Shown here in pieces: positions 1 through 53,812 of a DNA stretch of 53,812 nucleotides (its first letter is position 1; every line of letters starts with the position of its first letter). A program made the position numbers and the translations under genes. The DNA comes from Chloroflexota bacterium (GTDB taxonomy: Bacteria; Chloroflexota; Limnocylindria; Limnocylindrales; CSP1-4): assembly GCA_005889475.1 (NCBI GenBank), contig VBGT01000028.1, positions 1 through 53,812 of the forward strand, read 5' to 3'. Below the pieces are notes generated by a model. That model saw only the letters and a program-made list of their open reading frames with translations. It was not told where the DNA came from and ran no database searches.

Positions 1-63
<63 letters not shown>

Positions 64-67
64 CGCG

Positions 68-376
68 ATGGCCAAGCAACGGATCCGGATCCGTCTCAAG
101 GCGTACGACCACCGGCTGCTCGATCAGTCGGCGGCGCAGATCGTCGAGACGGCGCAGCGCACGGGTGCCGACATCGTCGGGCCCGTGCCCCTGCCCACCC
201 GGATCGAGAAGTTCACCGTGCTGCGCTCGCCGTTCATCGACAAGGACAGCCGGGAGCAGTTCGAGATCCGCACCCACAAGCGGCTCGTCGACATCCTCGA
301 TCCTTCGTCGAAAACTGTCGACGCCCTGATGCGACTCAGCCTCCCGGCTGGCGTCGACATCGAGATCAAGATGTGA
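68..376 (+). CDS. rpsJ: 30S ribosomal protein S10
   Basis: This 102-residue protein has the family's normal length. It begins [19 protein letters not shown] and contains the conserved [16 protein letters not shown] stretch that forms the long loop reaching into the 30S head. S10 (NusE) also takes part in antitermination with NusB and couples NusG to the ribosome. It is the first gene of the S10 block, directly after tuf, and its stop codon overlaps the rplC start, which suggests translational coupling. Confidence 0.97.
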
Positions 377-987
377 TGAGCATCGGGCTCATCGGCCGCA
401 AGGTCGGCATGACGCAGGTGTTCGAGAAGGACGGCACGATGGTCGCCGTCTCGGTGCTCGAGGTCGCTCCGAATACGGTGACCCGCCTGCGGACGCCCGA
501 TCGCGACGGCTACACCGCGGTGCAGCTCGGCACGGATGAGAAGGCGAAGCTGAGCAAGCCCCGCGCAGGCCAGCTCGGCGACCTGCCGAGCCTGGGCACG
601 CTGCGCGAGTTCCGCGTGGACGACGCCTCGGGGTACGAGGTCGGCCAGACCCTCGCGGTCAACGACGTGTTCGCTGAGGGCGACCTCGTCGACGTCAGCG
701 GCGTGTCGAAGGGCAAGGGTTTCGCGGGCCACGTGAAGCGCCATCACTTCGGCCGCGGCCCGACGACCCACGGCTCCGACCACCACCGCGAGCCGGGCTC
801 GATCGGCCCGGGGACGACCCCCGGCCGCGTCTACAAGGGCGTGCGCATGGCCGGCCACATGGGCGACGAGCAGGTCACCACGAAGAAGGTGCGCGTCGTG
901 CGCGCCGACGCCGAGCGCAACCTGCTCATGGTCAAGGGCAGCCTGCCCGGCGCCCGCGGCAGCCTGATCCTGGTCCGGAAGGCCTGA
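376..987 (+). CDS. rplC: 50S ribosomal protein L3
   Basis: L3 is an early 23S rRNA assembly protein near the peptidyl transferase centre. The protein starts [20 protein letters not shown] and carries the conserved core [15 protein letters not shown] and [15 protein letters not shown], which includes the glutamine-loop region. At about 203 residues it has normal length. Two starts overlap the rpsJ stop: GTG at 373 and ATG at 376. I prefer ATG because the family normally begins at that methionine. rplD follows after three bases. Confidence 0.97.
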
Positions 988-990
988 CCG

Positions 991-1614
991 ATGCCCTCGA
1001 CCACCCTGTATGACCGCACCGGCGCCTCCGTCGGCAGTGTCGAGCTGCACGACGACCTGTTCGGCGCGCCCGTGAACGAGGCCGTCCTGCACCAGGTCGT
1101 GACCGCCCAGCTCGCCGGCCGCCGAACGGGCACGCACGACACGAAGACGCGTGGCGAGGTCCGCGGCGGCGGCAGGAAGCCATACCGCCAGAAGGGCACC
1201 GGCCGCGCTCGCCAGGGCACGCGCACGGCGCCGCACTACCGCGGCGGTGGCGCCGTCTTCGGGCCGCACCCGCGCTCGTACGAGCAGCGCCTGCCGCGCA
1301 AGATGAAGCGCGCCGCGCTGCGCGGCGCCCTCACGGCCAAGCTCGGCGACGAGGCGATCCGGATCGTCGACGACTTCAAGCTCGAGACGATCAAGACGCA
1401 GGACGTCGCGGGCGTCCTCGCGGCGCTCAAGGCGACAGGCCGGGTGCTCGTCGTCGCGCCCGCCGCGGACGAGAAGCTGCGGCTCTCGGCCCGCAACCTG
1501 CCGACGGTCGAAGTGATCCTGGCCGACTCGCTCAACGTGGTCGACGTGCTCAACGCCGACACGCTGGTCATCGAGCAGCCTGCGCTCGCGCGAATGGAAG
1601 AGGTCTACCTGTGA
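991..1614 (+). CDS. rplD: 50S ribosomal protein L4
   Basis: This 207-residue protein matches L4 in length and in its RNA-binding loop ([20 protein letters not shown], then [15 protein letters not shown]), which lines the peptide exit tunnel. In E. coli, L4 also represses the S10 operon; no leader that would show this is visible here. The gene lies between rplC and rplW, and its TGA overlaps the GTG start of rplW by four bases. Confidence 0.96.
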
Positions 1615-1925
1615 GCGCCCTGACCGCGCCCGAGATCATCCTGCGCCCGGTCGTGAGCGAGAAGTCGATCGACCAGTCGACCCATGGCCGGTACACGTTT
1701 CGGGTCCACCCGCGCGCGAACAAGATCCAGATCAAGGCCGCCATCGAGGAGCTGTACGCGACCGACAAGGTCACCGTCGTCTCGGTGAACGTGCTGACGA
1801 CGAAGGCCAAGGAGAAGTCGCGCGGCACGCGCCGCGGCCGGATCCTCGGTGCGACCTCGCCGTGGCGCAAGGCCGTCGTGACCCTCGCCGCCGGCCAGAA
1901 GATCCAGTTCTTCGAGGGGGTCTGA
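1611..1925 (+). CDS. rplW: 50S ribosomal protein L23
   Basis: L23 sits at the tunnel exit and docks trigger factor and SRP. The 104-residue protein has the family signatures [33 protein letters not shown] and a basic loop with [11 protein letters not shown]. It starts with GTG overlapping the rplD stop codon, the only sensible start given the conserved N-terminus. rplB follows three bases downstream. Confidence 0.96.
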
Positions 1926-1927
1926 CG

Positions 1928-2752
1928 ATGCCGCTGCGCAGCTACAAGCCCACCTCGCCCGGCCGTCGCGCGATGACCCGCTCGACGTTCGAGGAGATCA
2001 CCACGAGCGAACCGTACAAGCCGCTGCTCGAGCCGCAGAAGCGCGCCTCCGGCCGGAACAACCAGGGCCGGCTCACCGTGCGCCATCGGGGCGCCGGCGA
2101 GAAGACGCACTACCGCCGGATCGACTTCAAGCGCGACAAGCACGGCGTGCCCGCGCGCATCGCCACGGTCGAGTACGACCCGAACCGGTCCGCGCGGATC
2201 GGGCTGCTCCACTACCGCGACGGCGAGAAGCGGTACATGCTCCTCCCCCACGGCCTGCGCGTCGGCGATGTGGTCGTGTCCGGGTCGTCGGCGGAGGCGC
2301 GGGTCGGCAATGCCCTCCCGATCGCCAACATCCCGCTCGGCACCACGATCCACAACCTCGAGCTGATCCCGGGCAGGGGCGGCCAGATCGTCCGCTCCGC
2401 GGGCGCGGCCGCGCAGCTGCTGGCCAAGGAGGGCGAGTACGCCCAGGTGCGGCTGCCCTCGGGCGAGGTCCGCAAGATCAGCATCCGGTGCATGGCCACG
2501 GTCGGGCAGGTCGGCAACCTCGACCACGAGAACCAGAACCTCGGCAAGGCCGGCCGCGCCCGCCACATGGGCCAGCGACCGGAGGTCCGGGGCGTCGTCA
2601 TGAACCCACGTGACCATCCGCACGGCGGCGGCGAAGGAAAGTCGCCGACGGGCATGCCGCCCAAGACGCCGTGGGGAGCGCCCGCCATGGGCTACCGCAC
2701 CCGGCGCGCGCGGACCGGTGCGTTGATCGTCCGCTCGCGGCGCCGGAAGTAG
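1928..2752 (+). CDS. rplB: 50S ribosomal protein L2
   Basis: L2 binds 23S rRNA near the peptidyl transferase centre and helps subunit joining. The protein begins [21 protein letters not shown] and ends with the conserved [13 protein letters not shown], containing the functionally important histidine, and a basic tail. Its 274 residues match the family. The ORF track extends 22 codons upstream into rplW, but the ATG at 1928 gives the canonical N-terminus. Confidence 0.97.
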
Positions 2753-2767
2753 CGGGGAGGCGAGGAC

Positions 2768-3052
2768 ATGTCCCGATCGATCAAGAAGGGCCCGTTCATC
2801 GAGCCCCGCCTCCTCGGCCGCATCGAGGAGATGAACAAGAAGAGCGAGAAGAAGGTCGTCAAGACGTGGTCGCGCGCGTCGGTGATCTTCCCGTCATTCA
2901 TCGGCCATACGGTCGCGGTCTACAACGGCCGCAAGCACGTGCCTGTGTACGTGACCGAGAACATGGTCGGCCACCGCCTCGGTGAGTTCGCGCCCACCCG
3001 CACCTATCGCGGGCACGGCAGGAGCACCGACCGGATCACGACACCCAAGTAG
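2768..3052 (+). CDS. rpsS: 30S ribosomal protein S19
   Basis: S19 forms the head of the 30S subunit with S13 and contacts the A-site tRNA region. The 94-residue protein starts [21 protein letters not shown] and contains [25 protein letters not shown] and [12 protein letters not shown], all family hallmarks. A GGGGAGG sequence lies about eight bases before the ATG and acts as a clear ribosome binding site. rplV begins eight bases after the stop. Confidence 0.97.
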
Positions 3053-3059
3053 GCACGAG

Positions 3060-3398
3060 ATGCGTGTTTCAGCAACCGCCAAGTACGTCCGCGGATCGAC
3101 CCGCAAGGCTCGCCTCGTCGCCGAGGCGATCCGTGGCCGCTCCGTGGAAGACGCCGCGGCGCTGCTCAGGTTCATGCCCCAGCACGCCGCCAAGGACGTC
3201 GCCGGGGTGCTCAAGAGCGCGGCCGCGAACGCCGAGAACAACCTGAACATGGCCGCGGACGAGCTGCTCGTCCTCGACGCCCGGGCCGACCAGGGCCCGA
3301 CGATCAAGCGCTGGCGTCCGCGCGCCCAGGGTCGGGCCTTCCCGATCCACAAGGGCGTCACCCACATCACCGTCACCGTTGGCGATCGGGAGGGCTGA
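3060..3398 (+). CDS. rplV: 50S ribosomal protein L22
   Basis: L22 lines the peptide exit tunnel and is a classical macrolide-resistance site. The 112-residue protein starts MRVSATAKYVRGSTRKARLV, includes the AAANAENN motif, and ends with RAQGRAFPIHKGVTHITVTV. The track ORF begins earlier, at 2982, inside rpsS. The ATG at 3060 restores the normal length and N-terminus. Confidence 0.96.
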   Translation: MRVSATAKYVRGSTRKARLVAEAIRGRSVEDAAALLRFMPQHAAKDVAGVLKSAAANAENNLNMAADELLVLDARADQGPTIKRWRPRAQGRAFPIHKGVTHITVTVGDREG

Positions 3399-3404
3399 GG
3401 AAGC

Positions 3405-4076
3405 ATGGGACACAAGGTCCACCCGTACGGGTTCCGACTCGGGGTGACGCGCACGTGGACTGCGAAGTGGTACCACGACAAGGAGTACACGGCGCTCCTG
3501 ACGGAGGACATCGCGATTCGCCAGCTCGTCGAGAAGCGGCTCGCGAACGCGAGCGTCAGCGGCCTCGAGATCGAGCGCAACTTCGGCCAGGTCACGGTCA
3601 CGGTGCACACAGCCAAGCCCGGCATCGTGATCGGCAAGGGCGGCCAGAACGTCGAGATCCTGCGCCAGCAGATCGGCGCGCTGACCAAGCGCAAGGTCAA
3701 GCTGGAGATCAAGGAGATCCGCCAGCCGGAGCTCGACGCGTACCTCGTCGCGACCAACATCAGCCAGCAGCTGAGCCGCCGCATCGCCTTCAAGAAGGCC
3801 ATGAAGCAGTCCATCCAGCGGTCGATGAAGGCCGGCGCGAAGGGCGTCAAGATCATGGTTTCGGGCCGCCTCGGCGGCGCCGAGATGAGCCGTCGCGAGT
3901 GGGACCGCGAGGGTCGCATCCCGCTGGGCACGCTCCGCGCCGACATCAGCTACGGCCAGGTCCACGCCCACACGACGTACGGCCGCATCGGGGTGAAGGT
4001 CTGGATCTACCGCGGCGACGTCACGCCGAGCCGAACCCCCGCACCGGTCCCGGCCGTCGCCGGCCAGGGAGCCTGA
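3405..4076 (+). CDS. rpsC: 30S ribosomal protein S3
   Basis: S3 lies at the mRNA entry channel and contributes helicase activity with S4 and S5. The 223-residue protein has MGHKVHPYGFRLGVTRTW at the N-terminus, the KH-domain loop VIGKGGQN, and the C-terminal domain with GRLGGAEMSRREW. Length is normal. The preferred start has a GAGGAAGC ribosome binding site just upstream. rplP follows after three bases. Confidence 0.97.
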   Translation: MGHKVHPYGFRLGVTRTWTAKWYHDKEYTALLTEDIAIRQLVEKRLANASVSGLEIERNFGQVTVTVHTAKPGIVIGKGGQNVEILRQQIGALTKRKVKLEIKEIRQPELDAYLVATNISQQLSRRIAFKKAMKQSIQRSMKAGAKGVKIMVSGRLGGAEMSRREWDREGRIPLGTLRADISYGQVHAHTTYGRIGVKVWIYRGDVTPSRTPAPVPAVAGQGA

Positions 4077-4079
4077 CCG

Positions 4080-4511
4080 ATGCTGCTGCCGCGGCGGGTC
4101 AAGCACCGCAAGGTCATGCGCGGCCGGATGTCCGGCCAGGCCAAGGGCGGCCACTACGTCGCCTTCGGCGACTATGGCCTCGCGACCATCGAGCCGGCCT
4201 GGATCACCAGCCGGCAGATCGAGGCCGCCCGGCGAGCGATGACCCGCTCCGTTAAGCGCGGCGGCAAGATCTGGATCCGCATCTTTCCCGACAAGCCGGT
4301 GACCAAGAAGCCGGCCGAGACGCGCATGGGCTCCGGCAAGGGGGCACCCGACCATTGGGTCGCGGTCGTCAAGCCCGGCCGGATCCTGTTCGAGATGGCC
4401 GGCGTCCCGCATGACGAGGCGACCGAGGCGATGCGCCTGGCGAGCCACAAGCTGCCGGTCGCGACGCGCGTCGTCACCCGCGAGGGCGCGGTCGAGGGAG
4501 GCGAGCGATGA
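4080..4511 (+). CDS. rplP: 50S ribosomal protein L16
   Basis: L16 organises the A-site tRNA region of the 50S subunit. The 143-residue protein begins [20 protein letters not shown] and has the signature [21 protein letters not shown] and the LFEMAGVP segment near the C-terminus. Its stop overlaps the rpmC ATG by four bases, which implies coupled translation. Confidence 0.97.
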
Positions 4512-4732
4512 GCGACATCGCCAAGGTTCGCGAGATGTCCGACAAGGAGCTTGCCGATGCCCTCCTGCAGGCCAAGCAGGACCTCTGGAGCGCGCGTTTC
4601 GCGCTCTCGACGCGGCAGCTGAATGACACCAGCAGCATCCCCCAGACGCGGCGCGAGATCGCCCGCATCCTCACCGTCCAGCGCGAGCGCGAGACGGCTC
4701 GCGCCGCGACGGGCACCGGAAAGGGCGCATAG
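4508..4732 (+). CDS. rpmC: 50S ribosomal protein L29
   Basis: L29 is a small two-helix protein next to L23 at the exit tunnel. The 74-residue sequence has the family pattern [29 protein letters not shown] followed by a second helix with [14 protein letters not shown]. The ATG overlaps the end of rplP and the gene directly precedes rpsQ, as in most bacterial S10 operons. Confidence 0.94.
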
Positions 4733-4735
4733 GCG

Positions 4736-5215
4736 ATGGCCATGACCGAGAGCACCGCCACGGTGCAGGGCAAGCGCAAGACCAAGGTCGGGCGCGTGGT
4801 GAGCGACAGGATGGACAAGACGATCGTCGTGTCCGTCGAACGGCTCACGCGCCACCGGCTGTACAAGCGCGTCATCCGCCTGACCACCAAGTTCAAGGCC
4901 CACGACGAGGCCAACGACGCGCACATCGGCGACACCGTGCGGATCGAGGAATCGAGGCCGCTGTCGGCGACGAAGCGCTGGCGCCTCCTCGAGGTCGTGC
5001 AGCGCGCCGGCGATCACGGTGCTGCGGCCGAGCTCGAGCTCATCGCCGAGGAGGCCGCGGTCTCCGAGGCGATCCACGCCGCCGCGCACCCGGGTCGCGT
5101 GAAGCACGACGCCGAGGGCAAGGCCGGCGCCGACGCAGCTGACGCCGAGGCGAGCGACGCCGAGGCGAGCAACGCCGAGGCCGGTGACGACGCGGCCAAG
5201 GAAGGCGACGCGTGA
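4736..5215 (+). CDS. rpsQ: 30S ribosomal protein S17 with long acidic C-terminal tail
   Basis: Residues 1-90 are a normal S17 OB-fold that binds 16S r[21 protein letters not shown], then [18 protein letters not shown], then [20 protein letters not shown]. The family usually ends near residue 85-90, but this protein runs to 159. The extra part is Ala/Asp/Glu-rich, with a repeated DAEAS element close to the end. It is read continuously in frame and stops four bases into rplN, so it is not a missed gene. The tail has no recognised function. Confidence 0.95.
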
Positions 5216-5580
5216 TCCAGGCCCAGACCCGTCTCAAGGTGGCCGACAACACGGGTGCACGAACGATCCAGTGCATCCGCGTGATGGGGCGCTCGACAAA
5301 GACCACCGCCGGCATCGGCGACGTCATCGTGGCGAGCGTCAAGCAGGCCATCCCGAACGCGGCCGTCAAGAAGGGCGACGTCGTGCAGGCGGTGATCGTC
5401 CGCACGGCGAAGGAGTACGGCCGCCCCGACGGCAGCTACATCCGCTTCGACGAGAACGCGGCCGTCCTGATCAACAACCAGGGCAACCCACGCGGGACGC
5501 GCATCTTCGGCCCGGTCGCGCGCGAGCTGCGTGATCGCAACTACATGAAGATCGTGTCGCTCGCGCCGGAGGTGCTGTGA
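5212..5580 (+). CDS. rplN: 50S ribosomal protein L14
   Basis: L14 is a 122-residue beta-barrel on the subunit interface that pairs with L19 in an intersubunit bridge. It starts [21 protein letters not shown] with GTG and has the signature [32 protein letters not shown]. Length and ends are typical. Its start overlaps the rpsQ stop, and its stop overlaps the rplX start. Confidence 0.97.
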
Positions 5581-6038
5581 TGCCGGCCGGCCGAACGCGG
5601 GTTCCCGAGATCCGCAAGGGCGACACCGTGCTCCTGCTCACCGGCAAGGACGCCGGCAAGCAGGGCGTGGTCGAGCGCGTCGTCACCAACTCCGCGGCGC
5701 TCAGCCACGTCGCGCCGCTCAGCGGGGGCAAGAGCCAGCGCTCGCGCCGCGGCTTCTGGAAGCCGGCCTCGACGCGGCCGGTGTCGGTCGTGGTCGAGGG
5801 TCTCAACATCGCCAAGCGCCACACCAAGCCGCGCCAGACGCAGGGCCGCACCGACCGGACGCCCAAGATCCAACAGGGCGGGATCCTCGACATCGCCAAG
5901 CCGATCGATGTATCGAACGTGATGCTCGTCTGCCCGAACTGCAAGGAGCCCACTCGGGTCCGGCACACCATCCTCGAGGACGGCCGCCGCGTGCGCATCT
6001 GCAGCCATTGCGAGAAGGCGATGGAGGTGATGGCGTGA
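5580..6038 (+). CDS. rplX: 50S ribosomal protein L24, zinc-ribbon form with an internal insertion
   Basis: L24 initiates 50S assembly by binding the 5' part of 23S rRNA. The KOW segment is clear ([21 protein letters not shown]), followed by [15 protein letters not shown]. The C-terminus has two CxxC pairs (CPNC and CSHC), a zinc ribbon found in many L24 proteins. At 152 residues it is longer than the usual 100-115, because about 30 basic residues are inserted between the first KOW strands and VEGLNI. ATG 5580 is chosen over GTG 5577, and both overlap the rplN stop. Confidence 0.94.
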
Positions 6039-7021
6039 CCGAGCAACGCTCCCGTCGCGACGCCGCGGCCGTGGAGGAGCCGGTGGTCGCCGCCGACGAG
6101 GCGGCGGTCGAGGAGCCGATGGATGCCGAGCCGATGGCCGCGGAGATGCCCGCTCCCGCAGGTGCCGCGGTGGAGGAGCCGATGAGTCCCGAGTCGGCGG
6201 CCGCGGAGCCCGCCGCCGAGCCCGCAACAGAGGCGCCAACAGCCGAAGCTGCGACGGCGCCCGCGGCTGAAGCTGCGGAGGCGCCCGCGGCTGAAGCGGC
6301 AGAGGTGCCCGCGGCCGAAGCAGAGGCCACCGCGGATGCAGGCGACGGTGAGGTGGTCGACGCCGACGAGCCGATCGCTGCAGCCGTTGCCGAGCCTGTC
6401 GCCGAGCCCGCCGCCGACGAGCGCAAGCCGAAGGGTCGCGAGTCGAAGGCCGCCTCCGAGGCGCCGGAGAGGCCGTCAGGACCGCGCGGCTTGAAGCTGC
6501 GCTACCAGAGCGACGTCATCCCCGCGCTGATCCGCCAGTTCGAGTACGCCAATCCGAACCAGGTACCGCGGCTCGACAAGATCGTGGTCAACGTCGGGAT
6601 CGGCGAGGCGCTCACGAACGCGAAGGCGATCGATGCCGCGTCCGGCGACCTGACCATGATCACCGGCCAGAAGCCGATCGTGATGAAGGCACGACGCTCG
6701 ATCGCCCAGTTCAAGATCCGGACGGGCAACCCGATCGGGCTCAAGGTCACGCTCCGGGGCCAGCGGATGTGGGACTTTCTCGAGCGGCTGATGCTGCTCG
6801 CCCTGCCTCGCATCCGTGACTTCCGGGGCACGCCCAGCCGCTCCTTCGACGGCAGGGGCAACTACACACTCGGGCTGCGCGAGCAGGTCGCGTTCCCCGA
6901 GATCGACTACGACAAGGTGGACCGTCTCCGCGGGCTGGAGGTCAGCATCGTGACGACGGCGAAGTCCGACGAGGAGTCGAAGCGTCTGCTCGAGCTCCTC
7001 GGCATGCCCTTCGCCTCGTAG
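6035..7021 (+). CDS. rplE: 50S ribosomal protein L5 with a ~150-residue N-terminal extension
   Basis: From about residue 152 this is a complete L5 ([38 protein letters not shown]), the 5S rRNA and P-site tRNA binding protein of the central protuberance. Normal length is about 180 residues; this one has 328. The additional N-terminus is Ala/Glu/Pro-rich and acidic, and includes a 24-base tandem repeat. The GTG at 6035 overlaps the rplX stop (GTGA), so the extension is probably translated. An internal start is possible, but no good ribosome binding site stands out before the core. Confidence 0.93.
6233..6325 (+). repeat. 24-bp coding minisatellite in rplE
   Basis: About four tandem copies of a 24-base unit resembling gcgcccgcggctgaagctgc plus gnag lie in frame within the rplE extension. 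They encode [24 protein letters not shown] and VPAAEAE. Copies two and three are nearly identical at DNA level, which points to recent slippage or recombination. Copy number may vary between strains. Confidence 0.8.
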
Positions 7022-7029
7022 GGGAGAAC

Positions 7030-7215
7030 ATGGCAAAGAAATCGCTCATCGCCAAGGCAAGACGGAAGCCGAAGTTCGGCGTCCGGGGATACCACCGCTG
7101 CACCGTCTGTGGCCGGCCGCGCGCGTTCATGCGCCGTTTCGCGCTGTGCCGAATCTGCTTCCGGGAGCGCGCCCTCCAGGGCGAGCTGCCGGGCGTCACC
7201 AAGTCGAGCTGGTAG
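7030..7215 (+). CDS. rpsN: 30S ribosomal protein S14, zinc-binding short type
   Basis: The 61-residue S14 is the C+ (type Z) form: two CxxC pairs (CTVC and CRIC) flank [14 protein letters not shown] and bind one zinc. It starts [19 protein letters not shown] and ends LPGVTKSSW, both typical. A GGGGAG ribosome binding site precedes the ATG. It acts in the 30S head near S3 and S10. Its place between rplE and rpsH is standard. Confidence 0.97.
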
Positions 7216-7222
7216 GTCCCGT

Positions 7223-7621
7223 ATGAACATCTCCGATCCGATCGCGGACATGCTGACCCGGGTCCGCAACGCCTCCCGCGCGCGCCACACCGAGGTGGTG
7301 GTGCCGGCGTCGCGCACCAAGCGCGAGATCGCCCGCATCCTCAAGGACGAGGGCTTCATCGCCGACGTCGCCGAGGAGCAGGCCGGCCCGGGACGCGTGT
7401 TGAAGCTGCAGCTGCGCTATGTCGACGGCAAGGTGCCGGTCGTGTCCGGTCTCAAACGGGTCAGCAAGCCCGGCCTCCGGGTGTACGCCGCCAAGACCGA
7501 CATTCCGCGCGTCCTCGGCGGGCTCGGCATCGTCATCGTCAGCACGAGCCAGGGGATCATGACCGGCGCGCAGGCCCGCAAGGCCCAGCTCGGCGGCGAA
7601 GTCCTGGCGTTCGTCTGGTAG
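7223..7621 (+). CDS. rpsH: 30S ribosomal protein S8
   Basis: S8 binds the central domain of 16S rRNA and is the translational repressor of the spc operon in E. coli. The 132-residue protein has [15 protein letters not shown] at the start and ends with the signature [26 protein letters not shown]. The track ORF begins at 7109 inside rpsN. ATG 7223 gives the canonical N-terminus. Confidence 0.97.
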
Positions 7622-7626
7622 TCCCG

Positions 7627-8178
7627 ATGTCCCGTATCGGTCGCATGCCCATCGCCGTGCCCGCCGGGGTCGATGTCTCGATCGACGGTCGGAACGTCAC
7701 GGTCAAGGGCCCCAAGGGCAGCCTCTCCCGCAAGCTTCATCCCGAGATGGGCGTCGCCCGCGAGGGTGACCAGATCGTGGTGACCCGCCCGTCCGAGGCG
7801 AAGACCCACCGGCAGCTCCACGGCCTGACCCGGACCCTCGTCAACAATATGGTCGTCGGAGTGACGACGGGCTACCGCAAGGCGCTCGAGATCACCGGTG
7901 TCGGCTACCGCGCCACGCTCATCGGCCGGAAGCTCCAGCTCAACCTGGGCTACAGCCACCCGATCGAGATCGATCCGCCGGCGGGGATCACCTTCGAGGT
8001 CGAGAACCCGACCAGGCTGGCCGTGCTGGGCATCGACAAGGAGCTCGTCGGCCAGATCGCCGCCACCGTTCGGGCCACGCGCAAGCCGGAGCCGTACAAG
8101 GGCAAGGGCGTGCGCTACGCGGGCGAGCAGATCCGTCGCAAGGCCGGCAAGGCCGGCAAGATCGGCGCCAAGAAGTAG
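7627..8178 (+). CDS. rplF: 50S ribosomal protein L6
   Basis: L6 is a two-domain protein near the factor-binding site of the 50S subunit. The 183-residue sequence starts [20 protein letters not shown], contains [13 protein letters not shown] and [15 protein letters not shown], and ends with the signature [21 protein letters not shown]. Length and motifs are typical. It follows rpsH after five bases. Confidence 0.97.
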
Positions 8179-8209
8179 CCCGCCGAGCGAGATACCGAGG
8201 ACTCACCGC

Positions 8210-8572
8210 ATGACCGCACTCGTCAGCCGCTCCACCGCCAGGCACAAGCGTCACGCGCGCCTCCGACTGCGCGTGGCCGGCGATGGCGCGCGCCCGCGCC
8301 TCGCGGTCTTCCGGAGCCTGAACCACATCTACGCCCAGGTGATCGACGACACGACCGGGCGCACCCTCGCCGCGGCGTCGTCCGTGGAGCCCGACCTTCG
8401 GTCGAGCAAGGCCACGAAAGCCACCGAGGCGGCGGTCGTCGGCCGGCTCGTCGCCGAGCGAGCGCGCGCTGCCGGCGTCGGACGCGTCGTGTTCGACCGT
8501 GCCGGGTTCCGGTACCACGGTCGCATCAAGTCGCTCGCCGACGCGGCTCGCGAAGCCGGCCTGGATTTCTGA
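8210..8572 (+). CDS. rplR: 50S ribosomal protein L18
   Basis: L18 binds 5S rRNA with L5 in the central protuberance. The 120-residue protein has [21 protein letters not shown], then [15 protein letters not shown], and ends with the classical [28 protein letters not shown], shown here as separate recognised blocks. The long track ORF starts within rplF; ATG 8210 gives a normal N-terminus with ACCGAGGA as ribosome binding site. Confidence 0.96.
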
Positions 8573-8581
8573 GGAGGCCCC

Positions 8582-9112
8582 GTGGCACGCATCGATCCCA
8601 ACAAGCTCACCCTCGAGGAGCGCGTCGTCCAGATCAACCGGGTCGCCAAGGTCGTCAAGGGCGGCCGGCGGTTCAGCTTCAGCGCGATGATCGTGGTGGG
8701 CGACGGTGCCGGGCACGTGGGCGTCGGCCTCGGCAAGGCCGGCGAGGTGCCCGAGGCGATCCGCAAGGGCGTCGAGGACGCCAAGAAGAACCTGATCAGG
8801 ATCCCGATGGTCGGGACGACGATTCCGCACGAGGTCCGGACTGTGTACGCCGCGAGCAACGTCCTCCTCAAGCCGGCCAGCCAGGGCACAGGCGTCATCG
8901 CCGGCGGCTCGGTTCGCGCCGTCGTGGAGGCGGCCGGTATCCGCGACATCCTGTCGAAGGTGTACGGCTCGACGAATCCCGTGAACGTCACCCGGGCGAC
9001 GCTCGAGGGCCTGCGCAGCCTGCGTTCCGCGGCCGAGCTCAGCGCCCGGCGCGGGGTCCCGGTGCGGCTCCGGATCGCCGGCCAGCCGGCGGAGGCCGTC
9101 GATGCCCGGTAA
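8582..9112 (+). CDS. rpsE: 30S ribosomal protein S5
   Basis: S5 works in decoding fidelity and in the mRNA entry helicase together with S3 and S4. The 176-residue protein starts at GTG with a GAGGAGG ribosome binding site. It has the double-stranded-RNA-binding segment [19 protein letters not shown] and the second domain with [23 protein letters not shown]. Its end overlaps rpmD by 11 bases. Confidence 0.97.
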
Positions 9113-9335
9113 GACTGCGCACGCCACCCTGCGCGTGACCCAGATCAAGAGCTCGATCAGCCACATCGCCCGCAACCGGGCGACGCTGCGCGCCCTCGGC
9201 CTGCACGGCATCGGCTCGACCGTCAAGGTCCCCGCCAACGACGCCACGCGAGGGATGGTCCGCCAGGTGCGCTTCCTCGTGAAGGTCGAGGAGCCCACGG
9301 CCCAGGCTGCGGCCGCGCCGGAGGAGAGCAAGTGA
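9102..9335 (+). CDS. rpmD: 50S ribosomal protein L30 with short acidic tail
   Basis: The first 60 residues are L30 ([20 protein letters not shown], then [13 protein letters not shown]), a small protein on the 50S surface. Bacterial L30 normally ends near residue 60; this one has about 15 additional residues (Ala/Glu-rich). It overlaps rpsE at the 5' end, and its stop overlaps the rplO start. Confidence 0.94.
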
Positions 9336-10186
9336 AACTCCATGACCTGAAACCCGCGCCCGGGTCGCGGCGGCCCAAGCGCCGCGTCGGACGAGGCATC
9401 GCCGCCGGCCAGGGCAAGACCGCGGGCCGCGGCACGAAGGGCCAGAAGGCGCGCGCCGGCGGCACCATCCCGGCCTGGTTCGAGGGCGGCCAGACCCCGC
9501 TCCACCAGCGCATCCCGAAGCTGCGCGGCTTCACCAACCTGTTCAAGATCGAGTTCGAGGTGGTGAACGTCGGCGACATCGCCCGACTCGTCGAGCTCGG
9601 TCAGCTCGAGAGCGGCGAGATGCCGGGCGCGAAGCCGTCGAAGAAGGGCGGCGCGGCCCCGATCACCGTCAACCAGGAGATCCTGCGTGCCGCCGGCCTC
9701 GTGCGACGCCTCGACCGGCCGATGAAGGTCCTGGGCGGCGGCGAGCTGGCGAGCGCCCTGTTCGTCGTCGCCGATGCGTTCAGCGCCAGCGCACGAGCCA
9801 AGATCGAAGGCGCGGGCGGCGCTGTCTCCGTGCTCGAGACCCCGGAGGTGAAGCGACCCCCGCTCCGCGCCGAGGCTGCGCCCGCGACCGAGGCTGCCGC
9901 GCCCGAAGGTGAGACGGCGCCTGCGGGCGATACGGCACCCGGCAGCGAGGCGGTCGCGACCGCGGGCGAGGCGGTCGCGAGCGCCGAGGCCCCGGCTGCG
10001 TCCACCGACGGCGCTCCGGAAGCAACGACCGAGGCCGTGAGTGAGGAGGCGCCCGCCGAGACGCCGAAGCGAGGAGCCAAGGCCAGGCGAGCCGCGGCGG
10101 AGCCGGCCGACGAAGAGGAGCCAGGCGCGCCCAAGGCCCGCGCACCTCGCAAGCCGCGCACCACGAAGCCCGACACGGACGCCTAG
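9332..10186 (+). CDS. rplO: 50S ribosomal protein L15 with ~120-residue C-terminal tail
   Basis: Residues 1-165 are a standard L15, a late 50S assembly protein: [20 protein letters not shown], a Gly/Arg-rich loop with AGQGKTAGRGTKGQKAR, then FEGGQTPLHQRIPKLRGF. The family ends near residue 150. Here a tail rich in Ala, Glu, Pro and Thr follows, then a basic end (KARAPRKPRTTKPD), so the tail changes from acidic to strongly basic. secY begins seven bases later, so the extension fills what would otherwise be a long gap. Confidence 0.94.
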   Translation: MKLHDLKPAPGSRRPKRRVGRGIAAGQGKTAGRGTKGQKARAGGTIPAWFEGGQTPLHQRIPKLRGFTNLFKIEFEVVNVGDIARLVELGQLESGEMPGAKPSKKGGAAPITVNQEILRAAGLVRRLDRPMKVLGGGELASALFVVADAFSASARAKIEGAGGAVSVLETPEVKRPPLRAEAAPATEAAAPEGETAPAGDTAPGSEAVATAGEAVASAEAPAASTDGAPEATTEAVSEEAPAETPKRGAKARRAAAEPADEEEPGAPKARAPRKPRTTKPDTDA

Positions 10187-10192
10187 CCCGCC

Positions 10193-11461
10193 GTGTTCGA
10201 GTCGCTGCTCAACGCCTTCCGCGCGCCTGACATCCGGCGCCGGATCCTGTTCGTCCTCGGGATCCTGATCGTCTACCGGCTGCTGGCCCAGGTGCCGCTG
10301 CCGGGCATCGATCGCGCGGCGCTGGCCGACTTCTTCAAGAACAACGCCGCGTTCGGGATCATCGACCTGTTCGCGGGCGGTGGGTTGTCGCAGCTGTCGA
10401 TCGTCGGGTTGGCGATGAACCCGTACATCAACGCCTCGATCATCATGCAGCTGATGACGGGCGTGATCCCGTCACTGCAGGCCCTGAGCCGCGAGGGCGA
10501 GTACGGTCGCCAGCGGCTGAACCAGTACACGCGCTACCTGACCGTCCCGATGGCCCTCCTGCAGGCGTTCGGCATCCTGTCGGCGCTGAGCGCGAGGGAC
10601 GTCATCATCGGCGGCTTCGGCCTCGGCAACGCCCAGAGCTGGGTGCAGATGGTCACCCTGGTCGCCGGCGCGATCGTCCTGATGTGGCTCGGCGAGCTGA
10701 TCACCGGCAACGGCATCAGCTTCATCATCTTCGCGGGCATCGTGAGCCGCGCTCCGGCGGGGGTGCTCGGCGTCCTGAGCCAGCCGTCGCCGCGTGACAT
10801 CGTCCTGTTCGTGATCCTGGCCATCGTCGCGGTGGCCGTGATCATCTACATCCAGGAGGGCCAGCGGCGGATCCCGATCCAATATGCCAGCCGGGTACGG
10901 GGCCGGCGCATGTACCAGGGCGGCCAGACCTTCCTCCCGCTGCGGGTCAACCTCGCGGGCGTGATCCCGATCATCTTCGCGATCAGCATCCTGGCCTTCC
11001 CCGGCCAGCTCGCGGCGTATTTCTCGTTCTCCCAGGTCGAGGGCGTGCGCAACGTCGCCAACGCGATCGGCGCGTTCCTGTCGCCGACCTCGATCCAGTA
11101 CGCGATCATCTACTTCGTCCTCGTCGTCGGGTTCACGTACTTCTACACCGCGTTCACGTTCAAGCCCGACGAGACCGCGGAGCAGCTGCGCAAGAACGGC
11201 GGGTTCATCCCGGGCATCCGTCCCGGCCGCCCGACGCAGGAGTACCTCGGCCGGGTCGTGAGCCGGATCACGCTCGCCGGCTCGCTGTTCCTCGGCTCCG
11301 TCGCCGTGTTCCCGGTGATCCTCGGCGGGCTCGACCCGTCCCTGCAGGGGCTCGCGATCGGCGGCACCGGCCTGCTGATCGTCGTCTCGGTCGTGGTCGA
11401 GACGATGAAGCAGATCGAGGCGCAGCTCATGATGCGGAATTACGAGGGGTTCATCCGATGA
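10193..11461 (+). CDS. secY: Protein translocase subunit SecY
   Basis: SecY is the ten-helix channel of the Sec translocon in the cytoplasmic membrane. The 422-residue protein has the N-terminal MFESLLNAFRAPDIRRRILF, the plug region with FAGGGLSQLSIVGLAMNPYI, several hydrophobic helices, and the cytoplasmic loop FKPDETAEQLRKNGGFIPGIRPG that contacts the ribosome and SecA. Length is normal. Its GTG start lies seven bases after rplO, and its place before adk is typical of the spc operon. Confidence 0.97.
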   Translation: MFESLLNAFRAPDIRRRILFVLGILIVYRLLAQVPLPGIDRAALADFFKNNAAFGIIDLFAGGGLSQLSIVGLAMNPYINASIIMQLMTGVIPSLQALSREGEYGRQRLNQYTRYLTVPMALLQAFGILSALSARDVIIGGFGLGNAQSWVQMVTLVAGAIVLMWLGELITGNGISFIIFAGIVSRAPAGVLGVLSQPSPRDIVLFVILAIVAVAVIIYIQEGQRRIPIQYASRVRGRRMYQGGQTFLPLRVNLAGVIPIIFAISILAFPGQLAAYFSFSQVEGVRNVANAIGAFLSPTSIQYAIIYFVLVVGFTYFYTAFTFKPDETAEQLRKNGGFIPGIRPGRPTQEYLGRVVSRITLAGSLFLGSVAVFPVILGGLDPSLQGLAIGGTGLLIVVSVVVETMKQIEAQLMMRNYEGFIR

Positions 11462-11488
11462 TGGCGCGGCTCGGGATGAGCTCACCGA

Positions 11489-11520
11489 GGACCGAGCCAA
11501 GCTCCGCGGGCGCTCGGTCC
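11489..11520 (+). other. Hairpin between secY and adk
   Basis: GGACCGAGC at 11489-11497 and GCTCGGTCC at 11512-11520 form a perfect 9-bp stem with a 14-base loop. No T tract follows, so it is not a classical terminator. It may be an mRNA processing or stability element in the secY-adk spacer. A 26-codon ATG ORF (11458-11538) that overlaps the secY stop spans it, but nothing shows that it is a gene. Confidence 0.5.
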
Positions 11521-11556
11521 GAGGTCTTCATCCGCTAGCGGCGGGAAGCGATCGCC

Positions 11557-12240
11557 ATGACGGTTGCGGTATTGCTCGGCGCGCCCGGCGCAGGCAAGGG
11601 AACGCAGGCGCCGCTGCTGGCGAAGCGGCTCGGCGTGCCGGTGCTCGCCTCCGGCGAGCTCCTTCGGGCTGAGGCCGCGACCGGCAGCGACGTCGGTCGC
11701 GAGGTCGACTCGATCATGCGCTCGGGCGAGCTCGTCCCGGATCAGACAGTGGTTCGACTGTTCCTCGATCGCCTCGGCCGCCCGGACGCCGAACGAGGCG
11801 CGATCCTCGACGGCTTCCCGCGCACGCGGGCCCAGGCGGCCGCCCTCGACGCGGCGCTTGCGGAGGTCGACGGCCGCGTCGACCGCGCGCTCCTGATCGA
11901 CGTCCCGACCGAGGACCTCATCTCACGCTTCGCCGACCGCGTGATCTGCCGCGCCGGCGGCCACGTCTACAACCTGCGCACGAACCCGCCGCGGGTGCCG
12001 GACGTATGCGACATCGATGGCTCGGAGCTGGTCCGGCGCGCGGACGACGCGGAGGAGACCGTGCGTGCCAGGATGCTGCAGCAGCTCGGGCCGCTCGAAG
12101 AGGTCGCCGATCACTACCGGCGGCTCGGCATCCTGACCGCCGTGGATGGGACGCAGTCGATCGACCGGGTGGCGGCAGACCTGGTGGCCGCCCTGAGCAG
12201 CCCGGCAGCGGACAGCCCCGCGGCGGCCGCAGGCAGGTGA
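11557..12240 (+). CDS. adk: Adenylate kinase
   Basis: This enzyme interconverts ATP + AMP and 2 ADP. The P-loop is GAPGAGKGTQ (residues 8-17), the AMP-binding DGFPRT is present, and the LID region has the arginines of the family. The LID keeps parts of the zinc site (a first Cys and VCD) but the second Cys of the usual CxxC is glycine (CRAGG), so zinc binding is doubtful. At 227 residues it is a long-form enzyme with an Ala-rich C-terminus. It is in the standard secY-adk-map order. Confidence 0.95.
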   Translation: MTVAVLLGAPGAGKGTQAPLLAKRLGVPVLASGELLRAEAATGSDVGREVDSIMRSGELVPDQTVVRLFLDRLGRPDAERGAILDGFPRTRAQAAALDAALAEVDGRVDRALLIDVPTEDLISRFADRVICRAGGHVYNLRTNPPRVPDVCDIDGSELVRRADDAEETVRARMLQQLGPLEEVADHYRRLGILTAVDGTQSIDRVAADLVAALSSPAADSPAAAAGR

Positions 12241-13016
12241 TCACGAGGAAGTCGGTCCGCGAGATCGACAAGATGCGGCGGGCGGGGCGGATCGTGGCGG
12301 AGGTGCTGGCGCTCGTCGAATCCGAGCTCAGGCCGGGCGTGACCACGGCGCATCTCGACCGGCTGGCCGAGCGCCACATCCTGGGCGCAGGGGCGATCCC
12401 CTCGTTCAAGGGCTACCTCGGCGGTGGCCGCTACGGCAAGGGCCCGCGGGCGTTTCCGGCGAGCACGTGCATCTCGATCGACTCCGAGGTCGTGCATGGC
12501 ATCCCCGGCGAGCGGACCATTCGCGCCGGCTCGCTCGTGTCCGTCGACGTCGGCGCCATCGTCGAGGGCTGGCACGGCGACGGCGCGCGAACGTTCGTGG
12601 TCGGTGACGTCGGCCAGCAGGCGCGTGACCTCGTCGACGCGACGCGGCTGGCGATGATGGCCGGCATCGGCGCGGCACAAGCCGGGGCGCGGGTGGGCGA
12701 CATCTCGGCCGCGGTCGAGGACGTCGGCAAGGCCCACGGCTTCGGCATCGTCCGCCCGTTCGTGGGCCACGGCATCGGCACCGAGATGCACCAGGAGCCG
12801 CAGGTCCCGAACTACCGTACCGGCTCCCGCGGCCCCGAGCTGTTGCCCGGCGTGTGCCTGGCGATCGAGCCGATGTTCACGCTCGGCAGCGGCGACGTCT
12901 ACGTCGAGGCCGACGGCTGGACCGTGAACACCGCCGATGACGCCCTCGCGGCCCACTTCGAGCACACCATCGCCGTCACGGACGACGGCCCGGAGATCCT
13001 CACGACGATCCGATGA
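12237..13016 (+). CDS. map: Methionine aminopeptidase type I
   Basis: Map removes the initiator methionine from new proteins with a dinuclear metal site. The 259-residue protein has the metal and substrate residues of the family: the His in SEVVHGIPG, Asp in SVDVGAIVEGWHGDGART, His in VGHGIGTEMHQEPQ, Glu in AIEPMF and Glu in the final FEHTIAVT. The GTG at 12237 overlaps the adk TGA. The track ORF starts 77 codons earlier inside adk, which is unlikely. Confidence 0.96.
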   Translation: MITRKSVREIDKMRRAGRIVAEVLALVESELRPGVTTAHLDRLAERHILGAGAIPSFKGYLGGGRYGKGPRAFPASTCISIDSEVVHGIPGERTIRAGSLVSVDVGAIVEGWHGDGARTFVVGDVGQQARDLVDATRLAMMAGIGAAQAGARVGDISAAVEDVGKAHGFGIVRPFVGHGIGTEMHQEPQVPNYRTGSRGPELLPGVCLAIEPMFTLGSGDVYVEADGWTVNTADDALAAHFEHTIAVTDDGPEILTTIR

Positions 13017-13029
13017 CGGCGATCGGTCG

Positions 13030-13059
13030 TTGCCAGGAACCAGGCATTTCTGATATGCT
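13030..13059 (+). promoter_or_regulatory. Sigma70-type promoter before infA
   Basis: TTGCCA (13030-13035) and TATGCT (13054-13059) are separated by 18 bases, and TG at 13051-13052 makes an extended -10. This is the best promoter inside the ribosomal cluster. It would start a transcript near 13066 that covers infA, rpmJ, rpsM, rpsK, rpsD, rpoA and beyond. Confidence 0.65.
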
Positions 13060-13073
13060 GCACGTTCGTGTGT

Positions 13074-13089
13074 CGGCCCGTCCGGGCCG
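13074..13089 (+). promoter_or_regulatory. Hairpin in the infA leader
   Basis: CGGCCCG and CGGGCCG form a perfect 7-bp stem with a two-base loop (six pairs with a four-base loop is more realistic). It lies just after the predicted start of transcription and upstream of the infA ribosome binding site. It may be an autogenous control site or merely a stability element. Confidence 0.45.
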
Positions 13090-13123
13090 GCACTCCGTGT
13101 GAGAAAGGGACCCAGCACCGCCC

Positions 13124-13342
13124 GTGGCGAAGCGAGATGCGATCGAGGTTGAAGGCACGGTCGTGGAGCCGTTGCCCAACACCATGTTTGCGGTCGAGCT
13201 CGAGAACGGACACAAAGTGCTGGCGCATATCTCCGGAAAGCTTCGGATGAACTTCATCCGGATCCTGCCCGGCGACCGCGTGCGAGTCGAGCTGTCGCCC
13301 TACGACCTGACCCGCGGGCGGATCACGTACCGCCTGAAGTAA
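13124..13342 (+). CDS. infA: Translation initiation factor IF-1
   Basis: IF-1 binds the 30S A site during initiation. The 72-residue protein has the exact family length and OB-fold motifs: [20 protein letters not shown], then [19 protein letters not shown] and the end ITYRLK. The GTG start gives [11 protein letters not shown], slightly different from the usual MAKEDVIE but in register. It heads a second transcription unit with its own promoter. Confidence 0.97.
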
Positions 13343-13398
13343 CCGCTCAAAGAACCCGTCCCCCGAGGACGAGCACAGGAAACGACAACGAGGAAGCG

Positions 13399-13512
13399 TT
13401 GAAAGTCAGAGCCTCGATCAAGGCACGCTGCGACAACTGCAAAGTCATCCGCCGTCACGGGACCGTGATGGTCATCTGCACCAACCCCAAGCACAAGCAG
13501 CGGCAGGGGTAG
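13399..13512 (+). CDS. rpmJ: 50S ribosomal protein L36 (not in ORF track)
   Basis: This 37-residue gene is too short for the ORF track. It reads [20 protein letters not shown] and then [17 protein letters not shown]. The CxxC pair plus C and H form the L36 zinc site, so it is the C+ type. It starts with TTG, with AGGAAG directly upstream as ribosome binding site. The position between infA and rpsM is the standard one. Confidence 0.96.
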
Positions 13513-13521
13513 GGCAGACCG

Positions 13522-13899
13522 ATGGCACGCATCGCCGGCATCGACATCCCCCGCGAGAAGCGGGTGGAGGTCGCGCTCACGTACATCTACGGCATCGGCC
13601 TGCCGACCGCCCAGAAGATCCTCGTCCAGACGAGCGTCAACGCCGACACCCGCGTCCGCGACCTGACCGAGGACCAGGTGAACCGGCTGCGCGAGCTCAT
13701 CGATCGGCGATTCAAGGTCGAGGGCGACCTCCGGCGCGAGGTCGCGACCAACATCAAGCGACTGCAGGACATCGGCTCGTACCGCGGCCTGCGCCACCGG
13801 CGCAACCTGCCCGTGCGCGGGCAGCGGACCAAGACCAACGCGCGCCAGCGGCGCGGCCCGAAGCGCACGGTCGGCGCTCGGCGCAAGGCCACGAAGTAA
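13522..13899 (+). CDS. rpsM: 30S ribosomal protein S13
   Basis: S13 sits in the 30S head and contacts L5 and the P-site tRNA. The 125-residue protein has [26 protein letters not shown] at its start (two recognised blocks), the helix-two-turn-helix region, and the C-terminal signature [20 protein letters not shown] with a basic tail. It follows rpmJ after nine bases. Confidence 0.97.
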
Positions 13900-13917
13900 G
13901 GCGGGGATCGAAGCGAC

Positions 13918-14313
13918 ATGGCTGAACGCAAGAAGGCGGTCAAGCAGCGACGCCGTGAGAAGAAGAACGTCCCGGTCGGGCACGCTCGGATCCAGGCCTC
14001 GTTCAACAACACGATCATCACGATCACCGATCTCGGCGGCTCGGTCGTGAGCTGGGGCTCGGCCGGCGTGGCCGGGTTCAAGGGCTCGCGCAAGAGCACG
14101 CCCTACGCCGCCGCGCTGTCGGCCGAGGTGGCCGCGCGCAAGGCGATGGAGCACGGGATGCGCCAGGTCGAGGTGTTCGTCAAGGGCCCCGGCGCCGGGC
14201 GCGAGCAGGCCATCCGCTCGCTGCAGGCCGCCGGGCTGGAAGTCACCGCCATCACCGACGTCACCCCGGTCCCGCACAACGGCTGCCGCCCGCCCAAGCG
14301 GCGCAGGGTCTGA
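13918..14313 (+). CDS. rpsK: 30S ribosomal protein S11
   Basis: S11 forms the platform of the 30S subunit near the E site. The 131-residue protein has the motifs [37 protein letters not shown] and the end [16 protein letters not shown], all typical. Its basic N-terminus of about 15 residues is in the normal range for the family. Confidence 0.97.
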
Positions 14314-14317
14314 GCAG

Positions 14318-14944
14318 ATGGCCCGCTACACCGAGTCCGTCTGCCGCCTGTGCCGTCGAGAGGGCGCCAAGCTCTTCCTCAAGGGCACCCGCTGCTACAC
14401 CAAGAAGTGCTCGTTCGAGCGCCGCCCGACCCCGCCCGGCCAGCACGGCGTCCGCCGCCGCAAGATGGGCGACTTCGGCATCCAGCTCCGCGAGAAGCAG
14501 AAGATGCGCCGCGTGTACGGCGTGCTCGAGCGCCAGTTCCGGAACTACTTCCGGTACGCCGAGGAGCACACCGGCGTTACCGGCGAGGCGCTGCTCCAGT
14601 CGCTCGAGACCCGGCTCGACAACGTCGTCTTCCGCCTCGGCTTCGCGAGCTCCCGGGCGCAGGCCCGCCAGCTCGTCACCCATGGCCACTTCGCGGTCAA
14701 TGGCGTTCCCACGAACGTGGCGTCGTACGCGACGAAGCCCGGCGATCGCGTGGAGGTGCGCGAGAGCCGCCGTGGCCGCGAGGCGTTCAAGGTCATCCGC
14801 GAGACGCTGCGCTCGCACACGGCCCCGGACTGGCTGAGCCTCGATGCCGCCAAGCTCGCCGGGTCCGTCTCCAGCTTGCCCCGCCGCGACCAGATGCCGC
14901 TCGACCTGTCCGAGCAGCTCGTGGTCGAGTACTACTCGAGGTAG
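14318..14944 (+). CDS. rpsD: 30S ribosomal protein S4, zinc-binding type
   Basis: S4 starts 16S assembly and acts in fidelity. The 208-residue protein has four N-terminal cysteines in the pattern C-x2-C-x13-C-x4-C (CRLC to KCSF), the zinc form. Then come RKMGDFGIQLREKQKMRRVY and the S4 RNA-binding motif LDNVVFRLGFASSRAQARQL. Length is normal. rpoA starts eight bases after the stop codon. Confidence 0.97.
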   Translation: MARYTESVCRLCRREGAKLFLKGTRCYTKKCSFERRPTPPGQHGVRRRKMGDFGIQLREKQKMRRVYGVLERQFRNYFRYAEEHTGVTGEALLQSLETRLDNVVFRLGFASSRAQARQLVTHGHFAVNGVPTNVASYATKPGDRVEVRESRRGREAFKVIRETLRSHTAPDWLSLDAAKLAGSVSSLPRRDQMPLDLSEQLVVEYYSR

Positions 14945-14952
14945 CCCCACTC

Positions 14953-15951
14953 ATGATCGAACAGCTCGAGACCCCGCAGATCGAGTCCGTCGAAGAGGTC
15001 GGCACGTACGCCAAGTACGAGGTCGGTCCGCTCCAGGCGGGCTACGGCGTGACCCTCGGCAACGCGCTCCGGCGCGTCCTCCTGTCCTCCCTCGAGGGCG
15101 CCGCCGTGACGTCGCTCCAGATCCGCGACGTGTACCAGGAGTTCTCCACGATGCCCGGCGTCAAGGAAGACGTCACCCAGATCGTGCTGAACGTCAAGAA
15201 GCTGCGCATGAAGAGCTTCGCGACCCACCCGGTGCAGCTCCGCCTGACCAAGAGTGGTGCGGGCCCGGTGCTCGCCGCGGACGTCATGGAGTCGGCCGAT
15301 GTCGAGATCGTGAACCGCGACCTCGTGCTGATGACCCTCGACTCGGACGACGTGACGATCGACATGGACATGACCGTCGAGCGTGGCGTCGGCTACCTCG
15401 GCGTCGAGCGCACCGAGGCGCTGCCGATCGGCGTGATCGCGGTCGACGCCATCTTCACCCCGGTTCGCAAGGTGAACTACTGGGTCGAGAGCACGCGCGT
15501 CGGCCAGGTCACCAACTTCGACAAGCTGACGATCGAGATCGAGACCGACGGCACCATCGGGCCGGAGGAGGCGCTGAGCCGCGCCTCGTCGATCCTGATC
15601 GAGCAGTTCCGCCCGTTCGTGACGATCGGGCAGGCCCAGATGGCCGCCGATCGCGGTGTGCCCGGCATCCCGCAGCTGCCGCCGAACATGCTCGACATGC
15701 CCATCGAAGAGCTCGACCTCCCGATGCGCGCCTACAACTCGCTCAAGCGCAACAACATCGTCAAGGTCGGGCAGCTCCTCCAGCTCAAGGACGAGGACCT
15801 GCTCCGGATGCGCAACTTCGGCAAGAAGTCGCTCGACGAGATGAAGGAGCGGCTCAGGATGCGCGGGTTCATCCTGCCGGAGACCGAGCCGTCGGAGTTC
15901 GGCGATGAGGAGACCGAGGGCGAAGCGACATTCGAGGACGAGGAATCCTGA
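14953..15951 (+). CDS. rpoA: DNA-directed RNA polymerase alpha subunit
   Basis: Alpha dimerises to nucleate RNA polymerase assembly. Residues 1-230 are the N-terminal domain (YGVTLGNALRRVLLSSLEGAAV is recognisable in parts). The C-terminal domain that contacts UP elements and activators follows, with ELDLPMRAYNSLKRNNI and MRNFGKKSLDEMKERL. The total is 332 residues, with an acidic tail after the last helix. The track ORF starts within rpsD; ATG 14953 fits the family. Confidence 0.97.
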   Translation: MIEQLETPQIESVEEVGTYAKYEVGPLQAGYGVTLGNALRRVLLSSLEGAAVTSLQIRDVYQEFSTMPGVKEDVTQIVLNVKKLRMKSFATHPVQLRLTKSGAGPVLAADVMESADVEIVNRDLVLMTLDSDDVTIDMDMTVERGVGYLGVERTEALPIGVIAVDAIFTPVRKVNYWVESTRVGQVTNFDKLTIEIETDGTIGPEEALSRASSILIEQFRPFVTIGQAQMAADRGVPGIPQLPPNMLDMPIEELDLPMRAYNSLKRNNIVKVGQLLQLKDEDLLRMRNFGKKSLDEMKERLRMRGFILPETEPSEFGDEETEGEATFEDEES

Positions 15952-15954
15952 GCG

Positions 15955-16311
15955 ATGACCTCGCACCGCATCGACGGCCGCAAGCTCGGCCGGTCGATGG
16001 GCCACCGCCTTGCGCTCTACAAGAACCTGACCGTGTCGGTGCTGCGCTACGAGCGCGTCCGGACGACCGAGGCCAAGGCCAAGGAGGTCCAGGGTCGCAT
16101 CGAGAAGGCGATCACGCTCGCCAAGCGCGGTGACCTGTCGGCGCGGCGCGCCATCATCTCGCAATTCCCGACCGAGCCGCTCGTCGTGACCAAGCTGTTC
16201 GATGAGATCGCTCCCAAATACGCCGATCGCTCCTCCGGCTTCACCCGCATCGTCAAGATCGGGCCGCGGCCGGGCGACGCGGCGGAAATCGTCCAGATCG
16301 AACTGGTCTAA
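15955..16311 (+). CDS. rplQ: 50S ribosomal protein L17
   Basis: The 118-residue L17 has MTSHRIDGRKLGRSMGHRLAL and KNLTVSVLRYERVRTTEAKAKEVQ at the N-terminal half and the family's RIVKIGPRPGDAAEIVQIEL end. It lies at the bottom of the 50S near the tunnel exit. It directly follows rpoA and ends three bases before truA. Confidence 0.96.
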   Translation: MTSHRIDGRKLGRSMGHRLALYKNLTVSVLRYERVRTTEAKAKEVQGRIEKAITLAKRGDLSARRAIISQFPTEPLVVTKLFDEIAPKYADRSSGFTRIVKIGPRPGDAAEIVQIELV

Positions 16312-16314
16312 GCG

Positions 16315-17121
16315 ATGCCCGAGAGGGCACGACGTGGGCGGACCGCTCGACGGTTCAGGGCCACGGTTGAATACGACGGCACGGAGTTCGCGGGCTTTCA
16401 GCTACAGCCGAAGGCCCGCACCATCCAGGGAGAGCTCGAGGCCGCGCTGGCCCGCCTGTCCGGCGGGATCCGCCAGCCGGTCGTCGGTGCGGGACGGACC
16501 GACGCCGGGGTGCATGCCACGGGCCAGGTGATCGCGTTCACCTATCCGGGCAGCCTCTCGGTCGAGGCCCTGGGGGCGGCGCTCAACGGGACGCTCCCGC
16601 CGGATGTCGCGGTGCGCGACCTCCGTCGGGCGCCCGCCGGGTTCAACCCCCGCTACGCGGCCCGCTACCGGGAGTACCGGTATTCTGTCTGGAACGGCCC
16701 GCGGAGCCCGCTCCGGGAGCGCACCGCGCTCTGGGTGCGGCAGGACCTCGACACCAGCGCGATGGCGCGAGCCGCGACGGCCTTCGAGGGCCGGCACGAC
16801 TTCAGCGCTTTCGGCGGGGCCGATCCACAGCCGGTCCGGACCGTGCACCGGCTCCGGGTCCGGCGCGACGGGTCGCTGGTGACGATCGACGTGCGAGCCG
16901 ACGCCCTCCTGCGCGGCATGGTGCGACGCATCGTCGCCGCCCTGCTCGCGGTGGGCAAGGGAGAGCTGGACGCCTCGGCCGTTCCGGGGCTGCTCAGCGG
17001 CGGAGAGCCGGCACTGGCCGGCGCGGCCGCCCCGGCCCGAGGCCTGTGCCTCCGGCGCGTCGCCCTCGGGCGGCGCCAGATACAGGACGCAACAGGACAG
17101 GACGCAGGACACGAGGATTGA
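16315..17121 (+). CDS. truA: tRNA pseudouridine(38-40) synthase
   Basis: TruA isomerises uridines 38-40 in the tRNA anticodon stem. The 268-residue protein has the start ATVEYDGTEFAGFQLQP and the catalytic Asp in the motif GRTDAGVHATGQ. It also has the ARYREYRYSVWNG strand, HDFSAFGG, and the end DALLRGMVRRIVAALLAVG. It sits between rplQ and rplM, a common arrangement. Its TGA overlaps the rplM ATG by one base. Confidence 0.95.
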   Translation: MPERARRGRTARRFRATVEYDGTEFAGFQLQPKARTIQGELEAALARLSGGIRQPVVGAGRTDAGVHATGQVIAFTYPGSLSVEALGAALNGTLPPDVAVRDLRRAPAGFNPRYAARYREYRYSVWNGPRSPLRERTALWVRQDLDTSAMARAATAFEGRHDFSAFGGADPQPVRTVHRLRVRRDGSLVTIDVRADALLRGMVRRIVAALLAVGKGELDASAVPGLLSGGEPALAGAAAPARGLCLRRVALGRRQIQDATGQDAGHED

Positions 17122-17552
17122 TGAACGACAAGACGTATACCGCGCGACAGGGCGAGATCGAGCGCAACTGGTTCGTCGTCGATGCGACGGGCGAGACGCT
17201 CGGTCGGCTCGCCACGCGGGTCGCCCGTGTCCTCGAGGGCAAGCACAAGCCGACCTGGTCGCCGAACCTCGACGGCGGCGATCACGTGATCGTGCTCAAC
17301 GCTCGGAAGGTCTCGGTGAGCGCCGCCAAGCTCGAGACGAAGACGTACGTGCGTCACAGCGGCCACCCGCAGGGCCTCAAGGAGGAGTCGCTCGGCAGGC
17401 TGCTCGAGCGCCGTCCCGAGGAGGTCATCCGGCGCGCGATCAAGGGTATGCTCCCGCACACTCGCCTCGGCGCCCAACAGCTGCGCAAGCTCAAGATCTA
17501 CGCCGGCTCGGACCATCCCCATCAGGCCCAGCGGCCTGAGCCGCTCGCCTGA
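17121..17552 (+). CDS. rplM: 50S ribosomal protein L13
   Basis: L13 is an early 23S-binding assembly protein. The 143-residue protein has [19 protein letters not shown], then [20 protein letters not shown], and the motif [22 protein letters not shown], ending with the usual [11 protein letters not shown]. The ATG at 17121 overlaps the truA stop; the track ORF is longer at the 5' end and less likely. Confidence 0.97.
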
Positions 17553-17565
17553 CGGAGGACTGCAC

Positions 17566-17964
17566 ATGACCACCTCGGCGTTCAACTCGGGCACGGGACG
17601 GCGCAAGACGGCCGTCGCCCGCGTCCGGCTGCTGCCCGGTGAGGGCGAGATCGTGATCAATGGCCGTTCCCTCGTCGAGCACTTCGGCGCGGCGATCGAT
17701 GAGGCCGAGATCCGCCTGCCGTTCCGGGTCACGAACACGGACGGGCGCTACAACGCGATGATCAAGGTCGAGGGTGGCGGGGTCACCGGGCAGGCCGGCG
17801 CGGTCCGCCACGGCATCGCCCGAGCGCTGCTCGAGCTCGACCCGGAGGGCCACCGCCTCCAGCTGCGTCAGGCCGGGCTGCTGACCCGCGACCCGCGCAT
17901 GAATGAACGCAAGAAGTACGGCCTCAAGCGTGCCCGCAAGGCGCCGCAGTACACCAAGCGATAG
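17566..17964 (+). CDS. rpsI: 30S ribosomal protein S9
   Basis: S9 has a C-terminal tail reaching the P-site tRNA. The 132-residue sequence has [20 protein letters not shown] near its start, the [20 protein letters not shown] segment, and the typical end [26 protein letters not shown], given here as separate blocks. It is the last gene of the ribosomal cluster; GGAGGA provides the ribosome binding site. Confidence 0.97.
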
Positions 17965-18008
17965 GGTCCCAGTACCCCCGGCGGTGACCGTTGCGGCGGC
18001 CACCGCGC

Positions 18009-18014
18009 TAGGCT
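18009..18014 (+). promoter_or_regulatory. Candidate leaderless -10 box of the TPR gene
   Basis: TAGGCT lies seven bases before the GTG at 18022, the spacing expected if transcription begins at or next to the start codon. A weak -35 (GTGACC, 17984-17989) stands 19 bases upstream. No Shine-Dalgarno sequence is visible before this GTG. Confidence 0.45.
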
Positions 18015-18021
18015 CGCCCCC

Positions 18022-19059
18022 GTGAGCGGGCCACTCTTCGACCAGTACAAGGCGGCGCTCCGGCGCGGGCACATGTCCGCCCTCGGGGGAGACCTGGACG
18101 ACGCCCTCGAGGCGTATCGCGAGGCGGCCCGCCTTGTCCCCGAACGGACCCTTCCGCTCGCCAGTCAGGGCACGGTGCTGCATCGGCTCGACCGCTGGCC
18201 CGAGGCAGCCGAGGTCTTCGACAGCGCCCTGCGCCTGACCCCGGACGACGAGGCGACGCTGCGCGCACGTGCGACCGCCCGCGAGGAGCGCGGCATGCGC
18301 TCCGGGGCGGCGGCCGATCTCGAGCGCTTGGCGTTCGTGCTGGATGTGTCGGGTCGCGCTCCCGAGGCCGCCGAGGCCGCGCGCCGGGCGAACGAGCTCG
18401 AACCGACGCCGGCTCGGGCGGCCCTTGCGGAACGGCTGATCGTGCCGGCGACCCCGGGCGTCGACGCGAGCGTCGAGCACGATGCCGCAACCGGCCACAG
18501 CGACCCTGGCATCGAGGGCGACGCCGACGCCGGTGGCCCGGAGTGGCCGTCAGCGGACGACGGTCCGGCGACGTCCGCTGCCATCCCGGAAGCCGAATCG
18601 GCTGCCGCTGCCGCGGAGTCATCGGCCGCCGTTGAGGCCGGCTCGAACTGGCCGGCGATCGACCTGCCCACACCACCAGCACCGCCGATCGTCGGGCCGC
18701 CGCCGGACACCGAGCAGCTCATGGCCGAGGCGGCCGCCCTGTTCGATGCCGGCGACACCGCCGGCGCGGGCGAGCGGATGCTCACCGCCGTCGCCGTGCA
18801 TCGTGCGGCGGGCCGGCTCGACGCCGCCCTCGACGTGTGCTTCCAGCTGCTCGCCATCGCCCCGGGCGATCCGCACGTCCACCTCGCGATCGCCAACCTC
18901 CAGCTCGACCGCGGCTGGACCCCGCTCGCCCGCGAGAAGATCGACCTGCTCCTCCGACTGACATCGCTGACCGGCGACACGCAGGCCGAGGCGGACACCC
19001 ACGGGCTCGCGTCGGAGCGCCTCCGCGACGAGCCGGTGAGCTCGACGACCCGGCGCTAG
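18022..19059 (+). CDS. Tetratricopeptide-repeat protein of unknown function
   Basis: The 345-residue protein has TPR-like helical pairs in residues 15-130 (GDLDDALEAYREAARLVPE, RWPEAAEVFDSALRLTPDD). A low-complexity Ala/Glu/Pro linker follows at about 150-230, then a second helical block (GRLDAALDVCFQLLAIAPGD). There is no signal peptide or membrane segment, so it is probably a cytoplasmic scaffold. It stands between the ribosomal cluster and cdaA; about 60 bases separate it from cdaA, so co-transcription is possible. The function cannot be named. Confidence 0.7.
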   Translation: MSGPLFDQYKAALRRGHMSALGGDLDDALEAYREAARLVPERTLPLASQGTVLHRLDRWPEAAEVFDSALRLTPDDEATLRARATAREERGMRSGAAADLERLAFVLDVSGRAPEAAEAARRANELEPTPARAALAERLIVPATPGVDASVEHDAATGHSDPGIEGDADAGGPEWPSADDGPATSAAIPEAESAAAAAESSAAVEAGSNWPAIDLPTPPAPPIVGPPPDTEQLMAEAAALFDAGDTAGAGERMLTAVAVHRAAGRLDAALDVCFQLLAIAPGDPHVHLAIANLQLDRGWTPLAREKIDLLLRLTSLTGDTQAEADTHGLASERLRDEPVSSTTRR

Positions 19060-19106
19060 AAGGCCCTCGCGAGGTCCGGACCGGCGGTTCGGCCGAACTC
19101 CCGCGG

Positions 19107-19112
19107 TACACT
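19107..19112 (+). promoter_or_regulatory. Candidate -10 box of cdaA
   Basis: TACACT ends nine bases before the cdaA ATG at 19122. The same hexamer stands nine bases before glmS and eight bases before the polyprenyl synthase gene, which supports a shared near-leaderless promoter type. No convincing -35 was found. Confidence 0.45.
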
Positions 19113-19121
19113 CCTCCGGCG

Positions 19122-20237
19122 ATGCCGCAGCTCATCGGGTCGATCCTGGACCAGGTCACGGCGAGCACGTTCCTGGACATCGGGATCACCGCGCTCCTGA
19201 TCTATTGGCTGTTCAGCCTCATCCGCGGAACCAGCGCGGTGAGGCTCGTGATCGGCGTCTCGGTGCTGTTCGCGGTCTACTTCGCGGCGCGGATCCTGTC
19301 CCTCCGCCTGCTCACCCAGATCCTCGAGACAGGAGCCGTTGTCGGCCTATTCGCACTCGTCGTCGTGTTCCAGCCGGAGCTCCGGCGCGCCCTCGACCGC
19401 ATCGGGCGGGTCGGCTCCCTCGGCTGGCTCATGTCGGCCGAGAACCGCACGGCCGAGCTGGTCGCGACCGAGGTCGCCCGCGCCGCGGCGGTGCTGTCAG
19501 CTGAAGGCCACGGCGCTCTGCTCGTGATCGAGCGCGAGACCGGCCTCGAGCAGATCGCGGAGACGGGCGTGATGATCCATGGCGACCTTTCGGCCGACCT
19601 GTTGCGCACGATCTTCTCGCCGAAGTCGCCGCTCCACGACGGCGCTGTGCTCATCCGGGGCGAGAAGGTCCTCGCCGCGGGCGCACTCCTGCCACTCGGT
19701 GAGACGACGATCCACTCCGAGCGCTTCGGCACGCGCCACCGCGCCGCGCTCGGCACGACCGAGCAGACCGACGCGATCGTCGTCGTCGTATCCGAGGAGA
19801 ACGGCCAGGTCAGCCTCGTGCAGCGGGCCCGAATCGTGCGCAACCTCAACGAGTCCCAGCTCGCGCGCTCATTGCGCCAGCTGCTCGAGCCGAGCCCGGA
19901 GCGGACCCGGCTGCGCCTGCCCGCGGCCGTCCCGGGGTCGCGCGCGCCGCGGCTCGCCGACATCGGTCGCGCGGTGCGTGCCGGCCGGCGCGACCAGGCC
20001 CCCGCCGAGCCGATCCCGCCGGACGAGCCGTTCCTGCCCGAGCCCCTCGACGCGACGGCGACCCAGGGAGCTGACGCGTCGGCGTCGCAGGGCGAGGACG
20101 GCCAACCTGACGTCGCCTCGGACGCGACCCCGGTCCGCGACCTGGGTGCGACGAACGGCGTGCCCGGCGACGAGCAAACGGTGGAGCTGCAGCAGGCGGG
20201 TCGCGAGCCGGCGGGGACGCGCGGCCGGGTGCGATGA
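19122..20237 (+). CDS. cdaA: Diadenylate cyclase CdaA
   Basis: CdaA makes the second messenger c-di-AMP from two ATP. The protein has hydrophobic N-terminal segments (IGITALLIYWLFSLIRGT and VSVLFAVYFAARIL) that anchor it in the membrane. A DisA_N cyclase domain follows, with the catalytic DGAVLI and the ATP-binding GTRHRAALG. The cyclase is complete by about residue 270; a further 100 residues of disordered Pro/Ala/Asp-rich tail follow. The TGA overlaps the ATG of the YbbR gene. ATG 19122 is chosen because the track ORF begins in the upstream gene. Confidence 0.93.
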   Translation: MPQLIGSILDQVTASTFLDIGITALLIYWLFSLIRGTSAVRLVIGVSVLFAVYFAARILSLRLLTQILETGAVVGLFALVVVFQPELRRALDRIGRVGSLGWLMSAENRTAELVATEVARAAAVLSAEGHGALLVIERETGLEQIAETGVMIHGDLSADLLRTIFSPKSPLHDGAVLIRGEKVLAAGALLPLGETTIHSERFGTRHRAALGTTEQTDAIVVVVSEENGQVSLVQRARIVRNLNESQLARSLRQLLEPSPERTRLRLPAAVPGSRAPRLADIGRAVRAGRRDQAPAEPIPPDEPFLPEPLDATATQGADASASQGEDGQPDVASDATPVRDLGATNGVPGDEQTVELQQAGREPAGTRGRVR

Positions 20238-21469
20238 CCCGGGCGCTCCGGCTCATCACCCACAACTGGCCGCTCAAGCTCGGGGCCATCGCCCTCGCGA
20301 CGCTGCTCTACGGCGGCCTCGTCCTCTCCCAGACGGCCGACAGCTTCCCCGGCAGCGTCCAGATCGGGATCGTCAACCAGCCATCCGACGTGATCGTCCT
20401 GTCCAACCTCGGCTCCGTGAACCGGATCCGCTACGTCGCTCCGCCGGACCTCGGCCTGCGAATCGACAGCGACAGCTTCCGCGCCACGGTCGATCTCGCC
20501 AACGTCACGCCGACAGGCGCGCCGGTCACCCTCAATGTCACGGTGGAGGCGGTCGACAGCCGGGTGCAGGTTCTCGACTTCGAGCCCAAGAAGATCACCG
20601 TCACGGTCGATCGGGTCGGCACCAAGATCGTTCCGGTGCGGGTTGCGCTCGGCCCGATCCCCTCGGGCCTCGACGTCGGCGACCCGGTCGTCGACACCGA
20701 GAGCGCGACCGTCAGCGGCCCCCAGTCGATCGTCGCCAAGGTCACCGAGGCGCAGGCGCCGATCACCATCGATGCCTCGGGCGTCGACATCGACCAGCTG
20801 GTCAGTCTCGTCGCCATCGATGACACGGGCACCGAGCTCGGCGTCGATTCGCGCATCGAGATCGATCCAGCACGGGTCCGCGTGCAGCTGCAGGTCTTCA
20901 CGGACCGCCGGTCGAAGGCCCTGCCGGTGACACCGAACGTCATCGGCACCCCCGCGGCGGGCTTCGAGGTCGCCGCGATCGAGGTCGATCCACCGGTCGT
21001 CTCGGTGCAGGGGGACGCCAACGACCTGGCCTCCCTCGACCGGGCCGACACGCTGCCGGTCTCGATCTCGGGCGCCTCGTCGGAGGTCAGCCAGGATGTC
21101 GGCTTCGCGCTCCCGGATGGCGTCCAGGCGTTGAACCCGACCACCGTGCACGTCACCGTTCGCCTGCGTCCGGTCACCGCCACCCGGACCTTCGAGGCCG
21201 GCCTCGTCGTCGTCGGAGCGCGGCCCGACCTGGCCTATGCGCTCTCCACCGACCGCATCCTCGTGACCATCGGCGGCTCGATCGCCGAGCTCGATCGGCT
21301 GTCGGGCACGAACATCGTGCTGAACGTCGACGTCACCGGCCTCGGGATCGGCACGCGCAGCGTCAAGGCCACCGCGAATCTCACCACCGGCCTCACGCTC
21401 GTCGCGGCGAGCCCCAATCCGATCCAGGTGACCGTCTCCAGTCCGGCGTCATCGCCGGCGCCGTCGTAA
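20234..21469 (+). CDS. cdaR: YbbR-domain protein, CdaA regulator
   Basis: The 411-residue protein has a short N-terminal membrane anchor (LKLGAIALATLLYGGLVLSQ) followed by several consecutive beta-rich YbbR repeats of 75-85 residues. Recognisable pieces include FRATVDLANVTPTG, ITVTVDRVGTKIVPV and VSVQGDANDLASLD. In Firmicutes YbbR (CdaR) binds CdaA outside the cytoplasm and tunes cyclase activity. Direct overlap with cdaA and the adjacent glmM reproduce that module. A hairpin follows the stop codon. Confidence 0.88.
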   Translation: MTRALRLITHNWPLKLGAIALATLLYGGLVLSQTADSFPGSVQIGIVNQPSDVIVLSNLGSVNRIRYVAPPDLGLRIDSDSFRATVDLANVTPTGAPVTLNVTVEAVDSRVQVLDFEPKKITVTVDRVGTKIVPVRVALGPIPSGLDVGDPVVDTESATVSGPQSIVAKVTEAQAPITIDASGVDIDQLVSLVAIDDTGTELGVDSRIEIDPARVRVQLQVFTDRRSKALPVTPNVIGTPAAGFEVAAIEVDPPVVSVQGDANDLASLDRADTLPVSISGASSEVSQDVGFALPDGVQALNPTTVHVTVRLRPVTATRTFEAGLVVVGARPDLAYALSTDRILVTIGGSIAELDRLSGTNIVLNVDVTGLGIGTRSVKATANLTTGLTLVAASPNPIQVTVSSPASSPAPS

Positions 21470-21485
21470 GGCTCGACATCGAGCC
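21470..21485 (+). terminator. Hairpin directly after cdaR
   Basis: GGCTCGA and TCGAGCC form a perfect inverted repeat with a two-base centre, starting at the base after the cdaR TAA. No T tract follows. It may be a weak terminator or an RNA-processing site between cdaR and glmM. Confidence 0.4.
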
Positions 21486-21528
21486 TCCGGTCAACGAACA
21501 CAGCAGCACGCGAGGGGATTGATCAGCT

Positions 21529-22878
21529 TTGCCACGCCTGTTCGGCACCGACGGCATCCGCGGCGTCGCCAACGTCGACCTGAAGCCATCGACCGCGTTC
21601 GCGCTGGGCCGCGCCACCGCCCACCGGCTGGTTGGACCCGGCGGCTCGATCGTGGTCGGCCAGGACACGCGCCGCTCCGGTGACATGTTCGTCGCCGCGA
21701 TCGCGGCCGGCGCGACGAGCCTCGGCGTCGGCGTGCACGTCGTGGGCGTGGTGCCCACGCCCGCCCTCGCGTTCCTGACGGCCGACGGCGACTTCGCCGC
21801 CGGGGTCATGGTCTCGGCGTCGCACAACCCGGCCGAGGACAACGGCCTGAAGGTGCTCGATTCCGAGGGCCTGAAGCTCGACGACGCGGTCGAGGACGAG
21901 CTGGAGCAGCTGATCTGGCGCTCGGAGGAGCTCGCCGGCGCGCCGCCGGAGCGGCTGGGCACGATGGTCGACGCGCGGGATCGGATCGAGCGCTACCTCG
22001 CCCACCGCGAAGGCCTCGCTCGCACGATCGATGGGTCAGGCCTGCGCATCGTCCTCGACTGCGCGAACGGTTCCGCGTCGTGGGTGGGCGGCCGGATCAT
22101 CGCCGCCACCGGGGCCCGGGTCGAGGTGATCAACGACCACCCGGACGGGCTGAACATCAACCTGCACTGCGGCGCGACGGACCCGTCCGGCCTTGCCGCG
22201 CGCGTGGCCGAGACCGGCGCCGATCTCGGGTTCGCGCTCGACGGGGACGCGGACCGGCTCGTGGCGGTCGACGGCTCCGGCCAGGTCGTCGACGGCGACC
22301 GGATCCTCGGCGTGCTCGCGCTGGAGCGGCTGGGCCGGGACGGCGCCTCGGCCGGCGACCCCGCGGTGGGGACGCTGGTCGTCTCGGTGCTGTCGAACGG
22401 CGGGCTGCAGCAGGCAGTCGAGGCGGCCGGCGGGACCGTGGTCCGGACCCCGGTCGGCGACAAGTACATCCTCGAGGGCATGCAGGTCGAGGGGGCGGGC
22501 CTCGGCGGCGAGAAGAGCGGCCACGTGATCGTGCGCGAGCACACGACCTCGGGCGATGGGCTGGTCACGGCCCTGGAGGTCCTCCGGGTCACGACAGCCG
22601 CTCGACGCCCGCTTGCCGAGCTGGCCGAGCAGATCCCGCTGCTGCCCCAGGAGCAGCGCGCAGTCATCGTCCGCCACAAGGAGCAGTGGGAGGGCGACCC
22701 GGCGCTGCAACGGGCCATCGCCGACGCCGAAGCGCGCCTGGGAAGCGGCGGGCGCGTGCTCGTCCGGCCGTCCGGCACGGAGCCCGCGCTCCGGGTCATG
22801 GTCGAGGGCAGCGACCGCGAGCTCGTCCGCGAGCTGGCTGACGGTCTGTCGGCGCTCGCGGAGCAGCGCTTACACTGA
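21529..22878 (+). CDS. glmM: Phosphoglucosamine mutase
   Basis: GlmM converts glucosamine-6-phosphate to glucosamine-1-phosphate for peptidoglycan precursors. The 449-residue protein has the start LFGTDGIRGVAN, the phosphoserine loop MVSASHNPAEDNGLK, the metal loop DGDADR, the sugar loop GEKSGH and the phosphate loop RPSGTEPALRVMVEG. It starts with TTG, preceded by GAGGGG as ribosome binding site. It completes the cdaA-cdaR-glmM module; GlmM is known to inhibit CdaA in Firmicutes, and that control might exist here. Confidence 0.96.
   Translation: MPRLFGTDGIRGVANVDLKPSTAFALGRATAHRLVGPGGSIVVGQDTRRSGDMFVAAIAAGATSLGVGVHVVGVVPTPALAFLTADGDFAAGVMVSASHNPAEDNGLKVLDSEGLKLDDAVEDELEQLIWRSEELAGAPPERLGTMVDARDRIERYLAHREGLARTIDGSGLRIVLDCANGSASWVGGRIIAATGARVEVINDHPDGLNINLHCGATDPSGLAARVAETGADLGFALDGDADRLVAVDGSGQVVDGDRILGVLALERLGRDGASAGDPAVGTLVVSVLSNGGLQQAVEAAGGTVVRTPVGDKYILEGMQVEGAGLGGEKSGHVIVREHTTSGDGLVTALEVLRVTTAARRPLAELAEQIPLLPQEQRAVIVRHKEQWEGDPALQRAIADAEARLGSGGRVLVRPSGTEPALRVMVEGSDRELVRELADGLSALAEQRLH
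22871..22876 (+). promoter_or_regulatory. Candidate -10 box of glmS
   Basis: TACACT lies in the last codons of glmM, nine bases before the glmS ATG. No ribosome binding site is visible, so a (near-)leaderless glmS transcript is likely, in addition to read-through from glmM. No glmS ribozyme would fit in the seven-base spacer. Confidence 0.45.
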
Positions 22879-22885
22879 CGCCTCT

Positions 22886-24718
<1,833 letters not shown>

Positions 24719-24727
24719 GGCGGCGCC

Positions 24728-25258
24728 ATGGCCGAGCCCGCGGGCACCCCGGGAGTCGAGCCACCGCCCGGCACGACCGAGCTGGGCGTCGACATCATCA
24801 AGGTCGAGCGGATCCGGAGCACGCTGACGAGATTCGGGCGGCGCTTCGCGCGCCGGGTGCTGACCGCGGCCGAGGACCGCTATGTCCGCGATCGACCGGA
24901 GACACTCGCCGGCCGCTGGGCGGCCAAGGAGGCCGTGAGCAAGGTGCTCGGCCTGGGCGTGCGCGGCATCGGCTGGACGGAGATCGAGATCGAACGCCTG
25001 CCGACCGGCGCTCCGTCCGTGCGCCTCCACGGCCGCGCCGCGCGGCGCGCGGAGCAGCTGGGCATGGAGCGGATCGCGGTCTCGATCAGCCATGAGTCGG
25101 AGTACGCCGTCGCGATCGCGTTCGGCATCCGGACGACGGGCGGGCGATTCCTCTTCCCACCCGACATCGAGGAGCGCCTCGACGATCGCGAGCGCCGGAT
25201 CCTCGCCCGGATGGAGCGCCTGCGAACGATGGCGACCGCGGGGGAGCCCGATGCCTGA
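24728..25258 (+). CDS. acpS: Holo-[acyl-carrier-protein] synthase
   Basis: AcpS transfers phosphopantetheine from CoA to acyl carrier protein. The magnesium ligands are visible in GVDIIKVERIR (Asp) and GRWAAKEAVSKVLGLG (Glu), followed by the SISHESEYAVAIAF strand. The core is about 125 residues. There are 18 additional residues at the N-terminus and about 40 charged residues at the C-terminus (PPDIEERLDDRERRIL). It overlaps nnrD by eight bases, so the two are translated from the same message. Confidence 0.9.
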   Translation: MAEPAGTPGVEPPPGTTELGVDIIKVERIRSTLTRFGRRFARRVLTAAEDRYVRDRPETLAGRWAAKEAVSKVLGLGVRGIGWTEIEIERLPTGAPSVRLHGRAARRAEQLGMERIAVSISHESEYAVAIAFGIRTTGGRFLFPPDIEERLDDRERRILARMERLRTMATAGEPDA

Positions 25259-26306
25259 ACGGCGCCCGCTCGGCTTCGGCCGGCACGAGGAGGCCGCTGC
25301 TGCCGGCGCAACCGCGCCGCCGGCGGTCCCGACGATGGACGACCGTGCGGCCGCCGCGCTCCTGCCGGAGCGACCCGCCCGCGGGCACAAGGGCACGTTC
25401 GGCAAGGTCCTCGCGATCGCCGGCTCGCTCGACTACGCCGGTGCGGCATTGCTCGTCTGCCGCGCCGCCGCGCGCGCCGGCGCGGGCCTCGTCACCCTCG
25501 CCGTCCCCGAGTCGCTCCAGCCCCTCTTCGCCGCCAAGGTCGTCGAGGCGACGACGATGGCGCTCCCCGAGGACGACGTCGAGGAGGTGGACCCCGAGCC
25601 GTCGATCGCGCGGATCCTCGACCACGAGCACGACGCGATCGTGCTCGGACCGGGGCTGCGGCCCGGCCTCGCCACCACCGAGCTGGTCCGAATGCTCCTC
25701 GCCGCGCCCGGCGACGACCCCGAGCCTGCGCCGATGGTGCTCGACGCCGAGGCGCTCCGGTCGATGGCCACGCTCGGCGAGTGGTGGACAGGCACGCTCC
25801 GGCCGTGCGTGCTGACGCCGCACGCCGGCGAGTTCGAGCGGCTGCGATCGGGCGCAGGCGTCGAGGCGGGCAGCGACGGTGACGTCTCGGGTGACGATGA
25901 CGCTCGCCGGGCAGCGGCGACCGCGGCGGCGCAGGCCTGGGGCCAGGTCGTGGTGCTCAAGGGGGCGAAGACCGTGATCGCCGAGCCCGACGGCACGGTC
26001 ACCGTCGCCCCGTTCGAGAACCCGGGCCTGGCCACCGGCGGGACCGGCGACGTGCTCTCGGGCGTGATCGGCGGGCTCCTCGCGCAGGGCCTCAAGCCGG
26101 GCCCCGCCGCGCGGCTCGGCGTGTTCCTGCATGGCACGGCGGGTGACCTCGTCCGGGAGCGGTTGGGCGACGCCGGGTTGCTCGCCTCCGACCTGCCCGA
26201 CGCGGTGCCGCTCGTGCGCAAGCGCCTCGCGGCGATCGCCGAGCGCGGCAAGCCGGGCAAGCGCGTCGGGTTCGCCGTCCGCGACGGTGACGGGGCGTCG
26301 GCCTGA
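25251..26306 (+). CDS. nnrD: ADP/ATP-dependent NAD(P)H-hydrate dehydratase
   Basis: NnrD repairs hydrated NAD(P)H in a ribokinase-like fold. The 351-residue protein has RGHKGTFGKVLAIAGSLDYAGAA near its start (recognised in pieces), the ADP-binding region, LTPHAGEFERL, and the key NPGLATGGTGDVLSG with its catalytic Asp. The NnrE epimerase domain often fused at the N-terminus is absent; only about 35 residues precede the dehydratase. Its TGA overlaps the CTG proposed as the alr start. Confidence 0.92.
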   Translation: MPERRPLGFGRHEEAAAAGATAPPAVPTMDDRAAAALLPERPARGHKGTFGKVLAIAGSLDYAGAALLVCRAAARAGAGLVTLAVPESLQPLFAAKVVEATTMALPEDDVEEVDPEPSIARILDHEHDAIVLGPGLRPGLATTELVRMLLAAPGDDPEPAPMVLDAEALRSMATLGEWWTGTLRPCVLTPHAGEFERLRSGAGVEAGSDGDVSGDDDARRAAATAAAQAWGQVVVLKGAKTVIAEPDGTVTVAPFENPGLATGGTGDVLSGVIGGLLAQGLKPGPAARLGVFLHGTAGDLVRERLGDAGLLASDLPDAVPLVRKRLAAIAERGKPGKRVGFAVRDGDGASA

Positions 26307-27583
26307 GCGACCAGCGCCCGGCCAGGCAACGAATCGAGGACCGCCTCGCGGCGGCGGGCCTGCCACCCCTCCCGCGGACTGCCTGGGCCGAGGTCGACCT
26401 CGACCTCCTCGCCGGCAACCTTGGCGTGCTGCGCGAGCTCGCGGGCGACGGGACGCCGCTGTTCCCGGTCGTAAAGGCCGACGCGTACGGCCACGGCGCG
26501 ATCCCGATCGCCCGCTCGCTCGAGGCGGCGGGCGCCGACGGGTTCTGCGTTGCGGCCCTCGACGAGGGGGTCGTGCTGCGCGGGGCGGGGATCACGCGCC
26601 CGATCCTCGTCCTGTACCCGATCCCGCCGGCCCTCGCCGGGACGGCGCGGGACTCCGGCCTCGGGGTGACGGCCGGCGACGCGGCGATGCTTGCGGGGCT
26701 CCTGGCCGCCCTCGATGGCGCTGCGAGCCCCGATCAGCTGGCCGTGCATCTCGAGGTGGAGACGGGGCTCGGGCGTGGCGGCTTTGCCGGGGAGGCGCTC
26801 ACCGACGCTGCGGGGCAGATCGAGCGGGCGCCGGCCGCGCGACTCGCGAGCCTGTGGACGCACCTCCAGGCGCCCGAGGACGGGCCTCGAACCGCCAGGC
26901 AGCTGGGGCGTTTCGAAGCGGCCGCCGACGCGGTTGGGGCAGCCGGCGTCGGGCTCCCGCCGCGGCACGTCGCTGCCAGCGCCGGGCTGCTCCTCGACGG
27001 CGTTGCGAGCCTCGACGGCGCGCGCCCGGGCCTGTCGGTCTACGGGCTGCTGCCCGATGAGCTGCTCGGCGCAGGACCGGTACGCGCGAAGCCGGCCGGG
27101 ACGCGGCTGCGCCCGATCCTGTCCCTGCACGCGCGGCCGGTTCGCGTCGCCGAGCTGCCCGAGGAGTGGGGAGTCGGCTACGGGCCCACGTTCACGACGA
27201 GCCGGCCGAGCCGGATCGCGACGCTGCCCCTCGGCTACGGCGACGGCTGGCCACGCTCCCTCTCGAATCGCGCCGAGGCCCTCGTCCGCGGGACCCGCGT
27301 TCTCCTCGTCGGCAACGTGGCCATGGACGCGGTGATGGCCGACGTCACGGACGTGCCGGGCGCGCCGGTCACGACGGACGACGAGTTCGTGCTGATCGGC
27401 GAGCAGGCGGGGCAGCGGATCACGGTCGCCGAGCTCGCGGCAGCCCGCGGGACGAACTCGTGGGAGGTCGTGACGAACCTCGCCGTCCGCCTGCCTCGGG
27501 TGTACCATGCGGCGTCCGTCCCGCGGGAGACGCGAACCCTCATCGGCGATGAAGCCGGCGGCAGGAGGTCGATGCGACCGTGA
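26303..27583 (+). CDS. alr: Alanine racemase, probably initiated at CTG
   Basis: This PLP enzyme makes D-alanine for peptidoglycan. The PLP lysine is in VVKADAYGHG (Lys58 in this numbering), and the C-terminal domain has EEWGVGYGPTF and LPLGYGDGWPRS. The track begins at GTG 26426, which would remove the conserved first strand RTAWAEVDLDLLAGNL. Upstream, the frame has no ATG, GTG or TTG before a stop at 26288. A CTG at 26303 overlaps the nnrD stop as CTGA, like the ATGA/GTGA overlaps elsewhere here. I therefore propose CTG. The protein would have 426 residues, about 45 before the racemase core. Confidence 0.85.
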   Translation: MSDQRPARQRIEDRLAAAGLPPLPRTAWAEVDLDLLAGNLGVLRELAGDGTPLFPVVKADAYGHGAIPIARSLEAAGADGFCVAALDEGVVLRGAGITRPILVLYPIPPALAGTARDSGLGVTAGDAAMLAGLLAALDGAASPDQLAVHLEVETGLGRGGFAGEALTDAAGQIERAPAARLASLWTHLQAPEDGPRTARQLGRFEAAADAVGAAGVGLPPRHVAASAGLLLDGVASLDGARPGLSVYGLLPDELLGAGPVRAKPAGTRLRPILSLHARPVRVAELPEEWGVGYGPTFTTSRPSRIATLPLGYGDGWPRSLSNRAEALVRGTRVLLVGNVAMDAVMADVTDVPGAPVTTDDEFVLIGEQAGQRITVAELAAARGTNSWEVVTNLAVRLPRVYHAASVPRETRTLIGDEAGGRRSMRP

Positions 27584-27885
27584 GCGAGGCGACCCCGCCC
27601 GAGCCCCAGGGTCTCGGCGACGAGCAGCGCGACGAGCTGGTCGAGGAGGTCGCGCGCGAGATCCAGCTGCGCGGCCTGACCACCTCGGCGGTGCATTTCC
27701 TGCAGGCGTCGCGCCCATACCGCCCCCTCGGCGCGAACGCCATGCTGTTCTTCGATCCGGTGCTCCATGGGCTGTTCGGCGGCGAGCTGCCCAGCGCCTC
27801 GGCGCTTCTCGCCGACGAGGACGGCATCGAGCAGCTCATCGAGCGTCTCGAGGACCTGTCCGAGGAGACGGGCTGGGACGCCTAG
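27580..27885 (+). CDS. Small conserved-looking protein of unknown function
   Basis: The 101-residue acidic protein starts with GTG that overlaps the alr stop. It is predicted to be helical, with the central piece TTSAVHFLQASRPYRPLGANA and an acidic C-terminal helix (GIEQLIERLEDLSEETGW). No signal peptide or known motif is seen. Coupling to alr suggests expression with envelope-precursor genes, but the role is unknown. Strong codon bias like that of its neighbours supports it as a real gene. Confidence 0.7.
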   Translation: MSEATPPEPQGLGDEQRDELVEEVAREIQLRGLTTSAVHFLQASRPYRPLGANAMLFFDPVLHGLFGGELPSASALLADEDGIEQLIERLEDLSEETGWDA

Positions 27886-28029
27886 CTGAATCTGGCCCGT
27901 CGGCCAGACGCCGGCGGCAGGCGAAGGCGCTGCCGAGCACGCGAGCGAGCGCACTCCGGCGTGCGTGAACGAGCGCGCGGAGGCGGCAACGCACGCATGG
28001 CGCCGGCGGATGGCCGACGGCCGAGCCGG

Positions 28030-28035
28030 TAGCAT
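28030..28035 (+). promoter_or_regulatory. Candidate leaderless -10 box of the MutL-like gene
   Basis: TAGCAT ends seven bases before the GTG at 28043. The 157 bases between the preceding gene and this GTG otherwise hold no gene I can support, and no ribosome binding site precedes the GTG. Confidence 0.45.
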
Positions 28036-28042
28036 TGGGCCG

Positions 28043-29671
28043 GTGACGACCGTCCCTCGAGCCCTGCTCGCGATCGACGCCGGGTCCGCCACCACCTCGG
28101 TAGCGCTCCTCGGCAAGCCCTGGAAGCGCTGGCGGCTGCTCGGATCACTCGCGGCGCCCGCCGGTGCGCCGGTCGACGCGCTCGCGGCGACGCTCGCTGC
28201 CCGGCTCCTGTCAACCGATCCCCGGATGGCGGTCGAGCTGTCGGTCGCGGCGGAGAGCGTCGCCGACCTGCCGAGGCTCGAAACCATCAGCGGGCCGGCG
28301 CCGACACTCGCGGTCCTCGGCGCCTCGCGCCGCGCGGTCGGGCTGCTGGAGAGCGTCGCGGCGCGCACGCCGTGGCGGATCCGCACAGCATCGCCGGAGA
28401 GCCACGACCCGCGCGAGATGACCGAGCTCGCGCTGCGGCCCGAGGTCTCGGCGATCCTCGTTGGCGCTGGGGACCCGCCGGGACCGGACGAGCGCGGCTG
28501 GCTCGACGACCTCGCCGGCCTCGTGGGGGCGGCCACGCGCCGCCGGCCCGAGCTCCGCGTCGTCCTCGCCGGCCCGGTGGCGGCACGCGCCGCCTGGGCG
28601 GAAGGCGCCGGACGGCCGTTCGACGGCAGCCAGGAGCGGATCGTCGAGGGGCCGCCGCTGGGCATGCGCAGCGGGCCGGACGAGCCGCTGCGCGAGATCC
28701 TCGAAGGCCTGCTGCCGAACGCGCGAGGTACCCGGCACACCGCCGTGCGCGCGCTGCTCTCGCTCGCCGACGCGCTGGACCGGACCGTCGAGCTGATCGA
28801 CATCGGGCTCGACGGCGGGTTGCGCGCCGTGGCCTCTCCCGGAGTCGCCGACCAGGGACCGGCGGCCGTCGCGGTGCGCACGGCGCAGGCGGCGCTCGTT
28901 CCCGGCGACGTCGACGATGCCGGCGTCGATTCCGTGCTCGCCTGGACCACCGGCAGCCTCGACCGGCATCGGATGGGCGACCGGCTCATGGACCTGCGCC
29001 TCCAGCCGTGGGCGGACGTCTCGGGCGAGGGTGCCCGGCTCCGCCTCGCCGCGACTCGAGCGGCGCTGGCACGCCTCGCCGCCCAGACGCCGGACATCGG
29101 CGCCATGCCCAGCCCGGACGTGACGATCGTCGCCGGGGGCGCGTTCGCGGTGGCGCCAGCCCGAGCCGTTGCGCTCGCGCTCGCCGACACGATCCGTCGG
29201 CCGGGCGTCACGCAGCTCGCCACCGACCACGCCCGCCTGCTCGGGCCGATCGGGACGATCGACGACCCTGACGAGCGGCGCGACCTCGTGGCGGATCTCG
29301 CCGACGACCTGCTCGCGCCGATCGGCAGCCTCGTGGTCGTTGCGAACGTCCCATCGGGCCGCCGGACCGCGACGCGCGTCGGCCGGTTGACGCTCGACGG
29401 CGACCGCAACGGCCGGCATGACCTCGTCGCCGGCGAGGTCGCGTTCGTCGACCTGCCGCCGGGCGACCGGGCGTTCGCGACGCTGGAGTTCCGCGACACC
29501 GTGCAGGTCGGGCACCGGGCGCGACGGGTGGCCGTGCCGGTGTCCGGCGGCGTTGCGGGCCTCACCGTCGACCTGCGTGACGTGCCGCTGCGTCTGCCCG
29601 AGCGTCGCGACCGCCGGCGGGCGGCGCTGGCCGCCTGGGGCGAGCTCGCCTGGCCGGGCGACGAGCGATGA
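28043..29671 (+). CDS. MutL-like ASKHA-fold protein (glutamate mutase L family)
   Basis: The 542-residue protein starts with an ASKHA phosphate loop (LLAIDAGSATTSVALLGK) and has a second one-domain pattern at the centre (VELIDIGLDGGLRAVA). Its C-terminal half has IVAGGAFAVAPARAVALAL and then a line resembling MutL proteins (RRPGVTQLATDHARLLGPIG). MutL is linked with glutamate mutase in clostridia, but no mutase subunit (GlmE/S) is nearby, so the true role is probably different. GTG 28043 is chosen because the ASKHA motif should lie near the N-terminus; the track start at 27965 adds 26 unlikely residues. Confidence 0.65.
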   Translation: MTTVPRALLAIDAGSATTSVALLGKPWKRWRLLGSLAAPAGAPVDALAATLAARLLSTDPRMAVELSVAAESVADLPRLETISGPAPTLAVLGASRRAVGLLESVAARTPWRIRTASPESHDPREMTELALRPEVSAILVGAGDPPGPDERGWLDDLAGLVGAATRRRPELRVVLAGPVAARAAWAEGAGRPFDGSQERIVEGPPLGMRSGPDEPLREILEGLLPNARGTRHTAVRALLSLADALDRTVELIDIGLDGGLRAVASPGVADQGPAAVAVRTAQAALVPGDVDDAGVDSVLAWTTGSLDRHRMGDRLMDLRLQPWADVSGEGARLRLAATRAALARLAAQTPDIGAMPSPDVTIVAGGAFAVAPARAVALALADTIRRPGVTQLATDHARLLGPIGTIDDPDERRDLVADLADDLLAPIGSLVVVANVPSGRRTATRVGRLTLDGDRNGRHDLVAGEVAFVDLPPGDRAFATLEFRDTVQVGHRARRVAVPVSGGVAGLTVDLRDVPLRLPERRDRRRAALAAWGELAWPGDER

Positions 29672-29711
29672 CCGCCATGGGATCGCCGATGAACCCCGGG
29701 GCAGGCGCCTG

Positions 29712-30758
29712 ATGGTGTCCCGAACGGACGCTCCCAGCCGCGTACGGGTGGCGGACGCGCCCGGCCTGGAGCTCGTGTCGCGCCGGCGGCTGCTGCTCTC
29801 GCCGATCGATGCGTTCTTCCGCCTTCACCCGGGCGACCGGTCGCTGGTGAAGGAGGGCGAGGCGGTCGGCCGCGGCCAGCCGATCCTCGAGCACTACCGC
29901 GAGCCGCGCACGGTCGTCGTCCCGGGCCAGAACGGCGAGGGCAACCAGCCCGCGCCCGGCGACCGCTGGACCGCGCCGGGTGGCCGCGCCGCCCGCGAGG
30001 CGCATGGCGCCACCGACGGCGAGCTGCTGTTCCGAAGCGGCGGGCGCTGGCGCGTCGCGAGCGGGGAACGCGCGGAGCCGCTCGAGTCGCCGGTGGCGGG
30101 CGTCGTCCACGAGGTCCGCGCGGGCGCCGGCGTGACGATCCGGTCCACCGCGAACGCCATCGTCGGCCGCTCGGCCCTCGCCGGTCCGTCGTGGGGCAAG
30201 CTCCAGGTCGCGACGGGCCCGGACGGTGAGCTGCGCGCGCAGCACGTCGACGTCGGCATGGCCGGCTCGATCATCGTCGCCGGTGCCCGGATGGACGCCG
30301 AGGCGCTCACGCGGGCTCGGGCGGTCGGCATCCGGGGCATCGTCGTCGCCGCCCTCGGGATCAAGGAGCAGCGTGACTTCCTCGCCTCCGAGCGCCGCGG
30401 CCGCGCGGCGGTGCACGGCCTCCCGCCCTTCGGCATCCTCGTTCTGGACGGCGCGTCGCGTCGACCGATCGCGTCGCCGCTCATGACGCTGTTCGAAGCG
30501 GTCGAGGGCGGCGTGGTCGCGATCGTCGGCGACCCGCCGGCCCTCGTCATCGACGATCCGAGCGTCCTCCTGCCATCGCCAGCGGGGGACCTCGTGCGGG
30601 TCAGGTCAGGGCCGCTGGCCGGCGCCGAGGGGACGTGGGCGGGCCTCGCCGGTCCCCGTCGCTTCCCAGCCGGCGTCACGCTCGAGGCGGCGTTCGTTCG
30701 CTTCGGCGGACGGCCGCCGGTCGCCATCCCGATCGGCGATCTCGAACGCTTTGCCTGA
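29712..30758 (+). CDS. Unknown protein with barrel-sandwich and C-terminal KOW-like segments
   Basis: The 348-residue protein has two stretches that resemble barrel-sandwich (lipoyl-like) folds: LVKEGEAVGRGQPILEH near residue 45 and SPVAGVVHEVRAGAGVTI near 130. No lipoyl-lysine motif is evident. It ends with a KOW-like motif (LVRVRSGPLAGAEGTWAGL), as in NusG-type RNA- or protein-binding domains. It follows the MutL-like gene by 40 bases and is probably in the same operon. In Chloroflexota the two seem to occur together, but I recall this only loosely. Function unknown. Confidence 0.6.
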   Translation: MVSRTDAPSRVRVADAPGLELVSRRRLLLSPIDAFFRLHPGDRSLVKEGEAVGRGQPILEHYREPRTVVVPGQNGEGNQPAPGDRWTAPGGRAAREAHGATDGELLFRSGGRWRVASGERAEPLESPVAGVVHEVRAGAGVTIRSTANAIVGRSALAGPSWGKLQVATGPDGELRAQHVDVGMAGSIIVAGARMDAEALTRARAVGIRGIVVAALGIKEQRDFLASERRGRAAVHGLPPFGILVLDGASRRPIASPLMTLFEAVEGGVVAIVGDPPALVIDDPSVLLPSPAGDLVRVRSGPLAGAEGTWAGLAGPRRFPAGVTLEAAFVRFGGRPPVAIPIGDLERFA

Positions 30759-30765
30759 CGGGCGG

Positions 30766-31257
30766 GTGACGACCGCCGCTGACCCGTCGATGGAGCTGCT
30801 GAGCCCGAGCCCCGAGGCGACGCGGACGTTCGCCTCGCGCCTCGCGACGGTCGCCGAGCCCGGCGACGTGGTCTGTCTGTGGGGCGAGCTGGGGGCCGGC
30901 AAGACGGTGTTCGCGAAGGGCTTCGGCGCCGGTCTCGGGGTCGAGGCCACGATCAACTCGCCAAGCTTCGTGTTGATGGGCGAGTACGCCGGTCGGTTGC
31001 CGATGTTCCACATCGACCTGTACCGCTTGTCGTCGGCGCGAGAGGTCGTCGACGCCGGGCTGCTGGACGATCGGCACGCCGCCGGCGTTGTGCTGATCGA
31101 GTGGCCGGACCGGCTCGGGGATGCCCTCCCGCTCGATCGACTCGACGTCCACATCGATGGCGGCGCGGACGAGCCACGAACCCTTCGGCTCACCGCCCAC
31201 GGCCGGATGGCGGACCGCTACCTCCCCGCAGCCGAGGCGGCCGGAGCCCGTCGATGA
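30766..31257 (+). CDS. tsaE: t6A biosynthesis ATPase TsaE
   Basis: TsaE is the ATPase that cycles the TsaB-TsaD complex in N6-threonylcarbamoyl-adenosine (t6A37) formation on tRNA. The 163-residue protein has the Walker A GELGAGKTVFAKG, then SPSFVLMGEY and FHIDLYRLSSAREV, and the VLIEWPDRLGDALP segment typical of the family. GTG 30766 or ATG 30790 could be the start; TTG 30751 in the track overlaps the preceding stop. It overlaps tsaB by four bases. Confidence 0.92.
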   Translation: MTTAADPSMELLSPSPEATRTFASRLATVAEPGDVVCLWGELGAGKTVFAKGFGAGLGVEATINSPSFVLMGEYAGRLPMFHIDLYRLSSAREVVDAGLLDDRHAAGVVLIEWPDRLGDALPLDRLDVHIDGGADEPRTLRLTAHGRMADRYLPAAEAAGARR

Positions 31258-31928
31258 GCGAGCACGACTGGCTGCTCGCTCTCGATACGGCCACGAGCAC
31301 GATCGTCGTCGCGGTGGGCGCGGCCGACGGTGAGATCCTCCAGGCGGACGCGTTCGAGGGCCGCTACCGCCACTCGCAGGAGCTGCTGCCCGCGGTCGTA
31401 CGGCTGCTGGAACGTGCCGGGCTGCGCCTGCCCGAGCTCGGAGGCGTGATCGTCGGCACCGGGCCGGGCGCGTTCACCGGCCTGCGCGTCGGGCTCGCGA
31501 CGGCGAAGACGCTCGCGCACGAGCTGCGCCGTCCGGTGGTCGGCGTTGCGACCTCCGAGGCGCTCCTCGCGGGAGTCGAGGGGGCCACGCGGCTGTGGCT
31601 GCCATCAGGCCCGCGCGGTCGCCTCCGGATCGATGCCGGCGAGGCGCCGCAGCTCGTCCCCGACGACTTCGCCGGCGCAACCGGGGCGGTCGAGAGCAGC
31701 GAGATCGCCGTCGACCTCGACGGTCGAGCGCCGGCGGAGGCGCTCAGACGAGGCCGCGACGCGGTCGCTGCGCTGCCCGCGAGCCTGCTCCGGCTCGGCG
31801 CGGCGCGGCTCGCGGCAGGTGATACGGACGACCCGGAGCAGCTCGTGCCCGCATACGCGGTCGCGCCCCGAGGCGCGCCGCCGGCGCCGCCGGACGAGGG
31901 AGTGGCATGGTCGCGCGACCCCCGGTAG
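31254..31928 (+). CDS. tsaB: t6A biosynthesis protein TsaB
   Basis: TsaB is the inactive ASKHA partner that dimerises with TsaD in t6A synthesis. The 224-residue protein has LLALDTATSTIVVAVG at the start, the HSQELLPAVVRLL and IVGTGPGAFTGLRVGLATAKTLA motifs, then a more variable C-terminal half. Length is normal. It overlaps tsaE at its start and rimI at its end (22 bases). Confidence 0.93.
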   Translation: MSEHDWLLALDTATSTIVVAVGAADGEILQADAFEGRYRHSQELLPAVVRLLERAGLRLPELGGVIVGTGPGAFTGLRVGLATAKTLAHELRRPVVGVATSEALLAGVEGATRLWLPSGPRGRLRIDAGEAPQLVPDDFAGATGAVESSEIAVDLDGRAPAEALRRGRDAVAALPASLLRLGAARLAAGDTDDPEQLVPAYAVAPRGAPPAPPDEGVAWSRDPR

Positions 31929-32482
31929 CCGTGCGCGTCGAGGCCATGACCGTGGCCGACCTGCCGGCGGTCCACGCCATCGAGCGGGCGAGCTTCTCGG
32001 TTCCCTGGCCGGACGACGCCTACCGCAACGAGCTGCTCACGAACCGGCTGGCGAGCTACGTCGTGGCCCGCGCGGGCGACGAGATCGTCGGCTTCGGTGG
32101 GCTGTGGGTCATGGTCGACGAGGCGCACATCACCACGTTCGCCGTCGAGCCACGCTGGCGCCGACGCGGCGTTGGGGAGTGGATCCTCCTCGCGCTGCTC
32201 GACCGCGCCGTGGAGCGGCGCGCGCGGGAGGCGACGCTCGAGGTCCGGCTGTCGAACGTGCCCGCGCGCCGGCTGTACGAGAAATACGGCTTCCGACCGG
32301 TCGGCATCCGGCCGCGGTACTACTCCGACAACGGCGAGGACGCCCTGATCATGACCACCGACGCGCTCGCGTCCCAGGCGATGCGCGAGCGCCTGACGAG
32401 CCTGCGCGCCGCCCTCGAGACCCGACCGATCGATCCCGACGCCGTGCCCGACGATCCGCCAGCGGACCTGTACCGGGGATGA
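31907..32482 (+). CDS. rimI: Ribosomal-protein-alanine N-acetyltransferase RimI
   Basis: RimI is a GNAT-family acetyltransferase that in E. coli acts on S18. The protein has the acetyl-CoA binding motif RWRRRGVGEWILLALLD (R-R-x-G-x-G) and the ERRAREATLEVRLSNVPARRLYEKYGF region (recognised in parts) followed by the family's YYSDNGEDALIM. The last 40 residues are an extension. The gene lies between tsaB and tsaD in the common tsaE-tsaB-rimI-tsaD order; its start overlaps tsaB and its stop overlaps tsaD. Confidence 0.9.
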   Translation: MVARPPVAVRVEAMTVADLPAVHAIERASFSVPWPDDAYRNELLTNRLASYVVARAGDEIVGFGGLWVMVDEAHITTFAVEPRWRRRGVGEWILLALLDRAVERRAREATLEVRLSNVPARRLYEKYGFRPVGIRPRYYSDNGEDALIMTTDALASQAMRERLTSLRAALETRPIDPDAVPDDPPADLYRG

Positions 32483-33546
32483 CCGCGAGCTCCGGGCCGC
32501 TCGTGCTCGCCGTCGAGTCATCGTGCGACGAGACCGGCATCGCCCTGGTCGAGGACGGGAGTCGCATCCGCTCGAACGTCGTCGCCAGCCAGGTCGCGCT
32601 CCACGCGCCGGCCGGTGGCATCGTGCCTGAGGTCGCGGCTCGGGCACACCTGCGCTGGATCCTGCCTGTCCTCGACGAGGCGTGGCGCGACGCGGGCGCG
32701 AGCTGGGACGACATCGGTGCGGTGGCGGTCACGCGCGGCCCCGGCCTCGCCGGATCGCTGCTCGTCGGCATCAACGTGGCCAAGACGCTCGCCTGGGTGC
32801 ACGACAAGCCGCTCGTCGGCGTGAACCACCTCGAGGGCCACGTGTACGCCGCCTGGTTGCTCGATCCCGGGCAGGAGGCCGGCGAGGCGCCGGCCTTCCC
32901 GCTGGTCGCGCTGATGGTCTGAGGCGGGCACACCTTCCTGGTCGAGATGAGCGACCACCTCACCTAGCGGCTGCTCGGCCAGACCGTCGATGACGCGGCC
33001 GGCGAGGCGTTCGACAAGGTGGGCCGGCTGCTCGGCCTCGACTACCCCGGCGGCCCGGCGATCCAGCGTGCGGCGCAGGCGGCAAGCTGGCACGGCGCCG
33101 CGTTCCCGCGCGCGTGGCTCGGCGACTCCTACGACTTTTCCTTTTCGGGCCTGAAGACGGCGGCGCGACGGACCATCGATGCGGCGCGCGCCGACGCCGG
33201 CCTGCGCGAGCCGGAGGAGCCGCTGCCGCACGCGGTCGTCGCCGAGCTCGCCTGGGGCTTCCAGGACGCGGTCGTCGATGTCCTCGTGGCCAAGACGATG
33301 CGCGCCGCGCGCGCTGTCGGAGCCCGCTCGATCGTGCTCGGCGGCGGAGTCGCGGCGAATGCGGCGCTCAGGAGCCGCCTGGCCGGTGAAGCCGAGGCCC
33401 TCGGCGTGCCGCTCATCGTGCCGCGCCCGGCACTGTGCACGGACAACGGGGCGATGATCGGCGCCGCGGGGGCGCGTCGGTTCGCGGCTGGCGAACGAGC
33501 CGGCCTCGACCTCGAGGCCACGCCATCGCTGCCGCTGGCGCGATGA
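32479..33546 (+). pseudogene. tsaD: tRNA t6A transferase TsaD, interrupted by two in-frame stop codons
   Basis: TsaD transfers the threonylcarbamoyl group to A37 of tRNA and is normally essential. The N-terminal half has VESSCDETGIALVEDG and the metal ligands in NHLEGHVYA. The frame then hits TGA at 32920-32922, exactly where Ser of the conserved V-SGGHT belongs, and TAG at 32965-32967 before RLLGQTVDDAAGEAFDK. Beyond these the frame continues to 33546 without further lesions (YDFSFSGLKTA, GGGVAANAALRSRL, CTDNGAMIGAAG). Without the stops it would be a normal 355-residue TsaD. Sequencing error, true decay or recoding are all possible; no second tsaD is in the window. Confidence 0.9.
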
Positions 33547-34421
33547 CCGCGAGCACGCCCCGCCTCGACCCGCTCGAAGTCCGGCGCACCCTGCGCCGCG
33601 AAGGGCTGCGCGCGAGCCACGCCAGATCGCAGAACTTCCTCGCCGACCCGGACGTGCTGCAGGCGATCCTCGACCTCGCCGAGGCCGGGCCAGGCACGCG
33701 CGTCCTCGAGATCGGGCCGGGCCTGGGCATCCTGACCGGCGGCCTCCTCCAGGCGGGAGCGAGCGTCACCGCCGTCGAGCTCGACGCCGGGCTTGCGGCG
33801 TACCTGCGGGCGCACTTTGCCGCGTCGATCGACGCCGCGCAGCTCACGCTCCTCGAAGGCAACGCCCTCGACCTCGAGCTGCCCACGCTCGTGCCCAACC
33901 CGTACCGTGTCGTCGCGAACCTGCCCTACCACATCACCAGCCCGATCCTCCACCGCCTCCTCGGCGGCGCCCCGCCGCCCCAACGGCTCGTGCTGATGCT
34001 CCAGGCCGAGGTCGCCGAGCGCATCGCGGCGCCGCCCGGCCGGATGAGCTACCTGTCCGTGTTCGTCCAGTTCCACGCCACCGTGCGGGTCGCCCTGGCC
34101 GTGCCGCCGGAGGCGTTCGAGCCGGCGCCGAAGGTGTCGTCGGCGGTCGTGGTCCTGGAGCCGCACGCGCGGCCGCCGCTCCCGGCGCCGCGGGAGCCGG
34201 CGCTGTGGGGTCTCGTGCAGGCGGGGTTCCGGGAGCGGCGGAAGATGCTGCGCAACGTCCTCGGGCGCCAGCTCCACGAAGGCGTGGATGGCGCGAGCGG
34301 CCAGCTCGCCGGCCAGGCTCGGGTCGATGCGGCCCTCGCCACTGCTGGGATCGCCGGCGACCGGCGGCCACAGACGCTCTCGGTGGGGGACTGGCTGCGC
34401 CTGCTGGAGGCGCTCACGTGA
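33543..34421 (+). CDS. rsmA: 16S rRNA (adenine1518/1519-N6)-dimethyltransferase
   Basis: RsmA (KsgA) dimethylates two adjacent adenines in helix 45 of 16S rRNA. The 292-residue protein has ARSQNFLADPDVLQAI, the SAM-binding VLEIGPGLGILTGGLL, Glu in AVELDAGLA, and the catalytic NLPYHITSPI. The C-terminal domain includes FRERRKMLRNVL. The ATG at 33543 overlaps the tsaD stop; its own stop overlaps ispE. Confidence 0.95.
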   Translation: MTASTPRLDPLEVRRTLRREGLRASHARSQNFLADPDVLQAILDLAEAGPGTRVLEIGPGLGILTGGLLQAGASVTAVELDAGLAAYLRAHFAASIDAAQLTLLEGNALDLELPTLVPNPYRVVANLPYHITSPILHRLLGGAPPPQRLVLMLQAEVAERIAAPPGRMSYLSVFVQFHATVRVALAVPPEAFEPAPKVSSAVVVLEPHARPPLPAPREPALWGLVQAGFRERRKMLRNVLGRQLHEGVDGASGQLAGQARVDAALATAGIAGDRRPQTLSVGDWLRLLEALT

Positions 34422-35428
34422 CAGGACCGGAGGGGCTGTACCCGGTCGTGCGGCTCGCGCCGGCGAAGCTGAACCTCACCCTCGCCGTGCTGGGCGTCCG
34501 AACGGACGGGTACCACGACCTCCACTCGGTCATGGTCCCGCTCGGCCTGGCGGACCGGCTCAGCCTCGCCCGCGCGGCGGGTCCGGCGGACAGCCTGCAC
34601 GTCGTCGGCGGCGTCGACGGACGCACGACCCTCGACCCGGCCGCCTTCGACTCGGTGCTGACGGGCATCGGCGAGGCGCGGCGAGCCGTCGGCCGGGGTG
34701 CGGACGCCTTCCCGATCGCCGCCCGGCTGGAGAAGCGCATCCCGATCGCGGCGGGCCTCGCGGGCGGGAGCAGCGACGCCGCCGCGGCGATCGACGGCGC
34801 CCTCGAGGCGTGGGCCGCCGACCTCGCCTACGACGATCGGCGGCGAGCCGCCGCCGCCACCGGCTCGGACGTGCCCTTCTTCCTGGCCGGCGGCCCGGCG
34901 CTGGTCGAGGGCCGCGGCGAGCGCGTCACCCTCCTCAACCGCCTCGCGGGCGACCCGCCGGGCGTGCTCCTGGTCACACCGGCCGTCGAGATCTCGACGA
35001 GCGCCGCCTTCCGCGCCCTGGACAGGGACCCCACTGCGGCCCCGGCCAATCGAGGCTCCACGCGCCTCACCTCGGAGCACCTCGCCGCCGAGCTCGGGCC
35101 CGGCTATCCGCCGATGCGCGCCCCGGAGCTGCTCCTCCGTGCGGGCGTCCTCGCCGCCGCGAACGACCTGGCGAATGCCGCGGACCTCCTGGCGCCGGGT
35201 CTGCGTCCGCTCCGTCGCGCCCTCACGAGACTGCTCGGCGTGCCGGTCGGGCTGTCCGGGTCCGGGCCGACGCTGTGGGCGCTCTATCCTTCGCTCGACG
35301 ACGCGGAGGAGGCCGCGCGGCGCGTGCGCGACGAAGCGACGATCGGCCTGCTGGAGCGCTCGGGTGCGGGCCTGCCGTTCGTCGTCGCGACGACCATCGA
35401 GGGCGGACCAGGGAGGACCGACGCATGA
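34418..35428 (+). CDS. ispE: 4-diphosphocytidyl-2-C-methyl-D-erythritol kinase
   Basis: IspE phosphorylates CDP-methylerythritol in the MEP route to isoprenoids. The 336-residue GHMP kinase has APAKLNLTLAVLGVRTDGYHDL at the start (recognised as two motifs), the ATP loop IPIAAGLAGGSSDAAAAIDG, and GSDVPFFLAGGPALVEGRGE. The GTG overlaps the rsmA stop codon by four bases. The product path leads to the polyprenyl synthase encoded at 38997-40016. Confidence 0.94.
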   Translation: MTGPEGLYPVVRLAPAKLNLTLAVLGVRTDGYHDLHSVMVPLGLADRLSLARAAGPADSLHVVGGVDGRTTLDPAAFDSVLTGIGEARRAVGRGADAFPIAARLEKRIPIAAGLAGGSSDAAAAIDGALEAWAADLAYDDRRRAAAATGSDVPFFLAGGPALVEGRGERVTLLNRLAGDPPGVLLVTPAVEISTSAAFRALDRDPTAAPANRGSTRLTSEHLAAELGPGYPPMRAPELLLRAGVLAAANDLANAADLLAPGLRPLRRALTRLLGVPVGLSGSGPTLWALYPSLDDAEEAARRVRDEATIGLLERSGAGLPFVVATTIEGGPGRTDA

Positions 35429-35814
35429 CCCGTCGAGCCGTGAGCACGAGCGCCGCGCCGGGCGCGGTCGGGCCGTACAGCCAGGCCATCGCCACCGACG
35501 ACCTGGTGTTCTGCTCCGGGCAGGTCGGGCTCGATCCGGCGACGGGGGAGCTGGTCGCCGGCGGGGTCGAGGCCGAGGCGGAGCGCGTCATCCGGAACCT
35601 CGAGGCCGTGCTCGATGCCGCGGGCTGCACCCTCGCCGACGTCGTCAAGACGACCTGCTTCCTCGCCGACATCAACGACTTTGCGAAGTTCAACGCCGTC
35701 TATGCGCCCTTCTGGCCCGATCCGCCCCCGGCCAGGTCCACCTTCGGCGTCGCTGCGCTGCCCCGGGGTGCCCAGGTCGAGATCGAGGCCATCGCCGTGC
35801 GGAGTTCACGCTGA
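35425..35814 (+). CDS. ridA: RidA-family enamine/imine deaminase
   Basis: Rid proteins hydrolyse reactive 2-aminoacrylate and related enamines released by PLP enzymes. The 129-residue protein has the typical APGAVGPYSQAIATDDLVFCSGQVGLD, seen as adjacent motifs, and the key arginine in the segment PPARSTFGVAALPRGAQVEIEA. Length is normal. The ATG overlaps the ispE stop codon. Confidence 0.93.
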   Translation: MTRRAVSTSAAPGAVGPYSQAIATDDLVFCSGQVGLDPATGELVAGGVEAEAERVIRNLEAVLDAAGCTLADVVKTTCFLADINDFAKFNAVYAPFWPDPPPARSTFGVAALPRGAQVEIEAIAVRSSR

Positions 35815-35852
35815 GTGGCGCCAACACGGGCTGATCCCGGCGACAGATTCGT

Positions 35853-35881
35853 TTGACGCCCTCGGCGGACCCCCTGAGAAT
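35853..35881 (+). promoter_or_regulatory. Promoter of glmU, leaderless arrangement
   Basis: TTGACG (35853-35858) and GAGAAT (35876-35881) are separated by 17 bases, close to sigma70 consensus. The GTG of glmU begins only six bases later, so the predicted transcript starts at or within a base or two of the start codon. No Shine-Dalgarno sequence is present. Confidence 0.7.
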
Positions 35882-35887
35882 GCCCGG

Positions 35888-37339
35888 GTGACCGCGTCAC
35901 GTACCGAGCCGTCCAGCCGGACGGCGGCGGTTGTCCTGGCGGCGGGGCTCGGTACCCGCATGCGCTCGCGGACGCCCAAGATCCTCCATCCGCTGTGCGG
36001 GCGGCCCATGCTCGCCTACGTCCTCGACGCGTGGGACGAGGCGCTGGCCGAGCTCGATGGCACGGACGCCGGAGCTCCTTCTCCTGTCGTGGTGTACTCG
36101 CCCGCGACCGAGGCGATCCGCGAGGTCGTCGGCGAGCGTGGCCGGCTTGCCCTGCAGGACGTCCCGCGCGGCACCGGTGACGCGGTGCGTGCCGCGCTCG
36201 AGGAGCTGCCGCGGTCGGTCGAGGAGGTGCTCGTCCTGTCGGGCGACGTGCCGCTGGTGGCCGGCGAGCAGCTCGTCGCGGTCGTCGAGCAGCGGCGCCT
36301 CGACGATGCCGCGATCACCCTCGCATCGGTGTACGCCGCCGACCCGGCCGAGCTGGGCCGCGTGGTGCGCAGCGAGTTCGGCTCCGTCGAGCGCATCGTC
36401 GAGGCCCGCGACGCGACGGAGGAGGAGCTCGAGACGAACGAGGTCAACGCCGGCGTCTACGCGTTCGACGCCGCGTGGCTCCGGCGCCGCATCGAGACCC
36501 TCACGCCATCACCGTCCAACGGCGAGCTGTACCTGACCGAGCTCGTGCAGCTGGCCCGCGAGGACGGCCGGATCGTGAGCGCCGTCGGGTTCGACGACGA
36601 CGGCACGCTCGACGGCATCAACGACCGCAACCAGCTCGCCCAGGCCGAGTGGGCGCTCCGCGTCCGGATCAACGAGGCGCACATGCGCGCCGGCGTGACG
36701 ATGCGCGACCCCTCGACGGTGTACGTCGACCACGGGGTAAAGATCGCGACCGACGTCGTCCTCGATCCCGGCGTGATCCTCAACGGCTCGACCATGATCG
36801 GGGAGGGCAGCGTCATCGGCCCCGACACCACGATCGTCGACTCCGCCATCGGGCGTGACTGCAGCGTGCGCCGCAGCGTCATCGAGGGCTCCGTGGTCGA
36901 GGATGGGGCGAGCATCGGCCCGTACAGCCATCTCCGGTCGGGCAGCCACGTCGGCGCCGGGGCCGAGGTCGGCAACTACGCGGAGGTGAAGAACAGCCGC
37001 CTCGGCGCGCGGGTCAAGCAGCACCACATGAGCTACCTCGGCGACGCGGAGATCGGCGAGGGCACGAACGTCGGTGCGGGCACCATCACGGCCAACTGGG
37101 ACGGCGGCGCCAAGAACCGGACCCGGGTCGGCCGGAATGCCTTCCTCGGCGTGGACACGATGCTCGTCGCCCCGGTCGACGTCGGCGACGGGGCCATGAC
37201 CGGTGCCGGCGCGGTCGTCACGAAGGACGTGCCGCCCGGCAAGCTCGCGGTCGGGGTGCCGGCACGGATCCGCGAGCGACGGGCAAAGCCGGACGCGCCC
37301 ACCGGCGAGGCATCCCCCGCGACGACCTCGAGCTCATGA
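35888..37339 (+). CDS. glmU: Bifunctional GlcNAc-1-P uridyltransferase / GlcN-1-P acetyltransferase
   Basis: GlmU makes UDP-GlcNAc in two steps after GlmM. The N-terminal pyrophosphorylase domain (residues 15-240) has AAVVLAAGLGTRMRSRTPKIL, DVPRGTGDAVRAAL and NAGVYAFDAAWLRRR. The C-terminal left-handed beta-helix has hexapeptide repeats and ends with NYAEVKNSRLG, HHMSYLGDAEIGEGTNVGAG and the acetyltransferase motifs after it. It has 483 residues. GTG 35888 is favoured by the leaderless promoter and by removal of an unlikely 91-codon extension inside ridA. It overlaps the next gene by four bases. Confidence 0.95.
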   Translation: MTASRTEPSSRTAAVVLAAGLGTRMRSRTPKILHPLCGRPMLAYVLDAWDEALAELDGTDAGAPSPVVVYSPATEAIREVVGERGRLALQDVPRGTGDAVRAALEELPRSVEEVLVLSGDVPLVAGEQLVAVVEQRRLDDAAITLASVYAADPAELGRVVRSEFGSVERIVEARDATEEELETNEVNAGVYAFDAAWLRRRIETLTPSPSNGELYLTELVQLAREDGRIVSAVGFDDDGTLDGINDRNQLAQAEWALRVRINEAHMRAGVTMRDPSTVYVDHGVKIATDVVLDPGVILNGSTMIGEGSVIGPDTTIVDSAIGRDCSVRRSVIEGSVVEDGASIGPYSHLRSGSHVGAGAEVGNYAEVKNSRLGARVKQHHMSYLGDAEIGEGTNVGAGTITANWDGGAKNRTRVGRNAFLGVDTMLVAPVDVGDGAMTGAGAVVTKDVPPGKLAVGVPARIRERRAKPDAPTGEASPATTSSS

Positions 37340-38730
37340 GCTTCCCGCTGGGGGAGATCCTGTTCCTGGTCTTCCTGACCTTCCTCGAGGGCTTCTTCGT
37401 CGCGGCCGAGATCGCGCTCGTGTCGGTCCGTCGCAGCCGCATCGACCAGCTCGTCGAGGAGGGCCGGGCCAGCGCTCGCCGCGTCCGGCGCCTGATCGAC
37501 GACCCGGGCCGGTTCCTCGCCGTGGCCCAGATCGGGCTGACCATGATCGGCTTCTTCGCCTCCGCCTTCGCCGCGGTCAGCCTGGTCGACCGGCTGCAGA
37601 GCCTGCTCGAGAGCTTCGGGATGAATCCCGGCGCAGCAGGCGGTACCGCGCTCGTCGTCGTCACGATCATCCTGGCGCTGTTCACGATCATCTTCGCCGA
37701 GCTGATCCCGAAGTCGATCGCGCTCGCCAGCCCCGAGCGGTTCGCGCTGGTCCTGGCCCGCCCGATCGACTGGCTCGCGCGTGCCCTCGGGCCGCTGGTC
37801 GCGGTCATGAGCGGCATCACCCGTTGGGTGACTCGCTCGATCGGGGTCGACATGAACCAGGAGGCGGCGATCAGCGCCGACGAGCTGCGCCTCATCGTCG
37901 AGCGTGGCGGCGAGCAGGGCGTCCTCGAGGCCGAGGAAGAGCAGATGATCAACGCGGTCATCGAGCTCGGCGAGCGGCGCGTGCACGAGGTGATGGTCCC
38001 GCGCGTCGCGATCGCCTCCGTGGATGCCGACGCGACCCTCGAGCAGGCGATCGACCTCATCGTCGAGGTCGGTCACTCGCGCATCCCGGTCTACCACGAC
38101 TCGATCGACGAGATCGTGGGCATCCTCTACGCCAAGGACCTGCTGCCCTACCTGAAGCACGATGCAGGGGAGCGCCCGGCGCTGCGCAAGCTGCTCCGTC
38201 CGCCCGTTCTCGTCCCCGAGTCGATGACCGTCGACGACCTGCTCCACGAGTTCCAGCGGCGCAAGGTCCACATCGCCGTGGTCCTCGACGAGTACGGCGG
38301 GACGGCCGGCCTCGTCACGATCGAGGACCTGCTCGAGGAGATCGTCGGCGAGATCCAGGATGAGTACGACGTCGAGGAGCCGATGGTCGTCCGCCTGTCC
38401 GAGCACGAGGCGCGGGTCGATGGCCGGGCCGACGTCGACGAGCTGTTGGAACTGTTCGACCTCGACCTGGAGCTCGAGGACGCCGAGGAGTACGACACCG
38501 TCGGCGGCCTCGTCTACCACCGCATCGGTGGCGTGCCCGCACCGGGTGACTCGATCGACGTCGACGGATTGCGGCTGACGGTCGAGTCGACTGACGGGCG
38601 CCGCGTCGGCAAGGTGCTGATCACGCGCCAGGTCCCGAAGACACCACCGCCCGACGATGACGACGGCTCGACGGAACGGCGAGTGGAGCGGCCGGCGCGC
38701 AAGCCGGCGAGCACGAAGGCGAAGCGCTAG
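37336..38730 (+). CDS. CNNM/CorC-HlyC family membrane protein (hemolysin-like transporter)
   Basis: The 464-residue protein has an N-terminal DUF21 membrane domain with about four hydrophobic segments (LFLVFLTFLEGFFVAAEIALV, VVVTIILALFTIIFAELIPKS in parts). A CBS pair follows (RVHEVMVPRVAIASVDADAT, HIAVVLDEYGGTAGLVTIED), and then a CorC_HlyC domain at about 340-430 (YDTVGGLVYHRIGGVPAPGD). The family is linked to magnesium/cobalt or sodium transport, so the exact ion is unknown. A basic tail ends the protein. The ATG overlaps the glmU stop, so it belongs to that transcription unit. Confidence 0.88.
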   Translation: MSFPLGEILFLVFLTFLEGFFVAAEIALVSVRRSRIDQLVEEGRASARRVRRLIDDPGRFLAVAQIGLTMIGFFASAFAAVSLVDRLQSLLESFGMNPGAAGGTALVVVTIILALFTIIFAELIPKSIALASPERFALVLARPIDWLARALGPLVAVMSGITRWVTRSIGVDMNQEAAISADELRLIVERGGEQGVLEAEEEQMINAVIELGERRVHEVMVPRVAIASVDADATLEQAIDLIVEVGHSRIPVYHDSIDEIVGILYAKDLLPYLKHDAGERPALRKLLRPPVLVPESMTVDDLLHEFQRRKVHIAVVLDEYGGTAGLVTIEDLLEEIVGEIQDEYDVEEPMVVRLSEHEARVDGRADVDELLELFDLDLELEDAEEYDTVGGLVYHRIGGVPAPGDSIDVDGLRLTVESTDGRRVGKVLITRQVPKTPPPDDDDGSTERRVERPARKPASTKAKR

Positions 38731-38996
38731 ACGCCACGCGGCCCGGCGCCAGAGCTGCTTTTCCCTTGGCCCTCCGCTTTCCTCTTGGCTATCCGGCGGA
38801 TGCGCGTGGCCATAAGCAACTTCGACGAGGTTTGGCCCCTGCGAGCCCTTTCGTCGGCCAAATGCGCGTTGTGGCGAGCAAAGACGACGAGATTCGCCCC
38901 GTTTCGGGGGCGGTGAAGGTCGTACCTCGTCGTTGTTGCTCACCGGCGTGAGCAATCGGCGGTACATGGACGAACCGCGGGTTGCCCGAGGGAGTG
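38731..38996. repeat. Non-coding gap with three copies of a short repeat motif
   Basis: This 266-bp gap separates two convergent genes and looks less GC-rich than the coding DNA. Two imperfect direct copies of about 39 bases (38800-38838 and 38862-38900) share ATGCGCGT, AGCAA and CGACGAG at the same spacing, 62 bases apart. A third copy lies inverted at about 38917-38943 (reverse complement GAGCAACAACGACGAGG). CGCCCC and GGGGCG (38895-38912) can also pair. No gene is supported; a 61-codon track ORF here has no recognisable features. Confidence 0.55.
38936..38955. terminator. Candidate bidirectional terminator hairpin
   Basis: TTGCTCAC and GTGAGCAA form a perfect 8-bp stem with a CGGC loop. 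It lies between the convergent CNNM and polyprenyl synthase genes, where a shared terminator is expected. There is no T tract on either side, so the strength is uncertain. Part of the left arm belongs to the inverted copy of the repeat motif. Confidence 0.5.
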
Positions 38997-40016
38997 CTAG
39001 GCGCTAATCACCGAGGTGATGATCTCCTCGAGCCGGGCGCGCGGCTCGGGCTGGATCGTGCCCGTCGCGTCCAGCGCCGAGAGGGCGCGGTCGCGGTGCA
39101 GGCGCGCCTGATCGCGGGTGTAGGCGCGGGCGCCGGCGCGCTCGAGGATCTCGACGATCTCGGCCGTCTGCTCCGCGACGAGCCTGCCGTTCGCGTAGAG
39201 CGCCACGAGCCGCTCGCGGTCGGCGGGCGTCGCGTGCTCGAAGGCGTAGATGACCGGGAGCGTCTTCTTCTTGCGCGGCACGTCGGACGCTTCCTTGCCG
39301 GTGGCCCGCTCGGGGCCCCAGATGCCAAGCAGGTCGTCGTTGAGCTGGAAGGCGATGCCGAGGTCCCAGCCGAAGGCCCGGTAGCGGTCGATGACCGCCT
39401 CGTCGTCGGTCGCCAGGACAGCGCCCGCCTCGATCGAGGCCGAGATGAGCGCCGCGGTCTTGCGCCCGATCATGTCGAAGTACAGCTCGACCGACAGCCC
39501 GTCGTCGTGCTCGGCCATCCAGATGTCGAGGTACTGGCCCTCGCACAAAGCGACACACGTCTCGTCGTAGAGGCGCATCAGCCGGAGCACGGTTCGGTCG
39601 GGGAAGCCAAGGTCAGTCAGGCGATGGAGCGCGATCCGGCTCAGGCTGAAGAGCATGTCGCCGGTGTTGATCGCCTGCGGGACGCCGTGGAGCGCCCAGA
39701 GGGTCGGCCGGTGGCGTCGCTCGCGGTCCTCGTCCTCGATGTCGTCGTGGACGAGGCTGAAGTTGTGCCCGAGCTCGACTGCCGCGGCGCCCGGGAGCGC
39801 GCGCCGGTGGTCGCCGGTGATCGAGGCGTAGGCAAGGAGGCCGAGCAGCGGCCGCATCCGCTTGCCGGTCGAACCGGAGCCGTCCAGCCCGAGGTGGTAG
39901 CGGCACATCTCGTAGACGCCGGCGGTCGCGGGATCGCTGCCCTGGACGATGCGCAGGATCTCCGCCTCGGTGTCGGCGATGAGCTGGGCGATGTCCGGGC
40001 TGGTCGTGAGCGCCAT
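38997..40016 (-). CDS. Polyprenyl diphosphate synthase (farnesyl/geranylgeranyl type)
   Basis: The enzyme condenses isopentenyl diphosphate with an allylic diphosphate. The 339-residue protein has GKRMRPLLGLLAYA, the first Asp-rich motif FSLVHDDIEDEDRERRHRPT, and the second region IAFQLNDDLLGIWGPERATGKE. Product length cannot be told from the sequence. It uses IspE-pathway building blocks. ATG at 40016 (or GTG three bases upstream) is favoured by a TACACT box eight bases before it; the track ORF extends into the divergent recO promoter region and beyond. Confidence 0.9.
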   Translation of the reverse strand: MALTTSPDIAQLIADTEAEILRIVQGSDPATAGVYEMCRYHLGLDGSGSTGKRMRPLLGLLAYASITGDHRRALPGAAAVELGHNFSLVHDDIEDEDRERRHRPTLWALHGVPQAINTGDMLFSLSRIALHRLTDLGFPDRTVLRLMRLYDETCVALCEGQYLDIWMAEHDDGLSVELYFDMIGRKTAALISASIEAGAVLATDDEAVIDRYRAFGWDLGIAFQLNDDLLGIWGPERATGKEASDVPRKKKTLPVIYAFEHATPADRERLVALYANGRLVAEQTAEIVEILERAGARAYTRDQARLHRDRALSALDATGTIQPEPRARLEEIITSVISA

Positions 40017-40024
40017 CACGGCGG

Positions 40025-40030
40025 AGTGTA
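40025..40030 (-). promoter_or_regulatory. Candidate leaderless -10 box of the polyprenyl synthase gene
   Basis: On the minus strand TACACT stands eight bases before ATG 40016 (five before the in-frame GTG). No ribosome binding site is seen. It lies back to back with the recO promoter, 61 bases away. Confidence 0.55.
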
Positions 40031-40068
40031 GCCCGGGCGGCACAAACGTGCGCGGCGGAAGTAGCGGG

Positions 40069-40097
40069 TTCGGTGGGATGGCGAGTCGGTGTACCGT
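40069..40097 (+). promoter_or_regulatory. Candidate leaderless promoter of recO
   Basis: TTCGGT (40069-40074) and TACCGT (40092-40097) are 17 bases apart, and the recO GTG starts six bases after the -10. No Shine-Dalgarno sequence exists. Confidence 0.55.
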
Positions 40098-40103
40098 GGC
40101 CTC

Positions 40104-40880
40104 GTGACCGTGCCGCGCCGTTACGTCACCGACGCCATCGTGCTGTCGCGCTTCGACTACGGCGAGGCAGATCGGATCCTGACCCTCATGACGCCCTCGG
40201 GCGGCAAGGTCAAGGCGATCGCGAAAGGGATCCGCCGGCAGAAGTCCCGGATCGGGGGCAGCCTCGAGCCGTTCGCGGAGCTCCGCGTGGCGCTCGCGAT
40301 GGGCCGGAACTTCGAGATCGTCACCCAGGTTTCCGTCGTCCATCCGTGGTTGAACCTCCGCGACAACCTCGTGTCGTTCGGGACGGCGTCGTACCTCGCG
40401 GAGCTCGCTGACGGGACGCTCGAGGAGCGACACGCCTCCGAGTCGGTGTACGTGCTGCTCAAGCGGGCGTACGAGATCCTCGACGCCGGGATGGCGCCGG
40501 GACGGGTTGCCCGCTGGTTCGAGATGCATCTCGCCGACGAGCTCGGGGTGCGTCCCGAGGTCGATCGCTGCGTCGAGTGCGGCCGGCTCCTCGAGGCCGA
40601 CGAGCGCTACCGCTGGATGCCGCCGCTCGGTGGCGTGCTGTGCGAGCGCTGCCCGGGCCCGCCATTCGAGCGGGCGGGACTGACGCTCGAGGCGCTGAAG
40701 CTGCTCAAGGCATACCAGCGGCTCGACGTCGAGGCGCTCGCCGCGCTGCGCGTCCGGCCCGAGACCGAGCGCGAAGTCGAGATTGCGATGCGCGAGTTCC
40801 TCGCCTTCTCGCTCGACCGCAAGCCGCGTTCCCTTGCCTTCCTCGACGAGATCCGAGCCGGGGCCCTCAGCGCTACGTGA
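40104..40880 (+). CDS. recO: DNA repair protein RecO
   Basis: RecO loads RecA onto SSB-coated gaps together with RecF and RecR. The 258-residue protein has the N-terminal OB fold (TDAIVLSRFDYGEADRILTLMT and GSLEPFAELRVALAMGRN, recognised as blocks). It also has the C-terminal zinc site with two CxxC pairs (CVEC and CERC). GTG 40104 is chosen over the track's 40089 because the -10 box lies between the two. The 3' end overlaps a small convergent gene by eight bases. Confidence 0.92.
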   Translation: MTVPRRYVTDAIVLSRFDYGEADRILTLMTPSGGKVKAIAKGIRRQKSRIGGSLEPFAELRVALAMGRNFEIVTQVSVVHPWLNLRDNLVSFGTASYLAELADGTLEERHASESVYVLLKRAYEILDAGMAPGRVARWFEMHLADELGVRPEVDRCVECGRLLEADERYRWMPPLGGVLCERCPGPPFERAGLTLEALKLLKAYQRLDVEALAALRVRPETEREVEIAMREFLAFSLDRKPRSLAFLDEIRAGALSAT

Positions 40881-40986
40881 TCGGTGGGCCGAAGGCCAGC
40901 CAGCCGATGCCCGCCAGGATCATGAGCAGGGAGATCGCGAGGAACACGATCATCCACGGCAGCGTGCCCTCGGCCCGTTCGGTCAT
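40873..40986 (-). CDS. Small single-pass membrane protein (37 aa, not in ORF track)
   Basis: The ORF encodes MTERAEGTLPWMIVFLAISL followed by LMILAGIGWLAFGPPIT. A single 23-residue hydrophobic helix fills the middle, with a short acidic N-terminus that should face the cytoplasm or the outside depending on charge. It starts with ATG with GGGG five bases upstream and overlaps the recO end convergently. The clean membrane helix, unlike translations of other frames here, is the main support. The function is unknown. Confidence 0.5.
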   Translation of the reverse strand: MTERAEGTLPWMIVFLAISLLMILAGIGWLAFGPPIT

Positions 40987-41038
40987 CACGCCCCGGTAGA
41001 CGCCCGAGCGCGCCAAAGGTTACGGGCGGCTCCTCGCT

Positions 41039-42925
41039 TCAACGGCGCGTGGTGAAGCTCACGCTCACATTCTCGACCGGCGCCCCGTCGAGCCCGGTGA
41101 CCCCCGAGACCTCGAACACGAATGTCGCCGTGCCGTGGAGGCGTCCACGCGGCCGGAAGGTCAGGGTGTGGGTCGTGTCGTTGTAGCTGACCGAGCCCTG
41201 CGTCACGACGGGCAGACCCTGCTGCCGCAGCAGGACGGTCGCACCTGAGACGTCCACGCTGTCGGAGTAGGTGACCGACGGGAGCACCGTTCGTGCCACG
41301 CCTGTAGCGCCGTCCGCGGGACTCGTACTCAACACGATTGCCCCCGCCGGCAAGCGGATGACACCCGCCTCGTCCGGGTCCGTCGTATTGCCGTTGGGGT
41401 TCCACCAGAAGGTCCCAACGTAGTCGCCGCCGTCCGGCGGGTCCGCACCCGCGTTGTATTCCCCCGCGCTCAAGCCGCGAATCGTGTAGTTGCCATCGCC
41501 ATCGGTGGAGGCGCTTGCTGCAAATTGGTGGTCCGTCTTCGAGGCGGAAACGTTTGCATTGGCGATCGGCTCACCGAGAGGTCCGCTGATGTGACCCGAG
41601 ATGGTGAACCCAGCGGGGACCACGACGTCGCGTGTCACATCGCTGCCAGAGACCACGATCGCATCGGCGTCGTCGACGTTCGACGACACACCCGTTGCGG
41701 TCACGTATCCGTCCTCATGCTCGAACGCGACCACGTACTCGGTGTACGCACCGTTTGGAAGATTCCAGAACGCGTACGACCCGCCGGCTCGGAGCGATGA
41801 TGACGCGCACCCGCCATCGCCGCAAAGGTTGATCGAGCCGTGCACGTCGAGTCCGTCGTCGCCCGTGAGGTGGCCGGTGATGCTGGGCGTGACGGGAACG
41901 GACAGATTCAAGCCAGTCACGTCACCGCCGCTCATGTCGATGTCGACAGCGCTGGATTGGTCGATGCTCAGAATCGTCGTGCCGTCGTAGACGCCGAGCG
42001 GAAACTGAACGTCAAGACCCTGGCCTTCGCCCTCTTCGACCAGGAGCTGCACTGGCTGGTCCGGCCAGAGCGCGGGGATTTGGTAATCGCCGTTCGGCGC
42101 GGTATCGAGGGAGTACCCGGCCGCCGAGTTCAGCGCCACGACCCTGGCCGGACGCGTCAGCCCGCCGATGTTCCCCGACAGCGTGTTCCCCGCCACGAGC
42201 GCGACGTCCTTGCCGTTGAGGTCGCCACTGACTTCGAACTACTCTCCACGGTAGCCTTCGACAACGGTGCCCCCATCGACCGGGCCAGGCATGAAGTTCG
42301 AGTCGATCGGCGGCCGGACGAACACGGTGAAGAACCCTGGCGCCAGCCCGCCGACGGCGAAATGCCCGGTGACGTCCGTATCGGTCGACCCGCCGCTACC
42401 GGTCCCGTTCACATCGACCTCGACGTCCGCCACGGGATCGACGCCATCGCTCACCGTGCCCGAGACGATGAAACCGGTTGCGAGCTTGATATCGATCCCG
42501 GTCGTGTTGCCTGCGACGACAAAGGGCGTGGCAAGAGCGGGATCGGTCGTGCTGGTCGGGCTCGCGTAGTAGGTGTTCAGGTGGTTGTGTGGGCTATCAC
42601 CATTCGCGAGCGCGAAGTACGTCCCAGCGACAACCCCGTGGATCGTGAACGTACCGTCAGCGGCAGTCGTGACGGAGCCGCCGCAGGACGTGGGATCGTC
42701 CGTGCAGACGCCGACAGCGATGCCGGCGACGCCGATGTCGCTCGCGTCGGTGATCGTCCCGGACACAGTGAAGCCCGTTGGGAACGAGAAATCGATGCCC
42801 TCGGCGCCCGCCGAGGTCGCGGCGACGGGCGTGACAATGCCAGCCTGGAGGACCGCGGCGATGCTGAGCGCGATCAGCAAGCGGCGACCGCGGACGGGCG
42901 CCATGCGCCCAATGAGGCTGGACAC
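41039..42925 (-). pseudogene. Secreted multi-domain protein with carboxypeptidase-regulatory-like repeats, split by one in-frame TAG
   Basis: Two track ORFs lie in one frame, separated only by TAG at 42239-42241 (codon 229), and together give 628 residues. A signal peptide is clear (LLIALSIAAVLQAGIVTPVAA). Several beta-sandwich repeats of the CarboxypepD_reg type follow (FTVSGTITDASDIGVAGIAV, FIVSGTVSDGVDPVADVEV, FTISGHISGPLGEPIANANV). A C-terminal Ig-like domain begins STSPADGATGVARTVLPSVT. The GTG at 42925 has a strong GGGAGG ribosome binding site. Codon use is less GC-biased than in neighbours, hinting at transfer. It may serve in adhesion or surface structure. The stop may be an assembly error. 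Confidence 0.75.
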
Positions 42926-43142
42926 GAAACCCTCCCTGCCCCGACATCCCGAAGCGCGGGCGTCCTGGACGCGGCAAGTATGCATGGGTGGCCTTCGGCG
43001 ATTCGCAAGACGCAGGTCCATCGCGGGATCGGCGCCGCCGTCCCTCCGTCCGCGCGGAGCCCCAACGTCCGCCTGTTAGCATTCGCCGCCCGACGCAGCC
43101 GCGACCGTCCCTTCCACCGCCGGTCGCCCATGGGAGTCCCGT

Positions 43143-44549
43143 GTGTTGACGCACCCCCCGAGCACTGACCCCGGTCCGTCCGTGGCCGATCTCGACACGA
43201 TCGTGTCGCTCGCGAAGCGACGCGGCTTCGTGTACCCGAGCTCGGAGATCTACGGCGGGATCAATGCCGTGTGGGACTACGGGCCGCTCGGGGTCGAGCT
43301 GAAGAACAACGTCAAGCGCGCCTGGTGGCGGGCGAACGTCCAGGAGCGTGACGACGTCGTCGGGCTGGACGCCGGGATCCTGATGCATCCCCGGGTGTGG
43401 GTGGCCTCGGGCCATGTCGGGAGCTTCAGCGACCCGCTGGTCGAGTGCGCCACCGACCACCGCCGGTTCCGGCTCGACGAGCTGCCCGGTGCCGAACATT
43501 TGAGCGCCGCCGACCTGCGCGATCCGAACGTCGTCGAGCGGCTCGGCCTGAAGTGCCCGGTCGACGGTGGCCCGCTGTCGGCCCCGCGGCGGTTCAACCT
43601 GATGTTCAAGACGCACATGGGGCCGGTCGAGGACGAGGGCGCGCTGATCTATCTGCGGCCCGAGACGGCGCAGGGCTCGTACGTCAACTTCAAGAACGTC
43701 CAGCAGAGCTCGCGCAAGAAGATCCCGTTCGGCATCGCCCAGATCGGCAAGTCCTTCCGCAACGAGATCAGCCCCGGCAACTTCGTCTTCCGCATGCGCG
43801 AGTTCGAGCAGATGGAGCTGCAGTACTTCGTCCGGCCCGGCGAGCCCGCGACCGAGGCCTTCGAGGCGTGGCTGCCCGCACGCCGTGCCTGGTACGAGCG
43901 CCTGGGCGTGACCCCGGCGCGGATCCGCACGCGCGAGCACGGGCCCGACGAGCTGGCCCACTATGCCAAGAAGGCGGTCGACCTCGAGTACCGCTTCCCG
44001 TTCGGCTGGAAGGAGCTCGAGGGCCTCCATAACCGGGGCGACTTCGACCTGTCGCAGCACGCGCAGCACTCCGGCGAGAATCTCGAGTACTTCGACCCGG
44101 CGACCGAGGAGAAGTTCCTGCCGTGGGTCGTCGAGACGGCGGCCGGTGCCGATCGAGCGGCATTCACCTTCCTGATCGACGCGTACCGCGAGGAGGAGGT
44201 CCGGGGCGAGACCCGCGTCGTCCTCGGGCTGCACCCGGAGCTCGCGCCATACAAGGTGGCCGTCCTCCCGCTGCTCAAGAAGCGGCCCGAGATCGTCGAG
44301 CTGGCTCATCGGCTTCGCGACGACCTCGCCAAAGATCTCATGGCGGTCTACGACGACACCGCGGCGATCGGCAAGCTGTATCGGCGCCAGGACGAGATCG
44401 GCACGCCGTGGTGCGTCACGATCGACGTCGAGTCCCTGGAGGACGGCGCGGCCACGATCCGCGATCGCGATGCGATGACCCAGGACCGCATCCCACTCGA
44501 CAACATCAAGCGAACCATCCTCGACCGCATGGCCGCCGCTCGCGGCTAG
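43143..44549 (+). CDS. glyS: Glycyl-tRNA synthetase, dimeric (alpha2) type
   Basis: This class II synthetase charges tRNA-Gly. The 468-residue protein has the start [20 protein letters not shown]-like region (here [20 protein letters not shown]), motif 2 with [30 protein letters not shown], and the anticodon-binding end [17 protein letters not shown]. It is the single-chain type found in Actinobacteria, Thermus and Chloroflexota. The 217-bp region upstream, shared with the divergent secreted protein, contains TAGCAT (43077-43082) as a possible -10. GTG 43143 is the chosen start. Confidence 0.96.
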
Positions 44550-44552
44550 ACT
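44547..44552 (+). promoter_or_regulatory. Candidate -10 box at the glyS stop codon
   Basis: TAGACT overlaps the glyS TAG. A transcript from here would have an 18-base leader with a strong GGAGGAGG ribosome binding site (44562-44569) before the GTG of the AA_synth gene. This could make the catabolic cluster independent of glyS. No firm -35 is seen. Confidence 0.35.
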
Positions 44553-44576
44553 CGCCGGATCGGAGGAGGTGTCGGC

Positions 44577-45149
44577 GTGGCCGTGACGATCCGGAAGTGG
44601 GCGACGTTCGTCGAGGAGATCCACGAGGAGGGCGGCAAGCCCCTCGCGAGGCCGCTGCGCAAGGCCGCCGTCGCCGTCGTCGTCAAGAATCCCTACGCCG
44701 GCAAGAACGGCGACGACCTCACCGAGCTCATCGACTTCGGCGAGTACCTCGGCGACGAGCTGACCCGCCGCGCTCAGGAAGCGCTCGGCACACCGGTCGA
44801 GGCCTACGGCAAGGGCGGCATCGTGGGCGAGGCGGGCGAGCTCGAGCAGATCGCCGCCTGCCTGCACCCGAAGTTCGGGGCGCCGACGCGGACCCGTGTC
44901 GGCGGGGTCTCGATCCTGCCCTCGGTCAAGAAGCGCGGCGCGATGGGCGCCACCCTCGACATCCCGGTCCACCACATCAAGGCGATGCTCGTGCGCTCGC
45001 ACTTCGACGCGATGGAGATCCGGGTTCCCGACGCGCCGGCCGCCGACGAGCTGCTGCTCGCGCTCGCGGTCACCGACGGCGGCCGGCCGCACGCCCGCGT
45101 GGGCGGGCTCAAGGCCGAGGACGCAGTCGGTGAGGACGGGCTGCACTAG
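44577..45149 (+). CDS. Amino acid synthesis (AA_synth, DUF1185) family protein
   Basis: The 190-residue protein has the family pattern I recognise: TIRKWATFVEEIHEEGGKPL, then AAVAVVVKNPYAGKNGDDL, VEAYGKGGIVGEAGELEQIAA and the end DIPVHHIKAMLVRSHFDAME. The family is known mainly from structures without an established reaction, despite its name. It has a GGAGGAGG ribosome binding site and is followed 37 bases later by the enamidase gene. It probably works on the same substrate class as the neighbouring hydrolase and hydroxylase, but this is inference. Confidence 0.8.
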   Translation: MAVTIRKWATFVEEIHEEGGKPLARPLRKAAVAVVVKNPYAGKNGDDLTELIDFGEYLGDELTRRAQEALGTPVEAYGKGGIVGEAGELEQIAACLHPKFGAPTRTRVGGVSILPSVKKRGAMGATLDIPVHHIKAMLVRSHFDAMEIRVPDAPAADELLLALAVTDGGRPHARVGGLKAEDAVGEDGLH

Positions 45150-45186
45150 ATACTCGAGGGCAGCCGGGAGGCGCGGGCGAAATTCG

Positions 45187-46380
45187 ATGCGGACCCTCAT
45201 CACGAACATCGGCACGGTCGTCACCGGCGACATCGACGCGCCGATCGCCGAAGCTGACTCGATCCTCATCGAGGACGATCGGATCGCCGCGATCGGCCGC
45301 GGGCTTGATGGCGGCGCCGGCGCCGGTGGCGACCTCGACCAGACGATTGACGCCAAGGGCGCGACCGCACTGCCCGGGCTCATCGACTCCCACGCCCACC
45401 CGGTGTTCGGCGACTTCACGCCGCGCCAGCAGACGCTCAACTTCATCGAGTCAGGGCTGCACGGTGGCGTGACGTCGGTCATCTCCGCCGGTGAGGTGCA
45501 CCTGCCGGGCCGCCCGAAGGACATCGTCGGCCTGAAGGCGTTGGCGATCGTGGCCGCGAAGGCCTACGGCAATGTGCGGCCCGCGGGCGTCAAGGTGCGC
45601 GCCGGTGCCCCGATTCTCGAGCTCGGCCTCGAGGAGGCCGACTTTGCCGAGATGGCCGCCGCGGGCGTGTCGCTCGTCGGGGAGATCGGCCTCGGGAGCG
45701 TCAAGACAGGCGCGCAGGCGGCGCCGATGGTCGCCTGGGCGAAGCAGCACGGGATGACGGTGACGTTCCACACCGGCGGCCCATCGATCGCCGGCTCGAA
45801 CCCGATCGCGGCCGACGCGGTGCTCGAGGCCCGGCCGCACATCGTGGGGCACGTCAACGGCGGCACCACCCCGATGTCCGACGCGGACATCGAGCGCGTC
45901 GTCGACACCGACATGGCGATCGAGATCGTCCACTGCGGCAATGGCCGTGCCGCGATCCACGCGGTGAAGACCGCCGCGAGCCTGGACGCCTACCGGCGCG
46001 TGATCATCGGCAACGACGCGCCGTCGGGGACGGGTGTCGTCCCGCTCGGGATCCTCCGGGTGATGGCCCATCTCGCCTCGCTCGGGGACGTCGCACCTGA
46101 GGTCGCCGTGGCCATGGCGACCGGCAACACCGCGAGGGTGCACGGGCTCGACGTCGGGCTGCTTGCCATGGGTCGCGCCGCGGACGTCGTCCTGTGCGAC
46201 GCGCCGGTCGGTTCCTCCGCAGGCTCCGCGCTCGACGCCCTGGCGGTCGGTGACCTGCCCGGGATCTCGATGGCGTTGATCGACGGGGTGGTCATGATCG
46301 GCCGAAGCAGGAATACGCCACCGGCAGCCCGCGCCGCGGAGGTCGTCGGCGGGGGCGGGCCGGCGGCGGGCGGACATTGA
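45187..46380 (+). CDS. Enamidase-like amidohydrolase
   Basis: The 397-residue amidohydrolase resembles enamidase (Ena) of Eubacterium barkeri, which opens 1,4,5,6-tetrahydro-6-oxonicotinate to 2-formylglutarate. Shared features I recognise are the metal HxH in LIDSHAHPVFGDFTPRQQT, SAGEVHLPGRPKDIVGLKAL, GVSLVGEIGLGSVK, VTFHTGGPSIAGSNPI, GHVNGGTTPMSD, GNDAPSGTGVVPLGILR and the tail SRNTPPAARAAEVV. Agreement covers the whole length, so ring opening of a cyclic enamide or lactam is a good guess. The exact substrate is uncertain. It lies with an LLM oxidoreductase and a molybdenum hydroxylase. Confidence 0.88.
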   Translation: MRTLITNIGTVVTGDIDAPIAEADSILIEDDRIAAIGRGLDGGAGAGGDLDQTIDAKGATALPGLIDSHAHPVFGDFTPRQQTLNFIESGLHGGVTSVISAGEVHLPGRPKDIVGLKALAIVAAKAYGNVRPAGVKVRAGAPILELGLEEADFAEMAAAGVSLVGEIGLGSVKTGAQAAPMVAWAKQHGMTVTFHTGGPSIAGSNPIAADAVLEARPHIVGHVNGGTTPMSDADIERVVDTDMAIEIVHCGNGRAAIHAVKTAASLDAYRRVIIGNDAPSGTGVVPLGILRVMAHLASLGDVAPEVAVAMATGNTARVHGLDVGLLAMGRAADVVLCDAPVGSSAGSALDALAVGDLPGISMALIDGVVMIGRSRNTPPAARAAEVVGGGGPAAGGH

Positions 46381-46417
46381 TGCGCCTGCCGCGCGATGCC
46401 TGGCGGCGCGGGCTGCG

Positions 46418-47404
46418 ATGAAGTTCGGCCTTCGACTGCCGAGCTTCGCACTTGGTCCGGAGACCGCGAGCCTCGCGGACATGGGCGCCTACCTGCGCCG
46501 GGCCGAGGACCTCGGGTTCGAGACCGCGATGCTCATCGACCACCTGCTCGTCGCCCCGCCGGCGTATCGCGTCACCTGGCTCGAGCCCGTCTCGCTGCTC
46601 GCCGGGCTCTCGGGCGTCACGCGGACGATCCGCCTCGGCACCCTCGTGCTGGTCCTGCCGTTCCGCGATCCCGTCGCGTTCTCCAAGGAGTGGGGGACCC
46701 TCGACCTGCTCTCGGGCGGGCGCACGATCCTGGGGGTCGGTGTTGGCTGGAACCGCGAGGAGTTCGCGGCGCTGCGCATCCCGATCGAGGAGCGCGGCCG
46801 ACGGATGAACGAGATGCTCGAGGCGATCACGGCGCTGTGGGCAGGTGACGACGTCTCGTACGAGGGCCGCTACTACCGCTTCGAGCACCTGACGATCGAG
46901 CCGAAGCCGGCCCAGAAGCCGCACCCGCCGATCTGGATCGGCGGCGGCACCCAGCCGTCCGAGAAGATCTACGGCCAGGGCGTCGACACCGTCCAGCCGG
47001 TCCTGCGCCGGATCGCGAAGTACGCCTCGACCTGGGTGCCGCACTCCTCGGCCACGGCCGAGATGGTCGCCGGCGACTGGGCGGCGATCCAGGGCTACAT
47101 GGTCGAGCTCGGCCGGCGCCCCGACACGATGCAGCGTGTCTACTCGAACTTCGTCCACATCCTCGCCCCCGGCGAGCCGCCCGGGTCGGCCGCGCAGAAG
47201 TTCCGCGTCTACTCGGGCATGGACCTCGACTACTGGCAGGAGTTCTACCTGCTCGGCGAGGCCGACGCGGTCGCCGAGCGGATCCGGGGCAAGATCGAGG
47301 CGCTGGGCGGCGTCGACCACCTGGTGCTGAACCCGCTCGACTGGGACCCGCGCTCGATCGAGGTCCTCGCCGAACGCGTGCTGCCGCTGGTCGCGGCGGC
47401 ATAG
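46418..47404 (+). CDS. LLM-class (luciferase-like, F420- or FMN-dependent) oxidoreductase
   Basis: The 328-residue TIM-barrel protein has the family start MKFGLRLPSFALGPETAS, then EDLGFETAMLIDHLL, RTIRLGTLVLVLPFRDPVAF, and SGGRTILGVGVGWNREEFAA followed by RRMNEMLEAITALW and the PPIWIGGG motif. The pattern fits F420-dependent members, but FMN use (as in the pyrimidine monooxygenase RutA) cannot be excluded. It lies 37 bases after the enamidase gene and before the hydroxylase genes, so it probably catalyses a redox step on the ring. Confidence 0.85.
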   Translation: MKFGLRLPSFALGPETASLADMGAYLRRAEDLGFETAMLIDHLLVAPPAYRVTWLEPVSLLAGLSGVTRTIRLGTLVLVLPFRDPVAFSKEWGTLDLLSGGRTILGVGVGWNREEFAALRIPIEERGRRMNEMLEAITALWAGDDVSYEGRYYRFEHLTIEPKPAQKPHPPIWIGGGTQPSEKIYGQGVDTVQPVLRRIAKYASTWVPHSSATAEMVAGDWAAIQGYMVELGRRPDTMQRVYSNFVHILAPGEPPGSAAQKFRVYSGMDLDYWQEFYLLGEADAVAERIRGKIEALGGVDHLVLNPLDWDPRSIEVLAERVLPLVAAA

Positions 47405-47437
47405 CGCGGCCGGCAGCCGAGTCACGCGAGCAGACGG

Positions 47438-48295
47438 ATGGGCTCCTTCCTCCGACCGACCGAGCTCGATGCTGTACTCGGCGCCCTGGCGTCGGGCGGG
47501 CCAGGCGGGGCCCCCTGGGTGATCGTGGCGGGGGCGACGGACCACTACCCAGCGCGCGTCGGGCGCACGCTCGTCGAGGACGTCCTCGACGTCACCGCGA
47601 TCGCGTCGCTTCGAGGTGTGACCGAGGTCAACGGCGGCTGGCGGATCGGGGCGCTGACGACCTGGACGGACCTCGTCGAGACGCCGCTCCCGCCCCTGTT
47701 CGACGGGCTGAAAGCCGCCTCGCTGGCCGTCGGCGGCCTGCAGATCCAGGCCCGCGCCACGGTCGCCGGCAACGTCTGCAACGCCTCGCCGGCCGCCGAC
47801 GGAATCCCGAATCTGCTCGCGCTCGACGCCGAGGTGGAGCTTTCCTCCGGGAGCGGCGGGCGGCGCGTGCCGGTCGGCGGGTTCGTCGTGGGCAACCGGC
47901 GAACGCTGCGAGCGCCGGAGGAGCTGGTCACCGGCCTGTTCGTGCCAGCGCCGATCGACGGAACGACCGTCCGATCGGCATTCGAAAAGCTCGGCTCCCG
48001 CGCCTACCTCGTGATCTCCATCGCGATGGTGGCCGCGACGGTCGAGATCGCGGCCGACCGGGCGATCGCGAGGGCGCGCGTCGCGGTCGGCGCGTGCTCC
48101 GAGGTCGCACAGCGGCTGCCCTCCCTCGAGGCCGCGCTCGCGGGCGCCCCGGCGACCACGGAGAGCGCGGCAATCGCGCGCGCCGAGCATCTCGCGGGCC
48201 TGTCGCCGATCGACGACGTGCGCGGGACCGCGGCCTACCGTCGCGAGGTGGCACTGGAGCTCGTACACCGGGTCCTGCGCCGGGTGCTCGCGTGA
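47438..48295 (+). CDS. FAD-binding subunit of a molybdenum hydroxylase (CoxM/YgfM type)
   Basis: This 285-residue subunit passes electrons from the 2Fe-2S clusters to FAD. The FAD-binding motifs are VIVAGATDHYPARVG (usually AGGTD) and GGLQIQARATVAGNVCNASP, and the CO_deh_flav_C domain begins near AYLVISIAMVAATVEIAADR. Length is typical (YgfM of E. coli is similar). Its stop overlaps the GTG of the fused Fe-S/Mo subunit, so together they form a two-gene enzyme. Confidence 0.9.
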   Translation: MGSFLRPTELDAVLGALASGGPGGAPWVIVAGATDHYPARVGRTLVEDVLDVTAIASLRGVTEVNGGWRIGALTTWTDLVETPLPPLFDGLKAASLAVGGLQIQARATVAGNVCNASPAADGIPNLLALDAEVELSSGSGGRRVPVGGFVVGNRRTLRAPEELVTGLFVPAPIDGTTVRSAFEKLGSRAYLVISIAMVAATVEIAADRAIARARVAVGACSEVAQRLPSLEAALAGAPATTESAAIARAEHLAGLSPIDDVRGTAAYRREVALELVHRVLRRVLA

Positions 48296-51153
48296 CCGCG
48301 ACGCTGCCCAGCGCGGCGCAGCGCGAGGGCACGCTCAACTTCGAGCTGACGGTCAACGGCGAGCCTCGGACCGTCCGGGTCGAGCCGATGCGCAGGCTGT
48401 CGGATGTCCTGCGCGACGACCTCGGGCTGACCGGGACGAAGGTCGGTTGCGAGGCCGGCGACTGCGGCGCGTGCACGGTGCGAATCGGCGGGCGACAGGC
48501 CGAGGCGTGCCTCGTGCCGGTCGCCCAGGTCGTGGGCGAGGAGATCGTCACGGTCGAAGGCCTCGCGGCGGACAACGGCGTCGCCGGCGATCTCCAGGCC
48601 GCATTCCTCGAGCACGGGGCCGCGCAGTGCGGCATCTGTACGCCGGGCATGCTCATGGCTGCTCATGAGCTCCTGACACGGGACCCCGAGGCCGGCGACG
48701 CCGCGATCCGCGACGGAATCGGTGGCGTGCTCTGCCGGTGCACGGGCTACGTCAAGATCGTGGAGGCGATCGCGGCGACGCGGGATGCCCGGCTCGGGGG
48801 CGCGCAGTCGGCAGGCGCCGCGGTGGACCGACTCGCCACGGGACCGGCCGTCGGATCCCGAATGAACAAGGTCGATGGGCTCCCCCGCGTGCTCGGGACC
48901 GCGCGCTACGGTGCCGACGAGCGCCCGGATGGCGTCCTCGCGCTGCGCGCGGTGCGGTCGCCGCACGCGCGAGCGAGATTCGAGATCGGCGACCTCGCGC
49001 CGCTTCGGAAGCGCTACCCCGGGCTCGTCGACGTCTTCGCGGCGGCCGACGTGCCCGGCCAGAACCGGTACGGCGTCTACCCAACCGGAAAGGACCAGCC
49101 GGCCCTCGCCGACGGCGTCGTGCGCTACCGGGGCGAGGCGATTCTCGCCCTCGTGGGCGACGAGCGAACGCTGACCGCCATCGACGACCGCGAGCTGCCG
49201 ATCATCTGGGAGCCGCTGCCGCCGCTGCATAACCTCGACGACGCCCTCGCTGCCGGCGCGCCGGACCTCCACGAGGCTTCACCTGGCAACGTCCTGATCC
49301 GCGGCCGACTCGCCAGCGGTGATGTCGACGCCGCCCTCGCCGGCTCGGCCGTCACCGCCGAGATCGAGGTCGAGACGACGTTCGTCGAGCACGCCTACAT
49401 CGAGCCCGAGGCCGGCGTCGCACGACGCGTCGGCGACCGGCTCGAGCTGACGGTGAGCACCCAGGCGCCGTACATGGACCGCGACGAGGTCGCCCTGATC
49501 CTGGGCATCCCGCCGACGCAGGTCCGGATCATCCCGACCGCGTGCGGCGGCGGGTTCGGGGGCAAGCTCGACCTCGGCGTGCACCCGCTGCTTGCGATCG
49601 CGGCATGGCGCCTCGACCGGCCGGTGCGGGCGGTCTGGACGCGACCGGAGTCGATGGCCGCGAGCCCCAAGCGCCACCCGGCCCGGATCCGGGCGACCGC
49701 CGCCGCCGATGCGAACGGCCGGCTCACCGGCTTCCGCTTCCACGGCGACTTCGACACCGGTGCCTACGCATCGTGGGGTCCCACCGTCGCCAACCGCGTG
49801 CCGGTCCATGCGATGGGCCCGTATGCCTGGGGCGCCGTGCTCACGACGACCCGCGCCGTGTACACCAACAACCCGCCCGCCGGGGCGTTCCGAGGGTTCG
49901 GCGTGCCGCAGGCCGCGGTCGCCCACGAGGCGCTCATGGACGAGCTCGCCGCTCGCCTGAGCATCGACCCGCTGGAGCTCAGGCTTGCCAACGCCCTCAC
50001 GGCCGGGTCGACGACCGCGAGCGGCCAGCTCCTTCGGGCGAGCGCGGGGCTGGCGGCCTGTCTCGAGGCGCTGCGGCCGCACTGGCACCAGCTTCGCGAG
50101 GAAGCGGCCGCGGCGAATCGCTCGGCCGCGACCCGCTCGGCTGCCGGCGACAGCCCGCGACGAGGCGTCGGCATCGGTGCGATGTGGTACGGCATCGGCA
50201 ACACCGGCATCGCCAACCCGTCGACGATCGAGATCGGCGTCACGCCGGATGCCCGCGTGATCCTCTTCTGCGGCGCGGTCGACATCGGCCAGGGCGCATC
50301 GACCGTGCTCGTCCAGATCGCGGCGGATGCCCTCGGCGTCTCGCCGTCGGACATCGAGCTGGTCAGCGGCGACACCGATCGGACCGCCGATGCGGGCAAG
50401 TCGTCGGCCTCGCGCCAGACGTTCGTGTCCGGGAACGCCGCGCGCCTCGCCGGCGAGGACCTGCGCCGCCAGATCCTGCTGCTCGCCGAGGTCGGGCCGG
50501 ACGCGACGATCAGCCTCGAGTCGGGACGGATGCTCCTGACCGAGCCCGGGGACCGATCGACCGCGATCGAGCTGGCCGAGCTGCCGCCCGTGCCGGTGAC
50601 CGACACGGCAGCCTCGGTCGTCATCGCCGGTACGGGTCGCTTCGATCCGGACACGACGCCGCTCGACGCCGACGGCCAGGGCGTGCCGTACCAAACGTAT
50701 GCCTTCGGGGCGCAGGTCGCGGACGTCGAGGTCGATCCCGCGCTCGGCACCGTGAAGGTGCGGCGGATCGTTGCGGCCCACGACGTCGGTCGGGCGATCA
50801 ACCCCACCCAGGTCGAGGGCCAGATCCACGGCGGGATCGCCCAGGGCCTCGGGTTCGCGTTGATGGAGGCGTACGTGCCGGGTCGCACCGAGAACCTGCA
50901 TGACTACCTGATCCCGACGGTCGGCGATATGCCCGAGATCGAGTGTCTGTTGATCGAGGACGCTGAGCCGTCGGGCCCCTACGGCGCGAAGGGGGTGGGG
51001 GAGCCGGCGCTCGTCCCAACCGCCCCCGCGATCCTCGGCGCGATCCACGACGCCGTCGGCGTGCGGATCACGCAGCTGCCCGCGACGCCCGATCGGATCC
51101 GCGCGGCGATCGTGGCCGCCCGCGCGAGTGCAACTCCCGATCGGACAGACTGA
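48292..51153 (+). CDS. Fused 2Fe-2S and molybdopterin subunit of an XdhD-like hydroxylase
   Basis: The 953-residue chain fuses two normally separate subunits. Residues 15-165 are the 2Fe-2S part: plant-type cluster at C53, C58, C61, C73 (GCEAGDCGACTV) and the second at C113, C116, C148, C150 (CGICTPGM, CRCTGY). From about 190 comes the Mo part with CGGGFGGK (418-425), GAFRGFG (531-537) and GPYGAKGVGEPAL with the catalytic Glu904. E. coli XdhD has almost the same size and layout. It should hydroxylate an N-heterocycle next to a ring nitrogen. The GTG overlaps the FAD-subunit stop. The Mo-cofactor chaperone gene xdhC is not in the window. Confidence 0.93.
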   Translation: MTATLPSAAQREGTLNFELTVNGEPRTVRVEPMRRLSDVLRDDLGLTGTKVGCEAGDCGACTVRIGGRQAEACLVPVAQVVGEEIVTVEGLAADNGVAGDLQAAFLEHGAAQCGICTPGMLMAAHELLTRDPEAGDAAIRDGIGGVLCRCTGYVKIVEAIAATRDARLGGAQSAGAAVDRLATGPAVGSRMNKVDGLPRVLGTARYGADERPDGVLALRAVRSPHARARFEIGDLAPLRKRYPGLVDVFAAADVPGQNRYGVYPTGKDQPALADGVVRYRGEAILALVGDERTLTAIDDRELPIIWEPLPPLHNLDDALAAGAPDLHEASPGNVLIRGRLASGDVDAALAGSAVTAEIEVETTFVEHAYIEPEAGVARRVGDRLELTVSTQAPYMDRDEVALILGIPPTQVRIIPTACGGGFGGKLDLGVHPLLAIAAWRLDRPVRAVWTRPESMAASPKRHPARIRATAAADANGRLTGFRFHGDFDTGAYASWGPTVANRVPVHAMGPYAWGAVLTTTRAVYTNNPPAGAFRGFGVPQAAVAHEALMDELAARLSIDPLELRLANALTAGSTTASGQLLRASAGLAACLEALRPHWHQLREEAAAANRSAATRSAAGDSPRRGVGIGAMWYGIGNTGIANPSTIEIGVTPDARVILFCGAVDIGQGASTVLVQIAADALGVSPSDIELVSGDTDRTADAGKSSASRQTFVSGNAARLAGEDLRRQILLLAEVGPDATISLESGRMLLTEPGDRSTAIELAELPPVPVTDTAASVVIAGTGRFDPDTTPLDADGQGVPYQTYAFGAQVADVEVDPALGTVKVRRIVAAHDVGRAINPTQVEGQIHGGIAQGLGFALMEAYVPGRTENLHDYLIPTVGDMPEIECLLIEDAEPSGPYGAKGVGEPALVPTAPAILGAIHDAVGVRITQLPATPDRIRAAIVAARASATPDRTD

Positions 51154-51158
51154 CGGCC

Positions 51159-52106
51159 ATGCCAACGAAGGTGATCCTCGACGTCGACACTGGCACCGAC
51201 GACGCCGTCGCCCTGATGACCGCCGCGCTGTCGCCGGATCTCGAGCTCGTTGGCGCGACGACGGTCAACGGCAACACGACCATCGACAACACGACCGAGA
51301 ACACGCTGCGGGTCTTCGACTGGATCGGGCTGCCGGAAATCCCGGTCCACCGCGGCATGGACCGGCCGCTCGCCAGGACGCAGATGCAGCAGCTGAACCC
51401 TGCGAGCCGAATCCACGGCGCCCTGCTCGACCTGCCGCCGGCCCCGACCGCGAAGCTGCGGCCTGGTCACGCCGTCGACTGGCTGATCGAGACGTACCTC
51501 GCCTCGGACGGCGACATCGTGCTCTGCCCCGTCGGGCCGCTGACGAACATCGCCACGGCCATCCAGAAGGAGCCCCGGATCCTGGAGAAGATCCCCCAGA
51601 TCGTGATCATGGGCGGCGCGCACGACCACGGGAACGCCACTGCCTCCGCGGAGTTCAACATCTGGCTCGACCCGGAGGCCGCGCGGATCGTCGTCAACTG
51701 TGGCCGGCCGATCCGGATGGTCCCGCTCGACGCGACCCATCGGGCGCTCGTGTCGAAGGAGGACGCCGGGCGGCTGCGGGCCCTTGGGACGCCCGCGGGA
51801 GAGGCGGCTGCTCGCTTCGTGCTGAAGCGGATCGACGGCTACGACGCCACGCAGCCAATGCCCCACCGGGCCGGCGCGGCGCCAGTCCACGACGCACTCG
51901 CGGTGTGCTCGATCATCGATCCGTCCATCGTGACGACGCACCAGATCCCGGTGGACGTCGAGGTCCATGCGGAGCTGTCGGTGGGGCGGACCGTGTGCGA
52001 CTTCCGGTTCCGCAGCGGCAAGCCCGCCAACGTCGACTTCGCCACGGACGCCGACGAGCCGAAGTTCGTGGGGATGCTTCTGGACCTCCTGGGCCGGACC
52101 GCTTGA
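51159..52106 (+). CDS. Inosine-uridine preferring nucleoside hydrolase family
   Basis: The 315-residue enzyme hydrolyses the N-glycosidic bond of ribonucleosides with a bound calcium. It has the calcium motif VILDVDTGTDDAVALMTAAL, the region VGPLTNIATAIQKEP, GGAHDHGNATASAEFNIWLDP and the C-terminal PVHDALAVCSIIDPSI with the last metal Asp. Length is normal. It follows the hydroxylase gene by five bases and may supply a free nucleobase or nicotinate-type base to it. Substrate cannot be deduced. Confidence 0.93.
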   Translation: MPTKVILDVDTGTDDAVALMTAALSPDLELVGATTVNGNTTIDNTTENTLRVFDWIGLPEIPVHRGMDRPLARTQMQQLNPASRIHGALLDLPPAPTAKLRPGHAVDWLIETYLASDGDIVLCPVGPLTNIATAIQKEPRILEKIPQIVIMGGAHDHGNATASAEFNIWLDPEAARIVVNCGRPIRMVPLDATHRALVSKEDAGRLRALGTPAGEAAARFVLKRIDGYDATQPMPHRAGAAPVHDALAVCSIIDPSIVTTHQIPVDVEVHAELSVGRTVCDFRFRSGKPANVDFATDADEPKFVGMLLDLLGRTA

Positions 52107-52112
52107 CGCCGC

Positions 52113-52131
52113 GCCTGGCGATCCGTCAGGC
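52113..52131. terminator. Convergent terminator hairpin
   Basis: GCCTGGCG and CGTCAGGC pair over eight positions (one G-U on the plus-strand RNA) with a three-base loop. It lies between the convergent nucleoside hydrolase and NTF2-like genes and overlaps the stop codon of the latter. No T tract is present. Confidence 0.5.
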
Positions 52132-52536
52132 CGGGCACCAGAGCGCGTTGAGGATCCGCCAGCCGTCCGCCGTCCGGACGAGGTGGAGGTAGTCGACGTA
52201 TGGGACGGCGTGGACCACAACGGCCGCGACATCGCCGTAGACGTCGTTGATCTCGGCGCGGTACCGGCGCCCGGCTTCATCGGTTCGGCGACCCTGCCCT
52301 GCTCGGGTCCATTCGATCATGCTGCTGAACGTGTCGGGATCGATTCTCGGGACATCGGCGCCGATGTCGTGCCAGCCTCGCTTTGCGAGGTCGGGGTGCA
52401 ATGCGCGGGCCATGCGCTCGGCGTCGCCGTCGTACCAGCCCAGGTAGTAGTCGTCGATTGTGGCCCGGATGTCCGCCTCGTCCGCGCCCTTGATCGCGTG
52501 GGCCGTCGCGACGCCATCCGCCAACGCGTCCGCCAT
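52126..52536 (-). CDS. NTF2/SnoaL-like protein of unknown function
   Basis: The 136-residue protein fits the cone-shaped NTF2-like fold: an N-terminal helix (ADIRATIDDYYLGWYDGDAE), RMARALHPDLAKRGW, then strands (DVAAVVVHAVPYVDYLHLVR) and the end GWRILNALWCPA. Members act as small-molecule binding proteins or enzymes, sometimes as lumazine-binding relatives; no catalytic set is evident. It has the ribosome binding site AAGGAGG seven bases before the ATG. The large track ORF upstream of it is a shadow. Confidence 0.75.
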   Translation of the reverse strand: MADALADGVATAHAIKGADEADIRATIDDYYLGWYDGDAERMARALHPDLAKRGWHDIGADVPRIDPDTFSSMIEWTRAGQGRRTDEAGRRYRAEINDVYGDVAAVVVHAVPYVDYLHLVRTADGWRILNALWCPA

Positions 52537-52562
52537 CGTCGAACCTCCTTCTCGCGCCGCGG

Positions 52563-53353
52563 CTACTCCGTGCCGCCCGGACCGCCTGGCTCCTTGCCTT
52601 TTGGCCAGTACAGCTCCTTCTTGACCTGCTCCTCGCGGAAGCCACGGGCCAGGAGCGTTTCCTCTGCAGCGATGATCATGTCCGGGTTGCCACAGATGTA
52701 GGCGATCGTGTCGGCAGGCGTCAGGCTGAGCTCGTCGAGCACGGGCGCCACGATTGACTCGACCCGGCCGGTCCGCCCGGTCCAGCCTTCGTTCTCCGGC
52801 GCCGTGGGCCGCGAGACCGTGGGGATGAAGGTGACCGGGTAGCCACCGTCGCGCTCCCAGCCCTCGATCAGCTCTCGGTAGCCAAGGTCGCGCTCGTACG
52901 ACACGCCGTTGAGGAAGATCGTCCTTCGCGGGGCGCCATCGACGAGCAGCTGCCGCATCATCGCGACGAACGGGGCGTTGCCGGTGCCCGACGAGATGTA
53001 GAGGTGCGTTCGGTCGTCGTCGGGCTCGAGCGTGAACTTGCCCTTCGGCCCGATCATGCGCATCCGGTGCCCAAGCGGAAGTCGCCACAGGAGCGGCGTG
53101 AACAGCCCGCCCTCGACCAGCCGCACGTACATCTCGTAGCCGTCCGAGCCCGCGACTGCCGGTGGCGACGCCACGGAATATGGGCGTTGGACGATCCGCG
53201 GCGGCGCGCCGGCCTCGCCCTCGACGAACACCCCTCCGCGTCGAAGCGGACCCAGAACGTCGAGAGTGACTCGGTCGCGTCCTCGCGACCGACGAGCGCG
53301 GCGTTGTACTGGGGCGCGTCCCTGACGACGACGCGCTCGTCAAGCTCGAGCAT
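52563..53353 (-). pseudogene. Ferredoxin-NADP(+) reductase with a single-base frameshift
   Basis: FNR exchanges electrons between ferredoxin or flavodoxin and NADPH. The N-terminal piece (MLELDERVVVRDAPQYNAAL, then STFWVRFDAEG) runs in one frame and VFVEGEAG, RPYSVASPP, HLYISSGTGNAPFVAMMRQL, YICGNPDMIIAAEE and KKELYWPKG in another. The switch falls at a GGGG run near plus position 53230; one more G would restore a 263-residue FNR of normal length. Either a sequencing deletion or a true lesion is possible. ATG 53353 has TACCAT seven bases upstream (leaderless). The track lists only the 3' part. Confidence 0.8.
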
Positions 53354-53360
53354 CAGGGTG

Positions 53361-53366
53361 ATGGTA
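53361..53366 (-). promoter_or_regulatory. Candidate leaderless -10 box of the FNR gene
   Basis: On the minus strand TACCAT ends seven bases before ATG 53353, with no ribosome binding site between them. The region where a -35 would be is covered by the palindrome at 53370-53385. Confidence 0.5.
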
Positions 53367-53369
53367 ACG

Positions 53370-53385
53370 GCCCGCCATGGCGGGC
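53370..53385. promoter_or_regulatory. Perfect 16-bp palindrome between divergent promoters
   Basis: GCCCGCCATGGCGGGC reads the same on both strands. It lies between the FNR -10 box and the ppdK -10 box, overlapping the likely -35 regions of both. This is the expected place for an operator of a dimeric regulator acting on both genes. GC-rich composition makes chance palindromes somewhat more frequent, so this is only a candidate. Confidence 0.45.
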
Positions 53386-53404
53386 TGGCGTGGCCCATCG
53401 GACC

Positions 53405-53410
53405 TACAAT
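53405..53410 (+). promoter_or_regulatory. -10 box of ppdK
   Basis: TACAAT matches the consensus in five of six bases and ends 11 bases before the ppdK ATG, giving a leader of at most a few bases. No ribosome binding site is visible. Confidence 0.55.
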
Positions 53411-53421
53411 CACGGTCCCCG

Positions 53422-53812
53422 ATGACACAGACGGCTGAGCCCATTGCTCCAGAACGCGCCCACAAGGCCGCGCAGCGCTACATCTATGCGTGGGGCGACG
53501 GCGCGGCCGAGGGCAACGGCGGGATGAAGGATCTGCTCGGCGGCAAGGGCGCCGGGCTCGCCGAGATGACCCGCGCCGGGCTCCCGACCCCGCCCGGCTT
53601 CACGATCACCACGGCGGCCTGCAACGACTACTTCGCCGCGGGTGAGAAGCTCCCCGCCGGGCTCTGGGACGACGTCCTCGAGGCGCTCCATGACGTCGAG
53701 CGCCAGACCGGCAAGGGCTTCGGCGACGCCGCGAGTCCATTGCTCGTCAGCGTCCGGTCCGGCGCCAAGTTCTCGATGCCGGGGATGATGGACACCGTCC
53801 TCAACCTCGGGC
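53422..53812 (+). CDS. ppdK: Pyruvate phosphate dikinase, N-terminal part (partial)
   Basis: PPDK interconverts pyruvate + ATP + Pi and phosphoenolpyruvate + AMP + PPi. The 130 visible residues have the start of the nucleotide-binding domain: KDLLGGKGAGLAEMTRAGLP, TPPGFTITTAACNDYF, then LLVSVRSGAKFSMPGMMDT, which are hallmarks of the family. The gene runs off the right edge. It is divergent from the FNR gene. Confidence 0.95.
   Translation, partial: MTQTAEPIAPERAHKAAQRYIYAWGDGAAEGNGGMKDLLGGKGAGLAEMTRAGLPTPPGFTITTAACNDYFAAGEKLPAGLWDDVLEALHDVERQTGKGFGDAASPLLVSVRSGAKFSMPGMMDTVLNLG

Follow-up and report, generated by a model that had tools for sequence, protein, structure and literature searches.

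Six consecutive genes in an uncultured Chloroflexota genome raise the question of which heterocyclic compound they would break down, and of which enzyme would reduce its ring. A sequence-only reading of this DNA had pointed out six consecutive same-strand genes, and all six are indeed intact on the + strand between positions 44577 and 52106 of the window, that is, the whole stretch of DNA that was analysed (53,812 nucleotides). Intergenic spacing within the block runs from -4 to about 37 bp, and each of the six genes has a strong family-profile match (Table 1). The FAD-subunit gene and the gene for the fused FeS/Mo subunit, which overlap by 4 bp, make up the "two-gene molybdenum hydroxylase" described in that reading. 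The enamidase gene starts with the ATG at 45187; the query of the enamidase search began at 45181, six bases 5' of it. We favour, at a probability of roughly 0.5, the reading that the operon serves the initial part of the reductive nicotinate breakdown known from Eubacterium barkeri and Azorhizobium, with the middle step changed so that the LLM-class oxidoreductase reduces the ring.

Table 1. Genes of the six-gene block, in window coordinates.
Gene product	Coordinates	Strand	Length	Matches and domains
AA_synth (PF06684, DUF1185)	44577..45149	+	190 aa	Pfam 221 bits
Enamidase homologue (6-oxo-1,4,5,6-tetrahydronicotinate hydrolase)	45187..46380	+	397 aa	432 bits to E. barkeri 2vun
LLM-class oxidoreductase, TIGR03619 "F420-dependent" family	46418..47404	+	328 aa	PF00296
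FAD subunit of molybdenum hydroxylase, XdhB/CoxM type	47438..48295	+	285 aa	PF00941 + PF03450
Fused 2Fe-2S + molybdopterin subunit	48292..51153	+	953 aa	Fer2, Fer2_2, Ald_Xan_dh_C, MoCoBD_1, MoCoBD_2
Nucleoside hydrolase, inosine-uridine family	51159..52106	+	315 aa	PF01156 287 bits

The gene set is conserved in relatives, as the sequence-only reading expected. An enamidase gene was found in 12 of the 15 genus genomes, at 80-88% identity to the window copy over most of its length (one copy is a fragment). Read by tblastn, the loci show the genes for AA_synth, enamidase, LLM, FAD subunit and FeS/Mo subunit side by side, in constant order, on all genus contigs that are long enough, some contigs being short, and the nucleoside hydrolase lies downstream of this block on all contigs that reach that far. 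With this frequency and this constant order, the six-gene grouping is more than chance. All six genes have dN/dS values of 0.12-0.31 in the two comparisons made, and are therefore under purifying selection. A glycyl-tRNA synthetase gene lies upstream of the block in the window and in L061, L062, L140, L141 and L147, and was not found within the 2.7-3.1 kb upstream of the block in L143, L144 and L145; the intact block thus occurs in at least two chromosomal settings. The complete six-gene set was not seen outside the genus, and the block itself contains no transporter or later pathway gene. Both flanks of the operon in the window carry - strand genes. At 41039-43021 there are two consecutive repeat-type ORFs that resemble each other, perhaps one gene frameshifted near 42200, and at 52129-53231 a SnoaL-like (Lumazine_bd_2) gene and a flavin/ferredoxin-reductase-like gene point towards the operon. 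The reductase-like gene is again seen close to the operon in L062 and, weakly, in L061.

The substrate is indicated by two of the enzymes. The window enamidase is 55.1% identical over 381 residues to the E. barkeri enamidase, which itself shares a lower 44-50% identity with the enamidases of proteobacterial clusters, and the DSHAH, GEIGLG, HTGG, HVNGG and NDAPSGTG motifs of the window protein align with 2vun. In the enamidase tree, the closest neighbours of the window copy are proteobacterial enamidases encoded beside the 6-hydroxynicotinate reductase Hnr (support 90/92). The molybdenum hydroxylase leads to the same clusters. In a tree of one region, its Mo subunit is nested in the clade of proteobacterial Hnr clusters (support 100/100), as sister (98/93) to a Hyphomicrobiales copy that adjoins Hnr, enamidase and AA_synth genes; in the same one-region tree, the E. 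barkeri Mo subunits and those of the Hnr-cluster clade do not form a single clade. Compared over one region with four solved enzymes, the Mo subunit is most similar to E. barkeri nicotinate dehydrogenase 3hrd (40% versus 27-32%), and its identity is 59.7% to the Hnr-cluster copy of L025 versus 30.8% to human XDH. Based on these comparisons, the FAD and fused FeS/Mo subunits are proposed to form a nicotinate 6-hydroxylase.

It is well supported by sequence comparison that the enamidase and Mo subunit placements agree on one substrate, nicotinate, and we regard a nicotinate-type substrate as probable. The likeness to the E. barkeri sequence of Mo hydroxylase, reductase and enamidase, drawn in the sequence-only reading, holds up for both of these enzymes. 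The same reading had named placement in unrelated, already characterised substrate clades as the result that would speak against it. In the part of this comparison that was carried out, the hydroxylase does fall into a described clade, but it is that of the nicotinate clusters, and the enamidase is nearest to the characterised enamidase. A purine or pyrimidine substrate had also been entertained; for the Mo enzyme, a purine/xanthine or uracil reading is rejected, because the Mo subunit stands apart from xanthine dehydrogenase in a tree that took in one XDH, without XdhD.

The nucleoside hydrolase carries a DxDxxxDD motif at residue 8. Its best solved match is the cytidine/uridine hydrolase 6ba0, and it resembles pyrimidine nucleoside hydrolases. 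This resemblance could mean that the operon degrades another N-heterocycle, a hydroxypyridine or a pyrimidine freed by the nucleoside hydrolase, and merely looks like nicotinate catabolism. Enamidase homologues are also found in neighbourhoods that lack Hnr and a Mo enzyme, where their companions include an FAD monooxygenase, or dihydropyrimidinase-like and isochorismatase-like genes, and the family therefore has other substrates. Since the window enamidase stands nearest to the characterised enzyme, and the Mo subunit lies in the Hnr-cluster clade and away from xanthine dehydrogenase, we consider another heterocycle improbable.

The position of the nucleoside hydrolase gene bears on the extent of the functional unit. 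It follows the block after 5 bp in the window and after 295-2765 bp in other genus members; in L144, a secreted lysozyme-like ORF intervenes, and no nucleoside hydrolase was seen in the proteobacterial clusters. It may be, then, that the true unit consists of AA_synth, enamidase and hydroxylase, the nucleoside hydrolase being an unrelated neighbour and the LLM perhaps another. This is unlikely, given that the nucleoside hydrolase follows the block wherever the contig reaches it, including in the other chromosomal setting, and that the LLM gene is always between those of the enamidase and the FAD subunit. Nicotinamide riboside and uridine are cleaved with about equal efficiency by URH1p, a group I enzyme of yeast (PMC11241417), and a nicotinate-related riboside is therefore a possible substrate for the nucleoside hydrolase. 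By this analogy it plausibly releases a pyridine base from a riboside; it is the weakest member of the proposal.

A nicotinate-type pathway leads to the question of the ring reductase, which is expected because the enamidase needs a partly reduced ring. Hnr was not found in any of the 15 genus genomes, and the same search was positive for G114, a member of the Chloroflexota whose genome carries an Hnr-type cluster. With none in 15 genomes and with G114 as positive control, we reject the explanations that Hnr is encoded elsewhere in the genome or has been lost to incomplete assembly. In G114 itself (L064:3269-6202), Hnr forms a fusion that encloses an NADPH-type Fe-S/FAD oxidoreductase module, and nearby genes include one of the isochorismatase family and a sodium:solute symporter. 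A UPF0280 gene adjoins every Hnr examined (L049, L059, L019-L022, L024-L026 and L064), and none was found near any genus block examined, at the level of locus neighbourhoods. UPF0280 has weak similarity to ApbE, by which it may mature Hnr through flavin attachment. At the locus, the LLM gene occupies the place of both Hnr and UPF0280. The LLM thus stands where a ferredoxin-type reductase would be, as the sequence-only reading had suggested; that it performs the ring reduction is, in our judgement, somewhat probable.

The LLM scores 196.9 bits against TIGR03619 (cut-off 166.9). Its relatives at E<=1e-70 are confined to this genus among 301 phylum genomes, and none was found in plasmids at 1e-30. 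Structure prediction gave a pLDDT of 49.5, the alignment being too shallow and the model unusable. In two other Chloroflexota families, the gene of a distant enamidase homologue lies next to that of another LLM, one whose best scores are to F420/Mer families (L066:8827-11093 and L067:1908-4091); these distant pairs suggest, without proving it, that the enamidase-LLM pairing arose more than once.

The "F420-dependent" label of TIGR03619 is no proof of the cofactor, and some members of the LLM superfamily use FMN, among them FMN monooxygenases (PMC6279831). One possibility is accordingly that the nicotinate pathway holds, while the LLM is an FMN monooxygenase or accessory protein and an unrelated enzyme encoded elsewhere reduces the ring. 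The F420 gene set is incomplete: cofH, for F0 synthase, was not found in the window genome (G000) or in the three nearest relatives tested (G155, G211 and G058), so that making F420 would take F0 from outside or an unrecognised enzyme. The flavin/ferredoxin-reductase-like gene just downstream (52566-53231), which L062 also has, speaks for this possibility, but it is encoded on the other strand, and in most members the neighbourhood of the block did not show it. Against this possibility also stand the missing Hnr, the LLM score above the F420-family cut-off, and the presence of cofD, cofC and cofE, all above cut-off, as one cluster in the window genome (G000:C106:6153-8551, L150). We therefore hold an FMN-dependent LLM combined with a separate reductase to be rather unlikely, and, if the LLM is the ring reductase, we think it likely that F420 rather than FMN is its cofactor. 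In the Hnr-bearing G114, neither cofD nor cofE was found. A literature search for F420 together with hydroxynicotinate returned nothing relevant, most subscription papers being outside its scope.

To our knowledge, two crystal structures and no function are known for the AA_synth/DUF1185 family. The window protein matches the SPO0826 structure 2qtp with 182 bits, and its predicted fold (pLDDT 84) has a TM score of 0.86 to 3byq. These two DUF1185 structures are the only significant fold matches of the model, and RidA-like or cyclic-amide-hydrolase relatives were rejected on this ground. AA_synth structures have a chorismate-mutase-like fold (PMC2954203). In the phylum sample, enamidase is present in 11 genomes and AA_synth above cut-off in 13, and both occur in 6 against 0.5 expected (p 7e-7); with the genus counted as one genome, both occur in 4 against 0.3 expected (p 1e-4). 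The AA_synth-enamidase pair is also present in fermenters of the Bacillota, in aerobic Proteobacteria, in Thermomicrobium and in plasmids of Rhizobiales, and Rhodococcus-type and Haloarcula enamidase copies are without AA_synth. The routes of fermenters and aerobes coincide no further than 2-formylglutarate, so AA_synth most likely acts at or before this compound. From this distribution, AA_synth probably works at, or next to, ring opening, a link that, if true, makes an orphan protein family directly testable. In the Rhizobiales plasmid loci L052, L057 and L058, AA_synth-enamidase pairs are accompanied by a GntR regulator; two of the three loci also carry an FAD monooxygenase and a DUF4286 protein, perhaps as part of another heterocycle pathway.

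For the favoured pathway, in which the LLM reduces the ring, we infer substrates, reactions and cofactor as follows. The Mo hydroxylase would convert nicotinate to 6-hydroxynicotinate. The LLM, instead of the iron-sulfur Hnr, would convert 6-hydroxynicotinate to 1,4,5,6-tetrahydro-6-oxonicotinate in a net two-electron reduction. A hydride would pass from F420H2 to C4, which is conjugate to the C6 carbonyl, and C5 would be protonated, leaving the C2=C3 enamide for the enamidase. With a redox potential of -340 to -380 mV (PMC8498797), F420 would be a suitable hydride donor. The enamidase would then open the tetrahydro-6-oxonicotinate ring with release of ammonia, giving 2-formylglutarate, and AA_synth would assist at, or directly after, this opening. 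The nucleoside hydrolase may supply nicotinate or nicotinamide by cleaving the corresponding riboside. A more specific version can be offered tentatively, with the odds against it: the LLM would be an F420H2-dependent 6-hydroxynicotinate reductase that replaces Hnr, and with it the need for UPF0280, using imported F0, and AA_synth would be a new ring-opening enzyme, for example an enamine hydrolase acting with the enamidase. If the proposed reduction by the LLM is true, it adds an F420-dependent step to pyridine-ring degradation, and in uncultured Chloroflexota a reductase of an oxygen-sensitive type has given way to a non-homologous enzyme.

The sequence-only reading had regarded the gene set as belonging to no described pathway. 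This goes too far, as clusters with the hydroxylase, 6-hydroxynicotinate reductase and enamidase have been described in Azorhizobium caulinodans and in Bradyrhizobiaceae, Bradyrhizobium among them (PMC3511419), and AA_synth genes are seen inside such clusters. The homologous proteobacterial clusters examined here contain the Mo hydroxylase, Hnr, UPF0280, one or two AA_synth genes, the enamidase and often an ABC transporter. The window shares with them the nicotinate-type Mo hydroxylase, the enamidase and AA_synth. In contrast, it has no Hnr, UPF0280 or ABC transporter at the locus, it has an LLM and a nucleoside hydrolase in addition, and its host is a member of Chloroflexota. With the E. barkeri/Oscillospiraceae cluster it has in common the enamidase (55%) and a hydroxylase whose nearest solved relative is nicotinate dehydrogenase; in the Oscillospiraceae-type loci L022 and L024, AA_synth adjoins the enamidase, as in the window. 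The E. barkeri type differs in having Hnr and a Mo subunit split in two, whereas the window has a single Mo subunit fused to the FeS part. Because Hnr is absent, the window cluster is a variant, not a strict member, of the reductive nicotinate clusters. We know of no F420-dependent LLM of the TIGR03619 type that reduces a pyridine ring acid. Compared with the F420-dependent LLM enzymes, whose better-known relatives are Mer and Fgd, the window protein is above the family cut-off and its genome has the tail genes of F420 synthesis, whereas the genomes tested of its group yielded no F0 synthase. While the type of pathway is already known, what the locus adds to it is a different enzyme in the reductase's place, probably linked to F420, and a clue to the role of AA_synth.
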